From assembly GCF_900215335.1 (NCBI RefSeq), contig NZ_OCMT01000004.1, forward strand, positions 434,001-498,000: DNA of 64,000 nucleotides. Direction: 5' to 3'. Each line of letters starts with the position of its first letter. The first letter of the stretch is position 1. Source of the DNA: Pedobacter xixiisoli (GTDB lineage: Bacteria; Bacteroidota; Bacteroidia; Sphingobacteriales; Sphingobacteriaceae). The notes under the pieces were generated by a model, which saw only the letters and a program-made list of their open reading frames with translations, ran no database searches and had not been told where the DNA came from. Positions 1 through 64,000 of this stretch are shown piece by piece. A program made the position numbers and the translations under genes.

Positions 1-557
1 CAAAAGCATCAGAAATAAAAACAGGTAATATCCTTAGAGTGAACAACGAATTGGTTACTGTTGATGAGTGGAACCACCGTACACCAGGTAAAGGCGGCGC
101 TTTTTACACTGGAAAATTTCGTAATATTAAAACTGGTAGGTTAGTAGAAGCACGTATGAATACCGACGAAGCTGTTGAAATTTGTCGTGTAGAAACAAAC
201 GATTACCAATACTTATATGAAGAAGGCGATTCTTTAGTGGTAATGGATAACAATACTTATGAGCAGTTTAACGTTGCAAAATCACTTTTTGGCAACGCAA
301 TTAAATTCTTGAAAGAAGGCATGACGGTTATCGTATCTATTGAGAGCGATGAGCCGATTATGGCACAATTGCCAAACTTTGCTGAGTTTGAGATTACTTA
401 TTCTGAGCCAGCGGTAAAAGGTGATACTTCTACCAACGCCTTAAAAGCTGCAACGCTTGAGAACGGTGTAGAGGTTAAAGTTCCTTTGTTTGTGAACCAA
501 GGTGATAAGATTAAAGTAGATACACGTACAGGTGAATACGTAGAGCGTGTAAAATAG
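1..557 (+). CDS. efp: Elongation factor P (5' end cut off)
   Basis: Elongation factor P binds ribosomes stalled on polyproline stretches and helps peptide-bond formation. The reading frame is open from the window edge: codons from base 3 read KASEIKTGNILRV and join the GTG at 39, so that GTG is an internal valine and the real ATG lies about 4 bases upstream of base 1. Inferred full length is about 186 residues, as expected. The N-terminal KOW-like domain carries the loop TPGKGGAF, whose lysine is the residue modified in many EF-Ps; the middle and C-terminal OB domains follow, ending VDTRTGEYVERVK, the usual EF-P C-terminus. A terminator hairpin follows at 622. Which modification the lysine receives cannot be told from this window. 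Confidence 0.97.
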   Translation, partial: KASEIKTGNILRVNNELVTVDEWNHRTPGKGGAFYTGKFRNIKTGRLVEARMNTDEAVEICRVETNDYQYLYEEGDSLVVMDNNTYEQFNVAKSLFGNAIKFLKEGMTVIVSIESDEPIMAQLPNFAEFEITYSEPAVKGDTSTNALKAATLENGVEVKVPLFVNQGDKIKVDTRTGEYVERVK

Positions 558-621
558 GATCGGGATTTAGGGATTAATAGATTTTCAGGATTTATTTTTC
601 TTTATCGTTAAATAAGATTGG

Positions 622-652
622 TGGCCTTGGATATTTTTCCAAGGCCATTTTT
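622..652 (+). terminator. Rho-independent terminator after efp
   Basis: TGGCCTTGGA (622-631) pairs perfectly with TCCAAGGCCA (638-647) around a 6-base loop and is followed by TTTTTA. It lies 65 bases after the efp stop codon. Confidence 0.85.
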
Positions 653-676
653 ATAACTTAGTATTAGTTTGCACTT

Positions 677-702
677 CGTCATCCTGAATTTATTTCAGGA
701 TC
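677..702. repeat. Short palindromic repeat, family D
   Basis: CGTCATCCTGAATTTATTTCAGGATC contains the arms ATCCTGAA / TTCAGGAT around a 5-base centre. Near-identical copies lie at 8013, 32955 and about 46873. All are between genes, so this is a dispersed element rather than a site tied to one gene. Confidence 0.7.
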
Positions 703-720
703 TTTTAGGAATATATAGTT

Positions 721-1281
721 ATGCTGAAATCAACGATAAGAAAACAAGTTTTAGATCAGAGAAAAGCACTATCGGACGATGAGTTTTTAGCACTTAACCA
801 ATTGCTTTTAGCTCATTTTAAAATGCTGGATTTTTCTGAAATCAGAAGCATTCACGTTTTTTTGCCTATCGTAAAGAAGCGGGAGCCGGATACTTTTTTA
901 ATGATAGATTGGCTGCAGGAAAATCATCCTCTTGTTCATATTGTAGTATCTAGGGCTAACTTTGAAGATCACTCCATGAGTCACCATCCTTTTGCCAAAG
1001 CTGACTTGAAGGAAAATTCTTACCACATTCCAGAACCTCAAACTACTGCCGTTTTTGAGGGGAAGATAGATATGGTTTTAGTGCCTTTACTTGCATTCGA
1101 CCAAAGAGGATACAGAGTGGGCTATGGCAAAGGCTTTTACGATAGATTCCTGTCGGGAATTGAAACCAAGAAAGTTGGGGTTTCACTTTTTGAAGTTAAG
1201 GATGAAGCTATTTCAGATGTGAATGAAGATGATATTCGTTTAGATTTATGTATTACTCCTAAAAAGATTTACAAGTGGTAA
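721..1281 (+). CDS. 5-formyltetrahydrofolate cyclo-ligase
   Basis: Converts 5-formyl-THF to 5,10-methenyl-THF with ATP, returning folate to the one-carbon pool (MTHFS/YgfA family). The 186-residue length is typical. The N-terminal basic helix [14 protein letters not shown] matches the family's nucleotide-contacting start, and the signature GYGKGFYDR sits at residues 144-152. No signal peptide, so cytosolic. It starts at ATG 721, directly after a family D repeat, and stands alone between efp and a small ORF. The family assignment rests on the signature and length. Confidence 0.93.
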
Positions 1282-1374
1282 GCCATTTGAGGTGTTTTTG
1301 AACAGGTTTAATTCAAATTTATCGCGAAGAAAAATAAACGCTGTGTAAAGAGCGCTAAGTTGTTCGGGTCAACA

Positions 1375-1401
1375 TTGCTTTAAATCTTTTTTATACCTTT
1401 G
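1375..1401 (+). promoter_or_regulatory. Bacteroidota-type promoter for the small ORF at 1423
   Basis: A -7 box TACCTTTG (1394-1401, consensus TAnnTTTG) lies 16 bases after a -33 TTG (1375-1377). The spacing is slightly short of the usual range. The -7 box overlaps a possible upstream TTG start at 1399, which argues that translation begins at ATG 1423. Confidence 0.6.
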
Positions 1402-1422
1402 AAATCATTTCAGACAACAATT

Positions 1423-1584
1423 ATGGAAAAGGATTTTAGAATTACCAGTGCAAAGCAATACGAAGATACCATGATTGCCATGTTTGAATTGCAGGAAAAA
1501 GAAGAGCCTTTAACCGCAAAAGAGTTAGCCGATATCGAAATTATGGCAAAGGCGGCTCAACGTTACGAAGACGAGGAACTGTAG
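1423..1584 (+). CDS. Small acidic protein resembling the N-terminal part of HigA-type antitoxins
   Basis: A 53-residue acidic protein. ATG 1423 is preferred over the in-frame TTG at 1399 because the TTG overlaps the -7 promoter box. The pattern ITSAKQYEDTM followed by an acidic stretch and ELADIEIMAKAAQRYEDEE resembles the helical N-terminal segment that precedes the HTH in HigA-like antitoxins (consensus roughly 'I.tekqYe.am.rie.l ... e.eLe.la.lie.YE.eh'). The HTH itself is absent and no toxin-like gene adjoins. It could be a free-standing small protein or a remnant of a longer gene; the promoter and intact frame favour expression. No enzymatic motif, signal peptide or TM segment is visible. 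Confidence 0.6.
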   Translation: MEKDFRITSAKQYEDTMIAMFELQEKEEPLTAKELADIEIMAKAAQRYEDEEL

Positions 1585-1592
1585 TTTTTTTT

Positions 1593-1676
1593 CGCAGATT
1601 TTCACAAATTGAGCCGCAGATTTAAGACGATTTAGATTTGCGTTATCTACGTAAAAAATCAGCGTATATCAGCGGG
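1593..1676. repeat. Degenerate 'CGCAGATTT' repeat, family B
   Basis: Contains CGCAGATTTTC, CCGCAGATTTAAG and, inverted and decayed, ATCAGCGGG. Better preserved copies are at 6288 and 46150. It lies between the convergent small ORF and hutG and runs a few bases into the 3' end of hutG. Confidence 0.5.
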
Positions 1677-2700
1677 AAAACTCAAAACGTTTAATAAAAT
1701 CACTTACTAAATAAGCAATTGTTTTACCAATAGTTTCGTCTTTTGTGCCGTTATTTAACTCGTGAGCTCCTTCACAAATATGTAGATAACAGAAAGGCTG
1801 CTTTGTGGCAATAACCACTTTTCTTACCTCATCTAAAGTAAATCCGCTTGGTGTAGCTGCGCTAGACAAAATGTTGCTGATGCTGTCTAAATCAATTTCT
1901 AAGCCTAAGGGCAATTTTACGTCTTTTAAGAGCATTTCTGTTTCACCGCGAACATCTTCCTCTTTGCTTAACAAATCGTCGAAATAAACCGTTTTAATAG
2001 ATTCGTTATTGGCAATGAAATCTAATTGAGCTTGACTGATATAGCTTTGATGTAGACCAAGCATACGGTATTGGTCTAAAAAACCATCTTTAATTGCCGT
2101 ACTAAACCCGTTTCCGCTATGTCTTCCTTCTTCTGTATTGCGTAAATCGGTATGCGCATCAACATTGAGCACATTCACTTTTGCTTGCAGAGCCAAGGAT
2201 GTTCCTTTAATGATTGGGTAACAATTGTTGTGCCCACCACCAATCACGATAGGGATTTTTCCTGCGGCTACAATGGCTTGAATAATTGGAAAAGCCAAAT
2301 CATCAATTTCTGCAACGATTTCTCTTAGCTCGGAAATGTCAGTTGAGTTGTTTTCAGGAATTTCAAACTGCCCTAAAACCAAAATATCTTCTCCTTTTAG
2401 AAAAGCATTCTGTTGAAGGTTGAGGAATGTTTTTAGTGCGGGTATCCAAGCGGTATGTGTGCCGCCAATTCCATAATTAGCACGAACGCCAATATCTTCT
2501 GGAATACCTAAAAGGACAAATTTCGCCGAGGATTTTTGAAGAATTTCAGAAGAGATTGCTTTCCCGAAGTCTCGGGACAGGCTGTCACTATGCTCGCAAT
2601 GATGATAGAAATCAACTTTTTCACCAAGCTTGGTTTCGCCATCACGTTTGTTAACGAGGGTTAAAATATCGCCCTGCGAAAAAATGCGGAAGCTAGCCAT
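1669..2700 (-). CDS. hutG: Formimidoylglutamase-like arginase-family hydrolase (HutG)
   Basis: Last step of one histidine-degradation route: hydrolyses N-formimidoyl-L-glutamate to glutamate and formamide using a two-manganese centre. The 343-residue protein shows the ureohydrolase metal motifs: GGGHNN (residues 154-159), DAHTD (181-185) and EIDLDSI with Asp270 and Asp272. The start overlaps the end of hutI by 8 bases, so the two are co-transcribed and probably translationally coupled. The N-terminal ~60 residues are unlike agmatinases, as in Bacteroidota HutG proteins. The arginase fold is certain from motifs; the substrate is inferred mainly from the hutI neighbour. Confidence 0.9.
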   Translation of the reverse strand: MASFRIFSQGDILTLVNKRDGETKLGEKVDFYHHCEHSDSLSRDFGKAISSEILQKSSAKFVLLGIPEDIGVRANYGIGGTHTAWIPALKTFLNLQQNAFLKGEDILVLGQFEIPENNSTDISELREIVAEIDDLAFPIIQAIVAAGKIPIVIGGGHNNCYPIIKGTSLALQAKVNVLNVDAHTDLRNTEEGRHSGNGFSTAIKDGFLDQYRMLGLHQSYISQAQLDFIANNESIKTVYFDDLLSKEEDVRGETEMLLKDVKLPLGLEIDLDSISNILSSAATPSGFTLDEVRKVVIATKQPFCYLHICEGAHELNNGTKDETIGKTIAYLVSDFIKRFEFSR

Positions 2701-3931
2701 GATAAATCTCTCCGTTTAAAATTACCGTTTCTATTTGACTTTGCGCAAAACTGTAAGGTAAATAAGCTAAAGAAGTCATTGGTCTGGTGATAAATAAATT
2801 GGCTGTTTTACCGATAGCGATGCTACCAACTTCATTGCTTAATTCCATTGCTGCGGCACCATTTAAGGTTGCAGCATTAATAGTTTGCTCAGGCGTCATT
2901 TTTAATTTGATGCAACCTAAAGAAACTACAAAATTCATGTTTCCAGATGGCGTAGAGCCTGGATTGTAATCGCTGGCTAGTGCTACGATTGCATTGTTTT
3001 CTATCAATCCTTTGGCATTGGCGAAAGGTATATTGATGTAAAACGAACAAGAGGGAAGCAAAGTTGCAATGGTATTGCTGTTGCTTAGTGCTCGTAAAAC
3101 TTCGTCGTCGGTTTCTTCGAGATGGTCTACAGAAACCGCTTGATGACTTATGCCGGTTTGCACTGCACCAGAACTAGATAACTGGTTAGCGTGGATTTTC
3201 GGTTTCAATCCGTAGTTTGATGCAGCGGTTAAAATTTGTGCCGTCTCTTCGTTCGAAAAGAAACCTTTTTCGCAAAAAACATCAATATAATCGGCTAATC
3301 CTTGTTCGGCAACCTTTGGGAGAAGTTCATTAATAATTAAATCTATATATCCTTGATGGTTGTTTTTGAACTCAGTTGGATAAGCATGAGCAGCTAACAG
3401 GGTAGTTTTAATCGGAATCGGGAAAGCGGCTTTTAAGCGTTTAATTACCCGAAGCATTTTCAGCTCACTTTCTACGGTTAAACCATAACCACTTTTGATT
3501 TCTAGAGCGCCAGTGCCTTGTTTAATCATGTCCTTTAAGCGAATGCTAGCACTTTCAAACAGTTCATCTGCTGTGGCTTTTTGTAGTTTATTCGCCGAGT
3601 TTAGAATTCCTCCACCTGCTGCCGCAATTTCTTCATAGGTTTTGCCAGCAATTTTTAAAGCAAATTCCTCCTCACGAGGTGCGGCAAAAACGATATGTGT
3701 ATGGCTATCGCACCAAGAAGGAAATACAAATTTACCAGTTGCATCAAAGGTATTCAGATTTGAGTATTGCGTATTGAGATCACTCATCAAGCCAAAATCT
3801 TTAATCAAACCATCTTCCAATAGCAACCAAGCATTTTCTAAAATAGGCAGTTGATTTAATTCGCTACCGCGAAGAAAAAGCTTTTCTTTTGAATGAACGC
3901 CTACAAGGGCTTTGATGTTGGTAATTAGCAT
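2693..3931 (-). CDS. hutI: Imidazolonepropionase (HutI)
   Basis: Third step of histidine degradation: opens 4-imidazolone-5-propanoate to N-formimidoyl-L-glutamate. A 412-residue amidohydrolase-superfamily enzyme. CDSHTH gives the metal-binding His77 and His79; further family motifs are KSGYGL, LLAAHAYPTEF, HANQLSSSGAVQ, SVDHLEE and ALASDYNPGSTPSGNM. Cytosolic, no signal peptide. It is the first gene of a hutI-hutG operon with an 8-base overlap. hutH and hutU, needed to make its substrate, are not in this window. Confidence 0.95.
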   Translation of the reverse strand: MLITNIKALVGVHSKEKLFLRGSELNQLPILENAWLLLEDGLIKDFGLMSDLNTQYSNLNTFDATGKFVFPSWCDSHTHIVFAAPREEEFALKIAGKTYEEIAAAGGGILNSANKLQKATADELFESASIRLKDMIKQGTGALEIKSGYGLTVESELKMLRVIKRLKAAFPIPIKTTLLAAHAYPTEFKNNHQGYIDLIINELLPKVAEQGLADYIDVFCEKGFFSNEETAQILTAASNYGLKPKIHANQLSSSGAVQTGISHQAVSVDHLEETDDEVLRALSNSNTIATLLPSCSFYINIPFANAKGLIENNAIVALASDYNPGSTPSGNMNFVVSLGCIKLKMTPEQTINAATLNGAAAMELSNEVGSIAIGKTANLFITRPMTSLAYLPYSFAQSQIETVILNGEIYHG

Positions 3932-3932
3932 A

Positions 3933-4012
3933 TTTGGTTAACTGTTTAAACTGTGTAAATGGTTAACTGTTGCAAAGCGATTAAACGATTTCAACAAACA
4001 ATCGATTAATCC
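3933..4012. repeat. AT-rich degenerate repeats (GGTTAACTGTTt)
   Basis: GGTTAACTGTTTAAACTGTG, then GGTTAACTGTTG, then variants built on CGATTAA. The same degenerate words recur at 38315, about 47140, 52536 and 53905. It separates hutI from the exonuclease III gene. Origin unknown. Confidence 0.4.
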
Positions 4013-4013
4013 G

Positions 4014-4781
4014 TTATTGTAGTTCCAATAAAATAGGGCAGTGATCACTATGCAAAGCATCTGGTAAAATGCGTACATTTTTCAATCTGGCTTCCATTTC
4101 TCTAGTAGTTAAATGATAATCGATGCGCCAGCCCAAATTCTTGCCTCTTGCGCCTGCACGATAGCTCCACCAAGTGTAATGGTGTGGGTCTTGGTTAAAA
4201 TGACGGAAGGAATCTATAAAACCGTTGTTGATAAAAAGCTCCATCCACTCACGCTCTTCTGGTAAAAAACCTGATGAATTGGCATTAGATTTCGGGTTGT
4301 GGATATCGATCGCTTTATGGCAAATGTTATAATCACCAGAAATAATCAGATTTGGATGTTCTTTTCTTAACTCTCCAATGTAACTATTGAAAAACTTCAT
4401 GAACTCGTACTTTTTTACCTGTCTTTCATCGCCACTAGAACCCGATGGCAGGTAAACGCTCATCAATGAAAAATCTTCGAAATCAGCTCTTAAAATTCTT
4501 CCTTCGGCATCAATCCATTGCTCGCCACAACCATATGCTACATGTTTTGGTTTTATTTTAGTGAAGATCGCTACACCACTATAACCTTTTTTTTCTGCCG
4601 GAAACCAATAATGATGATAGCCCAAATGTTCAACCAGAGCTAAAACTTCAGGAATTTGCTCTTTCAATGCTTTTACTTCCTGTAAGCAAACCATGTCGGC
4701 ATCTGTTGATTGTAACCAAGTAAATAAACCTTTGGTTGCTGCGGCACGAATGCCATTTACGTTGTATGATATGATTTTCAT
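4014..4781 (-). CDS. xth: Exodeoxyribonuclease III (AP endonuclease)
   Basis: Cuts DNA at abasic sites and degrades 3' ends in base-excision repair. The 255-residue length and motif order match the Xth/ExoA family: SYNVNGIRAA at the start, CLQEVKA with the metal-binding Glu, SGDYNICH, WRIDYHL and the C-terminal SDHCPI with the catalytic His. No secretion signal. The cyclophilin gene lies downstream on the same strand, 48 bases away, so the two may share a transcript. Confidence 0.96.
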   Translation of the reverse strand: MKIISYNVNGIRAAATKGLFTWLQSTDADMVCLQEVKALKEQIPEVLALVEHLGYHHYWFPAEKKGYSGVAIFTKIKPKHVAYGCGEQWIDAEGRILRADFEDFSLMSVYLPSGSSGDERQVKKYEFMKFFNSYIGELRKEHPNLIISGDYNICHKAIDIHNPKSNANSSGFLPEEREWMELFINNGFIDSFRHFNQDPHHYTWWSYRAGARGKNLGWRIDYHLTTREMEARLKNVRILPDALHSDHCPILLELQ

Positions 4782-4829
4782 TTATTTATTTCTTTTTGCC
4801 GTTGGTTTAAAGCAATGGTAATGTAATTT

Positions 4830-5534
4830 CTATTTAATGGCTTTAGCCGTTTTATTTAATTCTTTCTCTAGCTTTTTTGCCTCTCTTTTTTTCAATACCG
4901 TCACCGTCATTTTTACATCTTCTTTCGGACGGTTTGCTGTGCTCGTTTCTACGTTAGCAATACTGTCAATCATTTCAAGACCCTTTACTACCTCTCCATA
5001 AGCGGTGTAACTTCTGTCTAAATGCGGTGTGCCACCAATAGTTTTATAAACCTCACGTTGGTATTCGGGGATTTTATGCTGTAACCTGTTCTTTTCCACT
5101 TTATCCAATTGCTCGTCGGTAAAAACCTTTCCTTGCACCAAATAAAACTGACTGCCACTAGACGCTTTTTCGGGATTGTTGTCTCTCGCTCCCGCCAAAA
5201 CTCCTTTTTTGTGGAAAATACTATCCCTAAACTCGGCAGGAATGGTGTAGTTAGGGCCACCTTCGCCCAACACTGCATCTGGAGTTGCATTTTTAGAATC
5301 AGGGTCGCCGCCTTGAATCATGAAATCTTTAATCACCCTGTGGAAAATAGTCCCGTTATAATAGCCTTCTTTGGCCAGTTTTAAGATATTGTCACGATGT
5401 AAAGGGGTTTCGTTGTAAAGTTTAACAATACATTCGCCTTTGGAAGTACTTATCTTGATGTATTGATATTTCGGCTTTGCCGCGTACACAAAACTGCAAC
5501 AGAATAAGGCACAAATCAATAGGAGTTTTTTCAT
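4830..5534 (-). CDS. Secreted cyclophilin-type peptidyl-prolyl isomerase
   Basis: Catalyses cis-trans isomerisation of X-Pro bonds, here in the envelope. Residues 1-18 form a signal peptide ending SFVYAA. The cyclophilin domain follows, with FHRVIKDFMIQGGDP, GSQFYLV and AYGEVVKGLEMIDSI. A Lys/Glu-rich tail ends the 234-residue protein. An insertion between GSQFYLV and the final strands (about residues 128-165, ending HLDRSYTAYGEV) makes it longer than E. coli PpiA and is usual for Bacteroidota homologues. A single cysteine lies within the hydrophobic signal region, so a lipoprotein form is possible but not obvious. Confidence 0.92.
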   Translation of the reverse strand: MKKLLLICALFCCSFVYAAKPKYQYIKISTSKGECIVKLYNETPLHRDNILKLAKEGYYNGTIFHRVIKDFMIQGGDPDSKNATPDAVLGEGGPNYTIPAEFRDSIFHKKGVLAGARDNNPEKASSGSQFYLVQGKVFTDEQLDKVEKNRLQHKIPEYQREVYKTIGGTPHLDRSYTAYGEVVKGLEMIDSIANVETSTANRPKEDVKMTVTVLKKREAKKLEKELNKTAKAIK

Positions 5535-5587
5535 GATGAATTGAATTTGCGCTAAGTTATTTAAAAATTATAAAGTGTCATAAATTA

Positions 5588-5653
5588 GCCACAGATGCAC
5601 AGATTTAATCTAATAATAAGACTGAGATATAAATTCATTTGTGCATCTGTGGC
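5588..5653. repeat. Inverted repeat, family A (CCACAGATGCACAGA)
   Basis: GCCACAGATGCACAG (from 5588) and TGTGCATCTGTGGC (to 5653) form arms around an AT-rich loop of about 35 bases. Other copies are at 8644 and 55892. It lies between the divergent cyclophilin and AraC genes, so it is unlikely to be their terminator. Confidence 0.8.
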
Positions 5654-5728
5654 AAAGAATGTCTGCCTAAAGTTGAATTATCACCTACGGTTTTAAGTGG
5701 AAAGAATAATTAGCTACTTTAGTAATCA

Positions 5729-6286
5729 ATGAAGCTATACATCAAAAATATGGTATGCGACCGCTGTAAAATGGCGGTAGAAACAGTACTCGATAAACTA
5801 GATTTAAATCCTACGAATGTGGTTTTGGGAGAGGTTGATTTAAAAGAGGAAAGCCTAACCGATGCGAAATACCAAGAGATGAAAACTGCTTTAGAAAACT
5901 TGGGCTTCGAGTTGTTGGAAGACAAAAAGAAAGCTGCTGTTGCTCAAATTAAAGCTGCAATTGTAGAGCTAGCCCATTACACCAAGGAACCTTTGAAAGT
6001 AAACCTTTCCGAATACCTGAGCAATAAGCTAGGTACAGATTATGCTTCATTAAGTAGTGTTTTCTCTGTTGAAGAGAAAAATACTATTGAGCACTACTTT
6101 ATCCAACAAAAAATAGAAAAAGCAAAGGAGCTGTTGAGCTATGGAGAACTGACTTTGAGTGAAATCGCATTTCAATTGAACTATAGTAGCGTAGCACATT
6201 TGTCGGCGCAGTTTAAAAAAGAAACGGGGTTGACGCCGTCACAATTTAAGCAAGACTTGAAACGCCAAACTTTGGATAAAATTTAG
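5729..6286 (+). CDS. AraC-family regulator with an N-terminal metal-associated-like CxxC domain
   Basis: A predicted DNA-binding transcriptional regulator of 185 residues. Residues 1-68 resemble a small ferredoxin-like heavy-metal-associated (HMA) fold, with MVCDRCKMAVE placing Cys10 and Cys13 like the MxCxxC of copper chaperones. Residues ~85-178 form an AraC-type double-HTH domain (LTLSEIAFQLNYSSVAHLSAQFKKETG is its second helix-turn-helix). No signal peptide. A near-consensus -7 box TACTTTAG lies about 10 bases before the ATG. The combination suggests sensing of a metal or thiol state; the ligand and targets are unknown. The architecture is common in Bacteroidota, to my knowledge without a defined role. 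Confidence 0.85.
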   Translation: MKLYIKNMVCDRCKMAVETVLDKLDLNPTNVVLGEVDLKEESLTDAKYQEMKTALENLGFELLEDKKKAAVAQIKAAIVELAHYTKEPLKVNLSEYLSNKLGTDYASLSSVFSVEEKNTIEHYFIQQKIEKAKELLSYGELTLSEIAFQLNYSSVAHLSAQFKKETGLTPSQFKQDLKRQTLDKI

Positions 6287-6287
6287 T

Positions 6288-6398
6288 TTCCCGCAGATTT
6301 GCGCTGATATCTCCGCAGATTGAAGGAGATTCCTTTTTAAAACTTCACTGCCAATCACCTTAAATCTGCGGCTAAAATCTGTGTTAATCTGCGGGAAA
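6288..6398. repeat. Inverted repeat, family B (CCCGCAGATTT)
   Basis: TTTCCCGCAGATT at the left end is mirrored by AATCTGCGGGAAA at the right end. Internal CTCCGCAGAT and AATCTGCGGC form a second nested pair. It fills most of the gap between the AraC gene and yceI. Confidence 0.75.
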
Positions 6399-6459
6399 TG
6401 ACCCGCACATCAAAACTCCTTTCTTATCATACATCAACTTTTTCCCGATTGTGCTGTTG

Positions 6460-6467
6460 TAGCTTTG
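6460..6467 (+). promoter_or_regulatory. -7 promoter box before the YceI gene
   Basis: TAGCTTTG matches TAnnTTTG exactly. No clear TTG lies at the -33 position. The expected transcription start near 6473 leaves room for ATG 6494 better than for ATG 6482. Confidence 0.5.
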
Positions 6468-6493
6468 TGTTCAATTAATTAATGACAAAAAGC

Positions 6494-7066
6494 ATGAAAA
6501 GATTATTCTTATTTTTATTAGCAACGAGCTTAAGTGTAGCAACGTTTGCTCAAACAAAGTGGACGGTAGATCCGATGCACTCTTTCGTAAATTTCTCGGT
6601 TAAACATTCTGGAATCTCTTTCGTAGATGGAAATTTTAAGAAGTTTGAAGGTGGATTTGTTTCTTCTAAAGCAGATCTTTCAGATGCGAAAATTAGCTTT
6701 ACTGCAGATGCGGCAAGTATCAATACTGGCGTTGAGCAACGTGATGGTCACTTAAAATCTGATGATTTCTTTAATGCAGAGAAGTTTCCAAAATTGGCTT
6801 TCGAAAGCACTTCTTTCAAAAAAGTTAAAGGTAACAACTATGCATTAACTGGAAAATTAACTATCCGTGATGTGACTAAAACGGTAACTTTTGCAGTAGT
6901 TTACGGTGGTACGGCAAAAGACCAACAAGGTAATACCAAAGCTGGTTTTTTAGCTACAACTAAAATCAACCGCCTGGATTTCAACGTAAAATATGACCCA
7001 ACGGGCGCAGGTATTGCTAAAGACGTAAACATTACGTTGAATTTGCAATTTGCGCAAGCGAAGTAG
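6494..7066 (+). CDS. YceI-family secreted lipid-binding protein
   Basis: YceI proteins are eight-stranded lipocalin-like barrels that bind isoprenoid-type lipids; their cellular role is unclear. The mature part begins KWTVDPMHSFVNFSVKH, the family start, and contains GVEQRDGHLKSDDFFNAEKFPKL in the expected place. A signal peptide (MKRLFLFLLATSLSVATFAQ) points to the periplasm. ATG 6494 is preferred because it starts the signal peptide and leaves a normal leader; ATG 6482 would add MTKS. Single gene, flanked by repeats on both sides. Confidence 0.93.
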   Translation: MKRLFLFLLATSLSVATFAQTKWTVDPMHSFVNFSVKHSGISFVDGNFKKFEGGFVSSKADLSDAKISFTADAASINTGVEQRDGHLKSDDFFNAEKFPKLAFESTSFKKVKGNNYALTGKLTIRDVTKTVTFAVVYGGTAKDQQGNTKAGFLATTKINRLDFNVKYDPTGAGIAKDVNITLNLQFAQAK

Positions 7067-7073
7067 TATCCAC

Positions 7074-7123
7074 TGTCACATTGAGCTTGTCGAAATGTAT
7101 GCTTCGACAGGCTCAGCATGACA
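7074..7123. repeat. Inverted repeat, family C (TGTCAcattGAGCTTGTCGAA)
   Basis: TGTCACATTGAGCTTGTCGAA (7074-7094) pairs with TTCGACAGGCTCAGCATGACA (7103-7123) with few mismatches around an 8-base loop. Related copies are at 15774 and 35355. It ends 14 bases before the next start codon. Confidence 0.8.
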
Positions 7124-7136
7124 CAGTCAACGAACA

Positions 7137-7973
7137 ATGAACACACTCAATCAATTCAAAAGCTTTACCGCTCATCTACCACAAAGTGATATCATGCCTG
7201 CATTGTTTATGGGGCACGGCTCACCAATGAATGGCATCGAGATAAACGAATTCAGCACTGGCTGGGCAAATATGGCTAAGTCCATTCCTCTGCCGACAGC
7301 AGTTTTGGTAGTTTCTGCACACTGGTTTACCCGTGGAACCAAAATTACGGCAATGGATTTCCCACCGACTATCCATGATTTCGGCGGTTTCCCACAAGCT
7401 TTATTTGATGTGCAATATCCTGCTGCCGGAAATCCGGAATTGGCTAAAGAAACAGCGAACTTTATTACGTCTACTTCAGTGGAATTAGACCACGATTGGG
7501 GTTTGGACCACGGCGCTTGGACGGTGATAAGGCACATGTACCCGAATGCAGATATTCCAGTTCTGCAGCTAAGTATCGATTACTCGAAGGGTGCTCAATA
7601 TCACTACGATTTGGCAAAGGAATTATCCGCTCTGCGCAAAAAAGGAGTATTGATTTTAGGCAGTGGTAACATGGTGCATAACCTACGTATGGTGAGTTGG
7701 GAAATGATTAATGGTGGTGGTTACGATTGGGCTATTGAAGCTAACGACAAGTTTAAAACGGCAATTTTGAACAAAAACCATCAATCACTTATCAATTTTG
7801 AGCAAATGGGTAGTGAAATACGTCTATCTATTCCAACGCCAGAACATTACTTGCCGCTAATGTACACTTTAGGCCTGCAAGGTGATAAAGAAGAAGCTTT
7901 GTTATTTAACGATAAAGCCGTTGGTGGTTCGTTAACCATGACTTCGGTAAAGGTGGGATCGAAACTAATATAG
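7137..7973 (+). CDS. ygiD: LigB/DODA-type extradiol dioxygenase (YgiD-like)
   Basis: Belongs to the class III extradiol dioxygenases; the E. coli relative YgiD opens the ring of 4,5-DOPA. Metal-ligand and active-site motifs are in order: MGHGSPMNGIE, VVSAHWFTRG, HDFGGFP, DHDWGLDHGAW and LGSGNMVHNLR. At 278 residues it matches YgiD. The natural substrate here is unknown, and no aromatic-degradation genes adjoin. The start is close behind a palindromic repeat, and no promoter box is obvious. Confidence 0.9.
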   Translation: MNTLNQFKSFTAHLPQSDIMPALFMGHGSPMNGIEINEFSTGWANMAKSIPLPTAVLVVSAHWFTRGTKITAMDFPPTIHDFGGFPQALFDVQYPAAGNPELAKETANFITSTSVELDHDWGLDHGAWTVIRHMYPNADIPVLQLSIDYSKGAQYHYDLAKELSALRKKGVLILGSGNMVHNLRMVSWEMINGGGYDWAIEANDKFKTAILNKNHQSLINFEQMGSEIRLSIPTPEHYLPLMYTLGLQGDKEEALLFNDKAVGGSLTMTSVKVGSKLI

Positions 7974-8012
7974 CATATTATTGTATTTTATTGAGCATTC
8001 TCATATACTCAA

Positions 8013-8040
8013 CGTCATCCTGAATTTATTTCAGGATCTT
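8013..8040. repeat. Short palindromic repeat, family D
   Basis: CGTCATCCTGAATTTATT followed by TCAGGATCTT, identical at its core to the copy at 677. It lies between convergent genes; the remaining bases to 8157 show nothing else I recognise. Confidence 0.7.
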
Positions 8041-8157
8041 AATACGAGAAAAAGTTAATGCATATTCCTTTTACGATTCCCGTTTTCAGACCCTGCTCGG
8101 ATACTTTGGAGGGAATTAAATCACTAAAGAAAACCCAAGGGTAGAGAGGATTAAACT

Positions 8158-8625
8158 TTATTTCGCCCTCTGATAAGGAAACTCCATTTTCCTCTTCTTG
8201 CCGCCAATTTCTCCCTCAATCCAAGCCAAAAGGTTATCTTTTCCCTTGTTTTGATACACGATTTGTTGAGGGAAATCATGTTGTTTGTTTTCGAAAGTAA
8301 AGGTGTTGTTCGCCGAAGTAGCCAATTTAAAATCTGTTCTTCCTTCGTTGCCTTTCTCGTAACCAGTAACGCAATAATGCCAATCTCCTTTTATCTTTTT
8401 AAGCACAACAGACTCCGTTAATACACTATCGCCTTTGGCGTTAAAACGATGAGAAGTTCCCGTTAAGCTATCGCGATGTTTTTGCCAACGTTCTACAATT
8501 TTTCCCGTCTTGGTTTTCATCTCCCATTTTCCAATAATGAAGTCGAAAGTTTTTAGGGTTGGTTTTTGTGCAGATGCGTAAAGCGATGCTATGATTAAAA
8601 TTGCGATTGAAAGTGATTTTTTCAT
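8158..8625 (-). CDS. Secreted DUF6265-like protein
   Basis: A 155-residue protein with a signal peptide (MKKSLSIAILIIASLYASAQ). The mature region has the pattern FDFIIGKWEMKTKTG, W-x-LTGTS-type strands and FENKQHDFPQQIVYQ, which I associate with the DUF6265 family of small periplasmic beta-rich proteins. No catalytic motif is recognised and no function is known. It is downstream of the aldehyde dehydrogenase gene but separated by a strong palindrome, so probably independently transcribed. Confidence 0.78.
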   Translation of the reverse strand: MKKSLSIAILIIASLYASAQKPTLKTFDFIIGKWEMKTKTGKIVERWQKHRDSLTGTSHRFNAKGDSVLTESVVLKKIKGDWHYCVTGYEKGNEGRTDFKLATSANNTFTFENKQHDFPQQIVYQNKGKDNLLAWIEGEIGGKKRKMEFPYQRAK

Positions 8626-8643
8626 TGGATTTCAAGTTGTACT

Positions 8644-8693
8644 CCACAGATGCACAGATAAGTTTTTGGTAATTATTATCTGTGCATCTGTGG
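8644..8693. repeat. Inverted repeat, family A, perfect arms
   Basis: CCACAGATGCACAGATAA (8644-8661) is an exact reverse complement of TTATCTGTGCATCTGTGG (8676-8693), an 18-bp stem with a 14-base loop. It is the best-preserved family A copy. Confidence 0.85.
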
Positions 8694-8705
8694 CTAATGA
8701 TCAAT

Positions 8706-10103
8706 TTACATAATTCGTTTAAGCATCTTCAATACCCATTGTTTAGCTTGGTAGGGAGGGTAAACTAAACTATTGAAATCTATACTTCTTTGAGTAACTA
8801 CAGTACGTTCATGAGAAAAGTTCTTGAACCCAAAAAAACCGTGGCTACTACCCATTCCACTATGATTTGCACCGCCGAAAGGTAATTTGGGGTTGGCAAT
8901 ATGTACCAAGACATCGTTAATACAGGTGCCACCAGCGCTGGTTGATTTGATGATTTTTTTGATGTTCTTCTCGCTTTTGCTAAAAATATAAAGCGCTAGA
9001 GGTTTTGATTTTCCGTTAATAAAATTGATGGCTTCATCTAAATCTACATAAGGAATAATTGGTAAAATAGGACCAAAAATTTCTTCCTCCATTAGCTTCG
9101 TCTCTTTAGGAACTTGCGTTAAAACAGCTGGGTAAATTGTTTGGGTTTTTTCATTGGTTTTGCCACCCCAATTAATCCTAGCGCCTTTATCAACGGCTTC
9201 AGTAATTAGGTTGCTCAGTCTTTCAAAATGTTTTTTACTAATGATTTTACCGTAAACTTCGGGATTGATTTCCTCTTTTGCTTTGAAATACATTTCGGTA
9301 GCGAACTGCTTATATAAGCCAACAAATTCGTCTAATCTTTCTTGATGAATGAGCACGTAATCTGGAGCAATACAGGTTTGACCAGCATTGACCAACTTGC
9401 CCCAAGCAATTTTCTGTGCTGCTTTTGCTAAATCTACGTCCTTGTCAATAAGTGTTGGCGATTTGCCTCCTAATTCTAGTGTTACCGAAGTGAGATTTTT
9501 TGCTGCCGCTGTCATTACTACTTTACCAATTTCGGTACTGCCCGTAAAAAATATATGATCGAAAGGCAGTTCTAAAAGTTGCTGGGCAACCTCGGCATCT
9601 CCTTCCAAGCTGGCAATATGCTCTTCCTCAAATGTATCTAAAATGATTTTCGTAATGACTTTGCTCGTTGCAGGGCTTAATTCTGATGGCTTAACCATTA
9701 CACAATTTCCAGCGGCAATAGCCGAAATTAAAGGCGACATCACTAACTGGAAAGGATAATTCCACGGAGCGATAATCAGGCAAACACCCTTTGGTTCGTA
9801 ATGAATTCGGTTTTTAGCGAAGGGATTGCTCAACGTCTTGCCAATCCGGCTAGGCGACATCCAGCTTCTAAGGTTGCTGATGGCAAAGTCTATTTCTCCG
9901 TAGATGAAGAATAGCTCGGTGACAGAAGCTTCAAAACGACTTTTTCTTAAATCTTTATGCAGGGCGAAATAGATGGCGTCTTCATTTTCCTCAATGGCGC
10001 TTTTTAATTTCCTCAGCTGGTCTATTCGCTGTAAAGCATGAGTTTGCCTTAACACATATTGATGTGCTTTTTGAATTTCAAATACGTAGCTGATTCTGCT
10101 CAT
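8706..10103 (-). CDS. NAD(P)-dependent aldehyde dehydrogenase (class 3-like)
   Basis: Oxidises aldehydes to acids. The 465-residue length and absence of a long N-terminal arm match class 3/fatty-aldehyde-type enzymes. Catalytic residues are visible: APWNYP with the oxyanion Asn115, TLELGGKSP with general-base Glu210, and GQTCIAP with nucleophile Cys244; EEEIFGPILP is the late family motif. The substrate cannot be told from sequence; related enzymes act on long-chain or aromatic aldehydes. Single gene on the minus strand. Confidence 0.93.
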   Translation of the reverse strand: MSRISYVFEIQKAHQYVLRQTHALQRIDQLRKLKSAIEENEDAIYFALHKDLRKSRFEASVTELFFIYGEIDFAISNLRSWMSPSRIGKTLSNPFAKNRIHYEPKGVCLIIAPWNYPFQLVMSPLISAIAAGNCVMVKPSELSPATSKVITKIILDTFEEEHIASLEGDAEVAQQLLELPFDHIFFTGSTEIGKVVMTAAAKNLTSVTLELGGKSPTLIDKDVDLAKAAQKIAWGKLVNAGQTCIAPDYVLIHQERLDEFVGLYKQFATEMYFKAKEEINPEVYGKIISKKHFERLSNLITEAVDKGARINWGGKTNEKTQTIYPAVLTQVPKETKLMEEEIFGPILPIIPYVDLDEAINFINGKSKPLALYIFSKSEKNIKKIIKSTSAGGTCINDVLVHIANPKLPFGGANHSGMGSSHGFFGFKNFSHERTVVTQRSIDFNSLVYPPYQAKQWVLKMLKRIM

Positions 10104-10215
10104 AAGGCCTCACAAAATGCAGGAATAATTGTTAAATATAGTTAAACGCCAATAAAACTTCTTATAATTATAAGCAAATTAGCGTTTTGTAATCACACAA
10201 TGTTCGTTTAACATC

Positions 10216-11415
10216 ATGAAAAGATATCTGTTTTTATTTTCTGCTTTCTTTTTTTCATTTCAGCTAAAAGCGCAAACTATAAAACCAGATGTTTTTGTGG
10301 TTGGCAATGGTAATGCAGCTGTCGCGGCAGCTATTCAAGCGGCACAATCCAATGTGAAAACTATTCTATTGTTGCAATCGGGTGGTTTTGATATTGAGCC
10401 TATTGGAAAAGATTTACATTCTGGGGTACAGGCTGCCTTCATCAAAAAACTAAAAGCCTTTCAAAAACAGCCCGACAGTATTCCAGATGTTAAATTTGAT
10501 AAGCAAGCTGCGAATGAAGTCTTGACAAAATGGACGGATAGCATTAAAAATCTCACAGTGATTAAGAACGTGGTTTGGGCAAAGGCAGACAGATCTGGCA
10601 AAGGTTGGGTTTTTAAACTATCGGATGGAAAGACAATTAGGCCAGAAGTGTTTATTAACGTCGCAGATCAGAAACTGAATGTAGCGCTAAAAATTGATGC
10701 CAGCGCTTCTACTACTTGGAATAAATTCGATTATCAAAACTCCATTTATAAGACCAATATAGCTACAGGAAAAAATATTGATGGAAGTACCAATTCTATT
10801 TATTCTTTGTATCAATTGTTGATGCCTACGCAAGAAAATTTGGTTTACGTTAATGATGCTTCGAGTATGTTGTTGGGGCAGTCGGCAGGTGTTATTGCCG
10901 CTTATGCAGGCTTTTTCAACCTTAAAACTTCAGAGTCAAATCTCAAAAAAATACAAGGCGAATTAATTGCCTTCAATACTAACTTAATGCCTTTTGCAGA
11001 TGTTGGTGTTAAAGATGCTAATTGGAAAGCCGTCCAAATGGTGGGGTTAACAGGAGTTCTAAAAGCGGAGGAGGTGAACGGAAAGTTGCTTTTTAATGCC
11101 GAGAAATTAGTAAGTACAGCTGATATCCGCCAGCCGATAAAAGACCATTATTACAAAGCTCAGATTTGGTTTGATGATCATAAAAGCGAAATCATTACTA
11201 TTGGAGCAGCGATAGATATGATTTGCTATGTAGGTAATAAAGCCCCAGAAACCACCAAAAAGGAGGTAGAGAAAAAATGGAAAACCACTTATGCTTTTAC
11301 ATCAGACCTTAACCTAGAGCGACAAATTTCTAAACGTGAATTTGCAACGCTTTTGCAAGATTACATGCCCCCTTTTAACGTAACAATAGATAAAACTGGT
11401 AAGATTTTGAGGTAG
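10216..11415 (+). CDS. Secreted FAD-type oxidoreductase-like protein, possibly degenerate
   Basis: A signal peptide (MKRYLFLFSAFFFSFQLKAQ) is followed by a Rossmann-like start, DVFVVGNGNAAVAAAIQAAQ, recalling the GxGxxG/A dinucleotide site of the FAD_oxidored group found in secreted Bacteroidota proteins. The later part, with ASSMLLGQSAGVIAAYAG, resembles the second flavin-binding segment of that group. At 399 residues it is shorter than typical members, and the glycine motif is altered, so flavin binding is uncertain. A C-terminal segment with repeated DITTIGAAIDMIC-like hydrophobic pattern and FATLLQDYMPPF may be an added domain. Function unknown. Confidence 0.65.
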   Translation: MKRYLFLFSAFFFSFQLKAQTIKPDVFVVGNGNAAVAAAIQAAQSNVKTILLLQSGGFDIEPIGKDLHSGVQAAFIKKLKAFQKQPDSIPDVKFDKQAANEVLTKWTDSIKNLTVIKNVVWAKADRSGKGWVFKLSDGKTIRPEVFINVADQKLNVALKIDASASTTWNKFDYQNSIYKTNIATGKNIDGSTNSIYSLYQLLMPTQENLVYVNDASSMLLGQSAGVIAAYAGFFNLKTSESNLKKIQGELIAFNTNLMPFADVGVKDANWKAVQMVGLTGVLKAEEVNGKLLFNAEKLVSTADIRQPIKDHYYKAQIWFDDHKSEIITIGAAIDMICYVGNKAPETTKKEVEKKWKTTYAFTSDLNLERQISKREFATLLQDYMPPFNVTIDKTGKILR

Positions 11416-11422
11416 GTTTAAA

Positions 11423-11489
11423 TTTTACCACCTTAGACACCTTAGCTCATTTAAGCCTTAGGTTTTCTTAGGTGTCTAAGGTGGTAAAA
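11423..11489. repeat. Inverted repeat (TTTTACCACCTTAGACACCT)
   Basis: TTTTACCACCTTAGACACCT (11423-11442) is an exact reverse complement of 11470-11489; the loop between them is 27 bases. It begins 7 bases after the FAD-type gene's stop codon. It could act as a terminator, but it looks like one more dispersed palindrome. Confidence 0.75.
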
Positions 11490-11582
11490 ATAAGTCTTCG
11501 TGGTTCAAATGTGTAACATTTGTTTTGCCTTGTTTAAGTCGAAATGCTTTTTGTATAACTTGCATTCATAACCGTAAACTAA

Positions 11583-13985
11583 ATGAAGAAGTTATCCTTT
11601 CTATTTTTCCTGTTTGCTTCTGCAGCAAATGCACAGCAACTCGCACCGCTATCAGTTCAAAAAATCATGAGAGACCCCAAATGGATGGGAACATCGCCAG
11701 ACGAATACCGCTGGTCGGCTGATAGTAAGACCGTTTTCTTTAACTGGAATCCTGAAAACAAAGACAAATCGCAACCTTATAAACTAAATGTAGCTAGTCA
11801 GAAAGTAGACAAAGCGGAAAAAGAGGAAGCAGAAAAAAGTGCTTCCATCAACTATGTTTACAATAAAGATAAATCGCTGGGATTGTTAGAAAAAGGAGGA
11901 GATATTTATTTAACCAACCTTAAATCAAAAAAAGAAACGAGATTAACCAATACATTAGAGAGGGAAAGCAATGCTCGCTTTTTGTATAACAATGAGATTG
12001 TTTTTCAACGAGCAGATAATGTTTACCAATTAAACTTTAGCACAGGAGAGTTAACGCAGCTAACCAATTTTGTAAAAGGAAAGTCAGATGCAGCTTCTCC
12101 AGCCTCAAGACCTGCTGGTAGAGCTATTGCACAAGGAACTTCACAGCAAGATCTTTGGTTAAAAAATGACCAAACGGCATTGTTCGATATCATTAAGAAA
12201 AGAAATGCAGAAGGTGGAAATAGAACAATGGGAAGAGGTAGAGGTTTTGGAATGGTTAACGATAATGTTAAGCCAAGAGTAATCAAACCAATTCATTTAG
12301 AGGATGATTTTATGGCTGGCTTAACGGTTAGTCCAGATGGGAAATATGTAAGTTATAGGTTAATTAAGCAAGCTGCAGGAAATAAAAACACCATTGTTCC
12401 TAATTACGTAACGGCATCGGGTTACACCGAAGACATCAATGGAAGAACCAAAGTTGGAGAATCCTTATCTACAAGTACAACTTACGTGTTCGATGTGGCA
12501 AAAGATTCTGTGTACGCTGTTAATGTTTCGCAAATAGCGGGTATTAAAGATTTGCCAGATTACGTAAAAGACTATCCGAAACAATTAGAAGAACGCACTA
12601 AAAAGAACGAAGACAGAAAGGTTAACCTTAATGTAGTTAACTGGAACGAAAATGGTTCGTTTGCGGTAGTTAGCGGAAGAGCGCAAGACAATAAAGATTT
12701 TTGGATTTTAAAGTTGGATCCTACTACGGGTAAGTTAACATTAATTGACCGCCAAAGGGACGAAGCTTGGGTGGGTGGACCAGGTGTTAGCCGTGATGTA
12801 AAATGGATTGACAACCAAAGATTTTATTTCCAAAGTGAAGCTACAGGTTATTCCCATTTATACACCTATAACGTAAATACTGGCGAGAAAAAGCAATTAA
12901 CTTCTGGTAAATGGGAAGTGCAGCAAGCGCAGCTTTCGAAAGATAAAAGTACGTTTTATATCAGCGGTAATAAAGAGCATCCAGGCATCACTCATTTTTA
13001 TAAACTGAGTGTAAACGGCGGAGATTTGGTACAAATCACTTCAATGAAAGGTGGAAATGAAGTTACACTTTCTCCAGACGAGAAATGGTTGGCGATTAAC
13101 CATTCTTACATGGACAAACCTTGGGAGCTTTATATCCAAGCAAATAAACCAGGAGCTAAAGCTGTTAAGATAACGAAGTCAACTTCTGCCGAATTCGATA
13201 GTTATCAGTGGAGACAGCCTGATTTAGTATCTTTTAAAAATCGTTACGGAGATGATGTTTATGCTAGGGTTTATCCATCTAAAAATCCGCATCCAAATAA
13301 ACCTGCGGTAGTTTTTGTACACGGTGCTGGTTATTTACAAAATGTGCATTACTGGTGGAGCCAATATTTCAGAGAATATATGTTCAATAATTTACTGGCG
13401 GATAATGGTTACACTGTCATTGATATCGACTATACTGCAAGTTCTGGCTATGGTCGTAATCACCGTACTGGAATTTATCGCCACATGGGTGGAAAAGATC
13501 TGACAGACCAAGTAGATGGCGTGAAGATGTTGGTAGAAAAATATGGTGTTAATCCTAAAAATGTAGGCTTATATGGGGGGTCGTATGGTGGTTTTATCAC
13601 TTTGATGGGATTGTTTAACGAGTCAGATACCTTTAGAGCTGGTGCGGCATTGCGTTCGGTAACCGATTGGGCGCATTACAATCACGGCTACACCGCAAAT
13701 ATCTTGAACGAACCTTTTAATGACCCAAATGCTTATAAGAAAAGCTCACCAATTTACTTTGCAGACAAACTTAAAGGCGATTTAGTAATGTTACACGGTA
13801 TGGTGGATGTAAATGTTCATTTTCAGGATATCGTTCGTTTATCGCAACGCTTTATTGAGCTAGGTAAAGATAATTGGGAACTGGCAGTATATCCTGTAGA
13901 AGATCATGGCTTTGTAGAACCAAGCAGCTGGACAGATGAGTACAAGCGAATTTTTAAGCTATTCGAAAATACCTTGAAGAAGTAA
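11583..13985 (+). CDS. S9-family prolyl oligopeptidase / dipeptidyl peptidase, secreted
   Basis: Serine peptidase that cleaves peptides after proline or alanine, in the periplasm. An 800-residue protein: signal peptide (1-18), a DPP-IV-type beta-propeller to about residue 560, then an alpha/beta-hydrolase domain. The catalytic triad is visible: GGSYGG (Ser667), MVDVNVHF (Asp742) and VEDHGF (His775). ATG 11583 begins a clean signal peptide. An Arg-Gly-rich loop near residues 210-222 (NRTMGRGRGFGM) interrupts the propeller. Single gene; DUF4886 follows 51 bases later and may be on the same transcript. Confidence 0.94.
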   Translation: MKKLSFLFFLFASAANAQQLAPLSVQKIMRDPKWMGTSPDEYRWSADSKTVFFNWNPENKDKSQPYKLNVASQKVDKAEKEEAEKSASINYVYNKDKSLGLLEKGGDIYLTNLKSKKETRLTNTLERESNARFLYNNEIVFQRADNVYQLNFSTGELTQLTNFVKGKSDAASPASRPAGRAIAQGTSQQDLWLKNDQTALFDIIKKRNAEGGNRTMGRGRGFGMVNDNVKPRVIKPIHLEDDFMAGLTVSPDGKYVSYRLIKQAAGNKNTIVPNYVTASGYTEDINGRTKVGESLSTSTTYVFDVAKDSVYAVNVSQIAGIKDLPDYVKDYPKQLEERTKKNEDRKVNLNVVNWNENGSFAVVSGRAQDNKDFWILKLDPTTGKLTLIDRQRDEAWVGGPGVSRDVKWIDNQRFYFQSEATGYSHLYTYNVNTGEKKQLTSGKWEVQQAQLSKDKSTFYISGNKEHPGITHFYKLSVNGGDLVQITSMKGGNEVTLSPDEKWLAINHSYMDKPWELYIQANKPGAKAVKITKSTSAEFDSYQWRQPDLVSFKNRYGDDVYARVYPSKNPHPNKPAVVFVHGAGYLQNVHYWWSQYFREYMFNNLLADNGYTVIDIDYTASSGYGRNHRTGIYRHMGGKDLTDQVDGVKMLVEKYGVNPKNVGLYGGSYGGFITLMGLFNESDTFRAGAALRSVTDWAHYNHGYTANILNEPFNDPNAYKKSSPIYFADKLKGDLVMLHGMVDVNVHFQDIVRLSQRFIELGKDNWELAVYPVEDHGFVEPSSWTDEYKRIFKLFENTLKK

Positions 13986-14036
13986 AGCATAAATGCTACC
14001 TTGAGATAATTAAGTAAACTTATAACCTAATTTGAG

Positions 14037-14936
14037 ATGAAATTATTTAAACAGAAGCTTTTCGTTATTTTGGTATTGCTTACAGGAGCATTTATTAGCA
14101 AAGCTGATACCTATTATTTTGTCAACCACAGCGCATTCTCTAATGCTGGAAAACCGAATAAAGATAGCGTAATCAAAATTTTAGCGATTGGAAACAGTTT
14201 TTCTGAAGATGCCATTGAATATTATTTGCAAGGCTTAGCAAAAGCAGGAGGTTATAAGGTGATTATTGGAAACCTTTATATTGGCGGTGCACCTTTAGAT
14301 TTGCATTGGAAAAATGCTCAAAACAATGCAGATGTTTATGAATACAGAAAAACAGGGCTGGGCGGTAAAAAAGAGCGTTTGTCTAAAGTTAGTATCGCTA
14401 AAGCGCTAGCTGATGAAAATTGGAATTATGTCAGCTTCCAACAAGCTAGTCCAAAATCTGGATTGTTTGATACCTATGTGGAGCCACTTCCATTGTTGTT
14501 CAATTATGTTAAGGAAAAGGCAACCAACCCGAAGGTGAAATACATTTGGCACCAAACCTGGGCTTATGCTCAAAATTCTACGCACAACGGTTTTGCCAGT
14601 TATAACAAAGATCAAATGAGGATGTACCAAGCAATTGCAGATGCTTCTAGCAAAGTAAAGAGCTTGGTTCCGATAGATATTGTAGTACCTGCAGGAACGG
14701 CTATTCAAAATGCTCGTACCAAATTAGGAGATGTTTTATGTAGAGATGGTTATCATCTAGATTTAAACATAGGTCGTTATACCGCTTCTTGTGTATGGTA
14801 CGAAGCAATATTCAAGAAAAATGTAATTGGAAACACCTACAAGCCAGATAAAGTTAACGGCGCTGACGCTTTAACCGCTCAGCAAGCCGCCCATAAAGCC
14901 ATCAAAAAACCGTTTAAGGTGTCGAAAATCAAATAA
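14037..14936 (+). CDS. DUF4886 SGNH-hydrolase-like secreted protein
   Basis: A 299-residue protein with an N-terminal signal peptide ending near AFISKADT. The mature part opens with LAIGNSFSEDAI, an SGNH/GDSL block I serine site, then NLYIGGAPLDLHWKN, and closes with DGYHLD, the block V Asp-x-x-His. These are the marks of the DUF4886 family, thought to be carbohydrate esterase-like. No substrate is known. A good terminator follows at 14943. The preceding S9 peptidase is 51 bases upstream. Confidence 0.87.
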   Translation: MKLFKQKLFVILVLLTGAFISKADTYYFVNHSAFSNAGKPNKDSVIKILAIGNSFSEDAIEYYLQGLAKAGGYKVIIGNLYIGGAPLDLHWKNAQNNADVYEYRKTGLGGKKERLSKVSIAKALADENWNYVSFQQASPKSGLFDTYVEPLPLLFNYVKEKATNPKVKYIWHQTWAYAQNSTHNGFASYNKDQMRMYQAIADASSKVKSLVPIDIVVPAGTAIQNARTKLGDVLCRDGYHLDLNIGRYTASCVWYEAIFKKNVIGNTYKPDKVNGADALTAQQAAHKAIKKPFKVSKIK

Positions 14937-14942
14937 GAGATC

Positions 14943-14976
14943 AAAAGCTTCGAGATAGAAAACTCGGAGCTTTTTT
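14943..14976 (+). terminator. Rho-independent terminator after DUF4886 gene
   Basis: AAAAGCTTCGAG (14943-14954) pairs with CTCGGAGC plus the first T residues of TTTTTT (14963-14976). The loop is 8 bases. Confidence 0.8.
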
Positions 14977-15044
14977 GTATAGCGAAAATCTAATTTAGTT
15001 TTGAAGTGTATAGTTTTTGTCTATATGCTTATCAAGATTTCGTA

Positions 15045-15075
15045 TTGTCTTAGCGTTCATTTTACACTATCTTTG
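15045..15075 (+). promoter_or_regulatory. Promoter of the peroxiredoxin cluster
   Basis: A -33 TTG (15045-15047) and -7 TATCTTTG (15068-15075) are separated by 20 bases, matching the Bacteroidota consensus TTG-N(17-23)-TAnnTTTG. The start codon follows 30 bases later. Confidence 0.75.
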
Positions 15076-15105
15076 TGCCAAGAAAATTAAAAACACAAAA
15101 TAATT

Positions 15106-15738
15106 ATGAGTTTCGTAGGTAAAAAATTCCCTAGTATTACAGTTGATGCCATTTCTGAAATGGGTGACGATTTAAAAATCAACGTTTTTGAAGAAGCAGT
15201 AAAAAATAACTCTAAAGTATTATTATTCTGGTATCCAAAAGATTTCACTTTCGTTTGCCCTACTGAATTACATGCTTTCCAAGCAGCTTTAGGTGATTTC
15301 AAAGAAAGAAACACAGTAGTAATCGGCGCATCTTGCGACACTAACGAAGTTCACTTTGCTTGGTTAAACACAGCTAAAGATAACGGTGGTATCGAAGGTG
15401 TAACTTATACTTTAATTGCGGATACGCACAGACACTTAGCAGGTACTTTAGGTATCTTAGATCAAGAAGTTGATTATAATGAAGAAGGCGAAGAAGTATT
15501 CTCTGGTTCAAACGTATCTTACCGTGCTACTTACTTAATTGATGAGACAGGTAAAGTATTCCACGAAAGTGTAAACGATATGCCTCTAGGTAGAAACGTG
15601 AAAGAATATATCCGTTTAATTGATGCTTACGCTCACGTACAGAAACATGGCGAGGTTTGTCCTGCTAACTGGGAAGAAGGTAAATCAGCAATGAACGCAA
15701 CTAGAACTGGCGTTGCTGAATACTTAAGCGCTAACTAA
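15106..15738 (+). CDS. 2-Cys peroxiredoxin (AhpC/TSA family)
   Basis: Reduces hydrogen peroxide and organic peroxides. FWYPKDFTFVCPTE holds the peroxidatic Cys51; HGEVCPANW holds the resolving Cys185. At 210 residues it is of AhpC length. Cytosolic. The codon usage is biased (TTA, GTA and GAA heavy), consistent with high expression. It has a strong promoter and heads a set with a thioredoxin and a small conserved protein, which probably reduces it in place of AhpF. A family C repeat lies between it and the thioredoxin gene. Confidence 0.95.
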   Translation: MSFVGKKFPSITVDAISEMGDDLKINVFEEAVKNNSKVLLFWYPKDFTFVCPTELHAFQAALGDFKERNTVVIGASCDTNEVHFAWLNTAKDNGGIEGVTYTLIADTHRHLAGTLGILDQEVDYNEEGEEVFSGSNVSYRATYLIDETGKVFHESVNDMPLGRNVKEYIRLIDAYAHVQKHGEVCPANWEEGKSAMNATRTGVAEYLSAN

Positions 15739-15773
15739 GCAAAAGCTTAAAATAGGCTGTTCCTTGCAGTCGG

Positions 15774-15837
15774 TTTGTCACATTGAGCTTGTCGAAATGT
15801 TTCTTAAAAGAGGATTCGACAAGCTCAGCCTGACAAA
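15774..15837. repeat. Inverted repeat, family C
   Basis: TTTGTCACATTGAGCTTGTC continuing GAA (15774-15796) pairs with TTCGACAAGCTCAGCCTGAC continuing AAA (15815-15837). It lies between peroxiredoxin and thioredoxin genes, where it may separate or attenuate transcription. Confidence 0.8.
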
Positions 15838-15932
15838 CGAATAATACTCTATTCCCAATCATTAACTATGCGATTTCTAAACTAACACAAGACTGAAAGT
15901 AATGTGATTGCATAGCTATTAAATTTTATATC

Positions 15933-16241
15933 ATGTTTTTAGAATTAACAGAAGATAGTTTAAGCCAATACCTTTCAGATAATCCGAAAGTAATGGTACA
16001 GTATGCAGCTTCGTGGTGTGGCAACTGCCGTATCATGAAACCAAAGTTTAAAAAATTAGCAGCAGAAAATGAAGACGTAGCTTTTTTAATCGTTGATGCA
16101 GAAAAGTTTCCAGAGTCGAGAAAATTTGCAAAAGTTGATAACCTACCAACCTTTGCTGCTTTCCAAAATGGTGCTTTAGTAGAGCAGGTTCAAACCAACA
16201 AAGCCGAAGTTCTAACCGATTTATTCGCTAAAATCAAGTAA
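15933..16241 (+). CDS. Thioredoxin-family protein with a CGNC active site
   Basis: A 102-residue thioredoxin fold without a signal peptide. The active site is SWCGNCR (Cys29 and Cys32), not the standard CGPC, which usually changes redox potential. The cis-proline is in NLPTFAAF. It sits 2 bases ahead of the DUF6952-like gene and behind a 2-Cys peroxiredoxin, so it is a good candidate for that peroxidase's electron donor. This gene order recurs in Bacteroidota to my knowledge. Confidence 0.92.
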   Translation: MFLELTEDSLSQYLSDNPKVMVQYAASWCGNCRIMKPKFKKLAAENEDVAFLIVDAEKFPESRKFAKVDNLPTFAAFQNGALVEQVQTNKAEVLTDLFAKIK

Positions 16242-16243
16242 TT

Positions 16244-16507
16244 ATGAAGGTTCCTGTAATTAGACAATTGTTTGAAAACTCAACACCAGAGCAATTGAAC
16301 GCTACACTTGAAGTGTTAGAAGCATTTTGCGAGTTTAGAGGTGTAAGCGAAGCAGAAGTTGATGTAGCCGGAGAGATGATCACCAATATCTGCGGTGCAT
16401 TAGAAGTACACGAAAGTGTAAAAGGAGGTTTAGAGCCTCGTGAAGCTTTAAATGCTTTCTCTCAAAAAGTAATGGGTTCTATTGATAGAAGTTCTTCAAT
16501 AAAATAA
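16244..16507 (+). CDS. Small DUF6952-like protein of the peroxiredoxin-thioredoxin cluster
   Basis: An 87-residue protein of unknown function, beginning MKVPVIRQLFE. It is acidic and predicted helical, with two cysteines (EAFCEF, about residue 29, and TNICGAL, about residue 49) but no CxxC. I tentatively place it in DUF6952, a family I know beside thioredoxin genes in Bacteroidota. The start is 2 bases after the thioredoxin stop, so translation is coupled. A strong terminator follows directly. Guilt by association suggests a role in peroxide or thiol metabolism. Confidence 0.82.
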   Translation: MKVPVIRQLFENSTPEQLNATLEVLEAFCEFRGVSEAEVDVAGEMITNICGALEVHESVKGGLEPREALNAFSQKVMGSIDRSSSIK

Positions 16508-16541
16508 AAAGAAGCCCCAGCAGAAATGTTGGGGCTTCTTT
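16508..16541 (+). terminator. Rho-independent terminator of the peroxiredoxin cluster
   Basis: AAAGAAGCCCCA (16508-16519) and TGGGGCTTCTTT (16530-16541) form a perfect 12-bp stem with a 10-base loop, immediately after the stop codon. Confidence 0.85.
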
Positions 16542-16614
16542 GATTTAAATACCTATTTGTGAGTATTTCAATTTTGAGTTATTGTTGCCAATTTCAATAT
16601 TTTATATTGAAATC

Positions 16615-17514
16615 ATGGGCAATAAAATCTTCCTATTATTAATTTTTGCTACAGTAAGCATAGCTCACGCACAAACGGTCAATAAGGCAGCCCGAGAATT
16701 AACCACCTACACAGAAACCATTGATAAAAGCAAAGTTGTAGCTGCACAGAAAAACTTAATTGTCGCTCTAAATTTAAATCAAGATAAGAAAACTGACTCT
16801 ATAAAAAAAGTTGTTTTTTTAAAAGATACTGTTGTTTTAGAACATCAACATCAAGCTCTTTTGACGAGATTTTCTTTGAAAAAAAACATCGTCCCCATCT
16901 TGTTAATTACTTATGGAGGATTTAGCGTAGAAAATCCACATATTAAAAATTTCAATTCTTCTTGGAAAAATGAGATCGCATCAATGAGAATGCCAAGAAA
17001 TCATGCAGACGATTACACACAATTTGCGCCTATGGCTATTGTATATGGACTCAATTTTGCTGGTGTAAAAGGTAATAATGATATTGGCGATATCATTACT
17101 GTAAATATTACTTCTTTTCTGCTTTCTACCGCAATTGTGCGTCCGTTAAAACAGCTAACCGCTGTTAAAAGACCAGACGGCTCAAATGACCACTCGTTTC
17201 CATCGGGGCATACCAGTACCGCATTTGTCTCAGCTCAATTTATGTATAGAGAATACAGGGGAAAGGATAGGCTTTTAAGTTTAATGGGCTACCCATTTGC
17301 CGTTTACACAGCATTATACAGGACTGTAAACGATAAGCATTGGTTTGGAGATGTTGTGGCTGGTGCAGGTATCGGTATCTTAAGTACTGAATTGGCTTAT
17401 TTTCTGCTTCCCCATATGAAAAATATGCTTAAGAAAATTTCGAAATCTAATGCTATAGCTTATCCTTTTTATCAGGATAATGCTTATGGTTTGGGGGTAC
17501 AGGTTAAGTTGTAA
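16615..17514 (+). CDS. PAP2-superfamily phosphatase, secreted
   Basis: Acid-phosphatase/lipid-phosphatase fold. ATG 16615 is chosen because it starts a signal peptide (MGNKIFLLLIFATVSIAHAQ); the in-frame TTG at 16582 would put extra residues ahead of it. Active-site motifs: KRPDGSNDHSFPSGHT (motifs I and II) and YRTVNDKHWFGDVVAG (motif III, with Arg, His and Asp). About 100 residues precede the PAP2 core. It could act on undecaprenyl or phospholipid phosphates in the periplasm, but the substrate is unknown. Convergent with the amidase gene. Confidence 0.9.
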   Translation: MGNKIFLLLIFATVSIAHAQTVNKAARELTTYTETIDKSKVVAAQKNLIVALNLNQDKKTDSIKKVVFLKDTVVLEHQHQALLTRFSLKKNIVPILLITYGGFSVENPHIKNFNSSWKNEIASMRMPRNHADDYTQFAPMAIVYGLNFAGVKGNNDIGDIITVNITSFLLSTAIVRPLKQLTAVKRPDGSNDHSFPSGHTSTAFVSAQFMYREYRGKDRLLSLMGYPFAVYTALYRTVNDKHWFGDVVAGAGIGILSTELAYFLLPHMKNMLKKISKSNAIAYPFYQDNAYGLGVQVKL

Positions 17515-17516
17515 GA

Positions 17517-17547
17517 ACGCCCTATCATCTTAAAGTTGATAAGGCGT
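17517..17547. terminator. Hairpin between convergent genes
   Basis: ACGCCCTATCA (17517-17527) pairs with TGATAAGGCGT (17537-17547) with one mismatch. There is no T-run on the plus side, so termination is uncertain. Confidence 0.4.
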
Positions 17548-17574
17548 CAAGTACGAATGCATCCTGAAGAAAAA

Positions 17575-18402
17575 TTATAAGTTTTTTCTGTACAGATCAT
17601 AAATTACTTGTTTATCAAAGTCGGTTAAAACCTTAGTAATATCTGATTGAATATAATGGATTTTGAACGCTTCGATAGCATAGTTTTGACGGATGATGTT
17701 ATATCCAATTACTTTTAAGCCTATCATAGGATCAAAGTTTTCCGGAACGCTATCTAAAACATCGTTATACCATAAACCGTAGCCTTGTTGCGCTAAGGTT
17801 TTCCAAGGGAAGTTTTTTGGGTCGTTTTTGCGTCCTGGAGCATAATCTGCATGACCAATAAAATTAGCCGTTGGTATGCTGTATTTCTTCTTTAAAGTTT
17901 TCAATAAAGCACATAAACTATTGATTTGAGCTTCGGTCCAAGGATCGGTAGTGCCGTTATTATCCATTTCAATGCCAATCGAGCAAGAATTCATATCGGT
18001 AACATTGCCCCACTTGCCGGCTCCAGCATGTTGGGCTCTCAGATAGTCGTTAACCATTTGCACCACTTTTCCGTCTCTACTTACTACATAATGTGAGCTG
18101 GTTTGTGTTTTGGGAATAGTAAAGGTTCTCAACGTTTGTCCCAACGAATCTTGTGCGGTATGGTGGATCATCACAAAATTCGGCTTGCGTATCCCCATAT
18201 TGGTTGTGCCTACAAAATACTGCTCGTTAAAAAGCGAATCTACCTGTTGACCCTCTGGTGGGGTAGCAGCAATGATTTTTGAAAATGTTTTCGCATTATT
18301 TTTGTAAACCTTGTCGGTGGCTTTGTATTTATAGGTGCTGCAAGCTACAAGCAAGGATATCGATAGTAACCAAAAGGCGGGTGAAATTTTTTGTAGTTTC
18401 AT
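17575..18402 (-). CDS. N-acetylmuramoyl-L-alanine amidase lipoprotein (Amidase_2)
   Basis: Cleaves the bond between MurNAc and the stem peptide in peptidoglycan recycling or remodelling. The N-terminus carries a lipobox (LLVAC, Cys21), so it is membrane-anchored in the envelope. Zinc ligands of the Amidase_2 fold are visible: MIHHTAQ, LRAQHAGAGKWG, CSIGIEMDNNG and GHADYAPGRKNDP. At 275 residues it resembles E. coli AmiD. It is divergent from the M49-type gene and convergent with the PAP2 gene. Confidence 0.93.
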   Translation of the reverse strand: MKLQKISPAFWLLSISLLVACSTYKYKATDKVYKNNAKTFSKIIAATPPEGQQVDSLFNEQYFVGTTNMGIRKPNFVMIHHTAQDSLGQTLRTFTIPKTQTSSHYVVSRDGKVVQMVNDYLRAQHAGAGKWGNVTDMNSCSIGIEMDNNGTTDPWTEAQINSLCALLKTLKKKYSIPTANFIGHADYAPGRKNDPKNFPWKTLAQQGYGLWYNDVLDSVPENFDPMIGLKVIGYNIIRQNYAIEAFKIHYIQSDITKVLTDFDKQVIYDLYRKNL

Positions 18403-18530
18403 GTATGTTGTTATTGGAAGATTAAAAAACTTATAGGGCCTAGGAATTGTTTTGCTAGCTGTAAAACAAAAACTGCCAACTCTTTTATGTACTTTCCCAA
18501 AAAATCAGGATAATTGATATCTTTTGTTAT

Positions 18531-18538
18531 TAAATTTG
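18531..18538 (+). promoter_or_regulatory. -7 promoter box before the M49-type peptidase
   Basis: TAAATTTG fits TAnnTTTG. It lies downstream of the upstream-most TTG start (18514) and therefore supports ATG 18598 as the true start. A TTG at 18514-18516 is only 14 bases upstream, short for a -33 element. Confidence 0.5.
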
Positions 18539-18597
18539 GCAAATTAAATTTTACGAATTTAACACATTCACGCAAAACCCCGAAAAAACAATCGCAT

Positions 18598-20274
18598 ATG
18601 CGCAAAATAAATATTAAAATTGCTAAGGGAATCCTTTTAGGAGCAGCAATAGCGACCGCTATAACCGCTTGTACCGGCAATAATACTAACGAAGATAATT
18701 CGGCAAAAAAAGAAGTAGACTCACTTACAGAATATGTAGCACAACGATTGCCTATCTATGAAAAAGTTAGGTTAAGCACAGATTTGAATTTGCTAACACC
18801 AAACGAGCGTAAGGTTTTGCCGCTGTTAATAGAAGCAGCACAAATTATGGACGAACTTTTTTGGAAGCAAGCTTATCCGCAACGCGATAGTTTATTGGCG
18901 ACCATTAAAGACGAAAAAACTAGAGAGTTTCTAAAAATCAACTATGGACCTTGGGATAGATTGAATGGAGATAAGCCTTTTGTTGCTGGCATCGGCGAAA
19001 AGCCATTAGGGGTTACTTTTTACCCATTGGATATGACCAAAGAAGAATTGGAAAAATCTGATGTGAAAGATAAACAAGGACTTTATTCGGTAATCGTAAG
19101 AGAAAATGGAAAGTTAACTTCTGTTCCCTACCATCTTTATTTTGCTACCGAATTACAAAAAGCCAGCAGCTTATTAAAACAAGCCGCTTTATTGGCTGAT
19201 GATGAAGGGCTTAAAAAATATTTAAACCTTAGAGCTGATGCATTGGTAACAGATAACTATACCGCCAGTGATTACGCTTGGTTAGATATGAAATCGAATG
19301 GATTAGATATCATCATCGGCCCGATCGAAAACTATGAAGATAAATTATTTAACGCCAGAGCTTCGTTTGAGAGCTATGTGCTAGTAAAAGATAAAGAGTG
19401 GAGCAAACGCTTGGCTAAATATGTTTCGATGCTTCCTGAGCTTCAAAAAGGTTTACCGGTAGATGCTAAATATAAGAAGGAAGTGCCAGGCACAGATTCT
19501 GAACTGAACGCTTACGATGTGGTATATTACGCTGGAGATTGCAACGCAGGTTCTAAAACCATTGCCGTGAACTTGCCAAACGACGAAAAAATCCAGCAGG
19601 AAAAGGGAACTCGTCGCTCGCAGTTAAAAAATGCGATGAAAGCGAAGTTCGATAAGATTTTAGTGCCAATCTCGAATGTTTTAATTGATAAGGAGCAACA
19701 AAAGCACATCAAGTTTGATGCCTTTTTTGCCAATGTAATGTTCCATGAAGTGGCTCACGGCTTGGGTATTAAAAACACAGTTACTGGAAAAGGAATGGTA
19801 CGTACCGCCTTGCAAGAGCAATATTCTTGGTTAGAAGAGGGCAAAGCCGATGTTTTAGGTCTATACATGGTAACTGGATTACTTAAAAAAGGTGAACTAG
19901 AAGGAGATATCAAAGATTTTTATACCACCTACATGGCAGGAATTTTACGCTCGGTTCGTTTCGGTGCATCTAGCGCCCACGGAAAAGCGAATATGCAGTG
20001 TTTCAATTTCTTCCAAGAAAAAGGTGCATTTGAGCGTACAGCTGCGGGAACGTACAAGGTTAACTATGATAAATTTGCTACAGCAATGAATGAATTAAGC
20101 GCTGTGGTATTGGCATTGCAAGGAAACGGAGATAAAGCTGCGGTAGAAAAAGCGCAAAAGGAAAGAGGGATTATCAAAGCAGAACTACAAGCTGATTTGG
20201 ATAAATTGTCTCAAAAAGGAATTCCGGTAGATGTGATTTTTGACCAAGGCGTAGATGTTTTGGGCATGAAATAA
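18598..20274 (+). CDS. Peptidase M49 (DPP III-like) lipoprotein with an HExxH site
   Basis: Dipeptidyl-peptidase III family. ATG 18598 starts a lipoprotein signal (AIATAITAC, Cys24); 558 residues. The zinc site is HEVAH with His383, and the third ligand lies in WLEEGKAD (Glu414). Classical DPP III has a six-residue HExxGH; a five-residue HExxH form is known from Caldithrix abyssi, and this protein fits that type. LYFATELQKAS, DNYTASDYAWLDM and IGPIENYEDKL match bacterial M49 proteins. The last codons and stop are repeated downstream in a 167-base tandem duplication. A periplasm-facing location is inferred from the lipobox. Confidence 0.85.
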   Translation: MRKINIKIAKGILLGAAIATAITACTGNNTNEDNSAKKEVDSLTEYVAQRLPIYEKVRLSTDLNLLTPNERKVLPLLIEAAQIMDELFWKQAYPQRDSLLATIKDEKTREFLKINYGPWDRLNGDKPFVAGIGEKPLGVTFYPLDMTKEELEKSDVKDKQGLYSVIVRENGKLTSVPYHLYFATELQKASSLLKQAALLADDEGLKKYLNLRADALVTDNYTASDYAWLDMKSNGLDIIIGPIENYEDKLFNARASFESYVLVKDKEWSKRLAKYVSMLPELQKGLPVDAKYKKEVPGTDSELNAYDVVYYAGDCNAGSKTIAVNLPNDEKIQQEKGTRRSQLKNAMKAKFDKILVPISNVLIDKEQQKHIKFDAFFANVMFHEVAHGLGIKNTVTGKGMVRTALQEQYSWLEEGKADVLGLYMVTGLLKKGELEGDIKDFYTTYMAGILRSVRFGASSAHGKANMQCFNFFQEKGAFERTAAGTYKVNYDKFATAMNELSAVVLALQGNGDKAAVEKAQKERGIIKAELQADLDKLSQKGIPVDVIFDQGVDVLGMK

Positions 20275-20303
20275 GACCATCCTATTTTTTGCGTCTAAAT
20301 TAT

Positions 20304-20361
20304 AACCACATAGACACATAGATTTTAATCCGAATTTGGATTGCTATGTTTCTATGTGGTT
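20304..20361. repeat. Inverted repeat, family F, first copy
   Basis: AACCACATAGACACATAG (20304-20321) pairs with CTATGTTTCTATGTGGTT (20344-20361) with one mismatch. It may terminate the M49-type transcript. The same palindrome is at 20471-20528 and, with an insertion, at 37665. Confidence 0.85.
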
Positions 20362-20470
20362 TTATTTTTTAAGTTTTTTATGGCTGCGTAGTCAAATTGA
20401 GAAACGGTAAAAGCCGATCTGATGTTTTGGGCATGAAATAAGGCCATCCTATTTTTTGCGTCTAAATTAT

Positions 20471-20528
20471 AACCACATAGACACATAGATTTTGATCCGA
20501 ATTTGGATTGCTATGTTTCTATGTGGTT
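20471..20528. repeat. Inverted repeat, family F, second copy
   Basis: A copy of the palindrome at 20304, carried by the tandem duplication; the loop differs at one base (TTTTGATCC against TTTTAATCC). Confidence 0.85.
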
Positions 20529-20657
20529 TTTATTTTTTAAGTTTTTTATGGCTGCGTAGTCAAATTGAAAAAAAGGCAAAAAGTAGCCTGATGTCTATTT
20601 TCTCAGCTATTTTTATGCTTTTGTGTTCTGTCTCATAAAAAAAAATGAAAATTTCTT

Positions 20658-20685
20658 GTAACCTTTTGCAACGCACTATCGTCTA
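20658..20685 (+). promoter_or_regulatory. Predicted ECF-sigma promoter of the barrel receptor gene
   Basis: GTAACC (20658-20663), 16 bases, CGTCTA (20680-20685). The layout (AAC in -35, CGTC in -10, 16-base spacer) is that of ECF sigma factor promoters and matches the element before the ECF sigma gene at 38440-38467. No TAnnTTTG box is seen nearby. The leader to the ATG is about 125 bases. Confidence 0.65.
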
Positions 20686-20814
20686 CATGCTACAAACTAT
20701 GAGGAAGGTTTCGGCCTTTTGAAAAACTAAGCGAAAAATTATTAAAAGTTAAAAAAAGCGCCCAGAGCGTAATGGGATTTTTATGCCCAAATTTTAAATA
20801 TAAAACACAAGGAA

Positions 20815-23256
20815 ATGAAGAATATATACTTTTTAATCATTGCACTCTTAACCTCAGCTTCGCTGTTTGCCGAAGCGAATAGAGGGAAACAGATTGATGT
20901 GAACGGCACTGTTTTAGATGAGCAACGTAAACCTATAGATTACGCCACGGTGGGGTTATTCAAAGCCTCAGATTCTTCGTTGGTAAAAACAGCAATGACT
21001 ACACCAGAGGGGAAATTCAACTTCCCAAATGTTGCTGCTGGTAGCTACTATATCAAAATCAATATGATGGGTTATCAAATCTATAAAGGAAAAGCTTTCT
21101 CGGTAGGAGAAACCATCATGAATTTACCTGATATTCTGCTAAAATCAGATAGTAAAACTTTAAACACGGTAAGCGTTACTACGGTAAAACCACTTTTAGA
21201 ACGCAAAGCAGATAAAATGGTCATGAATGTAGAGAATAGTTCTGTCGCTGTGGGTTCTTCAGCGTTGGAAGTTCTGCAAAGAGCACCAGGCGTTACCGTA
21301 GATCAAAACGATCGTATATCGATGCAGGGAAAACAAGGCGTACTGATTATGTTAGACGGTAAACAAACTTATATGAGTCAGGCAGATGTGGCCAACTTAC
21401 TGCGCAACATGCAAAGCTCTTAGATTGAAACCATCGAACTGATTACCAATCCATCTTCAAAATACGATGCTTCCGGTAATTCTGGAATCATCAATATCAA
21501 AACAAAGCGGTCTAAAAATGGCGGTGCCAACGGTAGCTTTGTTGCGGGTACTGCTTATGGTAAAAACCTAAGAGGAAACACTGGCTTAAACCTAAACTAC
21601 AGAAGTAAAGGTGTTAACGTTTTTGGTAGTTATAATTTTAACAAAGGAGCAAGGTCAAACGTAATTAATATCGACCGTATAGCTAATGCCACTTCCACAG
21701 ATCCAGAAACTTATTTTTCTCAGAAAGGTGGCGATGATAGAGATTTCGAAAATAACAATTTTAAAGTAGGAGTAGATTTCTTCATCAACAAGAACAACAC
21801 TATTGGAGTGTTGGCTAACGGCTATTTAAATAGTGGTTTGGAGAAAGCGAATAACCATACGTCTATCGGCAAATCGTTTAAACAGGTAGATTCTACTTTG
21901 ACTACCACGAACAATCAAAAATCTAGCTACAGAAACTTTGCCTATAACCTTAACTATAAATCTATTTTAGATACGACAGGTCAAGAACTTTCTGCCGATG
22001 TGGATTACTCGAGATATAACAGTAGAGATTATGCAGAATTGGTAAACGAATTGTTGTTTCCTAATGGTTCGCCAGTTAAACCCATTGGACGTTTGAGAAA
22101 TAACAGCCCAAGTACAATTGATATTAAAGCGGTAAAAGTTGATTATACTTTTCCGATTAATAAAACAACGAAATTTGAAGCGGGGATTAAAAGCAGTTGG
22201 GTAGAAACGGATAACGATTTGCGTGCCGAGGAATTTAAGACCAATGCTTGGCAAAACGATGTCCGTAGAAGTAACCGATTTGTGTACGATGAAAATGTAA
22301 ATGCGGTGTATTCTAATTTTAGCAAACAGTTTAAAAATACGAGCGTACAGTTGGGTTTAAGGATGGAACAAACCAATTCTAAAGGCAATTTGGTGACCAC
22401 TAACAATGTGGTAGAGCGCAGTTACTGGGATTTCTTTCCGACCGTTTATATACAACAAACTTTGTCTAAAAATCACCAAGTGGGCGTTTCTTATGGAAGA
22501 AGAATAGATAGACCTAGTTACGACGCTTTAAATCCATTTATTTACTTTTTGGATGAATATACCTACAATCAAGGAAATCCTTTCTTAAAACCGCAGTACA
22601 CGAATAATTATGAGATGAATTATACTTTCATGCAGAAATACTTCTTGAATGTTGGTTATAGCGTAACTAATGACGCAATTACGGAAGTGATTCTGCCAAA
22701 TGAAGAACGTAAAGCTTTGTTTCAAACCAATGAAAACTTACAAACGCAAACAGTTATATCGGCTAACCTAACAGTGCCCGTTAAAGTTAAAAAATGGTGG
22801 ACAATGAGTAATAACCTGAACGTTTTCCATATGGCTTTTGAAACACCAAACTTAAATGGTCAGGCTTTGAAAACGGGGCAAACTTCTTACCAGTTCCGTA
22901 TGCAAAACAACTTTATCATTATGGATGGTTTAACAGCAGAGCTTAATGGTAACTATGAATCGCCGTTAACTTACGGAACACTTGATTTGGAAGAAAGAGC
23001 TTATATCGATTTCGGTATCAGCAAAGCGATTCTAAAGAAAAAAGGAAGTTTAAAATTTGCGGTGTCAGATGTTTTTGATACCAATAGAACAAGATTGAAA
23101 AGTGCTTACCCAGGCTTGTCGTATAATTTGTACCAAAAGAATGAGACACAGTTATTCCGTTTAAACTTTACCTACAGATTTGGTAAAAATGAAATTAAAC
23201 CAGCTCGTAGACGCTCTACAGGAACTGAAGCAGAACAGGGAAGGATGAAGAATTAA
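20815..23256 (+). pseudogene. Outer-membrane beta-barrel (TonB-dependent receptor-like) gene interrupted by one amber codon
   Basis: The frame is open for 814 codons except for a TAG at 21421-21423. The N-terminal part has a signal peptide (MKNIYFLIIALLTSASLFAE), a carboxypeptidase-regulatory-like domain (VNGTVLDEQRKPIDYATVGL) and a plug (LEVLQRAPGVTVDQNDRIS). The stop falls in the plug between LLRNMQSS and IETIELITNPSSKYDASG, where relatives usually have a glutamine-like codon; CAG or CAA to TAG would be one or two changes. From 21424 to 23256 the same frame encodes the rest of the plug and a barrel ending FRLNFTYRFGKNEIKP. The break is recent, since no other damage is seen. It may be a pseudogene, a phase- or suppressor-dependent gene, or a sequencing error. 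Confidence 0.85.
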
Positions 23257-23272
23257 TAGCTTTCTTTTAGAC

Positions 23273-23347
23273 TTACGAAGTTTCTAGATGGCGCAACCTT
23301 CCGCTTTACATTTAAAACAATGATAACGAAGGTTAAACTTCGTAAGG
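23273..23347. repeat. Inverted repeat, family I (CTTACGAAGTTT)
   Basis: ACTTACGAAGTTT (from 23271) is mirrored by AAACTTCGTAAG (to 23346). The compact form of the same palindrome is at 36546. Confidence 0.6.
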
Positions 23348-23356
23348 CTGGCAAAC

Positions 23357-23396
23357 AAAAAGTCCGTGCAAGTATCAACCTTGCACGGACTTTTTT
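23357..23396 (+). terminator. Rho-independent terminator after the receptor gene
   Basis: AAAAAGTCCGTGCAAG and CTTGCACGGACTTTTTT form a perfect 12-bp core stem (AGTCCGTGCAAG/CTTGCACGGACT), with a T-run on both strands. Confidence 0.88.
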
Positions 23397-23401
23397 ATGC
23401 G

Positions 23402-23540
23402 TTTCGTCATTGCGAACAGAAGCGTAAGGATAAGTAGGGAGTGAAGCAATCTTTTTTTATTGAAGCCATCATTAATGACGTCAAAGATTGTTTCTCCGAA
23501 TTGTCGGAGCAGGCTGTCGTTCCTTCTCGCAATGACGAAA
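23402..23540. repeat. Long inverted repeat, family E (CGTCATTGCGA)
   Basis: TTTCGTCATTGCGA (23402-23415) and TCGCAATGACGAAA (23527-23540) bound a 111-base centre with GAAGCAATC and an inner CTCCGAATTGTCGGAG palindrome. A relative is at 46936. It fills the end of the 23257-23562 gap. Confidence 0.8.
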
Positions 23541-23562
23541 AAATTAGCGGTAGCGCTAAAAT

Positions 23563-23925
23563 CTACTTTCCAATCAAAGAAACCACTTTCTCTTCCAGTT
23601 CCTCAATATCAAAAGGTTTCGATAAATAACTTTCTGCACCTGCAGTTTCTGCTAATGATCTAATGTCGTTATTAGCCGAAAAATACACCACGGGTATGCT
23701 CTTGTACTTCGGATGTTTTTTAAGCGCTTGTGTAGCTGCTATTCCGCCCACATCGGGCAGCCAGTTATCCATTAGAATAATGTCTGGTTCGTAAGCAGAA
23801 ACCTGTGTGATAATGTCGTTCGAAGTGGATGAGGTTTTGGTTTCATAACCGGCGCCTTCCAATATCAAGGTACAAAGTTCCAAAATGTCGTTGTTGTCAT
23901 CAAAAATGAAAACCTTTTTACTCAT
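23563..23925 (-). CDS. Single-domain response regulator (REC)
   Basis: A 120-residue CheY-like receiver with no output domain. Acidic pocket FDDNND, phosphoacceptor in IILMDNWLPD (about Asp52), Thr/Ser site VVYFSANND and Lys in YLSKPFD. It is the last gene of a six-gene minus-strand signalling operon and lies 9 bases after cheB. It could relay or drain phosphate from the hybrid kinases upstream. No promoter of its own is seen. Confidence 0.93.
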   Translation of the reverse strand: MSKKVFIFDDNNDILELCTLILEGAGYETKTSSTSNDIITQVSAYEPDIILMDNWLPDVGGIAATQALKKHPKYKSIPVVYFSANNDIRSLAETAGAESYLSKPFDIEELEEKVVSLIGK

Positions 23926-23934
23926 CTTAATTTT

Positions 23935-24507
23935 TTAGTGGTTTAAAGATAAAGAATTAATATAATCAGCCATTTCCTCGATATCAAGAACCGAAGTTAC
24001 ATTTGCTCTTGAAATGGCCTGCTCGGGCATATACGATACCTGTGCCGATGCTGGATTTTGTGCCAAGGTCACGCCTCCATTTTTTTTTGCGGCAATGAGT
24101 CCGTTTACACCATCTGCATTTGAACCAGATAATAATAAGCAAACTAATTTTTCCCCATAAACGTCAGCAGCCGACTGAAAAGTAACATCGATAGAAGGTC
24201 TAGAGTAGTTTATCTTCTCCGAATAGTCTAACGAAAAGGTAAAGTCTTTTTCAATCAATAGATGATAGTCTGATGGAGCGATATACACGTAGCCATTCAA
24301 TATTTTCTCCTTTTCATCAGCCTCCTTCACTTTTAAAGTGGTACGGTGGGCTAGCAGATCGGTTAAAAGAGAATCGGTACCTTGCTTGCGGTGTATCACA
24401 ATGATAATTGCAAAATCTAGGTTTTTATTTACTTCTGGCAGCACCTTTAGCAGTACATCTAGGCTTCCGGCCGAACCTCCAATCACAAATGCTCCAATTT
24501 TTCTCAT
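23935..24507 (-). CDS. cheB: CheB-type protein-glutamate methylesterase, catalytic domain only
   Basis: Removes methyl groups from glutamyl residues (chemoreceptors in classical systems). The 190-residue protein is the esterase domain without the N-terminal receiver of standard CheB. The triad is visible: GGSAGS (Ser12), VIHRKQG (His39) and GSNADGVNG (Asp132), with spacings like E. coli CheB. ATG 24507 is chosen: it overlaps the cheR stop as ATGA and is preceded by GGAGGAAGGTGAG, an unusually strong ribosome-binding sequence; a start at 24525 would lie inside cheR. No chemoreceptor gene is in the window. Confidence 0.93.
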   Translation of the reverse strand: MRKIGAFVIGGSAGSLDVLLKVLPEVNKNLDFAIIIVIHRKQGTDSLLTDLLAHRTTLKVKEADEKEKILNGYVYIAPSDYHLLIEKDFTFSLDYSEKINYSRPSIDVTFQSAADVYGEKLVCLLLSGSNADGVNGLIAAKKNGGVTLAQNPASAQVSYMPEQAISRANVTSVLDIEEMADYINSLSLNH

Positions 24508-25331
24508 GCGCTCACCTTCCTCCAAACTTTATCGGTACCCACTCGTTTGTAAGCAGGCGAAATGGGAGAGAAATCAAGTGTTTCTTTAGTGCCCAAGGCC
24601 AGATAACCTAAATTCTCTAAACTTTGATCGAACAATTGAAAAACACGGAACTGCAAAGGCCTATCGAAATAAATCAATACATTTCTGCACAAAATAAGCT
24701 GAAATTCGTTGAAAGAACGGTCTGAGACAAGGTTGTGCGTAGAAAAGATCATCTTGCTTTTTAGCTCTGTATCAAATTTAGCTAAAGAGTAACTTGCAGA
24801 ATAGTAAGAAGAAAAATCCTTTTTTCCGCCAGAGGCGATATAATTTTCAGAGTAGCTTTTCATTTGGCTAAGCGGAAACATGCCGTTGGCAGCTTTCTCT
24901 AAAACGGTCGGATTAATGTCCGTAGCATAAATTAGCGACTTATGCAGTAAATTAAGTTCTTTTAGAATAATGGCAATAGAATAAGCTTCTTCGCCAGTAG
25001 AACAACCAGCCAACCAAATCCGTATGAATGGATAAGTATTTAAACTAGGTAGAATTTTTTCCCTCAGTAAACGATAAAAACTTGGGTCGCGAAACATTTC
25101 GGTCACATTTACTGTAACACCTTCTACAAAGTGTTTAAAATAAACGTCGTCGTTTAAGGTTTTATACCTGAACTCGGCAAAGCTCACATGCTTATCCAAT
25201 GCGTACAATCTGGCCAAGCGTCTTTTTAGGGAGGCCCGAGAATAACCCGTGAAATCGTAACCATGCTGTTCTAGCACATCGTTGATTAAGATTTCAACTT
25301 CTTCATCGCTTATTGGTCCAGAGTTTGACAC
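24504..25331 (-). CDS. cheR: CheR-type protein-glutamate methyltransferase
   Basis: Methylates glutamyl side chains using SAM. 275 residues: an N-terminal all-helical CheR domain (ISDEEVEILINDVLEQHG, with GYSRASLKRRL), then the SAM-binding domain with WLAGCSTGEEAYS (motif I), YATDINPTVLEKA and ILCRNVLIYFD. The start is a GTG that shares one base with the stop of the preceding receiver gene (TAGTG). It overlaps cheB by 4 bases. This coupling suggests the enzyme pair is made in fixed ratio. Confidence 0.95.
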   Translation of the reverse strand: MSNSGPISDEEVEILINDVLEQHGYDFTGYSRASLKRRLARLYALDKHVSFAEFRYKTLNDDVYFKHFVEGVTVNVTEMFRDPSFYRLLREKILPSLNTYPFIRIWLAGCSTGEEAYSIAIILKELNLLHKSLIYATDINPTVLEKAANGMFPLSQMKSYSENYIASGGKKDFSSYYSASYSLAKFDTELKSKMIFSTHNLVSDRSFNEFQLILCRNVLIYFDRPLQFRVFQLFDQSLENLGYLALGTKETLDFSPISPAYKRVGTDKVWRKVSA

Positions 25332-25705
25332 TAGAGGTAATTGTTTAATAATTTAACGAGTTCTTCTACATTTACAGGTTTAGAAACGTAGCCAACTGCA
25401 CCAGCTTCAAGGCAACGTTCTTTGTCGCCAAGCATGGCCTGTGCTGTAACCGCAATTACGGGCACATCTTTTAATTGCTCGTCTTCTTTCATTTTGGCCA
25501 TGGCCTGATAGCCATCTAAATCTGGCATCATCATGTCTAATAAAACAACGCCAACATCATCGTTTTTCTTGATGATTTCGAAACCTTCGTGGGCACCATT
25601 GGCGGCCAAACAAGTAAACTTCTTAGCAGTTAAAACAGCCTTTAAAGCAAAAATGTTTCTGCTATCGTCGTCAATAATTAAAATTTTCTTTTGTGAAGCT
25701 TCCAT
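25331..25705 (-). CDS. Single-domain response regulator (REC)
   Basis: A 124-residue receiver: IIDDDSRN acidic pocket, VVLLDMMMPDLDG phosphoacceptor, AVTAQAM Thr site and YVSKPVN Lys. It is strongly similar to the third receiver of the adjacent hybrid kinase (both have DDD-RNIF-L-A and AVTA-AM-GD-E-C--AGA), so one probably arose by duplication of the other. It lies 8 bases after that kinase and shares one base with cheR. Confidence 0.94.
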   Translation of the reverse strand: MEASQKKILIIDDDSRNIFALKAVLTAKKFTCLAANGAHEGFEIIKKNDDVGVVLLDMMMPDLDGYQAMAKMKEDEQLKDVPVIAVTAQAMLGDKERCLEAGAVGYVSKPVNVEELVKLLNNYL

Positions 25706-25713
25706 TTCAGAGA

Positions 25714-28700
25714 TTAATTAGATTTATCATAAAGCCAAACTCTCAACAATGATATCAATTGGTCAATATCTACAGGTTTAGAGATATAATCTGATGCACC
25801 AGCGGCAATACATTTTTCCCTATCGCCCATCATCGCTTTTGCGGTTACGGCTAATATTGGCAAGTTTTTGTACTCTGCCATAGCTCTAATTTGCTTGGTA
25901 GTTTCATAGCCATCAAGCTCTGGCATCATCATATCCATTAGCACTACATCAATTTTTGGATTAGCTTTAATAGCCGCTAGCGCTTCTTTTCCATCAATAG
26001 CTGGTAGAACCTTCATTTTATGAGGTTCTAAAGCTTTAGTGAGCGAGAAAATGTTCCTCACATCGTCATCAGCAATTAGCACCACTTTATCTCTTAACAC
26101 ATCGGTTACATTTTGCAAAGTTTCCAATTTGCTGGGTTGTTTTCCTTTATCTTTTTCTTCTACCAGATGTAAGAATACGGCAGCTTCATCTAAAATACGT
26201 TGGTAAGAATGAGCGGTTTTTACAACAATAGAATCTGCATATTGTTTGATTCTGCTTTCTTCTCCCTTAGAAAGGTTTTTACCCGTAAAAATGATGATAG
26301 GTAAATTCTCCAATCCATCGCTTTTTTTAATGGTTTCCAGTGTTTCGTAAGCCGTTTTATCGGGAATTCCCATATCTAAGATTACACAGTCAACCTCTTT
26401 ACGCTGTAATGCGTCAATGCTTTCGCTGATATTGGAAACAACAATGGTTTGCAGATTAGATGAGCTTAGGTAATGACTCAAAGCTTCGGCATGTTGCTTG
26501 TTTTCTTCCACAATAAGTACTTTCTTCGGGTTTTTGCTCAATGCATGTTCCAGCTTTTCGAAAATTATCTTCATGTGTTCCAAAGCAAAAGGCTTGTTGA
26601 TGAAATCTACCGCACCTTTTTGCAAGCTTTCTCTCTTTGCAGAAAGCGAGGACATGATGTGTACTGGAATGTGTCTGGTTAATGGGTTAGATTTCAGTTC
26701 ATCCATCACTTGCCATCCATCTTTAACAGGAAGTTGGATGTCTAGCAAAATCGCTAATGGATTGTATTTCTGAGCTAGCTCAATACCTACATCTCCACGA
26801 ACGGCAACTAATCCTTTATAGTTTCTTTTTCTGGTGAAATCAAGCAAGGTTTTGGCAAAGAAAGTGTCATCTTCTATGATGAGGATGGTTTTATCTTCTG
26901 TAGTAATACTTTCTCTGTCGTCATCTACATCAGCAGGGATTTTAGAAACAATAAAACGTTCCTCTTCTTTTCTTTGCTGTTCCTTTTTTTCTGCAGCTTC
27001 TTCTACGGCTTCGGCAAAGGTTAACTCTTCGGTTCTGTTGTTAAAATCTGCTGGAATGGTGAGTGTAAATGTACTCCCTTCACCTTCACTACTTTCCAGT
27101 TTAATGTTACCACCAAGTAGGTTCGCCAACTGCTTACTAATGGATAAGCCTAAACCTGTACCGCCAAATTTGCGTCGGGTAGAGCCGTCGGCTTGTTGGA
27201 AAGCTTCGAAAACTAATCCTTGTTTGCTTTTGGCAATGCCAATACCAGTATCGCTAACTGCAAAGCTTAAAATACTTTCTTTTTCGTTGTAACCGATAGT
27301 TAAACTCACTTTTCCTTGCGAAGTAAACTTAAAGGCGTTAGAAAGTAAATTCTTCAATATCTGAGATAAACGCATCTTATCGGTAGTAAATGCATGGGGG
27401 GTATCTCCAGAAACGCCAATAACTAAATCGAGGTGCTTATCTTTAGCAATTGGCATAAACATCGATCTAATATCTGCGGTAACTTCCTCTATGCGAACAT
27501 CAGTAATTTCCAGTTCCATTTTACCTGCTTCAATTTTAGAAAGATCTAATATTTCATCAATTAAGCTCAATAAACCTTGCCCAGAACTTTGAATTACCGA
27601 AGCATACTCTGTGTACTCTTTTTGAAGTTCTTCGCTTTCAGACATCAGCTTAGATAGCAACAAAATAGAATTTAAAGGGGTACGTAACTCATGCGACATA
27701 TTAGCCAAAAACTCTGATTTGTATCTAGTGCTTTGTTCTAGCTGTTCTGCTTTTTGTTTAATCTCTAGGTTTCTTTCCAGAATTAACTGATTGCGCTCCT
27801 CTAATAATGCACTTCTTTCTTCTAGTTCTTGGTTACTTTGTAATAACTCTTCTTGTTGTACCCTCAGTTCTTCTTCTGAGGCTTGTATTTTCTGGGTTTG
27901 CGCTTCCAATTCTGCATTTAAAGCTTCTAATTCGCTGTGTTGCGATTGTAGCTCTTCTGCCTGAGATTGGGTTTCTTCCAAGAAATCTTGCAGTTTTTTT
28001 CTGCTTTGAGCAGAGTTGATAGCGATACCGATATTCGTAGAAATATTGTTCATGAACTCGATTTTGCGCTGCGGATAGGCATTTATCGTTGCCATTTCAA
28101 TAACGCCCAATACCAAGCCATTCCTAATGATTGGAAAAGCAACTACATTAGAAGGTTTCGTTTGACCTGTAGCGTAGCTAATGGTGCCTTCGTTGTTAGG
28201 TATTTTTTCGAGTAAAATCAGTTTTTCTGATTGGTAAGCCTGTCCAACTAGTCCTTCGCCTTTGGCTATTTTTTTTCTTTTCTCGTTGATATCTAAGGCG
28301 TAACCACTCACTAAATGTAGATGTTGGTCTTCATCTAAAATATATAAAGCGCCAACCATACTTTTGGTATGTTCTACAACCGCCATAAGCACGTCATTAG
28401 CTAGTTCATGCACATCCTTATCGCCTACCATTTTATCGTTAAGTGTAGCCACGCCGGTTTGCATCCATTCTTTGTCTTCGAGCAGGCCAAAAGCTGTTTG
28501 TAAAGCTTCGGCCATACTATTTAGCGAGCCAGATAAGCTACCCAATCCATCCTTAGAGGTCTCGTGCAGTCTAACCTTGTAATTTCCTGTAGAAATTTGA
28601 TGTGCGATACTTTTGATGGTATCGATTCTTTTGGCAGTGTCTTCGTTAAGGCGCTGTAATTGCTGAAATAAATCTATACGCTCATTAAACTCCGAACTTA

Positions 28701-29301
28701 CTTTTTGATAGAAGAAAACCGTACTTAAAACGGATAAGATTGCCGCAAAAATGATAAGGTATGGAGAAAAACCTGCCAAGGTATTCATCTCTTTGGTTTT
28801 CTCCGCTAGAGACCTTTTTTCTTCGTTGCGAATTTCTCTGATGATTTGACGGGCATCATCCATGTATTTTTTGCCTTCTAATAAAGAAGCTTCTAATACG
28901 GTACCATTGTTTTTTTTGGTTTGGATGGTGCGGATTAAAACTTCCATCCTTTTGTCGATAATACTTCTAAGCTCGTTAAGCTTTTGCTGCTCGAAAGAAT
29001 TATTGGTAGTGGCAGCCATCACCCTTGAGAAAAGAGAGTCAGTTCTTTTGATGCTTCTTTCGTAAGGATCTAGAAAAACGGTATTTCCCGTTAGCAAATA
29101 GCCTCTTTGTCCTGTTTCGGCATCTTTCAGCATCGATACAATATTGTCAACATCGTTGATGATGGTATTGCTCTCTACCACCAGATCGGCACTTTTAATC
29201 AGGTTTTTGATACTGATAAATGACGCTGTGGAACTAATAATTAGCAGCAGCAAGGAAATTCCTAAACCAATGCGCAAGTTAGTTTTTAAGGATAGTTTCA
29301 T
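25714..29301 (-). CDS. Hybrid sensor histidine kinase: CHASE3-HAMP-GAF-HisKA-HATPase-REC-REC-REC
   Basis: A 1195-residue inner-membrane kinase. TM1 is at residues 10-30, a CHASE3-like extracytoplasmic helical region at ~40-175 (DAETGQRGYLLTGN is its signature), and TM2 at ~178-198. HAMP ~200-270, GAF ~285-435, a long coiled coil ~440-530 rich in Glu/Gln, HisKA with SHELRTPLNS (His537), HATPase ~640-755 with DTGIGIA and GGTGLGLSI. Three receivers follow with Asp854, Asp976 and Asp1123. The middle one looks degenerate: its acidic pair is EEN and the KP motif is replaced by VKTAH. It is second in the operon, 20 bases after the REC-kinase gene. Confidence 0.95.
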   Translation of the reverse strand: MKLSLKTNLRIGLGISLLLLIISSTASFISIKNLIKSADLVVESNTIINDVDNIVSMLKDAETGQRGYLLTGNTVFLDPYERSIKRTDSLFSRVMAATTNNSFEQQKLNELRSIIDKRMEVLIRTIQTKKNNGTVLEASLLEGKKYMDDARQIIREIRNEEKRSLAEKTKEMNTLAGFSPYLIIFAAILSVLSTVFFYQKVSSEFNERIDLFQQLQRLNEDTAKRIDTIKSIAHQISTGNYKVRLHETSKDGLGSLSGSLNSMAEALQTAFGLLEDKEWMQTGVATLNDKMVGDKDVHELANDVLMAVVEHTKSMVGALYILDEDQHLHLVSGYALDINEKRKKIAKGEGLVGQAYQSEKLILLEKIPNNEGTISYATGQTKPSNVVAFPIIRNGLVLGVIEMATINAYPQRKIEFMNNISTNIGIAINSAQSRKKLQDFLEETQSQAEELQSQHSELEALNAELEAQTQKIQASEEELRVQQEELLQSNQELEERSALLEERNQLILERNLEIKQKAEQLEQSTRYKSEFLANMSHELRTPLNSILLLSKLMSESEELQKEYTEYASVIQSSGQGLLSLIDEILDLSKIEAGKMELEITDVRIEEVTADIRSMFMPIAKDKHLDLVIGVSGDTPHAFTTDKMRLSQILKNLLSNAFKFTSQGKVSLTIGYNEKESILSFAVSDTGIGIAKSKQGLVFEAFQQADGSTRRKFGGTGLGLSISKQLANLLGGNIKLESSEGEGSTFTLTIPADFNNRTEELTFAEAVEEAAEKKEQQRKEEERFIVSKIPADVDDDRESITTEDKTILIIEDDTFFAKTLLDFTRKRNYKGLVAVRGDVGIELAQKYNPLAILLDIQLPVKDGWQVMDELKSNPLTRHIPVHIMSSLSAKRESLQKGAVDFINKPFALEHMKIIFEKLEHALSKNPKKVLIVEENKQHAEALSHYLSSSNLQTIVVSNISESIDALQRKEVDCVILDMGIPDKTAYETLETIKKSDGLENLPIIIFTGKNLSKGEESRIKQYADSIVVKTAHSYQRILDEAAVFLHLVEEKDKGKQPSKLETLQNVTDVLRDKVVLIADDDVRNIFSLTKALEPHKMKVLPAIDGKEALAAIKANPKIDVVLMDMMMPELDGYETTKQIRAMAEYKNLPILAVTAKAMMGDREKCIAAGASDYISKPVDIDQLISLLRVWLYDKSN

Positions 29302-29321
29302 CTATAAAAATAAGTTAAGTA

Positions 29322-30452
29322 TTAAACTTCAGCACTTAATTGTTCTATGGGTATGGTAAAATAAAATTCGGAGCCTTCGCCATAAACGGATTGAACGTTA
29401 ATTTGACCGCCATGTCTTTTGATAATTTCGGAAGAAATGTAAAGTCCAATTCCTAAACCCTGAAAACGGTGAGAAGTTTCTTCTACGCGATAAAATTTTT
29501 CGAATACTCTTTTGACTTGATCTGGTTGCATGCCAATGCCATAATCTTTAACACCTAAATACAGCTCGTTGTTCTGTAAACGGACGGTCATTGTAGCCTG
29601 GCTAGTTCCTGGAGAATATTTAATGGCGTTGGTAATGAAGTTGACGATTACCTGCTCAATACGCATTTCATCACCGAAAATTTTGGCGCTTACCATTCCG
29701 TTTTTAACGATATTAAAATCTGGATTAGATTGGTGGATAACCTCGATAATACCATCGAGTAATTGGTCGAAATCGAAATACTGTTTGTTGAACTTCAATT
29801 TTCCACTTTCAATTTTAGAGATGTCTAGCAAGTCGGCAATTAATCCATTGAGTTTTTCCAGCTGGATCTGCGCTTTAGAAAGGTGGCTTTTAACGGTTTC
29901 GATATCGCCTTTGTTTAATCCTCTTTCTAACAATTGGATATAACCCTTCACACTGGTTAGCGGGGTTTTCAGTTCGTGACTGGCAATGCTAATAAACTCG
30001 TCCTTTTTTTGCTCAGCTTCTTTTCTAAACTCTATTTCTTCAAGAAGCGCTGTCTGTATCTCGCTGAGTTTACGGTTTTGCTCGTAGATGCGATAAAAGG
30101 TTTTGATTTTCAACAAAAGAATGTTGATATCGACCGGCTTGGTGATATAATCCAATCCGCCAGAAGAGTAGCCTTTTGCGATGAAACGGAATTCGGTATT
30201 TGCCGCCGAAAGAAAGATAATCGCCGTTTCTTTTGCTTTACTGTAGCCAGAAATTACTTCGGCCACTTCAAAACCATCCATCTCTGGCATTTGTACATCT
30301 AAAATGATGAGCACGTACGAGTTTTTAAGCACTTTTTTAAGCGCTTCTTCACCCGAGTTGGCGGTATCTACTTCAAAACCATGTTTTTCGAGAACATTTT
30401 TCAGAGAGATTAAATTCTCTGGAGTATCGTCAACGAGTAAGATCATTCTCAA
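29322..30452 (-). CDS. Response regulator-histidine kinase fusion (REC-HisKA-HATPase)
   Basis: A 376-residue soluble kinase. Receiver at 1-120 (LLVDDTPEN, LIILDVQMPEMDG with Asp52, DYITKPVD), a coiled-coil linker ~120-150, HisKA with IASHELKTPLTS (His159), and HATPase ~255-370 with DYGIGM and GLGIGLYI. No TM segments. The N-terminal receiver suggests that it takes its input by phosphotransfer or binding rather than from an external ligand. First gene of the operon that continues through cheR and cheB; the upstream metallopeptidase gene ends 71 bases away. Confidence 0.95.
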   Translation of the reverse strand: MRMILLVDDTPENLISLKNVLEKHGFEVDTANSGEEALKKVLKNSYVLIILDVQMPEMDGFEVAEVISGYSKAKETAIIFLSAANTEFRFIAKGYSSGGLDYITKPVDINILLLKIKTFYRIYEQNRKLSEIQTALLEEIEFRKEAEQKKDEFISIASHELKTPLTSVKGYIQLLERGLNKGDIETVKSHLSKAQIQLEKLNGLIADLLDISKIESGKLKFNKQYFDFDQLLDGIIEVIHQSNPDFNIVKNGMVSAKIFGDEMRIEQVIVNFITNAIKYSPGTSQATMTVRLQNNELYLGVKDYGIGMQPDQVKRVFEKFYRVEETSHRFQGLGIGLYISSEIIKRHGGQINVQSVYGEGSEFYFTIPIEQLSAEV

Positions 30453-30523
30453 ATGTAATTAAAAATGGCTGTATAAAAATTTTAATTACAACTTGAGGTG
30501 TTAATACGGGTGTAAATTTTAGT

Positions 30524-31369
30524 TTACAATTGATTGGTATTAAAGGTATCTCCTTGTTTAAAATCGCCACTTTCGAAGCCTTTTTTAAACCAGTACATGC
30601 GTTGCGCCGAGGTTCCGTGGGTAAAAGAATCAGGAACAACCTCGCCAGTGGCTTGTTTTTGGAGCTTGTCGTCACCAATAGCGTTGGCTGCGGTTAGCGC
30701 TTCTTCTATGTCTCCAGCATCTAGCCTAAAATCTTTCAGGTTTTGTGCATGATGTGCCCACAAACCAGCATAAAAATCGGCCTGTAGTTCTAGCATTACT
30801 GAAAGTTTATTGTATTCTTTTTCGCTCAGCCTACGGCGGGCATTTTGTACTTTTTCGGAAGTGCCTAACAAATTTTGTACATGGTGGCCAACTTCGTGGG
30901 CAATTACATAAGCCTGAGCAAAATCTCCCGCGGCGCCGAAACGAGTTTTCAGCTCTTCGAAGAACGATAAGTCGATGTAAACTTTATTATCACCAGGGCA
31001 ATAAAACGGACCCACTGCCGAACTTGCGCCTCCGCAAGCGGTTTGTATGCCATCTTCAAATAGCCTCAAAGTTGGATGTTGATATTGCAAACCTAATTGA
31101 TCGAATTGCGCTACCCAAACTTGCTCAGTAGATTTAAGTACGCCAGCAACAAATTTTTTCTCTGGGTCATCAGCATCAGAGCTGCCTCTTTTTACGTTAG
31201 TTTGCTCGGTAGTAACTGGCAACTGGCTAACTAAGCCGGTCAAATCTTCGCCAAAGAACAAGCCAATAATTACGATGATGATACCTACACCACCGCCCAA
31301 GGCAACTTTTCCGCCGCCACTACCACGACTATCTTCGACATTATCGCTGCCTTTACCAAACCATTGCAT
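30524..31369 (-). CDS. YpfJ-type neutral zinc metallopeptidase, membrane-anchored
   Basis: A 281-residue protein of the YpfJ/KPN_02809 family, predicted metallopeptidases of unknown substrate. A Gly-rich N-terminus and one TM helix (~25-42, LGGGVGIIIVIIGLFF) are followed by the zinc domain with YVIAHEVGHHVQ (about residues 158-169) and ELQADFYAGLWAH, which supplies the third ligand. CGGASSAVGPFYCPGDNKVYID is a family signature. It lies 30 bases after gltX, so likely co-transcribed with it. Confidence 0.93.
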   Translation of the reverse strand: MQWFGKGSDNVEDSRGSGGGKVALGGGVGIIIVIIGLFFGEDLTGLVSQLPVTTEQTNVKRGSSDADDPEKKFVAGVLKSTEQVWVAQFDQLGLQYQHPTLRLFEDGIQTACGGASSAVGPFYCPGDNKVYIDLSFFEELKTRFGAAGDFAQAYVIAHEVGHHVQNLLGTSEKVQNARRRLSEKEYNKLSVMLELQADFYAGLWAHHAQNLKDFRLDAGDIEEALTAANAIGDDKLQKQATGEVVPDSFTHGTSAQRMYWFKKGFESGDFKQGDTFNTNQL

Positions 31370-31399
31370 AATACAAGATCTTAAAATTCTTAAAGCAAT

Positions 31400-32908
31400 T
31401 TAGGAATTAAATTCGGCAATACCTTTGGCGATTCTATTTTGGGTTTCTTCTTTTCCTAATAACTTCACAATATCAAAAACACCTGGTCCAAATTTGCCGC
31501 CAACCAATACAATACGCAGTGGCAACATCACTTCACCAGGTTTTAAGCCTTTGGTTTCTGCTAATGCTTTAAAGCTGGCTTCTAATTCCAACGCACTTAA
31601 TTCTACATTTAAAGTATTCGCAAATTCCTCAAAGAAAGCCGCTTTATCTGCATTCCATTTTGGTTTTACAGCAGCAGAATCATACTCAGCTGGGGAAGTG
31701 AAAAAGTAAGCCGTTTGCACTACGAAGTCAGGCAATAAAGTACACCTATCTTTTACCAGTTCAATTACTTCTGCTAATTTTTCTTCATTAGCTTCAATGC
31801 CGCTCTGTTTCAATAAGCTGCTAACTACTAACTGTAAACTGCTCACAGGAGATTGCTTAATCCACTCATGGTTAAACCATTTTGCTTTTTCGAAATCGAA
31901 TTTTGCGCCAGCTTTGCTTATCCTTTCTACAGAGAAGCTCGCTTTCAATTCATCCAATGAGAAAATCTCTTTATCCGTTCCGTCGTTCCAGCCTAATACG
32001 CCCAAAAGATTTACGAAAGCTTCTGGCATAAAGCCTAGTTCTTTAAATCCTTTGGTTACATCGCCAGTTTTAGGGTCGGTCCAGTTCATTGCATAAACCG
32101 GAAAACCTAATCGATCTCCATCACGCTTGCTCAATTTACCGTTGCCGTCTGGTTTCAAAATTAATGGCAAATGTGCCCAAGCAGGCATTTCATCTGCCCA
32201 GCCCAAATATTTCCAAAGCAAAATATGTATTGGTGCCGATGGTAACCACTCTTCGCCTCTAAAAATGTGCGAAATTTCCATTGCTTTATCATCTACCACT
32301 ACGGCTAAATGATAGGTTGGCATGCCATCCGCTTTTAGTAAAACTTTGTCGTCAACCAAGTTGGTTTCAAAGCTTACTACACCCCTAATCATATCAGTAA
32401 AAGTTACCTGCTCATCAGTAGGCATTTTAATACGGATAACGTGTGGAGCATTTTGCGCCAACAATTCGCTTACTTCGCTTTGCGTTAAAGTTAAGGAGTT
32501 GCGCATTTGCATACGGCTTTTTTGTCCGTACAAAAAATTAGGTTCTTCCGCTCTTTTAGCAGTTAATTCTTCTGAAGTATCAAAAGCATAATAAGCATAA
32601 CCACTAGCCACTAACTGCTCTGCATATTGACGGTAGCTGGGTTTGCGCTCACTTTGGCGGTATGGGCCAAAAGCACCAGGTTTCTGGGGACTTTCATCAG
32701 GAGAAATGCCACACCACTCTAAACAGTCTACAATATATTGCTCCGCACCTTCAACAAAACGGGTCTGATCGGTATCTTCTACTCTTAAAATGAAAGTGCC
32801 ATTATGTTTTTTTGCAAAAAGATAATTGAAAAGGGCAGTTCTAACGCCTCCTAAATGCAAACCACCTGTTGGGCTTGGTGCAAATCTAACTCTAACTTCT
32901 TTACTCAT
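31400..32908 (-). CDS. gltX: Glutamate--tRNA ligase
   Basis: Charges tRNA-Glu. A class I synthetase of 502 residues with the HIGH-equivalent SPTGGLHLGG at residues 12-21 and KMSKS-equivalent KLSKRDG. The anticodon-binding helical domain ends the protein (PGVFDIVKLLGKEET). The typical zinc-finger insertion cysteines are not evident, as in many Bacteroidota GltX. A family D double repeat lies in the 238-base gap upstream. Confidence 0.97.
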   Translation of the reverse strand: MSKEVRVRFAPSPTGGLHLGGVRTALFNYLFAKKHNGTFILRVEDTDQTRFVEGAEQYIVDCLEWCGISPDESPQKPGAFGPYRQSERKPSYRQYAEQLVASGYAYYAFDTSEELTAKRAEEPNFLYGQKSRMQMRNSLTLTQSEVSELLAQNAPHVIRIKMPTDEQVTFTDMIRGVVSFETNLVDDKVLLKADGMPTYHLAVVVDDKAMEISHIFRGEEWLPSAPIHILLWKYLGWADEMPAWAHLPLILKPDGNGKLSKRDGDRLGFPVYAMNWTDPKTGDVTKGFKELGFMPEAFVNLLGVLGWNDGTDKEIFSLDELKASFSVERISKAGAKFDFEKAKWFNHEWIKQSPVSSLQLVVSSLLKQSGIEANEEKLAEVIELVKDRCTLLPDFVVQTAYFFTSPAEYDSAAVKPKWNADKAAFFEEFANTLNVELSALELEASFKALAETKGLKPGEVMLPLRIVLVGGKFGPGVFDIVKLLGKEETQNRIAKGIAEFNS

Positions 32909-32954
32909 ATTTCAGTGTGTAATCCTATCGAAATCTCAACACCGTTCCTAAGCA

Positions 32955-33020
32955 CGTCATCCTGAATTCATTTCAGGATCGGCTAAACCCAACGGATGCT
33001 GAAATAAATTCAGCATGACG
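32955..33020. repeat. Double family D repeat arranged as a larger inverted repeat
   Basis: CGTCATCCTGAATTCATTTC to GATC (32955-32980) is followed by GATGCTGAAATAAATTCAGC to ATGACG (32995-33020), in inverted orientation. It lies between the divergent gltX and histidine kinase genes. Confidence 0.75.
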
Positions 33021-33146
33021 ACGAGTGAATGAACCCGCGATAACTTCTTTTGTGCTGCAAAGATAGGTTTTTCATCTTGATTAGCTTTTCGAAAAAGCAT
33101 AATGGTTTTGTGGTTTTTCCGTTCTGATATTGTATTTTGGCTCAAC

Positions 33147-34376
33147 ATGAATCCGTATCAGAAAAAAAAGCGTTGGAAATTGTTCTTGTTATTGTTTGCA
33201 GGGCTTATTGGAGCTGCTTCTGTTTTTTATTCCGATTTTTTTGTGAAGAAGATGGAGAGAGAGGAAGCTACACAGTTTTTGCTGTGGGTAAAAGTAGCTG
33301 AGCAACGGATGAAAATGTACGATAATGAACAGCTTACCGATGTTTTCGAAACCATCAAAAAGAATAACAAAATGGATGTTATCATCACCAAAACGGATGG
33401 CTCCATTTATCTTTGGGATGGCTTAGATACGACCAAAACTCTTTATCCCGACAATAAGACCAAACAATACGATTCGGTCTATTTCGCTAGGCAGCTAGGC
33501 AAGATGAAGGAACAACATCAGCCCGCAAAAATGAAGGGAATTAACGACGAAGTACTTATTGCCTACTACAAAGATTCGATAATTTTAACGCAGTTGCGGT
33601 TTTTCCCTTACATCCAATTAGGCGTAATTGCCTTATTTCTGATTACCGCTTATGTTGGTTTCAGTGCCGCAAGAAGAGCAGAGCGAGACCAAGAATTTGT
33701 TGGAATGGCCAAAGAAACTGCCCATCAGTTAGGCACGCCAATATCATCGTTAATGGCTTGGGTAGAATTGATTAAAACTCGGTTTGACGCAGAAGATGAC
33801 CCTTTAGTTGCGGAAATGGAGAATGATATTACCAGATTGGAAATTATTGCAGATCGCTTTTCAAAAATAGGTTCTAAGCCGATATTGGAAGATCACGTGG
33901 TACACCAGGTGATTAACGGTTTTATTCAATATTTTAAGGTACGAACTTCGGATAAAATCAATTTTGTGCTAACCGGCGACAAGCAAGTGAGAGCAATGCT
34001 ATCTGCTCCATTATTTGATTGGGTGATAGAAAACTTGCTCAAAAATGCTGTAAATGCGATTGATAACGATGGCACAATTACCGTAAACATTATTGAAAAT
34101 CTAGCCAAAGAAGAAGTTTTAATAGATATTACCGATACAGGTAAAGGCATTCCTCGTTCTAAATTCGATACCATTTTTCAACCAGGTTACACGACCAGAA
34201 AAAGAGGATGGGGCTTAGGCCTAACTTTAACCAAAAGAATTGTAGAAAACTATCATCGTGGTCAAATCTTCGTGAAAGACTCGGAAATAGGAAAAGGAAC
34301 CACCTTCAGAATTATTTTAAAAAGCAGCATTACTTATGAACCCACCACAAATACAGGATTACCCGGTTTGGTATAA
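33147..34376 (+). CDS. Membrane sensor histidine kinase
   Basis: A two-TM sensor kinase of 409 residues. ATG 33147 (MNPYQKKKRW) is preferred over the TTG-like start at 33102 because the positive N-terminus directly precedes TM1 (FLLLFAGLIGAASVFY), and a TATTTTGG near-consensus -7 box lies at 33133. A periplasmic loop of ~115 residues follows, then TM2 (LGVIALFLITAYVGF). The dimerisation site is AKETAHQLGTPISSL, a variant HisKA in which His lies in AHQLGTP. HATPase motifs: NLLKNAVNAI, DTGKGIP and GWGLGLTL. No response regulator adjoins. It overlaps the DinB gene by 41 bases. Confidence 0.92.
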   Translation: MNPYQKKKRWKLFLLLFAGLIGAASVFYSDFFVKKMEREEATQFLLWVKVAEQRMKMYDNEQLTDVFETIKKNNKMDVIITKTDGSIYLWDGLDTTKTLYPDNKTKQYDSVYFARQLGKMKEQHQPAKMKGINDEVLIAYYKDSIILTQLRFFPYIQLGVIALFLITAYVGFSAARRAERDQEFVGMAKETAHQLGTPISSLMAWVELIKTRFDAEDDPLVAEMENDITRLEIIADRFSKIGSKPILEDHVVHQVINGFIQYFKVRTSDKINFVLTGDKQVRAMLSAPLFDWVIENLLKNAVNAIDNDGTITVNIIENLAKEEVLIDITDTGKGIPRSKFDTIFQPGYTTRKRGWGLGLTLTKRIVENYHRGQIFVKDSEIGKGTTFRIILKSSITYEPTTNTGLPGLV

Positions 34377-34839
34377 AGGCTACATCGACTTAGTTGAGGG
34401 AGATGTATTGAACATTTTAGAAACGCAAGCCGAAGAATTTGCTGATTTTATAAATGCTAATTCTGACAAAGCAGATTATGCTTATGCAGCTGGAAAATGG
34501 ACGATCAAAGAAATGTTTGGGCATATCATCGACACCGAACGTATCATGGTGTTTCGCTTAACCAGTTTCGCTAGAGCGGAAAAAGCAGCCTTGCCTGGTT
34601 TTGATGAAAACGATTACGTAACCAATGCCCATTTTAAAGATAGAAGCTTAGCTAGCTTGTGTGATGAATTTGTGTTGCTAAGGAAATCGAACATGTACCT
34701 GATCAATTCGCTCAATGAAGAAGAACTGGATAGATCTGGCGTAGCGAATGGAAACCAAATTTCAGTGAAAGCTTTGGTATATATCTTAGCCGGTCATGTA
34801 ATGCACCATAAAAATGTAATTTTACAACGTTACTTATAG
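34336..34839 (+). CDS. DinB-family four-helix protein
   Basis: A 167-residue DinB/YfiT-like protein, a metal-binding four-helix bundle; many members are thiol-dependent transferases, others have no known role. The three expected histidines are in FGHIIDTE and GHVMHHKNV. WTIKEMFGHIIDTERIM is the typical core. The ATG lies inside the preceding kinase gene in another frame, with a 41-base overlap. The next ATG would cut the family's first helix, so the overlapping start is kept. Confidence 0.88.
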   Translation: MNPPQIQDYPVWYKGYIDLVEGDVLNILETQAEEFADFINANSDKADYAYAAGKWTIKEMFGHIIDTERIMVFRLTSFARAEKAALPGFDENDYVTNAHFKDRSLASLCDEFVLLRKSNMYLINSLNEEELDRSGVANGNQISVKALVYILAGHVMHHKNVILQRYL

Positions 34840-34907
34840 TGGTTGATGTGCTTAATTGCTTAGTCGGTAAACTGAATACTGTCTACTGATACCTGAAAAC
34901 TTAAAAT

Positions 34908-35336
34908 ATGATTTGGTTCAAAGAATTTACACCAGAAATGCTCAATAGTCGACCTAAAAACCATATTGGTGCTTTATTGGGTATAGAATTTACAGAAGTA
35001 GGTGAAGATTATATTGTAGCAACAATGCCAGTTGATGAACGTACGCACCAACCTGCTGGAATACTGCATGGTGGTGCTTCGGTAGTATTGGCAGAAACTT
35101 TGGGAAGTATCGCTTCCTACATGTGCATCAACCCTGAAAAGCATATCGCAGTGGGGTTAGAAGTGAATGCCAATCACATCCGTCCGGTAAGTTCTGGTTT
35201 TGTAAAAGGCATTTGTAAACCATTACACATAGGGGGTAAAACCCATATTTGGGAAATTAAACTTTATACAGATAAAGGTAAAATGAACTGTGTAAGTAGA
35301 TTAACAGTAGCTATTTTGCCAAAACCGCAAATTTAG
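34908..35336 (+). CDS. Hotdog-fold acyl-CoA thioesterase (PaaI/EntH-like)
   Basis: A 142-residue hotdog thioesterase. RTHQPAGILHGGASVVLAETLGS carries the HGG motif and the catalytic Glu of the YdiI/EntH/PaaI group. It probably hydrolyses acyl- or aryl-CoA thioesters as a housekeeping function. It begins 68 bases after the DinB gene on the same strand. Confidence 0.9.
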   Translation: MIWFKEFTPEMLNSRPKNHIGALLGIEFTEVGEDYIVATMPVDERTHQPAGILHGGASVVLAETLGSIASYMCINPEKHIAVGLEVNANHIRPVSSGFVKGICKPLHIGGKTHIWEIKLYTDKGKMNCVSRLTVAILPKPQI

Positions 35337-35354
35337 GCTAAACAATAAGCGCTG

Positions 35355-35421
35355 TGTCAGGCTGAGCTTGTCGAAGCCTTTTCTGCAAAGTAATAAGACA
35401 ATTCGGGAAGCTCAATATGAC
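35355..35421. repeat. Inverted repeat, family C, decayed
   Basis: TGTCAGGCTGAGCTTGTCGA (from 35355) faces a degenerate ATTCGGGAAGCTCAATATGACA (to 35421). The pairing is weaker than in the copies at 7074 and 15774. Confidence 0.6.
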
Positions 35422-35482
35422 AAGCATAGTGTTTACTCAAACCATTTCCTCTTCCTTTTTGTTGTTGCCATAAATATAAATT

Positions 35483-36532
35483 ATGGTAAGCACAGCCGAT
35501 ATCATCAACGATAGTCATTTAGTTTTTGTAAGTCCCGAAAAAGGAGGTATTTACCGAAAAGGTGCCCCGGGGAAATTCAAATACGAAGACCACAAAGGCA
35601 ACAAGGTTACTGATGCCGTTGCTTTAGAGCGTGTGCAAAAGTTGGTGTTACCACCAGCGTGGAAGGATGTCTGGATTTCTCCCAAAAAGAATGGCTATTT
35701 ACAGGCTGTAGGTATAGATGTGGCGGGTAGAAAGCAATATCGTTATCACCCAGATTGGGTAAATAGACGCTCCGATCATAAATATTTCCGCTTATTAGAG
35801 TTTGGTAAAGCCTTGCCTAAGGCTCGCAAACAGGTCGAAAAAGATTTAAAACGAAGAAACCTCGATGAACGAAAAGTCTTAGCCATTTGCGTTAAGGTTT
35901 TGCAAGAAACATTGATCAGAATCGGAAACTCAGCTTATGAGAAAAACTATAGTAGCTACGGTTTAAGTACGTTAAAAGATAAACACGTTAAACATAAAGC
36001 TAACGGAACTTTCTTATCCTTCGTTGGTAAAAAAGGCGTGAAACAAGATATTAAGTTAAGCGATAAAAGTTTAGCTAAGCTGGTTAAGAAATGTAAGGAT
36101 ATCCCAGGTCAAGATTTGTTCCAATTTTACACTGATGGTAAAGAACATAAATCTGTAGATTCTGGAATGATTAACCAATACATCAGAGAAATCACCGAAG
36201 ACGATTTTACTGCAAAAGATTTTAGAACTTGGGGCGGAACTTTAGAAGCCATGCGACAACTGGCGGTATGTGCCAACGAAAATCCAGAAATTGCAGCTAA
36301 AAAATTAGTGGTTAAAGCATTAGATTGCGTGGCTGCAAAATTAGGAAATACTCGTGCTGTCTGTAAAAGTGCCTACGTGTATCCAATCTTGCTAGAGTCG
36401 TTCGAAGCGGGCGATTTACAACGTTACTTGAAAAAAATCGCTATTACTGAGAAGAATGAAAAAATAGCCCTAAAAAACGATGAAGCAGTCTTGATTCAGT
36501 TTTTGAAGGCGGTGAAAAGGAAGAAGAAATAA
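35483..36532 (+). CDS. Type IB DNA topoisomerase
   Basis: Relaxes supercoiled DNA by a 3'-phosphotyrosyl intermediate; the bacterial relatives of poxvirus and eukaryotic topoisomerase IB. 349 residues. The N-terminal domain reads AYKVRLPPAW-type (LVLPPAWKDVWISPKKNGYLQAVG). Catalytic elements: RIGNSAYEKNYSSYGLSTL (first Arg), KDFRTWGGT (second Arg) and KSAYVYP, with Tyr298 as the likely nucleophile. Length and motifs suggest an intact enzyme. A compact hairpin follows at 36546. Confidence 0.93.
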   Translation: MVSTADIINDSHLVFVSPEKGGIYRKGAPGKFKYEDHKGNKVTDAVALERVQKLVLPPAWKDVWISPKKNGYLQAVGIDVAGRKQYRYHPDWVNRRSDHKYFRLLEFGKALPKARKQVEKDLKRRNLDERKVLAICVKVLQETLIRIGNSAYEKNYSSYGLSTLKDKHVKHKANGTFLSFVGKKGVKQDIKLSDKSLAKLVKKCKDIPGQDLFQFYTDGKEHKSVDSGMINQYIREITEDDFTAKDFRTWGGTLEAMRQLAVCANENPEIAAKKLVVKALDCVAAKLGNTRAVCKSAYVYPILLESFEAGDLQRYLKKIAITEKNEKIALKNDEAVLIQFLKAVKRKKK

Positions 36533-36545
36533 GCGCTAAACAAAA

Positions 36546-36577
36546 AACTTACGAAGTTTCGAAAACTTCGTAAGTTT
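36546..36577. terminator. Hairpin after topoisomerase IB; family I palindrome
   Basis: AAACTTACGAAGTTT (36546-36560) pairs with AAACTTCGTAAGTTT (36563-36577) around a short loop. It lies between convergent genes and could terminate both. It is also the compact relative of the repeat at 23273. Confidence 0.6.
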
Positions 36578-36608
36578 AAATATTGGCCCCAGCTGTTGAA
36601 GACTTTAT

Positions 36609-36962
36609 TTAAGGTTGCTTATCAAGCCATTTCTTCTCAATCACATAAGAAATAACTAAGCCCAAACCTCCGAAGATAAAGATGCATCCAAAATAGATAG
36701 CCACAGCTTGTCCTTTTTCTGCATCCAAGTTTGTTAGTATTGCCCTTGTGGTCAATAAGGCAACAATTAGCCCTAATCCGGCGCCTATCATTAACAAACC
36801 AAACTTAAGACTTAAAAAAGGCATTGGTGTTGCTTTGCGAAGTCCTGGATCGATTCCTCTTTCTATCATCGCCATTTTTTCCTTATTAGAAAGATATCTG
36901 ATGCCTATGATCAGTGCTGCCGCACAGATAAAAAGCGTAATTGGTATTAATTCTCCTGGCAT
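36609..36962 (-). CDS. Small two- to three-TM membrane protein (DUF6249-like)
   Basis: A 117-residue protein with TM helices at about 5-22 (PITLFICAAALIIGIRYL), 50-72 (FGLLMIGAGLGLIVALLTT) and 85-108 (VAIYFGCIFIFGGLGLVISYVI). The cytoplasmic segment NKEKMAMIERGIDP is the pattern I associate with DUF6249, a common Bacteroidota family often found with sigma or anti-sigma genes. Function unknown. It is divergent from the Crp/Fnr gene, with a 113-base shared upstream region. Confidence 0.8.
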   Translation of the reverse strand: MPGELIPITLFICAAALIIGIRYLSNKEKMAMIERGIDPGLRKATPMPFLSLKFGLLMIGAGLGLIVALLTTRAILTNLDAEKGQAVAIYFGCIFIFGGLGLVISYVIEKKWLDKQP

Positions 36963-37075
36963 ATTTTTATTTTTTTAATTTGTAAATAATCTTGTCCTGA
37001 ACCGTGTTCTGTGAGTTATGACAACAGGAGAAAAAAATAGGTTACAGTATTCAAAGAAAAAAATTAAATTGTGCT

Positions 37076-37657
37076 ATGAAACCCTGCAAATTGACTGTTA
37101 TATCCAATAAAATTGATGAAATTTTTTTCTTGCCCCCAGCAGAGAAGAATTTGTTTTTGTCTCGATTTGAGCGGATTGAAGTTCAAAAAGGAGCAATTGT
37201 CGTTAGTGCAGAGAAGATAGAACGCTACGTATATTTCATAGAAGAAGGAATTGCCAGAGCTTTTCGGGATACAGAGAAAGGTCAACGAACCATTTGGTTT
37301 GGCGAAGCAGGCAGTATAATGCTTTCCTTTTTGAGTTTCTTCAAAAATCAGGCAGGTTATGAAAGCATAGAAGTTTTAGAAGACAGTGTGCTTTACAGGA
37401 TTTCTAGCCATAATTTACAAGATTTATATAGTCAACATATTAACATTGCCAACTGGGGAAGAAAATTTGTAGAGCAGGAACTGCTACTTACCGAGCAGCG
37501 TTTTATGGACTTGCAATTTAAAACAGCTACTGAACGCTATCAAGATTTGATGAAGCATTCGTCAACCATTCTACAGCGGGTACAGTTGGGATACATTGCA
37601 TCTTATTTAGGTATTACACAAGTGTCGCTTAGTAGAATTAGGGCAGCTACAAAGTGA
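37076..37657 (+). CDS. Crp/Fnr-family transcriptional regulator
   Basis: A 193-residue regulator with a cNMP-binding-like beta-barrel (RFERIEVQKGAIVVSAEKIERYVYFIEEGIARAF) and a short C-terminal HTH (VQLGYIASYLGITQVSLSRIR). No cysteine cluster, so it is not an Fnr-type oxygen sensor. The phosphate-binding RxA/S motif of cAMP receptors is not evident, so the ligand is unknown. Such regulators are numerous in Sphingobacteriaceae. Confidence 0.9.
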   Translation: MKPCKLTVISNKIDEIFFLPPAEKNLFLSRFERIEVQKGAIVVSAEKIERYVYFIEEGIARAFRDTEKGQRTIWFGEAGSIMLSFLSFFKNQAGYESIEVLEDSVLYRISSHNLQDLYSQHINIANWGRKFVEQELLLTEQRFMDLQFKTATERYQDLMKHSSTILQRVQLGYIASYLGITQVSLSRIRAATK

Positions 37658-37664
37658 TAATTTT

Positions 37665-37912
37665 AACCACATAGAAACATAGGCTTTATTCGTCATTTCG
37701 ACCGCAGCGAAGTCCCGTACGTACTGGAGAAATCTTTGAATGGAGAATTAGTGTTAAAAGTTATTCCAAAGATTTAGCTACACTTCCTTTCAGTTCTCCT
37801 ATCATCGAAATGACGACCCCTTTATCATTCTATATGGCTAATATGTTTGAAAAATAAACAGAAATACCCATAACTCACTTTATTTAAAGCCTTCTATGCC
37901 TCTATGTGGTTT
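37665..37912. repeat. Inverted repeat family F with another palindrome inside
   Basis: AACCACATAGAAACATAGG at the left end and CTATGCCTCTATGTGGTT at the right end are the arms of a family F element (compare 20304). Inside them lies a second palindrome with ends at 37691 and 37815. This accounts for most of the 328-base gap between the Crp/Fnr and SMR genes. Confidence 0.8.
37691..37815. repeat. Inverted repeat family G (CGTCATTTCGA), nested
   Basis: CGTCATTTCGA (37691-37701) and TCGAAATGACG (37805-37815) are exact reverse complements. Inside, GGAGAAATCTTTGAAT and ATTCCAAAGATTT with TTCTCC extend the symmetry imperfectly. The element lies inside a family F repeat. Confidence 0.8.
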
Positions 37913-37985
37913 TTATATTGTTTTTTATCATTTGTTAAATAAAATGATTTCCTAACCACCGACTTTTGCAGCAAATAAAAAATAA

Positions 37986-38312
37986 ATGAATTGGATTATA
38001 TTAATTATTGCAGGACTTTTTGAGGTAGCTTTTGCTTCTTGTTTAGGTAAAGTAAAAGAAACAAGCGGTACCGAATCTGCTTGGTGGTTCGCTGGCTTTT
38101 TGGTTTCCTTAACCATCAGTATGTTATTGTTAATTAAGGCTACCCAAACTTTGCCAATTGGCACTGCTTATGCCGTTTGGACGGGAATTGGTGCAGTAGG
38201 AACTGTGTTGATGGGCATTCTTGTGTTTAAAGACCCAGCTAGCTTTTGGAGGTTGTTCTTCATCGTAACTCTAATTGGCTCTATTATTGGTCTGAAAGCA
38301 GTATCACATTAA
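37986..38312 (+). CDS. SMR-family transporter, SugE/Gdx-like
   Basis: A 108-residue four-TM small multidrug resistance protein. The essential membrane Glu is in LFEVAFA near residue 13. PIGTAYAVWTGIGAVG and the WWFAGF segment match the SugE/Gdx subgroup, several members of which export guanidinium, rather than EmrE. Members often act as dimers. No partner SMR gene and no recognisable guanidine riboswitch precede it, so the substrate remains inferred. Confidence 0.88.
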   Translation: MNWIILIIAGLFEVAFASCLGKVKETSGTESAWWFAGFLVSLTISMLLLIKATQTLPIGTAYAVWTGIGAVGTVLMGILVFKDPASFWRLFFIVTLIGSIIGLKAVSH

Positions 38313-38314
38313 AA

Positions 38315-38418
38315 GGTTAATTGTTTGAACTGTTGAATCGGTTAATTGTTTAATCGATAAATAGTGCTGCGGTTAAACAAATAACCAGTTAGCCAATCAA
38401 CCAACTCAACAGTTAACC
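38315..38418. repeat. Degenerate GGTTAATTGTT repeats, partly inverted
   Basis: GGTTAATTGTTTGAACTGTTG, GGTTAATTGTTTAATCG and, in inverted orientation, CCAACTCAACAGTTAACC. Related words occur at 3933, 47140, 52536 and 53905. It ends 22 bases before the ECF promoter. Confidence 0.5.
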
Positions 38419-38439
38419 GCCTAAAATTTGTAATTTGCT

Positions 38440-38467
38440 GTAACCTGATGTAAAAACCTAGCGTCAT
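38440..38467 (+). promoter_or_regulatory. Predicted autoregulated ECF-sigma promoter
   Basis: GTAACC (38440-38445), 16 bases, CGTCAT (38462-38467). It matches the element at 20658-20685 in both boxes and in spacer length. The -10 box ends 11 bases before the sigma gene's ATG, so the leader would be very short, but GAGGTAAT still fits between them. Confidence 0.68.
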
Positions 38468-38478
38468 AGAGGTAATAT

Positions 38479-39060
38479 ATGCAGCAATTAGAAACAGATT
38501 TAGACCTTATTAACTCCATTTTGGCTGGTAACACCGGCAATTATGCGGCGTTGGTAAAACGTCATCAACGATTTGTTTTTACTTTGGCTTTGCGTTTTGC
38601 GAAAAATAGAGAAGATGCCGAAGAGATTGCGCAAGACTGTTTTATTAAAGCTTACAAGGCTTTGGGTACATTCAAACAAACCTCTAAGTTTTCTACTTGG
38701 TTATATACCATTACCTACACCACCGCAATGACCTATTTAAGGAAGAAAAAATTAAATGCGACTTCCATTGATGATGAAGAACAGGTACTGCAGGTAGCGA
38801 ACAGAGATACTTCATTTGATGCTGATAGTTTTGAAAAAAAATCGACCTATAAATATTTAAACGAGGCAATTTCGATGCTTTTGCCAGACGATGCTGCAAT
38901 CATCACCCTGTTTTATAAAGGAGAGCAAAGTTTAGATGAAATAGGAGAGGCTTTAGTGATGGAACCCAATACCGTAAAGGTAAAACTGCATAGGGCCAGA
39001 CATAGATTAAAAGAAAAATTACAATTTTTGTTAAAAGACGAAGTAAAGGAGTTGATATGA
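38479..39060 (+). CDS. ECF-type RNA polymerase sigma factor
   Basis: A 193-residue sigma-70-family factor with only regions 2 and 4. Region 2: HQRFVFTLALRFAKNREDAEEIAQDCFIKAY and FSTWLYTITYTTAMTYLRKKK. Region 4: ITLFYKGEQSLDEIGEALVMEPNTVKVKLHRARHRLKEKL. It directs RNA polymerase to promoters of the ECF type. The stop overlaps the next start as ATGA, so it is co-translated with a membrane protein likely to be its anti-sigma factor. The GTAACC-N16-CGTCAT site upstream suggests self-activation. Confidence 0.94.
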   Translation: MQQLETDLDLINSILAGNTGNYAALVKRHQRFVFTLALRFAKNREDAEEIAQDCFIKAYKALGTFKQTSKFSTWLYTITYTTAMTYLRKKKLNATSIDDEEQVLQVANRDTSFDADSFEKKSTYKYLNEAISMLLPDDAAIITLFYKGEQSLDEIGEALVMEPNTVKVKLHRARHRLKEKLQFLLKDEVKELI

Positions 39061-39560
39061 CACAGCAAGAAGAACAACTTTGGAGCTACATTGATGGCTT
39101 TTCTAACGATTTAGAAAGAGCAGAGATAGAAGCTAAATTAGCTACAGATGCTGAATTTCAGCAGCTTTATGAAGCATTATTGGAAGTGAATCAGCAAATA
39201 GCCACACATTTAGAAATCGATGAACCTTCGATGTCATTTACACGAAATGTGATGGAGAAAGTTCAGCAGGAAATCGCCCCAGTTAGGTTGAAGACAAAGG
39301 TCGATGCTCGAATAATCTATGCTATCGTTGGCTTTTTTGCACTTGGGCTAGTAAGCATACTAACCTATGCTATTGCTACGGCTGTACCAAATTTTACAAC
39401 TAAAATCTCTACAGTCAACCTAGCGAATAAATTTGATGGACTGTTGGATCCGACCGTTATAGGTGCTTTCTTGTTTATAAATGCAATATTGCTCCTCGTT
39501 TATCTAGATAGTTACCTTAGAAAAGGAATGATAAAGACACAAAAAAAGGGAGAACTATAA
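39057..39560 (+). CDS. Two-TM protein, probable anti-sigma factor
   Basis: A 167-residue protein with a cytoplasmic N-terminal ~80 residues (LWSYIDGFSNDLERAEIEAKLATDAEF, the helical start seen in anti-sigma proteins) and two TM helices (~85-107, IIYAIVGFFALGLVSILTYAIA; ~133-152, VIGAFLFINAILLLVYL). No HxxxCxxC zinc motif. Its role is inferred from the 4-base overlap with the ECF sigma gene and from the N-terminal pattern; direct similarity to a named anti-sigma family is not obvious. Confidence 0.75.
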   Translation: MTQQEEQLWSYIDGFSNDLERAEIEAKLATDAEFQQLYEALLEVNQQIATHLEIDEPSMSFTRNVMEKVQQEIAPVRLKTKVDARIIYAIVGFFALGLVSILTYAIATAVPNFTTKISTVNLANKFDGLLDPTVIGAFLFINAILLLVYLDSYLRKGMIKTQKKGEL

Positions 39561-39571
39561 TTCTCCCTTTT
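39544..39571 (+). terminator. Rho-independent terminator of the sigma/anti-sigma operon
   Basis: AAAAGGGAGAA (39544-39554) pairs with TTCTCCCTTTT (39561-39571) with a 6-base loop. The left arm overlaps the last codons of the anti-sigma gene. It faces the convergent DUF2911 gene and may serve both. Confidence 0.8.
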
Positions 39572-39587
39572 GATTTATGCAATGTTT

Positions 39588-40160
39588 TTATTTCTTAAAT
39601 CCGATAGGTAAAAAGATTTGCGTGTTGTCCCAAGCGGCTACTAAATTTGCGCCCTCAGGGCTATCGATAAACGTAATTGAAAAGGCTTCAACAGTTTTTT
39701 CGATTTTATTAACTACCACATCGGTTCTTAACACATCTTTGGTTTCGTCATAAGAAAAAGCTCCCCATTTATCAATTTGTTTGTTGATGATAATGGTCCA
39801 TTTATCTTTACTAGGGATAGCGAAAATGCTGTATTTGCCTTTTTTAATCTTCTTGCCAGCAATATTTACCGACTTAAAGAACTCAATTTCTGCACTTTCA
39901 TTTGCTCCAAAACGCCAAACTTTGTCGAACTGCTCTAATACGCCAAAAATTTCCCTTCCTTTTTTCTGCGGACGAGAATATAATACACGCATTACAGGCG
40001 CTACTGGCTCCTTAGATTTAGTAGTGTTTAATGGATAATATACTACATCCAAAGGACTGGGATCTACTTTTGGAAAAGCAACACCGCTAGTATAATTTTG
40101 CGCATTTACAGCTAATGCCCCCATCAAAAGGAGCACGATTAAGCTTAATTTTTTCATCAA
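39588..40160 (-). CDS. Secreted DUF2911 protein
   Basis: A 190-residue protein with a signal peptide (MMKKLSLIVLLLMGALAVNAQ). VLYSRPQKKGREIFG, VWRFGANESAEIEF and KKGKYSIFAIPSKDKWTIIIN are characteristic of DUF2911, a periplasmic beta-sandwich family of unknown function. Convergent with the sigma operon; the small membrane protein gene lies 60 bases upstream on the same strand. Confidence 0.9.
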   Translation of the reverse strand: MMKKLSLIVLLLMGALAVNAQNYTSGVAFPKVDPSPLDVVYYPLNTTKSKEPVAPVMRVLYSRPQKKGREIFGVLEQFDKVWRFGANESAEIEFFKSVNIAGKKIKKGKYSIFAIPSKDKWTIIINKQIDKWGAFSYDETKDVLRTDVVVNKIEKTVEAFSITFIDSPEGANLVAAWDNTQIFLPIGFKK

Positions 40161-40220
40161 AATATTTTGTTGGTTGTGTATCTTGATTTTACTGCTCTGC
40201 AGAAGTAGATGTGAAAAAGC

Positions 40221-40403
40221 TTAGTATTGTCTTCCTTTTACAATCTTGTGTAAGAAAACTCCACCGAAAATTAAGCCGATGATAGCTGCTAAGAAAAGAT
40301 AACCAATGTGTAAAGTAACTGCAGAGAAAGCAAGTACAAATGCCACCATACCAATCACATACCAAACCCAATCAAAATTGTTTTTATTTTCTGAATTGCT
40401 CAT
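40221..40403 (-). CDS. Small two-TM membrane protein
   Basis: A 60-residue protein beginning MSNSENKNNFDW, with two hydrophobic helices (VWYVIGMVAFVLAFSAVTL and IGYLFLAAIIGLIFGGVFL). The start at 40403 is favoured over the ORF extension to 40451 because a -7 box (TAACTTTG on the minus strand) lies at 40421-40428, inside the extension. No known family is recognised. Confidence 0.7.
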   Translation of the reverse strand: MSNSENKNNFDWVWYVIGMVAFVLAFSAVTLHIGYLFLAAIIGLIFGGVFLHKIVKGRQY

Positions 40404-40420
40404 GTTTAAAACTTTTGCCG

Positions 40421-40428
40421 CAAAGTTA
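40421..40428 (-). promoter_or_regulatory. -7 promoter box of the small membrane protein gene
   Basis: Minus-strand TAACTTTG matches TAnnTTTG exactly, 18 bases before the ATG at 40403. Confidence 0.55.
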
Positions 40429-40612
40429 GTTATTTCAATGAAAAACGACACATTTTAATGTGATAATTAGCTGATGTGAGAATGAGATAATTAATGAATG
40501 AGCTAATTAGCTAATGTGATAATGCCCCTGCAGAGCGATTAACCTATACAATCAGCTTATTAACTAATTATCATATCATCAAATTCACCAATTGCTACAT
40601 AGAACAATCATA

Positions 40613-43117
40613 TCAATTTCCTAACAACTGGTTTACGGTAACTGCTTTGTAGCCATTCTGCTTAAGGTGTTTAAGCAAAGCTGGTAACTTATCATAAAAT
40701 TTATCTTTCCGCCTTGGGTCGGTTCCTATGTGTAATAACAGGATAAAACCATTTAAGCCTTGCTGTTTCTCTAATTCGATGATAGATTGATAAATTTCCT
40801 CACTGGTTCTGTAAGATTTTCCGAGTTCGGGATAAGTATAGTCGGCGTTTGAACGTGTACCTGTACTAAAATTAATCAGCTTCAGCCCAAAATCTTCCGT
40901 CCAGTTGGCAATAGTTTGGTTATACCATTCGTAAGGAGGAAGGAAATAGGATGCAGACTTTTTGGAGATGCCAAATTTCTCCATGGCTTTGTAGTTAGCT
41001 TTAAGGTCATCGTCAAATTGTTTCTTAGTCACTAAAAGAGAATCTCTTTTCTTCCAATCTGCATATAGTAAATGTTGGTCTGAATGTGCGCCTAAGTAAT
41101 GCCCTTTTGCTTTTGCGGTTTTAATAAATGATGAAAAAGAAGGATTTCGATAAAAATTCCCTGTGAAAAAGAAGGACGCTTTTGCTTTTTCCTTATCTAA
41201 TGCGGCAATTATTTTCTGACTGCCATCTGCATATTCGTCGCCAGTAAATACAATGGCCAGCTGTTTTTCCTTTATATCTCCTCTAATAATTGCTCCTTGT
41301 TCCTTTCTGTAGTTCGAAAAATCCTTATCCGTTTTACTGTCATAAGCTGCCAATAAATAAACCAAAGAAGCCGTTCCATCCATGGTTGGCTCATTGGTGC
41401 TGTAGTCGCCATAATCATCATGGTAAACCGCTAAATCACTTTGAAATTCAGCATATGCATCTGGTTTGGTTAACTGTATGCCTATTAGATTTTTGTAAAT
41501 GCTCGTATAAACTGGGCCATCTACCAATCCTCCGTCAATTGGATATTTGCCCAAATGTGTAAACGCAGAATGCGGGTCGGTTGGTGTATCTCCCCAGCTT
41601 GGCAGTCCGTAAACCATGCTCGTTCCCCAAGGATTACAACCAAAAAGCCAATCGAAATTTGCTTGCTCTAGTTCTGAGAAAGTACCATCGCCACTAAGTT
41701 GCTGGTACCACATACATTGCATCGCAAAAGCAACGGTTAAATTGTTGCTACACCATATAAAGGGCACACCTCGATAAAATGCATTGTTTTTTGCTCGGTT
41801 CCACACCTGTGTGATACCTTGTTTATAGTAATCTATCAGTTCTCGTTTTCTATCTCCAAAAGATTGCTTGGCCAATTCATAATGCCCTAAATTGATGAAT
41901 GGATACCATTGATAGTGTTTAGCGGTGTCGGCAATTAGCCAAGGTGTAACCGACTCTTGCATGGCATAATAATAAGCGGAATCCAGCGCTTTATCGCCGT
42001 AGCCAGTAATTTTTCCAGTTTTCGCCAAAGCCAGCTCCATGTCATCCACCCAGTTATCTTCTGCATAGATATAAGGAGATTTTACAGACACAGTTTGAGT
42101 AACACCTTTTTTCTTAATGGCATATTGATAAGAAGTTTTCGACTTTTCGGCCAACTGACTAGCATAGCTTTTATCGTTCTGATAAAGTTCGCTGCCCAAA
42201 GCAAAAGCACTCGCAAATTTGGCTGCGGTAGAACTCGTTCCTTTGGTGTCGTTCATGAATTTGCCTCTTTGTTGTGGCTTGCCATCAATAAAATACAAAG
42301 GACGCTCAAAGCCTTTTCCGTATTGGCTGTCTTCCTTTGGTATGCGCATAGCGATATGGTCTCGGTCATCCGCCAGTTGGTTGAACATAATGTTTGGCTG
42401 CGGATGCATTTTCATCAGCCAATTTAATCCCCATTTTGCTTCATCCAGTACATCTGGCATACCATTTTTGCCATCTAAACCTGTAGCTAGCTTATGATCC
42501 GAAAAAGCGTTCGGAAAATCTCTATAGGCCATTAAAAGATGATAGGTTGCATTGGCCGTGGTGGTTGAGTATTGTAGATAATCGCTGGCGTCATGCCATC
42601 CGCCCACGGCGTCAAAATGGGTGCTGTCTTTGATGCCTCCTTCTTTCCCGTAAACCACAAAACCATCATGAGTATGGCAGCTGTCTTTTAAAAATGGATT
42701 GTAACCACAACGCTGCTGGCGCATGTATCGCAGAGCGAAATCAGCTGTGTTTTTGTAGACGTTTTCGTTAATGATAATTTCTGGGGAAGTTATTCCATCA
42801 GCTTTGATATAGTAAGTTCCAGATTTTTTGAACTCCGAAAAATTTAACCTTGCAGAAGCAACAAAAGGACCATAAGCTCCAAATACTTTGATATTGGAGG
42901 AGGTGTAAACCGTTTTTCCACTGCTCTTGTCTATCAGCTCAAAACTTTTAGGAGTTTCAGTTCCCTTGCTTGCCCAAACTGCTACTTTGAAAGACTTAGT
43001 TTGGTAGCCCAAGAGGTTAATTCTTATCCAGCTTTGCTGATTTTTGGATTTGAACGCTGAAAAAAGTAAAGAAATACTGCAAATTAGGGCAATTGCCAAT
43101 ACGAATGTCTTTCTCAT
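40613..43117 (-). CDS. GH9 glycoside hydrolase fused to a polysaccharide-deacetylase-like domain
   Basis: An 834-residue secreted enzyme: signal peptide (1-21), Ig-like CelD-type domain (~28-115), GH9 catalytic domain (~120-595) and a CE4/NodB-like domain (~615-834). In GH9, GGWHDASDY holds the nucleophile region (Asp176/Asp179) and STNEPTMDG the acid Glu576. In the deacetylase part the usual TFDDG is replaced by VFTGDEYADG (Asp627), while HSDQH (His678, His682) keeps the metal-binding pair. GH9 enzymes cut beta-1,4-glucans; the second domain could remove acetyl groups or be inactive. Single gene, not in a SusCD cluster. Confidence 0.92.
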   Translation of the reverse strand: MRKTFVLAIALICSISLLFSAFKSKNQQSWIRINLLGYQTKSFKVAVWASKGTETPKSFELIDKSSGKTVYTSSNIKVFGAYGPFVASARLNFSEFKKSGTYYIKADGITSPEIIINENVYKNTADFALRYMRQQRCGYNPFLKDSCHTHDGFVVYGKEGGIKDSTHFDAVGGWHDASDYLQYSTTTANATYHLLMAYRDFPNAFSDHKLATGLDGKNGMPDVLDEAKWGLNWLMKMHPQPNIMFNQLADDRDHIAMRIPKEDSQYGKGFERPLYFIDGKPQQRGKFMNDTKGTSSTAAKFASAFALGSELYQNDKSYASQLAEKSKTSYQYAIKKKGVTQTVSVKSPYIYAEDNWVDDMELALAKTGKITGYGDKALDSAYYYAMQESVTPWLIADTAKHYQWYPFINLGHYELAKQSFGDRKRELIDYYKQGITQVWNRAKNNAFYRGVPFIWCSNNLTVAFAMQCMWYQQLSGDGTFSELEQANFDWLFGCNPWGTSMVYGLPSWGDTPTDPHSAFTHLGKYPIDGGLVDGPVYTSIYKNLIGIQLTKPDAYAEFQSDLAVYHDDYGDYSTNEPTMDGTASLVYLLAAYDSKTDKDFSNYRKEQGAIIRGDIKEKQLAIVFTGDEYADGSQKIIAALDKEKAKASFFFTGNFYRNPSFSSFIKTAKAKGHYLGAHSDQHLLYADWKKRDSLLVTKKQFDDDLKANYKAMEKFGISKKSASYFLPPYEWYNQTIANWTEDFGLKLINFSTGTRSNADYTYPELGKSYRTSEEIYQSIIELEKQQGLNGFILLLHIGTDPRRKDKFYDKLPALLKHLKQNGYKAVTVNQLLGN

Positions 43118-43490
43118 GATGAGCGGAAAATTTGGTTAACTAAAATTAGATAAATGTTTTTAGAAACGGGTATGCTCTCGGAGCGTAAAATGGAGTTGGC
43201 TGGTTGGTATTGTTTTTTTGAATGAGTTGAGATGACGCTAAAAATAAAACACCCCTGATTTTTGGTCAGGGGTGTTTTTCCCAAAAAATTAACAATTTTT
43301 ACAAATGCTTAAAAATTAAGAACTTGTAATACTTTTAAAAGATTTTTACGTTTAACCTTTCATAAGTACAAGGTAACAATTATTTCTCTAACTATCAAAA
43401 TATAATGTTGCAATTACTTAAAGTCTACTAAAATGCTCGTTAAATTGATATTTTGTTTTGTAACGAAAAAAATATAACTTATTTTTCGGG
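43118..43490. other. 373-base divergent intergenic region
   Basis: Shared upstream region of the GH9 gene (minus) and ppc (plus). Apart from the hairpin at 43247 it is AT-rich with no clear ORF. A TATTTTG box near 43450 is a possible -7 element for ppc but has imperfect spacing. Confidence 0.5.
43247..43279. terminator. Strong hairpin with T-run in the divergent GH9-ppc gap
   Basis: AACACCCCTGA and TCAGGGGTGTT form a perfect stem around a short T-rich loop, followed by TTT on the plus strand and preceded by an A-run. It sits 130 bases from the GH9 start and 211 bases from ppc, and is not at the 3' end of any recognised gene. Confidence 0.6.
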
Positions 43491-46073
43491 ATGCAATTAA
43501 ATCAACCCAGCCAACGCGAGTATTATTTTAACAACGAGGTTATTTCTCGTTTCGAATTGTACAACAGTTTATTTCTAACGCTTCCATTTTATAAGATTAA
43601 GGATACTGGAACCTTATTGCCGCTTTTTTTTAAGAGTTGCGAAGAGGGTATCAAGAACCATGAGATGCCTAGTGAACTGATTGAGAAGTTCTTCGAAAAA
43701 TATGTTCACGATAAGGATGAAAACAGTGTAGTGGATTTGTTGTTCCGGTTTATTCAGTACATCGAACGTCAAGTGGTACTTTTTGATGCGGTAGAAGATG
43801 CTTCTTTTACCAAATTGAACATCAGTGATGAGCAGAGTTCGTTAAGAGCTTTGTTTTTAAAGGCAAATGATGACGCTAATTTGCACGAGAAAATTGATAA
43901 ATTAGTAGAAGAGTTTTCATTGAGGTTAGTGCTAACGGCACACCCAACGCAGTTTTACCCAGGCCCAGTTTTAGGAATTATAAATGATTTGACGGCGGCC
44001 ATTAAAACGAACGATTTTACGACCATCAACCAATTGTTGCAGCAGTTAGGTAAAACACCTTTCTTTAATAAGAAATCGCCAACGCCGGTAGACGAAGCGT
44101 TAAGCTTGGCTTGGTACCTAGAAAACGTATTCTATTTCGCCGCGGCAAATATCCAAACTGGATTAAATCAGTTGTTGAGTGAATATCATATCGACCCTAA
44201 AAAAGTTATCGAATTAGGTTTCTGGCCAGGTGGCGATAGAGATGGTAACCCAAATGTAAAAGCGCAAACTACTTTGGAAGTGTCTAAAATGTTGCGCCAA
44301 ATCTTGTTCAGGTGTTACTATCGTGACTTTAGGAATATCAAACGACGTATTACTTTTAGAGGCGTAGAGGATAGTCTTAATTTGCTCCAAGAAGTATTTT
44401 ACGAAAATGCATTTAATAACGCTGTAGAAGAGAAAGATATATCAGATTATATCATTAAGAACTTAAATGATATCATTGATACTTTAAACAAAGACCACGA
44501 TGGATTATTCGCTAACGTTGTACAAGATTTGTTGAGGAAAGTAGAACTCTACCGTTGCCATTTTGCTTCTTTAGATATTAGACAAGATAGCAGGGTTTTA
44601 AGAAGTGTGCATCAATATTGCAGAAGTCAGAAGCCAATCAATTCACTTTACAGCGAGAACTATGATGAACTATCTGAAGAGGAAAAACTAAAGGCAATTT
44701 CATTCAGAACTGCAAAAATCATCTATACCGACGAACAGGATAACTTGATTAAGGATGCCTTACAGACCATCTCTGAAATTAAAGACATCCAACAGAAAAA
44801 TGGGGAAGAGGCTTGCCACCGTTTCATTATCAGTAACTGCCAACAAGCAAGTGATATTTTGCAATTAATGGAGCTTTTCCTTTGGAATGGTTGGGAAGCA
44901 GAAGATTTAACGATAGATTTTGTGCCATTGTTCGAAACCGTTAATGATTTAACTGGTGCAGGAGAAATCATGGAGAAACTATATACGCATCCTTTCTATA
45001 AAAAACACTTGGCTTTGAGAGGCGGTAAGCAACATATTATGCTAGGCTTCTCAGATAGTACCAAAGATGGTGGTTATTTAATGGCCAACTGGTCGATATT
45101 TACCGCTAAAGTTGCCTTAACCAAGGTTGCAGAAGAGCATAACGTTCAACTCGCATTTTTTGATGGTAGAGGTGGTCCTCCAGCACGTGGTGGTGGTAAA
45201 ACACACCGCTTCTATGCTTCAATGGGTAAAGAAATCGCTAACAAAAACATCCAGTTGACAGTACAAGGACAAACGATCAGTTCTCAATATGGTTCGGTAG
45301 ATAGTGCCGCTTTCAATATAGAACAGTTGATTAATGCGGGTATTTCATCTGGCGTTAAAGGAAAACATAACGTTTTATTGGATAAAGAGAATTTCGATAT
45401 CCTTGACAAAATGGCGAAGGACAGTTATAACGCTTACATAGATTTGCGTAACGACCCATTGTTCTTGGAATATTTGGAGAAACTATCTCCGCTGAGCTTG
45501 TTATCTAAAATTACCATCAGTAGTAGGCCAGTAAAAAGAAATTCAGGAGATAAATTAAAACTAGATGATTTACGTGCTATCGGTTTTGTGACTTCATGGA
45601 GTCAGTTGAAGCAAAATGTACCAGGTTTTTATGGGGTAGGAACAGCGTTAAAAGCTCAAGAAGATTTAGGTAATTGGGAGCAGGTCCAAAAAACGTATCA
45701 TCAGTCGGGTTATTTCAAAACGATAGTAGATAACTGTATCATGTCGATGAGCAAATCTGATTTCGAGATTACGGCTTATTTGGCTAATAACAAAGAATTT
45801 GGTGCATTTTGGAAACAGTTACATGCAGAATTTGAGCTTTCGAAAAAAATGCTGCTGAAATTAACTGGGCACGAAACTCTAATGGAAAACTATCCCGTAG
45901 AGAAGAAATCTATCGCAGTGCGTGAGAAAATTATCTTGCCATTGGTGTTGATTCAACATTTTGCTTTAGATAAGCTACAGGGTGATTTAAGTGAAGAAAA
46001 GCAACAGGCTTACGAGAAACTAGCGATTAGAACAGTTTATGGTATTGTAAATGCTGGTAGAAACTTGGCTTAG
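43491..46073 (+). CDS. ppc: Phosphoenolpyruvate carboxylase
   Basis: Carboxylates PEP to oxaloacetate, refilling the TCA cycle. 860 residues. Catalytic motifs: LVLTAHPTQFYPGPV (His151), GFWPGGDRDGNPNV, MLGFSDSTKDGGY and FFDGRGGPPARGGGKTHRF. All key residues are present. The C-terminus reads NAGRNLA instead of the -NTG ending of classical PEPC, and TAHPTQ replaces TAHPTE; both set it apart from E. coli Ppc, although the rest is intact. Cytosolic, monocistronic. Confidence 0.95.
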   Translation: MQLNQPSQREYYFNNEVISRFELYNSLFLTLPFYKIKDTGTLLPLFFKSCEEGIKNHEMPSELIEKFFEKYVHDKDENSVVDLLFRFIQYIERQVVLFDAVEDASFTKLNISDEQSSLRALFLKANDDANLHEKIDKLVEEFSLRLVLTAHPTQFYPGPVLGIINDLTAAIKTNDFTTINQLLQQLGKTPFFNKKSPTPVDEALSLAWYLENVFYFAAANIQTGLNQLLSEYHIDPKKVIELGFWPGGDRDGNPNVKAQTTLEVSKMLRQILFRCYYRDFRNIKRRITFRGVEDSLNLLQEVFYENAFNNAVEEKDISDYIIKNLNDIIDTLNKDHDGLFANVVQDLLRKVELYRCHFASLDIRQDSRVLRSVHQYCRSQKPINSLYSENYDELSEEEKLKAISFRTAKIIYTDEQDNLIKDALQTISEIKDIQQKNGEEACHRFIISNCQQASDILQLMELFLWNGWEAEDLTIDFVPLFETVNDLTGAGEIMEKLYTHPFYKKHLALRGGKQHIMLGFSDSTKDGGYLMANWSIFTAKVALTKVAEEHNVQLAFFDGRGGPPARGGGKTHRFYASMGKEIANKNIQLTVQGQTISSQYGSVDSAAFNIEQLINAGISSGVKGKHNVLLDKENFDILDKMAKDSYNAYIDLRNDPLFLEYLEKLSPLSLLSKITISSRPVKRNSGDKLKLDDLRAIGFVTSWSQLKQNVPGFYGVGTALKAQEDLGNWEQVQKTYHQSGYFKTIVDNCIMSMSKSDFEITAYLANNKEFGAFWKQLHAEFELSKKMLLKLTGHETLMENYPVEKKSIAVREKIILPLVLIQHFALDKLQGDLSEEKQQAYEKLAIRTVYGIVNAGRNLA

Positions 46074-46149
46074 AAGGTTAGAATTTATACGACGGAAAGT
46101 CTGAAAGACGAAACGTTAGTATCTAAACTGGCATAAATTCTATCATTTT

Positions 46150-46236
46150 ACCCGCAGATTTTCGCTGATAAAAACGTCGATTACGCAGATAGGTATCTCC
46201 TGAAATCTGCGGATAAATCTGCTTAAATCTGCGGGT
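46150..46236. repeat. Inverted repeat, family B
   Basis: ACCCGCAGATTT (46150-46161) and AAATCTGCGGGT (46225-46236) are exact reverse complements; a second inner AAATCTGCGG lies at 46204. It is the cleanest family B copy. Confidence 0.85.
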
Positions 46237-46285
46237 GTTTAATCATTTTGTCAATTACCCATTTTATCATTCACTCATTAAAAAT

Positions 46286-46741
46286 ATGTCAACCCCAACA
46301 TTAAACTGGACTTATAAATCATTCGAAGAACTATCGAAATTAGAACTCTACACCATTTTAAGGCTGAGAAGCGAGGTTTTCGTTGTAGAGCAGCACTGTA
46401 ATTACCAAGATGTAGATGGGAAGGATTTAAAATGCCATCATTTAATGGCTTGGGATGGCGATAATTTAGTTGCCTATACGAGAATAGTTCCGCCAGGAGT
46501 TTCTTTCACAGAAGCGAGTATTGGACGTGTATTGAGCAATTCAAGATATAGAGGTATAGGTGCTGGCATTACTTTGATGGAAAAAAGCATTGAAAAGGTA
46601 TACGAAACACATGGCAAACGCCCGATCCGTATCGGTGCCCAGTTGTATTTGAAGAAATTTTATGAAGGTTTTGGCTTTGTAAAGGATAGTGAAGAATACT
46701 TAGAGGACGAAATTCCTCATATTGAAATGGTATTAGCTTAA
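46286..46741 (+). CDS. ElaA-type GNAT acetyltransferase
   Basis: A 151-residue GNAT protein from ATG 46286 (MSTPTLNW); the upstream in-frame ATG at 46235 falls at the edge of a repeat and is less likely. LRSEVFVVEQHCNYQDVDGKDL is the ElaA signature, and RVLSNSRYRGIGAGITLME is the acetyl-CoA site. QLYLKKFYEGFGF closes the fold. Substrate unknown. Confidence 0.9.
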   Translation: MSTPTLNWTYKSFEELSKLELYTILRLRSEVFVVEQHCNYQDVDGKDLKCHHLMAWDGDNLVAYTRIVPPGVSFTEASIGRVLSNSRYRGIGAGITLMEKSIEKVYETHGKRPIRIGAQLYLKKFYEGFGFVKDSEEYLEDEIPHIEMVLA

Positions 46742-46819
46742 AGGATTTTAACCATTAAGAAATGAAGCTTAGTTAAGAAATTGACTAGGCTTTTTTTGTT
46801 GCGCTTGCTTTTAAAACTG

Positions 46820-46906
46820 ATGTTGACGTGTAGCGAAGCTGCGCAGTAAAATAAATTCAGCATGACGGAGCCTAAATATTACGTCAACCTGAATTTATTT
46901 CAGGGT
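46820..46906. repeat. Two family D repeats, part of the 46742-47167 gap
   Basis: GTAAAATAAATTCAGCATGACG (to about 46866) and CGTCAACCTGAATTTATTTC to AGG (from 46882) are inverted relatives of the repeat at 677. TAGCGAAGCTGCGCAG precedes them. No gene is seen in this 426-base gap. Confidence 0.6.
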
Positions 46907-46935
46907 CTGTTAGAAATATATTCAGTATAGGCGTT

Positions 46936-47043
46936 TCGTCATTGCGAACTGAAGCGTGAGGTTTTGAGAAGGGGTGAAGCAATCTTTATCGTTGGCAATA
47001 AATGTATGAAAAATTGCCGCGTCGTTCCTCCTCGCAATGACGA
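46936..47043. repeat. Long inverted repeat, family E
   Basis: TCGTCATTGCGA (46936-46947) and TCGCAATGACGA (47032-47043) are exact reverse complements. GAAGCAATCTTT and GTCGTTCCTC match positions of the copy at 23402. Confidence 0.8.
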
Positions 47044-47094
47044 CATGACTATAAAAAGCCTTAATTCCTCTTAATTCCTTAATGTTTTCAAAAA

Positions 47095-47120
47095 CAAAAG
47101 CCCCGACATAAATCGAGGCT
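47095..47120 (-). terminator. Rho-independent terminator of aspS
   Basis: On the minus strand, AGCCTCGA and TCGGGGCT form a stem with one mismatch, followed by TTTTGTTTTT. It lies 48 bases after the aspS stop. Confidence 0.7.
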
Positions 47121-47167
47121 CTTGTTTATATGCGTTGTGAAAACTGTTAACTGAGAACTGCCAACTG

Positions 47168-48919
47168 TTAACTGCCAACAGTGCTAATCTTCAATTCTTT
47201 CAACTGTTTATCATCAATGGTGCTTGGACTGTCAATCATTACATCTCTACCCGAGTTATTTTTAGGGAAAGCAATGACGTCTCTAATACTATCTAAACCA
47301 GCAAAAAGCGAACATAGACGATCGAAACCGAAGGCCAAACCACCATGTGGCGGAGCACCATATTCAAAAGCATCTAATAAGAAACCAAATTGTTTTTGAG
47401 CCTCTTCATCGCTAAAACCTAAGTGTTTAAACATTAAAGCTTGTGTTTCCTTATCATGGATACGGATAGAACCACCGCCAATTTCGGTGCCGTTTAACAC
47501 CATATCATAAGCGTTTGCTCTTACCTCACCAGGTTTGGTATCTAACAAAGCGATATCTTCAGGTTTTGGCGAAGTAAATGGATGGTGCATGGCATGGTAA
47601 CGTTCAGATTCTTCATCCCATTCTAAAAGAGGGAAATCTAACACCCAAAGTGCCGAGAACTTATTTTTATCACGTAGCCCTAAACGAGAACCCATTTCTA
47701 AACGCAATTCGTTCATTTGCTTCTGTACCTTCTCTTTCACCGCACCAGCTAAAACTAGTACTAAATCTCCCGGTTCTGTTTGCAACGCTGCCGACCATTT
47801 TTTCAATTCATCTTCGTTATAGAACTTGTCTACCGATGATTTTAACGAGCCATCTTCGTTGTGGCGTAGATAAATCAAGCCAGTAGCACCAATTTGCGGA
47901 CGCTTCACGAAATCGGTTAATTCATCTAGTTGCTTACGTGTGTAATGTGCGCAACCTTTCGCATTGATACCCACTACCAATTCTGCATTATCAAAAACTG
48001 GGAAATCTTTGCCTTTTACGATATCATTTAGCTCAACAAAAAGCATCTCGAAACGCGTATCTGGCTTGTCAGAACCATATAAACGCATCGCATCGCTGTA
48101 TTGCATACGAGGCACTTCTGGTAAATCAATGCCCTTAATTTCTTTGAACAACGTTCTAATTAAACCCTCGAAAGTGTTCAAAATATCCTCTTGCTCTACA
48201 AACGACATCTCGCAGTCAATTTGGGTAAACTCAGGCTGTCTATCTGCACGTAAATCCTCGTCTCTAAAGCATTTCACAATTTGGAAATACCTATCGAAAC
48301 CAGAAACCATCAATAATTGCTTAAACGTTTGTGGCGATTGTGGCAAGGCATAAAACTCACCAGCATTCATACGACTAGGTACGACAAAATCACGGGCACC
48401 TTCTGGCGTAGACTTGATCAGCACAGGCGTTTCTACTTCGATAAAATCCAAGCCATCTAAATACCTACGCACCGATTGTGCCATTTTATGACGCAATACC
48501 ATGTTGTTGCGAACAGGATTACGACGCAAATCCAAGTAGCGATATTTCATTCTCAAATCATCACCGCCATCGGTTTCGTCAGCAATTAAGAAAGGAGGCA
48601 ATTTAGCTGCATTCAAAATTTCTAGCGAAGAAACTTTGATTTCGATATCTCCAGTGGGAATGTCTTTGTTTTTATTGGTACGCTCAACCACTACACCGCT
48701 CACTGTAATCACAAATTCGCGACCAAGTGCACGGGCTTGCTGGCACAAATCGGCATTATCGTTCATGTTAAATACCAATTGGGTAATGCCATAACGATCA
48801 CGGATGTCGATAAACGTCATTCCGCCCAAATCCCTAGAGTTCTGCATCCAGCCGCACAAGGTTACATTTTCGCCTAGATTTTCAAGGGTCAATGCACCGC
48901 AAGTAGTTGTTCTTAACAT
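47168..48919 (-). CDS. aspS: Aspartate--tRNA ligase
   Basis: Charges tRNA-Asp. Class II synthetase of 583 residues from the ATG at 48919 ([10 protein letters not shown]); the in-frame start at 48943 overlaps the -7 box and is rejected. N-terminal OB anticodon-binding domain ([23 protein letters not shown]), motif 2 ([18 protein letters not shown]), a bacterial insertion domain, and motif 3 (GLAFGFDRL). The ending [17 protein letters not shown] is typical. Whether it also charges tRNA-Asn cannot be decided here. Confidence 0.96.
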
Positions 48920-48940
48920 ATTTATTCGATGTTTAAGCGG

Positions 48941-48948
48941 CAAAAGTA
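48941..48948 (-). promoter_or_regulatory. -7 promoter box of aspS
   Basis: Minus-strand TACTTTTG matches TAnnTTTG, 22 bases before ATG 48919. No obvious -33 TTG lies at normal spacing; that region is taken up by the 14-base tandem repeat. Confidence 0.5.
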
Positions 48949-48954
48949 CGAATT

Positions 48955-48988
48955 GATTTACGATTTTAGATTTACGATTTTAGATTTA
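48955..48988. repeat. 14-base tandem repeat (GATTTACGATTTTA)
   Basis: Two full copies (48955-48968, 48969-48982) and a partial third (GATTTA). A related inverted string (CGTAAATCTAAAATCG) occurs at about 54489 next to murF. The remainder of the 48989-49292 gap shows nothing else recognisable. Confidence 0.7.
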
Positions 48989-49292
48989 GCCTGTAAAGGA
49001 GTTAAAATATTCTTTTTTAGAAGAGCAGCGCCTGTTTTTGAATTGACACAAATTCTGGTGTAAACTATCACTCTTAGGCAGGTCGCTTATACAAAAAACT
49101 TAGAGGGCGTGAAGAAATCTAAGCAGCGGTTGAAAAACACGGAAACAGCTATGAAGCGCTGTTGAATTAAAGACTTGAGTTTGTTTAGCAGAAAACACCA
49201 ACTCATCAGCTAATGATCACAACATCTCATTCGCTATGTAAAATCTCACATCTCATATCTCAATACTCGTATCTATTTACTATTTTGCACCA

Positions 49293-50438
49293 ATGCAGTT
49301 TAAAGAGATTATTGGACAAGACGACGTAAAGCAACACCTTTTACAAACCGTAGCCGAGAACAGGGTTAGCCATGCGCAACTTTTTCTTTCGCCTGCCGGA
49401 AGTGGTGCCGTACCCTTGGCTATCGCCTACGCCCAATACATCAATTGCGAGCAAAAAACCGCTGAAGATAGCTGCGGAGAATGTACCTCTTGTCGCAAAT
49501 ACGAACGCTTGATTCACCCCGATTTACATTTTTCTTATCCCTTCTTTGCCTCAAAAGACGTGAAGATTGCTACCGATGTTTTGGAAGAATGGCGAAATAT
49601 GGTGTTAGAAAATGCTTACTTCGATTTGGATGTGTGGCGTTCTAAGTTGAGTGCAGATAACAAGCAGGCAAACATCAATATTGCGGAAGCGCATGACATC
49701 ATCAAGAAATTAAGCTATAAAGCTTTCGAAGCGGATACCAAAGTGCTGATCATGTGGTTGCCTGAGTTTTTAGATAGAGAAGGAAACGCCCTGCTAAAAA
49801 TTATCGAAGAGCCACCTGCGAAAACACTGTTTATTTTAATCGCACAAAATCAGGAACAAATTTTATCTACTATTTTATCTCGTACGCAGATTGTTAAGAT
49901 CCCTAAGCTGGCAGATGAAGTAGTGAAACAATATCTAGTAGAAAAAGCCAATCTTTCCGAACATCAGGCAGCAGAATATAGCTTTTTGGCTGATGGTAAT
50001 TTGATTGAAGCCAATGCTTTACTAGCCGACCAAGTGAATAATAACGCAGGTTACTTTTCAGAATGGTTGCGAATGGCTTATAGTAACAGAGTGCCAGATA
50101 TGATGGCTTTTACCGAAACCGCGGCAAGCTGGGGTAGGGAGAACCAAAAAAATTATATCAAGTACGGAATCAATTTTTTACGAGAGTGTGGTTTAATTCT
50201 TAGTGGGGCCGAAGCTTTGGTAAAACTGCCTCCTCAGCACCTAGAAGTGGCTAAAAAATTATCAGGAGTATTAAATATGCCAGTTGTAGAAGCGTTAATT
50301 AACGAGTTGGAAAAGGCGCATTACCATATCGAACGTAATGCAAACCCGAAAATTCTGTTTTTAGATGTATCTTTACAATTGGTAAAAATTATAAAATTTA
50401 AAACGCTCCCGAAAGGGACTCAATATATATACACGTAA
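49293..50438 (+). CDS. holB: DNA polymerase III subunit delta'
   Basis: Clamp-loader subunit that helps place the sliding clamp on DNA. 381 residues. The zinc module CEQKTAEDSCGECTSC is present. The P-loop position reads SPAGSGAVPL without the Lys, so nucleotide binding is lost, as known for delta'. WLPEFLDREGNALLKIIEEPP and LSTILSRTQIVKI match the AAA+ Walker B and SRC regions. One base separates it from the ricT-like gene, and gldH follows: this order is common in Bacteroidota to my knowledge. Confidence 0.93.
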   Translation: MQFKEIIGQDDVKQHLLQTVAENRVSHAQLFLSPAGSGAVPLAIAYAQYINCEQKTAEDSCGECTSCRKYERLIHPDLHFSYPFFASKDVKIATDVLEEWRNMVLENAYFDLDVWRSKLSADNKQANINIAEAHDIIKKLSYKAFEADTKVLIMWLPEFLDREGNALLKIIEEPPAKTLFILIAQNQEQILSTILSRTQIVKIPKLADEVVKQYLVEKANLSEHQAAEYSFLADGNLIEANALLADQVNNNAGYFSEWLRMAYSNRVPDMMAFTETAASWGRENQKNYIKYGINFLRECGLILSGAEALVKLPPQHLEVAKKLSGVLNMPVVEALINELEKAHYHIERNANPKILFLDVSLQLVKIIKFKTLPKGTQYIYT

Positions 50439-50439
50439 T

Positions 50440-51972
50440 ATGGGATGTGGAAGTTGCTCAACGGGAGGCGGTTGTGCCCCTGCTGGCTGCAAAAGTAATG
50501 GCTCTTGCCTTACTGGAGGTTGCCAAAAAATGGAAGTCTACGACTGGCTGTCTAATTTAGATATGCCATCTAATTATAAACCTTTTCCAATCATTGAAGT
50601 TAAGTTTAAAGGCTCTAGAAAAGAGTTTTTTGTGAACCAGGATGATATTTATTTGGAAATAGGAGAACTCATTGCGGTGGAAGGTCCAACTGGCGGATAT
50701 GACATTGGCCACGTTTCTTTAACTGGCGAATTGGTGCGTACGCAGTTGAAGCGCAGAAAAACACCTATCGACCAAGTTACCCGCAAAGTTTACAGAAAAG
50801 CTACAGAAGCTGATGTAGAGAAATGGAAAATAGCGAAAGGCTTAGAATGGGAAACCATGCACAAGGCTCGTACGTTGGCTTTAGACTTAAAGCTGTCCAT
50901 GAAAATTAGCGATGTAGATTATCAGGGAGATAGAACAAAAGCCACTTTTTTCTATACTGCAGAAGGTAGGGTAGATTTTAGGGAACTGATTAAGAAAATG
51001 GCGGAGGCTTTCCGTATCCGTATCGAGATGCGCCAAATCGGGATGCGCCAAGAGGCGGGTCGTTTAGGTGGTATCGGCTCTTGCGGTCGCGAATTGTGTT
51101 GCTCTACTTGGTTAACTAACTTTAAAACAGTTTCTACGGCTGCGGCTCGTTACCAAAACCTATCGCTAAATACCTTAAAGCTTGCCGGACAATGCGGTAA
51201 GTTAAAATGCTGCTTAAACTACGAGTTAGATACTTATTTGGATGCTTTAAAGGATATTCCAGATAGAATTGAATCGTTACAAACGGATGTTGGTGTTGCC
51301 CGCCATCAAAAAACTGATATTTTTAAGAAACTGATGTGGTTCAGTTATGCTAATCAAGAAGATTGGATTCCGCTAAAAGTTGACCGTGTAAAAGAAATCA
51401 TGGCAATGAATAAACGTGGCGAAAAACCAAGCAATCTAAAAGATGAAGCAGTTGAGCTGAAAACAACTACCGTAGTAGAGAAAGTTCACGATTATGAGAA
51501 TGTGGTTGGTCAGGATAGTTTAACACGTTTAGACGATAAAAACCGTAACAAAAACAATCGTAACCGTAATAACAGAAACGATAGAGACCGCGATAGCAAT
51601 AGAAATAGACCTCAGTCTAATCAAGGTGTTGGAAACCAGAACGGTGGCAATAGCCAAAATGGACAAGCTGCCCAGAAAAATAGGGAGAAACCAAGCCAGC
51701 ATAGGCAGCAACAGCAGAAAGCTCAAGACAAGCCTCAGCAAGAGCAAAATCAGAGAAATCAACCTAGAAAGGATAACAACAGGCCTCAACAAAATCAAAA
51801 GCCTCAACAAAAACCTATAGAGGCTAAAGCGAACGAAAATGCTCCTAAGCCTCAAGCAGAGGGTGGAAATACTGAACAAAAGCGTAATAACAGGAATAGG
51901 AACAAGAACCGTAATAGGAATAAGGAACAAGGAGCAAAGAATAAAGATCAAGGACCAAAACCAAATGAATAA
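50440..51972 (+). CDS. ricT: PSP1-domain protein (RicT/YaaT-like) with a Cys-rich head and long basic low-complexity tail
   Basis: In Bacillus, RicT works in a Fe-S complex that promotes mRNA processing. 510 residues here. The first 28 residues hold six cysteines (C3, C6, C12, C17, C23, C28). The PSP1 core (~45-285) includes MRQIGMRQEAGRLGGIGSCG with RELCC and GQCGKLKCC. Residues ~360-510 are an Asn/Arg/Gln/Lys-rich disordered tail (repeated NRN, QQ, KPQQ). The tail is probably RNA-binding. Its last ~45 bases carry a promoter for gldH. Confidence 0.88.
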   Translation: MGCGSCSTGGGCAPAGCKSNGSCLTGGCQKMEVYDWLSNLDMPSNYKPFPIIEVKFKGSRKEFFVNQDDIYLEIGELIAVEGPTGGYDIGHVSLTGELVRTQLKRRKTPIDQVTRKVYRKATEADVEKWKIAKGLEWETMHKARTLALDLKLSMKISDVDYQGDRTKATFFYTAEGRVDFRELIKKMAEAFRIRIEMRQIGMRQEAGRLGGIGSCGRELCCSTWLTNFKTVSTAAARYQNLSLNTLKLAGQCGKLKCCLNYELDTYLDALKDIPDRIESLQTDVGVARHQKTDIFKKLMWFSYANQEDWIPLKVDRVKEIMAMNKRGEKPSNLKDEAVELKTTTVVEKVHDYENVVGQDSLTRLDDKNRNKNNRNRNNRNDRDRDSNRNRPQSNQGVGNQNGGNSQNGQAAQKNREKPSQHRQQQQKAQDKPQQEQNQRNQPRKDNNRPQQNQKPQQKPIEAKANENAPKPQAEGGNTEQKRNNRNRNKNRNRNKEQGAKNKDQGPKPNE

Positions 51973-51979
51973 GCAGCTG

Positions 51980-52006
51980 TTGAGGAACAAGGAACAAGTA
52001 ACTTTG
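51980..52006 (+). promoter_or_regulatory. Possible promoter of gldH
   Basis: TTG (51980-51982) and TAACTTTG (51999-52006) are separated by 16 bases. The -7 box matches the consensus exactly; the spacer is one base short. It lies just past the ricT stop. Confidence 0.5.
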
Positions 52007-52021
52007 AAAATTGGAAAGACT

Positions 52022-52534
52022 ATGCGGTTTGTTTGTCCCCCTTCGGAGGGGGTAGGGGGAGGATTTTTAGCGAACCACTTCTTTAAATTGCAAGTTTTTG
52101 CCTTTTTCTGTGTTTTATTCACTTTTTCTTCCTGCAATTTCAATACGGTAGTAGATACCAATCAAACTATCGAGGATAACCAATGGTTGTATGCCAATGT
52201 TGCCAAAGCGGAATTTGAGATTAATGATGTAGCTAAACCTTATCAGGTCAATTTTAAGCTACGTATCAACAGCGAATACAGGTATTCAAATTTGTTTGTT
52301 TTGGCTACTTTTAAAGATGCGAAAAGTCGTAAAAAGACTCGCTATCAGTTTAAATTAGCAAAAGCAGATGGCCAATGGCTGGGTAAAGGTTCGGGAGATT
52401 TATATACCTATTCCTTTCCCTTACTTAAAAATCATCGTTTTGCAGATACTGGGAAATATAGTATTGAAATAGAACAAAATATGCGAGATAATCCTTTGGT
52501 AGGGATTAGCGATGTAGGGATTGAAGTAAAGTAA
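52022..52534 (+). CDS. gldH: GldH gliding-motility lipoprotein
   Basis: GldH is needed for gliding and for the type 9 secretion machinery's associated functions in Flavobacterium. The protein has a hydrophobic stretch with lipobox FTFSSC, then NFNTVVDTNQTIEDNQWLY, YQVNFKLRINSEYRYSNLF and a WLGKGSGDLY motif typical of GldH. The start is uncertain: ATG 52022 puts a translated repeat (CPPSEGVGGG, from CCCCCTTCGGAGGGGGTAGG) before the signal; ATG 51967 is upstream of the promoter; TTG 52088 gives a compact lipoprotein signal (LQVFAFFCVLFTFSSC). Function depends on other gld genes not in this window. Confidence 0.82.
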   Translation: MRFVCPPSEGVGGGFLANHFFKLQVFAFFCVLFTFSSCNFNTVVDTNQTIEDNQWLYANVAKAEFEINDVAKPYQVNFKLRINSEYRYSNLFVLATFKDAKSRKKTRYQFKLAKADGQWLGKGSGDLYTYSFPLLKNHRFADTGKYSIEIEQNMRDNPLVGISDVGIEVK

Positions 52535-52535
52535 T

Positions 52536-52580
52536 TAGGTTAACTGTTTAATCGTTTAAATGGTTATTTGAAAATTGCAT
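52536..52580. repeat. Degenerate GGTTAACTGTTT repeat
   Basis: GGTTAACTGTTTAATCGTTT and AAATGGTTATTTG resemble 3933 and 38315. The rest of the gap to 52681 is AT-rich without clear signals. Confidence 0.4.
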
Positions 52581-52681
52581 CTTGATTAAATTAATTGCTA
52601 AATTGTTGGAAAGTTATAATGTTTAAAAGTTGAGGGAATATTTAATCATTCAAAATTCACTCATTTAATCATTAATTGTAT

Positions 52682-53872
52682 ATGAGAAAGAGATTGTTGG
52701 CGGCTTGTCTGCTATTGGTAACGCTTTCGGTTAATGCTGCCGAAATCAAATTTTTAGAAAATCCTACGTGGACTTCAGTGCTTGAAAAGGCCAAGAAAGA
52801 GAATAAAATCATCTTCCTAGATGCTTATGCAACTTGGTGCGGTCCATGTAAACAAATGGATGCAGAAACCTACACCAATCAGGCCGTGGCCGATTTCTAC
52901 AATGCCAATTTCATCAACGTGAAATACGATATGGAAAAAGGTGAAGGAGCAATGTTGGCAGACCGCTACTATGTTTCGGCCTATCCTAACTTGGTTTTCA
53001 TCAGTCCAGATGGTGTAATGCTACATAAAGGTGTTGGCTTTATTGCCGCAAACGAGTTTTTGACTTTGGCTAAAACCGCTAAAAATCCAGAAACGCAGTA
53101 CTATACTTTAAAAAAGGGTGCTTTAAAGTTGAGCAATGCACAGTTTTTAAAATTCGCTAAACAGGCGGTAGACTTACAAGATGAAGATTTTGGTCACATC
53201 AGTAAAGATTTCCTAGCAGCAAAGCCTGATATTCTAGGCGATTCTGACCTGATTGATCTGATCATGAACTATGCTTTTGCCTTACCTAAAGAAAAGGATT
53301 TGACTTACTTCTCGACCAGCAAAAGCAAAATACTGAGAGAAGGCAAATACACAGAAGATGATTTTGAAGAACGTTTGGTAAGTTTAGCTATCCAGTTCGC
53401 ACTTTCAGAAGAAGTTCAGGTTACTGAAGAGATGGATTTCGAAGCCATTGAAAAGATTCTGGATAAATATGTTCCAGAACGTTCGTTTTTTGTTTACAAT
53501 TATTTCAAAACACAATATTTCTTAGAAAATAAAGAAACTGACCAAGCCTTAACTTCATTCAATGAAATTTTAGAGCATCCTGATAAAGCAGGTTATCAAC
53601 AAGTGTGCAATGCCATGATGGGCTTTGGTCCAATTCTATTTGAAGAAGGTAAACTGGATACTTATTTAGCCAAGTTTAATGCGATTCCAGTGCCTGCCAA
53701 AGATAAAGAAGTGGCTTATTTGAAAGATTTTGTGAATGCGATTATCTTTATCAAAACTAAACAAACCGCTAAGTTCAAAGAAACTGCAAATGCAATGTTA
53801 GCTAGTGCAACTACTCCAGAAGATGTGAAGAAAGACCTGAAGCTGGCTTTACAGAATATGGGAGCTAATTAA
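52682..53872 (+). CDS. Secreted thioredoxin-like protein with a long C-terminal helical extension
   Basis: 396 residues from ATG 52682 (MRKRLLAACLLLV), which starts the signal peptide cleaved after VNAA. The thioredoxin domain has ATWCGPCKQMD, a complete CxxC, and SAYPNLVFI with the cis-proline. The C-terminal ~250 residues are helical and repeat-like (FKTQYFLENKETDQALTSFNEILE), probably TPR-like. It acts in the periplasm, probably in disulfide reduction. Start at 52676 would only add MY. Confidence 0.9.
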   Translation: MRKRLLAACLLLVTLSVNAAEIKFLENPTWTSVLEKAKKENKIIFLDAYATWCGPCKQMDAETYTNQAVADFYNANFINVKYDMEKGEGAMLADRYYVSAYPNLVFISPDGVMLHKGVGFIAANEFLTLAKTAKNPETQYYTLKKGALKLSNAQFLKFAKQAVDLQDEDFGHISKDFLAAKPDILGDSDLIDLIMNYAFALPKEKDLTYFSTSKSKILREGKYTEDDFEERLVSLAIQFALSEEVQVTEEMDFEAIEKILDKYVPERSFFVYNYFKTQYFLENKETDQALTSFNEILEHPDKAGYQQVCNAMMGFGPILFEEGKLDTYLAKFNAIPVPAKDKEVAYLKDFVNAIIFIKTKQTAKFKETANAMLASATTPEDVKKDLKLALQNMGAN

Positions 53873-54508
53873 GGTAAAAGTTAAAAGTAGAAAGTCAAAA
53901 GTTGTTTAACCGGTTAATTGTTGGAATTGGTTAATCGTGTTTGTACTAGCTTTCCTATCTCGTCTCCTAAAGCAAGTTCTGGACGTAAAGCGATAGTAAT
54001 TTCTATTTCTTTTCTTTTGATGAAAAGAAACAACCTGAGCTTTAGCGAAAGCATACTTACCTATAACAATAAATAAAAAAGTATAAAATCTAGGCCTGCA
54101 TCTTTTCTTGAATAAAGCAGCGAACACATTGATAGTGCAAAAAAAATGCGTCCCTTTGCTTTTTGGCTTACCCACACGCTGCTTTCTTGCTTGCCTGTGT
54201 GCAAAATGTGTTTTGGCACTTTCTCCTACGAAAATCTGCTATGCCGGATAAGTGCTTGGGATTGTGGGTGATGAGTATGAAGTCCCATAACTATTTTTTC
54301 TCTCCCTTTGGGAAAGATGCCGAAGGCAGAGAGGGTTTCTTAAAAATATAATAAAACTTCACCCTAACCCTTCCGAAAAATCGGAACAAGTACTTCCTTA
54401 AAAATGAGAGGGAAACAAGATGTCTGACTTGCGTTTTGTAATTCTTTCCCTTTTAGAAGAGACAATAATAGTGGCTGCAATCGTAATTCGTAAATCTAAA
54501 ATCGTCAA
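53873..54508. other. 636-base gap with decayed repeats, no convincing gene
   Basis: Begins with GGTTAATTGTTGG-type repeats (53905-53938). It includes a TTTCTTTTGATGAAAAGAAA palindrome (54010-54030 region), and two fragments resembling CTCTCCCTTTGGGA...GAGGG elements (about 54300-54420). It ends with CGTAAATCTAAAATCG near murF. Open frames on both strands here are short and lack a start signal. Confidence 0.5.
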
Positions 54509-55810
54509 TTATAGCATCGGTAACAACTGCTCCAATGCCATTCCTCTACTTCCTTTTAATAAAATCAACGAATCTTTCCAGTTTTGCGTTTGAATAAACG
54601 TTGAGGCTTCTGTTGGTGTCGTAAAAAAATGTGCATTAGCATCGCCTTTGGCATTATCAAAATGGTGACCTACAAATATTAAGGTATCAATTTCATTTTT
54701 GAGTGCTAGCTCAATGATACGCAGGTGTTGTTCAGCAGATTCATCGCCTAGTTCAAACATATCGCCCAAAATGGCAATCTTGTTAGTAGAAGTTAGACTG
54801 TTTAAATTGGTAATTGCTGCGGCCATGCTACTTGGATTAGCATTGTAGAAGTCGCAAATTACTGTGTTTTTCTCCGTTTTGGTCAACTGCGAGCGATTGT
54901 TGGTAGGAAAATAATCTGCCAAGCCTTTATTGATCTCCTCAGCACTCAATTTAAAGAAAGAACCAATGCTAATGGCAGCTAAAATATTCTCGAAATTATA
55001 GGTTCCAGTTAAATTGGCCTTTGCCTCATGACTCTCGCCTTCAAAGCTCCATTCAAATTCAATGAGCGGGTCGCTATGTTTCAACACGCCTTGTACCGTG
55101 CTCTCTTCAGCGATGTTGTAACGTATGATGTTTTTAACACCAGCTTTGCTTACCATTTCTATTAAGTCTTTGTTGGCAGCATTCACAAATGCAAAACCAT
55201 TGCTTTCACTTAAGTAAGCGTACAGTTCCGCTTTTCCTTTTTTTACCCCTTCAAAGCCCCCAAAACCTTCTAAATGTGCCATGCCAACATTGCTGATTAA
55301 ACCATGTGTTGGTTGTGCTATGCTGCATAACAATTCAATCTCTTTTTGGTGGTTGGCACCCATTTCAATCACGGCAATTTCTACCTTATTGGTAATACTT
55401 AAAATAGATAGCGGTACCCCAATGTGGTTATTCAAGTTGCCTTTGGTGGCGAAGACTTGGAAATGTTCGGCAAGTACAGCTCTAATCAACTCTTTGGTCG
55501 TGGTTTTACCATTACTTCCCGTCAAGCCAATTACCGGAATGCTCAACTGCTTTCTATGGTGTTTGGCTAACTCTTGTAAAGTGCTCAGTACATCGTCAAC
55601 TAAGATCAATTGATCGCCTTTGGCAAAATCAGGGTTGTCGATAATCGCAAAAGCAGCACCCGCTTCTACCGCCTTTTCCGCAAATTGATTGGCATCGAAA
55701 TGATCACCCTTTAAGGCAAAAAATAAACAACCTTCTGTAATAGAACGGGTATCTGTACAAATCACAGGATGTTTTAAATAATGCTGGTAAAGCTGTTCGA
55801 TGTTAACCAT
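54509..55810 (-). CDS. murF: UDP-MurNAc-tripeptide--D-Ala-D-Ala ligase (MurF)
   Basis: Adds D-Ala-D-Ala to the peptidoglycan precursor using ATP. 433 residues. N-terminal Mur domain with TDTRSITEGCLFFALKG, P-loop GLTGSNGKTTTKE, EMGANHQKEIELL and the C-terminal ligase domain with DFYNANPSSM and LGDMFELGDES. Complete in length. Cytosolic. It stands apart from other mur genes. Confidence 0.96.
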   Translation of the reverse strand: MVNIEQLYQHYLKHPVICTDTRSITEGCLFFALKGDHFDANQFAEKAVEAGAAFAIIDNPDFAKGDQLILVDDVLSTLQELAKHHRKQLSIPVIGLTGSNGKTTTKELIRAVLAEHFQVFATKGNLNNHIGVPLSILSITNKVEIAVIEMGANHQKEIELLCSIAQPTHGLISNVGMAHLEGFGGFEGVKKGKAELYAYLSESNGFAFVNAANKDLIEMVSKAGVKNIIRYNIAEESTVQGVLKHSDPLIEFEWSFEGESHEAKANLTGTYNFENILAAISIGSFFKLSAEEINKGLADYFPTNNRSQLTKTEKNTVICDFYNANPSSMAAAITNLNSLTSTNKIAILGDMFELGDESAEQHLRIIELALKNEIDTLIFVGHHFDNAKGDANAHFFTTPTEASTFIQTQNWKDSLILLKGSRGMALEQLLPML

Positions 55811-55891
55811 GTTGCCGATTGATAAATAGTATTTTGTAAAATTACGAATGCTTAAGCGAAATCAAATATTCTTTTAGTATAATTGAGTAAG

Positions 55892-55953
55892 TAGCCACAG
55901 ATGCACAGATAAGAGTTTCTTAAATAAGGAATAAATCTGTGTATCTGTGGCTA
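55892..55953. repeat. Inverted repeat, family A
   Basis: TAGCCACAGATGCACAGAT (55892-55910) pairs with ATCTGTGTATCTGTGGCTA (55935-55953) with one mismatch. It lies in the divergent space between murF and the M14 gene and ends 13 bases before the latter's start. Confidence 0.85.
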
Positions 55954-55966
55954 AAAAAACATAGGC

Positions 55967-58450
55967 ATGAAAAAAACATTACTTTCTCTCTGGCTTGGAT
56001 TATTATGCCTGCCGTTATTTGCACAAATACAAAGTCCAGATGCATTTTTGGGCTATGAGTTGGGTACGCATTTTTCTGCCCATCAAAAAGTAGTCGACTA
56101 TTTTAAGGAAGTAGCGTCCAAAAATAGCCATGTAAAGCTTCAATCTTATGGCAAAACTTATGAAGGAAGAGAGTTGCTTTTCGCTATCGTATCCGACCCT
56201 TCGAACATGGAACGTTTAGAGCAAATCAGGATGAACAACTTGGCTATTTCTAATAATGACAAAACGGTAAAGCTCGCCAAACAACCAGTAATTGTATGGT
56301 TAAGCTATAATGTACATGGTAACGAAGCCAATTCTACCGAAACCGCAATGAAAGTGCTATACACCTTGGCAGAAGCAAAGGACGAAAAAACAAAGGCTTG
56401 GCTAAAAAATACAGTCGTAATTATTGATCCCTGCCTAAATCCAGATGGAAGAGAAAGATACGTAAACTACTTCAACAGTGTAGTGGGTACCACTCCAAAT
56501 CCAGACCCTGCGGCTAGAGAGCATTTTGAACCTTGGCCTGGAGGCAGAACCAACCATTATCATTTCGATTTGAATAGGGATTGGGCTTGGCAAACGCAAA
56601 TTGAAAGTGAGCAGCGGTTAAGACAATACCACCAATGGTTGCCCCAAATCCATGTCGATTTTCATGAACAAGGGTACAACGAACCTTATTATTTTGCGCC
56701 AGCAGCAGAGCCTATACATCAGGCCGTTACCCCTTGGCAGCGAGAGTTTCAAGTTATTGTAGGTAAAAATAACGCAAAGTATTTTGATGAAAATGGCTGG
56801 CAGTATTTTACCAAAGAGCGCTTTGATTTACTGTATCCATCTTATGGAGATACTTATCCGTTATACAATGGTGCCATAGGGATGACCTATGAGCAAGGTG
56901 GTATTAGGGCTGGTTTGGCCGTGGTTACCGCCGATGGAGATACGCTGACGTTAAAAGATAGGATTTCGCATCATTTTACTACATCGATGTCTACTTTGGA
57001 AGTAGCATCTGGGCATGCCGAAAAACTAGTTGCTGAGTTTAGGAAGTTCTTTGAACAAAGTCTGACACCAGCAACAGCTTATAAAAGCTATGTCATTAAA
57101 GCGCAGAATGTTTCGAGATTAAGAAAATTAGCGGAATTGCTTGCTAAAAATAAAATCAGCTATGCTTTTGGTGCGGAGCGAGCAGATAGAACGTTAAATG
57201 GCTATAATTACGAAACGCAAAAAGTAGAGCAATTTAAGCTGGAGCGTAATGACATGGTGGTCAATGTATCGCAGAAGCATGGTGTATTGGCCAATATTCT
57301 TTTCGAGCCACAAACCTTAATTACAGATTCAAATACTTATGATATTACTGCTTGGGCATTGCCTTATGCCTACGGATTAAATGCTTATGGGCTAAAAGAA
57401 AGCGTTTCGGGAAACTATCCTTTTATAGAAGAGCAAAAGAGAGCAGTTGCAAATGTGGCTAAACCTTATGCTTGGGTGCTGTCATGGAATGGGATGGAAG
57501 ATGTTAAAGTGCTAATGGCATTGCAGCAGAAAGAGATTAAAGTAAGAATGGCCGAACAGGCTTTTACTATTGGTGGGACAGTCTACAAAGCAGGTACTTT
57601 GCTAATTTATAGAGCAGAAAATGAAAAGAAAATCCCTAATCTGCAACCACAAGTAGAGAAATTACTCCAAGATTTGAATGCAGATTTCAAAGTGCTAAGT
57701 TCGGGCTATGTAGAAAAAGGAAAAGATTTCGGTTCGTCTACTTACCGATTGCTTGCCGCTCCAAAAGTAGCAGTATTGGCTGGTCAAGAGGTCTCTTCAC
57801 AGTCGATAGGAGAAATTTGGCATCTTTTTGAGCAGGAATTGAAATGCCCAATTTCGGTGTTAAACGTATCAGCGGTTGGTAATTTGGATATCCATAAAAT
57901 CAATACGTTAATTGTAGCAGATGGCTATTACGCAGATAGGCTAGCAGAACAATTGGCACCTTGGGTGAGTGCGGGAGGCAAACTGATTTTGTTAGAAGAT
58001 GCTATTGTTGCTTTTGTAGGTAAAAAACCTTTTCAGATTAAGAGAAAGGAAGAACCCAAAAACAATGATACAAAAGGCGCAAGTAGCCAAAGCTATAGTA
58101 GCAGAGACCATGATGATTTCAGCAATGCGATTCCTGGGGCCATCTATAAAGTACATCTAGACCAAAGTCATCCATTGAGTTACGGCATTGGGAAATATTA
58201 TTACACCTTAAAAACAGATGCCAATATTTATGAACCTTTAGAGAATGGTTATACTATAGGCTCATTAAAACCAGATAGCTATGTGGCTGGTGTAGCCGGA
58301 ACAAAGGTAAAGAGTAAAATTTCTTCGGGAATGCTGTACGGCGCTCAACCCATTGGTAAAGGTGGAGTTCTTTACTTGTCTACAGATTTAATCTTTAGAA
58401 GTTTTTGGGAAGGTGGTAAGCAAATCTTGTTGAATGCTATCTTTTTTTAG
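55967..58450 (+). CDS. M14-family zinc carboxypeptidase, secreted, multi-domain
   Basis: 827 residues with a signal peptide (MKKTLLSLWLGLLCLPLFAQ). The M14 domain (~residues 35-340) shows zinc ligands NVHGNEAN (His117, Glu120) and HVDFHEQ (His229), DPCLNPDGRERY with the substrate-binding Asn-x-Arg segment, and catalytic Glu309 in MTYEQGG. A long C-terminal region of ~480 residues follows with no motif I can name; it may be substrate-binding. Typical of Bacteroidota secreted peptidases. Single gene. Confidence 0.92.
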   Translation: MKKTLLSLWLGLLCLPLFAQIQSPDAFLGYELGTHFSAHQKVVDYFKEVASKNSHVKLQSYGKTYEGRELLFAIVSDPSNMERLEQIRMNNLAISNNDKTVKLAKQPVIVWLSYNVHGNEANSTETAMKVLYTLAEAKDEKTKAWLKNTVVIIDPCLNPDGRERYVNYFNSVVGTTPNPDPAAREHFEPWPGGRTNHYHFDLNRDWAWQTQIESEQRLRQYHQWLPQIHVDFHEQGYNEPYYFAPAAEPIHQAVTPWQREFQVIVGKNNAKYFDENGWQYFTKERFDLLYPSYGDTYPLYNGAIGMTYEQGGIRAGLAVVTADGDTLTLKDRISHHFTTSMSTLEVASGHAEKLVAEFRKFFEQSLTPATAYKSYVIKAQNVSRLRKLAELLAKNKISYAFGAERADRTLNGYNYETQKVEQFKLERNDMVVNVSQKHGVLANILFEPQTLITDSNTYDITAWALPYAYGLNAYGLKESVSGNYPFIEEQKRAVANVAKPYAWVLSWNGMEDVKVLMALQQKEIKVRMAEQAFTIGGTVYKAGTLLIYRAENEKKIPNLQPQVEKLLQDLNADFKVLSSGYVEKGKDFGSSTYRLLAAPKVAVLAGQEVSSQSIGEIWHLFEQELKCPISVLNVSAVGNLDIHKINTLIVADGYYADRLAEQLAPWVSAGGKLILLEDAIVAFVGKKPFQIKRKEEPKNNDTKGASSQSYSSRDHDDFSNAIPGAIYKVHLDQSHPLSYGIGKYYYTLKTDANIYEPLENGYTIGSLKPDSYVAGVAGTKVKSKISSGMLYGAQPIGKGGVLYLSTDLIFRSFWEGGKQILLNAIFF

Positions 58451-59021
58451 CCAATCATTGAAGTAGGTCATTCTATAAATTCTTGCAATTAATCAAATTA
58501 GGAGGTTATTTTTAGGCTCACTATTTTGATGGTCATCTAGTATTTATTAAAATTCAAGGTAATCTTGTCAGCTTTTTCGACTTCATAAGCACAATTTCAT
58601 TATTCAATTTAATCTTCTTCAGAGGCAGTTTAGAATTTTTTCTAATCAACCCTAACTGTCTTTTTAGCCACCCTAAAACCTGAAATTTTGAAGGTGTTTT
58701 CATTGGGTCATGTTTGGTTCACGTTCGGTTCAGGTTTGCATAATTGGAAGCTTTTCCGAACAAGTACCGAAGATGGTACAAATGAGGGTCTTATTTTCAT
58801 TTTATCTCATTCGCATATTTAATATATATCGTTTTGAAAATCATGGTGATAGATTGCTGTTTTCACCAGTCGCTTAGTTTTGTGGCATTATATTCTGATA
58901 AGTTGTGGTTAAACAAAATTGGAGTTAGAAATATAGATTATTTTCGAAATAAAATTCTGTCTTAGTGAAAATTATTGTTTCTTTTGCGTGAATTTTTATT
59001 AACTAACTAAATTTTTACACT
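58451..59021. other. 571-base region upstream of the SusC gene
   Basis: AT-rich leader region. TTTGGTTCACGTTCGGTTCAGG (58709-58732 region) has two copies of GGTTCA spaced by 11 bases. A short GTACCGAAGATGGTAC palindrome lies at about 58762-58777. The promoter at 58854 is the clearest signal. No ORF of note. Confidence 0.45.
58854..58882 (+). promoter_or_regulatory. Promoter of the SusC/SusD operon
   Basis: TTG (58854-58856), 18 bases, TAGTTTTG (58875-58882), a consensus Bacteroidota promoter. The leader to the ATG would be about 130 bases. Confidence 0.6.
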
Positions 59022-62000
59022 ATGAAAAAACTCTTACAAAGTTTGTTCGTACTGCTGTTTGTATGTGTGGCTGGCTATGCCCAAGCACAAACGGTTACCG
59101 GTAAAGTAACAAGTGCGGATGATAATCTACCCATTCCAGGGGTATCGGTTAAAGTGAAAGGTGCGTCTGGTGGTGTTGCAACCGATGCAAAAGGTAGCTT
59201 TACAATCATCGCTGCCAAAGGTACTACACTAATTTTTTCTTCTATAGGCTTCGCTACACAAGAAGTTACGGTGGGTTCAGGCCCAGTTAATGTCCAATTG
59301 GCGAGCGATTCGAAGCAATTATCAGAAATTGTAGTTACCGCAATGGGGCTTTCAAGACAAAGTTCGGCTGTTGGTTATTCCACCACAAAGGTAGATCCTA
59401 ATAAGCTTTTGCAAAAATCAGAACCTGATATGTTAAAATCGTTGCAGGGTAAAGTAGCTGGTGTGGATATACGTACCTCTCAAGGTACCCCAGGAGCAGC
59501 AACCAGAATTCAAATTAGGGGTAATTCTTCATTTTTTGGGGATAATCAGCCGCTTATTGTAGTAGATGGAATACCTTATAGCAACGATCAGATTACAACT
59601 AGTAGTCAAACTTCGGGAGGCGGTGCTTACTCAAGTGGTTTGGGTAACTTGGATCCAAATGATATTGCTTCTATGCAAATTTTAAAAGGCTCTGCCGCTG
59701 GTGCGCTATATGGCTCTCGAGCATCAAATGGAGTAATTTTAATTACAACCAAGTCAGGCTCAGGTAGCTATCAAAACCAACCAGTGAGCGCTACTTTCAA
59801 GTCTTCTGCTTCTGTTGAAAATGTAGCTAACCTACCTAGCTATCAAAATTCATACGGTGCAGGTTCAAATTTTACTTATTCTAATTCTAATGGATCTTGG
59901 GGGCCTGCTTTTTCTGCTTTAACTACTATTCCAACATGGCCTGCTTATGCAAATTATTTTGGAACGGCCACTATTCCATATCAGGCTTATCCAAATAACG
60001 TGAAAGATCTGTTTAGAACAGGCTCTGTTTTCGAAAACTCGATATCGATAACTGGAGGGGGAGCAAACAGTTCGGTTGCGTTAACAGCGTCTAGACTAAG
60101 TCAAGATGGCTACGTAGACAATGCTGGTTACAACAGAACAAGTTTAGGAGCAGGTGGAAAGACAACTACAAAGTTTGGCTTATCATTGGGCGCAAATTTA
60201 AGCTACACTAAGAGCAATCAAAATGGCGGTGTGTTTGGAGAGAATCAAGTAGATGGGGCCGCTTCTCAGTTTGCCAGAACATTATTTTTAGCTAGAAACT
60301 GGGACCTTAACCTGCCTTACGAAAATAATGAAACTCCTAATGGTGGAGGTCAATTTGACAATCCAAGATGGTCTGCAAGGCATAATACAGTTGATACACA
60401 AGAAGAACGTTTCATTACCAACTTTAATGCTGATATCAAAGTTTATAAATGGATAACTGCGGTATTTAGAATGGGGGGTAATATACATTCATTAAATAGA
60501 CGTCAAATTACCGATATAGGTTCAAGAGCTGCAGAAGGTTTGGGTCGTCTTGTAACGGATAATTACAGAAAACAAGAGATAGAGTCAACTGTCCTGTTAA
60601 ATTTCGATCCTAAAATCGACAATGACTTTACCTTAACCGGAACATTGGGTTTCAACTCTAATTCACGTAAAACATCCCGTCAACTAAATACAGGAAACAG
60701 GTTTATTACTCCGGGTATCTTTACATTGAAAAACACCTCGCAACAAGAGTTCTCAAATGATAATATTTCTAATAGACGCTTATATGGTGCATTTGGAGAA
60801 GCTACTGTTGGATATAAAAACTACGCTTTCTTAACTTTTACCGGCAGAAATGACTGGTCTTCTACCCTGCCAGCAAGTAATAGAAGTTATTTCTATCCAT
60901 CGGTATCTGGATCTTTTGTGTTTTCGGAAGCTTTAAAGATGGATAGCAAAATTTTGGATTATGGAAAAATTAGAGCTGGTTATGCAAAAGTTGGTCGAGA
61001 TGCTTCTCCATACAGTTTGGCTGACGTATTTGTGATTGGAACCAATTTTATGGGACAAAGCACGGCAAGTATTGATGGGACATCAAATGATCCTTTGTTA
61101 AAGCCTGAGTTTACAAAAGAATTGGAGATTGGAACAAACCTTAGTTTTTTAAAGAGTAGATTAACCTTAGATTTAGCTTGGTACGATAAAAAATCAACCA
61201 ACCTAATTGCACCTATCAGCACTCCGGCCTCATCAGGTTTTGATTCTTATTATACCAATTTTGGCGCAATCAGCAATAAAGGGGTAGAGGTTGAGCTTAC
61301 TGGTATACCTGTAAAGTCAAATAACTTTTCTTGGTCTATTACTGGAGTATTTACTAAAAATAAGAACATAGTAACTGAATTAACTAATGGGGTTACACGC
61401 TTGCCGTTGGCTGGTGTATTAACTACCATAGCGCCTTACGCTGAGGTAGGTATGCCTTACGGTTACTTAAGAGGATCTAGATCATTAAGAGATGCTGCTG
61501 GAAATTTACTAATTGATTCTTCTACTGGAATGTTAATAGAAGATACTGAGCAAGGTATGGTCGGTAATCCTAACCCTGATTATAAATTAGGTATTACCAA
61601 CGCTTTTAAATACAAGAATTTTACATTGGGTGTTCTTTTTGATATGACCAAAGGCGGAGATCTTTATTCGGTAACCATATCTAGCTTATTGGGTAGAGGT
61701 GTTACCACAGATACAGAAGACCGTCTTAAAAGTTGGGTTATCCCTGGCGTATATGGCGATCCTAATACTAAAGCCCCTATTTTGGATGGAAACGGTAACA
61801 CTATACCTAACATTACTCGAATTACCACCAACGACTTATACTTTGGAAACACATTCGCTGTAAACTCTTCTACAGAGTGGAATGTGTACGATGCCACTGT
61901 ATATAGGTTGCGAGAAGTAACACTGGGCTATACTTTTCCTAAAAGCATGTTCAGAAAACTACCTATTGGTTCTCTTAACCTAAGTTTATCAGCACGCAAC

Positions 62001-62147
62001 CTATGGTACATTGCGCCAAACGTGCCTAAGGGAAGTAATTTTGATCCAGAAACTAACAGTTTTGGAGCTACTAACGTTCAGGGTATCGAGCTTTCAGCAG
62101 CACCAACCACACGCAGGTACGGTGTTAATTTAAGTGTAACTTTTTAA
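59022..62147 (+). CDS. SusC/RagA-family TonB-linked outer-membrane protein
   Basis: Ligand import across the outer membrane with a SusD partner. 1041 residues: signal peptide (1-22), carboxypeptidase-D-regulatory-like domain (TVTGKVTSADDNLPIPGVSVKVKG), TonB-box-like QLSEIVVTAMG, plug (~110-225, with IQIRGNSSF and QPLIVVDGIPYSND, MQILKGSAAGALYGSRASNGVILITTK) and barrel ending TRRYGVNLSVTF. It starts with ATG 59022; the SusD gene follows 9 bases after its stop. The substrate is unknown because no glycoside hydrolase or peptidase follows within the window. No FecR-like signalling domain is visible. Confidence 0.95.
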   Translation: MKKLLQSLFVLLFVCVAGYAQAQTVTGKVTSADDNLPIPGVSVKVKGASGGVATDAKGSFTIIAAKGTTLIFSSIGFATQEVTVGSGPVNVQLASDSKQLSEIVVTAMGLSRQSSAVGYSTTKVDPNKLLQKSEPDMLKSLQGKVAGVDIRTSQGTPGAATRIQIRGNSSFFGDNQPLIVVDGIPYSNDQITTSSQTSGGGAYSSGLGNLDPNDIASMQILKGSAAGALYGSRASNGVILITTKSGSGSYQNQPVSATFKSSASVENVANLPSYQNSYGAGSNFTYSNSNGSWGPAFSALTTIPTWPAYANYFGTATIPYQAYPNNVKDLFRTGSVFENSISITGGGANSSVALTASRLSQDGYVDNAGYNRTSLGAGGKTTTKFGLSLGANLSYTKSNQNGGVFGENQVDGAASQFARTLFLARNWDLNLPYENNETPNGGGQFDNPRWSARHNTVDTQEERFITNFNADIKVYKWITAVFRMGGNIHSLNRRQITDIGSRAAEGLGRLVTDNYRKQEIESTVLLNFDPKIDNDFTLTGTLGFNSNSRKTSRQLNTGNRFITPGIFTLKNTSQQEFSNDNISNRRLYGAFGEATVGYKNYAFLTFTGRNDWSSTLPASNRSYFYPSVSGSFVFSEALKMDSKILDYGKIRAGYAKVGRDASPYSLADVFVIGTNFMGQSTASIDGTSNDPLLKPEFTKELEIGTNLSFLKSRLTLDLAWYDKKSTNLIAPISTPASSGFDSYYTNFGAISNKGVEVELTGIPVKSNNFSWSITGVFTKNKNIVTELTNGVTRLPLAGVLTTIAPYAEVGMPYGYLRGSRSLRDAAGNLLIDSSTGMLIEDTEQGMVGNPNPDYKLGITNAFKYKNFTLGVLFDMTKGGDLYSVTISSLLGRGVTTDTEDRLKSWVIPGVYGDPNTKAPILDGNGNTIPNITRITTNDLYFGNTFAVNSSTEWNVYDATVYRLREVTLGYTFPKSMFRKLPIGSLNLSLSARNLWYIAPNVPKGSNFDPETNSFGATNVQGIELSAAPTTRRYGVNLSVTF

Positions 62148-62156
62148 GAAATAGAC

Positions 62157-63830
62157 ATGATTAAGAATTTTAAATATATGATATTGCCGGCAATGTTACT
62201 GACGGTAATGTCGTGCAAAAAAGAGCTTGATATTAATACAGACCCAAATAATCCTACGGAAATGAGCTCTTCTAGGCTACTCACAAGTGCAGAGCAATCA
62301 TTGGGGGAAAGCTTAGCTATCACTAGCGGACTGTCTCAAACTCTATCTGTGTATACGCATCAATTGGTAGTTAGGGAAGAAGAGGATGGATACAAAGCCT
62401 CAGGTTCCACGTTTGCTATACAGGAAGCATGGAATGGCATGTATATTAAAACTTTGAGCAATCTGGATGCGATTATTAAGCAAGGTACTGCAAACAGTGA
62501 AACTAAGTATGTGGGTATTGCCCAAATATTGAAAGCTTATACTTATAGCCAGCTTGTAGATGTGTTTGGAGATGTGCCATTTTCCGAATCGCACAATTTG
62601 AAGGTGGGTACTTTTTATCCTAAGTTTGATAAAGGCTCAGATATTTACCCAGCTTTATTTACATTATTAGACCAAGCTATCACTAATCTTAACTCTAGCA
62701 CAGTTAATCCGGCTGTGCCAGGCACAGATGATGTGATATATAAAGGCAGTGTAAGTAAGTGGATTAAAGCCGCCAATACGATTAAGCTGAAATTGCTTTT
62801 GCAGCAACGTAGAGTAAAAAATGTAGCGACCGAAGTTAATGCCTTGCTAACGGCAGGTAATTTGATCAGTACAACCGATGAGAGTTTCTTGCTGCCTTAT
62901 GGGCCTAATGGTGCTACGGACGACCGCAACCCGGGCTTCGGCGATTATTATGCGTCGCAACGTAGCAATTACATCAGTCCGTGGTTTTACGAAATATTGA
63001 AAGGCTATAATACAGACATCAATAATGGTATTGTAGATCCTAGGCTGCCTTATTACTTTTATAACCAGTTGAGGCCAACTTCTGCTGGCACCCAAAGAAC
63101 AGAGTATAGAGATGGTGCATTTGTATCTATTTATTTCTCTGCAAACGGACCAGATGGGGACGCTAACCAACAAGATAACATGACCTTGTTAGGTATGTAT
63201 CCAGTAGGAGGTAAATATGATGATGGAACAGGAATTACTGGAGGTAAAATCACAGCAGCTAGTGGCACTGGCGCAGCGCCTTATCGTTTTATTACTTACG
63301 CAGATCGTTTGTTTATGGAAGCAGAGTTGATAAAGGAAGGTGTAGTTACGGGAGATGCAAGAGCTAAATTTAAAGCAGCCATGACTGAGGCCTTTAAGCA
63401 GGTTGATTATGTGGTAACTACCTTTGTAAAACCTACCCAGACGGTTCCAGCAATTTATAACACAGGGGCCACATCTCCAATGAACACCTACATTGATGCG
63501 GTATTGGCTCAGTACGATGCTAACACAGCTAAACAGCTACAATATATTATCACACAAAAGTGGATTTCAACGTTTGGTAGTGCGATAGATGCATATACTG
63601 ACTATCGTAGAACGGGTTTCCCTAAATTATTTGCTCCTTTTGCGGGAGGTTTTGTGCAACCACCACTTAATGGAGATCCAACAATGTCTCCACAAGATGC
63701 GATACAAATGGTTAACCCATTGAATTATCCGCTTACATTGCCTTGGTACCAAAGCGAGCTGGAAAGCAATATTAATGCGCCTAAGCAAAAAACAGATCCA
63801 TCTACTTACAAACCATTTTGGTTGCCATAA
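62157..63830 (+). CDS. SusD/RagB-family surface lipoprotein
   Basis: The lid that caps the SusC transporter and captures ligand. 557 residues with lipobox TVMSC (Cys20) followed by KKELDINTDPNNPTEM, the typical start of the SusD-like_2 group. AYTYSQLVDVFGDVPFSES is a characteristic TPR-like segment, and the C-terminus has AYTDYRRTGFP. The Lys-Lys after Cys is consistent with surface export. Co-transcribed with SusC. Confidence 0.95.
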   Translation: MIKNFKYMILPAMLLTVMSCKKELDINTDPNNPTEMSSSRLLTSAEQSLGESLAITSGLSQTLSVYTHQLVVREEEDGYKASGSTFAIQEAWNGMYIKTLSNLDAIIKQGTANSETKYVGIAQILKAYTYSQLVDVFGDVPFSESHNLKVGTFYPKFDKGSDIYPALFTLLDQAITNLNSSTVNPAVPGTDDVIYKGSVSKWIKAANTIKLKLLLQQRRVKNVATEVNALLTAGNLISTTDESFLLPYGPNGATDDRNPGFGDYYASQRSNYISPWFYEILKGYNTDINNGIVDPRLPYYFYNQLRPTSAGTQRTEYRDGAFVSIYFSANGPDGDANQQDNMTLLGMYPVGGKYDDGTGITGGKITAASGTGAAPYRFITYADRLFMEAELIKEGVVTGDARAKFKAAMTEAFKQVDYVVTTFVKPTQTVPAIYNTGATSPMNTYIDAVLAQYDANTAKQLQYIITQKWISTFGSAIDAYTDYRRTGFPKLFAPFAGGFVQPPLNGDPTMSPQDAIQMVNPLNYPLTLPWYQSELESNINAPKQKTDPSTYKPFWLP

Positions 63831-63842
63831 TTGAATAAAATC

Positions 63843-64000
63843 ATGAAAAAGATAATATTAAGTTTTTTTATACTGGTTGGAATGGTATCAGCTTGTCGTA
63901 AAAGCGATAACGCCAAATTACCAGATCTGCAAGCTGTTCCACAGCCTCAGTTAACCAGAGATGCATCAGCAGATATGTCTATTTCTGCTCAAACACCTGA
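63843..64000 (+). CDS. Lipoprotein of the SusCD locus (3' end beyond the window)
   Basis: ATG 63843 opens a lipoprotein: MKKIILSFFILVGMVSACRK, with Cys18. The following KSDNAKLPDLQAVPQPQLTRD is seen in the third gene of several Sphingobacteriaceae SusCD loci, an accessory surface protein, likely with Ig-like domains. It lies 12 bases after the SusD stop. Only 52 codons are visible, so family and function are uncertain. Confidence 0.75.
   Translation, partial: MKKIILSFFILVGMVSACRKSDNAKLPDLQAVPQPQLTRDASADMSISAQTP

Follow-up and report, generated by a model that had tools for sequence, protein, structure and literature searches.

Pedobacter xixiisoli carries, within the 64,000-nucleotide stretch of contig NZ_OCMT01000004.1 that was analysed here (the window), a gene for an outer-membrane receptor whose reading frame is interrupted by a single TAG. 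This raises two questions. Is the amber codon a real lesion in the cells, an error in the sequence, or a codon that is read through? And if it is a lesion, how old is it? From the comparisons described below, the sequenced strain has probably lost the receptor through a nonsense mutation of very recent date, and a base-call error is the main rival to this explanation.

The receptor gene and its two pieces

The receptor gene occupies positions 20815–23256 of the window on the forward strand and encodes a CarboxypepD_reg domain, a plug and a barrel of the OMP_b-brl_3/TonB-dependent type. On translation, the frame comprises 813 codons and a terminal TAA, and its only internal stop is the premature amber codon 203 at 21421–21423 (forward strand), which separates NMQSS from IETIELITNPSSKYD in a plug motif. 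In the whole-genome search the receptor was matched over 813/813 positions with '1 TAG' inside. The orthologues of the nearest relatives are likewise 813 residues long, and relative to them no indel or frameshift was found in the gene. With one internal stop, no indel and relatives of equal length, the claim of a single TAG in an otherwise intact frame, made in an earlier sequence-only reading, is borne out.

The predicted truncated product (20815–21423, forward strand) has 202 residues, the length that had been claimed for it and that the translation confirms. It consists of a signal peptide (assigned by eye), a carboxypeptidase-regulatory-like domain (Pfam PF13620/PF13715 at residues 29–121) and a partial plug, with no barrel. 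The second piece, of 610 residues, matches PF14905 across the barrel well above the gathering score (3.7e-116; 389 bits against a cut-off of 27), and PF00593 is matched as well. No SusC-type NCBIfam match to the receptor was obtained, and a sequence search with the second piece turned up no relative of solved structure. The gene thus has the same domain order and the same Pfam matches as the PF14905 outer-membrane β-barrel family with CarboxypepD_reg, from which it differs in being interrupted. Past the stop, GTG at 21808 is the first in-frame start codon listed; a product begun there would have no signal peptide, so that no exported barrel or receptor would be expected from such a restart.

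Orthologues and the ancestral codon

The genome is a 4.97 Mb draft in 8 contigs and is 99.7% complete. At a criterion of E ≤ 1e-270, 85 of 145 same-genus (Pedobacter-group) genomes, including that of the sequenced strain, hold an orthologue of the receptor. The other 84 orthologues are all free of stops and the sequenced strain alone has one, as is expected of a recent nonsense pseudogene. Since both sides of the stop form one protein, unbroken in all 84 of these orthologues, the interruption is more than a chance arrangement of reading frames. No match to the same site was found in viral contigs.

Codon 203 is GAG (Glu) in both nearest species, which makes a G-to-T transversion the simplest change; the CAG or CAA previously expected as the ancestral codon does not fit the close relatives. 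When the orthologues are read codon by codon, this position is mostly Glu (GAG/GAA) and sometimes Gln or Asp. Elsewhere in the protein, 259 columns are invariant among 28 other orthologues, and none of them is changed in the sequenced strain.

The best named relatives include Pedobacter helvus, an isolate labelled Flavobacteriaceae bacterium PS02338, and P. ureilyticus. The nearest two relatives share about 84% DNA identity with the strain over the receptor gene, so the comparison lies between species, without a second genome of the same species. Within the genome, a second intact copy of the receptor was looked for and none was found; the closest paralogue is only 41% identical, and loss of the receptor is therefore not obviously covered by a duplicate.

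Selection on the sequenced lineage

How long has the gene, if it is broken, been free of selection? A codon model of 11 species with a separate ω for the sequenced strain's own branch gave 0.027 over the whole gene and 0.022 past the stop, compared with 0.044 and 0.040 on the other branches. An ω of 1 is rejected on the strain branch (p = 2e-21 for the gene, 3e-17 past the stop). No relaxation was detected on this branch; the difference from the other branches (p = 0.07 for the gene, 0.06 past the stop) is in the direction of stronger constraint. Among the strain-specific codon changes past the stop, 4 are nonsynonymous and 89 synonymous.

In a second model, of seven species, a final fraction f of the strain branch was made neutral. 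An f of 0.01 costs 1.8–2.0 log units and an f of 0.02 costs 3.7–4.1, so that the neutral share of the strain branch is at most about 1%; this bound would be looser, at a few per cent, if selection before the lesion had been tighter than the background. Such a tiny share means that the lesion is very recent, or is not real, or has no effect on the protein. This share and the ω of 0.022 past the stop do not fit an old, decaying pseudogene. Relaxed selection is not required of a recent pseudogene, and the claim that the event is recent gains strong support from the absence of any decay.

The same 11 species, compared in 20-codon windows, also show a stretch of low synonymous variation at codons 570–596 (22522–22602, encoding about FLDEYTYNQGNPFLKPQYTNNYE), where synonymous differences are about half the gene average (0.23 against 0.48).

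Promoter-like element and gene neighbourhood

Upstream of the receptor, at 20657–20685 on the forward strand, lies a promoter-like element, TGTAACCTTTTGCAACGCACTATCGTCTA. These 29 bases, TGTAAC...CGTCTA (TGTAACCTTT, 13 bases, then CGTCTA), are located about 130–160 bases 5′ of the start. The element is intact in the sequenced strain, in keeping with a recent lesion, and nearly invariant overall in the 11 aligned species, with both ends invariant in 11/11, and its pattern has exactly one exact match in the 4.97 Mb genome, the one upstream of the receptor. It may be an extracytoplasmic-function sigma promoter, possibly the target of a dedicated sigma factor of this class. Nothing specific on sigma promoters of Pedobacter was found in the literature.

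The upstream neighbour (18514–20274, forward strand) encodes a peptidase of family M49 (dipeptidyl peptidase III-like), and an M49 gene is found directly 5′ of the receptor in 10/10 close relatives, preceded in this conserved neighbourhood by an amidase gene. CheB-like and signalling genes follow 3′ of the receptor in most relatives. The M49 neighbour hints at a peptide-related role for the receptor.

Interpretation of the amber codon

Could the full-length receptor be made by reading through the amber codon, whether by a suppressor tRNA, by programmed recoding or by reassignment? The frame is fully preserved past the stop, and low-level read-through of TAG is known in E. coli, where basal read-through follows the order TGA > TAG > TAA (PMC11126739). 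However, none of the 43 tRNAs has a CTA anticodon (ARAGORN on all 45 tRNA-family matches of the genome, the two weakest of which are not tRNAs), and in this 99.7% complete genome an amber suppressor tRNA is rejected. Release factor 1 (prfA) is present as an uninterrupted match above the cut-off, and TAG terminates 68 of the 305 ORFs of at least 300 codons in an 800 kb part of the contig; the intact factor and this normal stop usage exclude a reassigned TAG. No recoding structure was found around or downstream of codon 203, where folding does not go beyond that of shuffles (z of 0.19, −1.57 and −0.50), nor is there synonymous constraint around the codon, the variation there being at the gene average. 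The relatives have no stop in the gene and hence no conserved recoding site, and no other TAG-interrupted gene was seen in the 800 kb. The locus shares with amber read-through or recoded genes (suppressor tRNA, pyrrolysine, reassigned TAG) an in-frame TAG and conserved sequence after it, but unlike them it has no amber tRNA, retains RF1, uses TAG as a normal stop, is a single case and lacks a conserved site. The read-through option of the sequence-only reading is therefore not supported. Efficient read-through of the codon is improbable; we regard a full-length receptor made by one of the three routes named above as very unlikely, and a regulated full-length receptor made by an unrecognised route that reads amber efficiently (near-cognate decoding or an undetected RNA) as more unlikely still.

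The sequence-only reading also named a base-call error. With such an error, with one in the consensus, or with a minority variant in the culture that was sequenced, the gene would be intact in the organism. This fits a gene without any relaxation of selection, a lesion of one base, and a draft assembly whose 8 contigs include some N; G-to-T is, moreover, a common type of sequencing damage. On the other hand, draft genomes with good coverage seldom contain wrong consensus bases. We also scanned the 800 kb for in-frame coding that continues on both sides of a stop, a search for single-stop interruptions as distinct from frameshifts. It gave 20 candidates, of which, by eye, only the receptor locus looks like an interruption; the other 19 resemble the end of one gene with the next gene, or the start of it, behind. 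Being the sole single-stop gene interruption by our reading, the locus again appears to be more than chance, and without further cases the assembly does not abound in errors of this kind. An error or a minority variant is a possibility of some weight, though on balance rather unlikely.

We infer that the cells do carry the nonsense change and lose receptor function through it, although the absence of decay would fit a sequencing error or read-through equally well. In the favoured explanation, a recent nonsense mutation, a single G-to-T change would have converted a glutamate codon of the sequenced strain to TAG, at a very recent date compared with the strain's separation from the nearest known species. 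At codon 203 ribosomes would stop and release a stub without the β-barrel, and the receptor would be lost. The loss may itself have been selected, through escape from phage or bacteriocin or through laboratory passage. Outer-membrane receptors like this one are often targeted by phage and bacteriocin selection, and the change is fresh; yet in one strain a selected and a neutral nonsense mutation look alike in sequence, and we consider this special case of the nonsense mutation unlikely.

The interrupted receptor gene is an event of an ordinary kind. It resembles the recent single-nonsense bacterial pseudogenes that are the topic of the review PMC11078800, with one inactivating stop, a gene otherwise unchanged and intact relatives; the Pedobacter lesion is too fresh for measurable decay, and otherwise there is no notable difference. 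Before an in-frame stop in one draft genome is called a pseudogene or a case of recoding, the reads should be consulted. Although of little importance by itself, the locus would provide a clear case of a lesion observed in a gene ahead of any decay.
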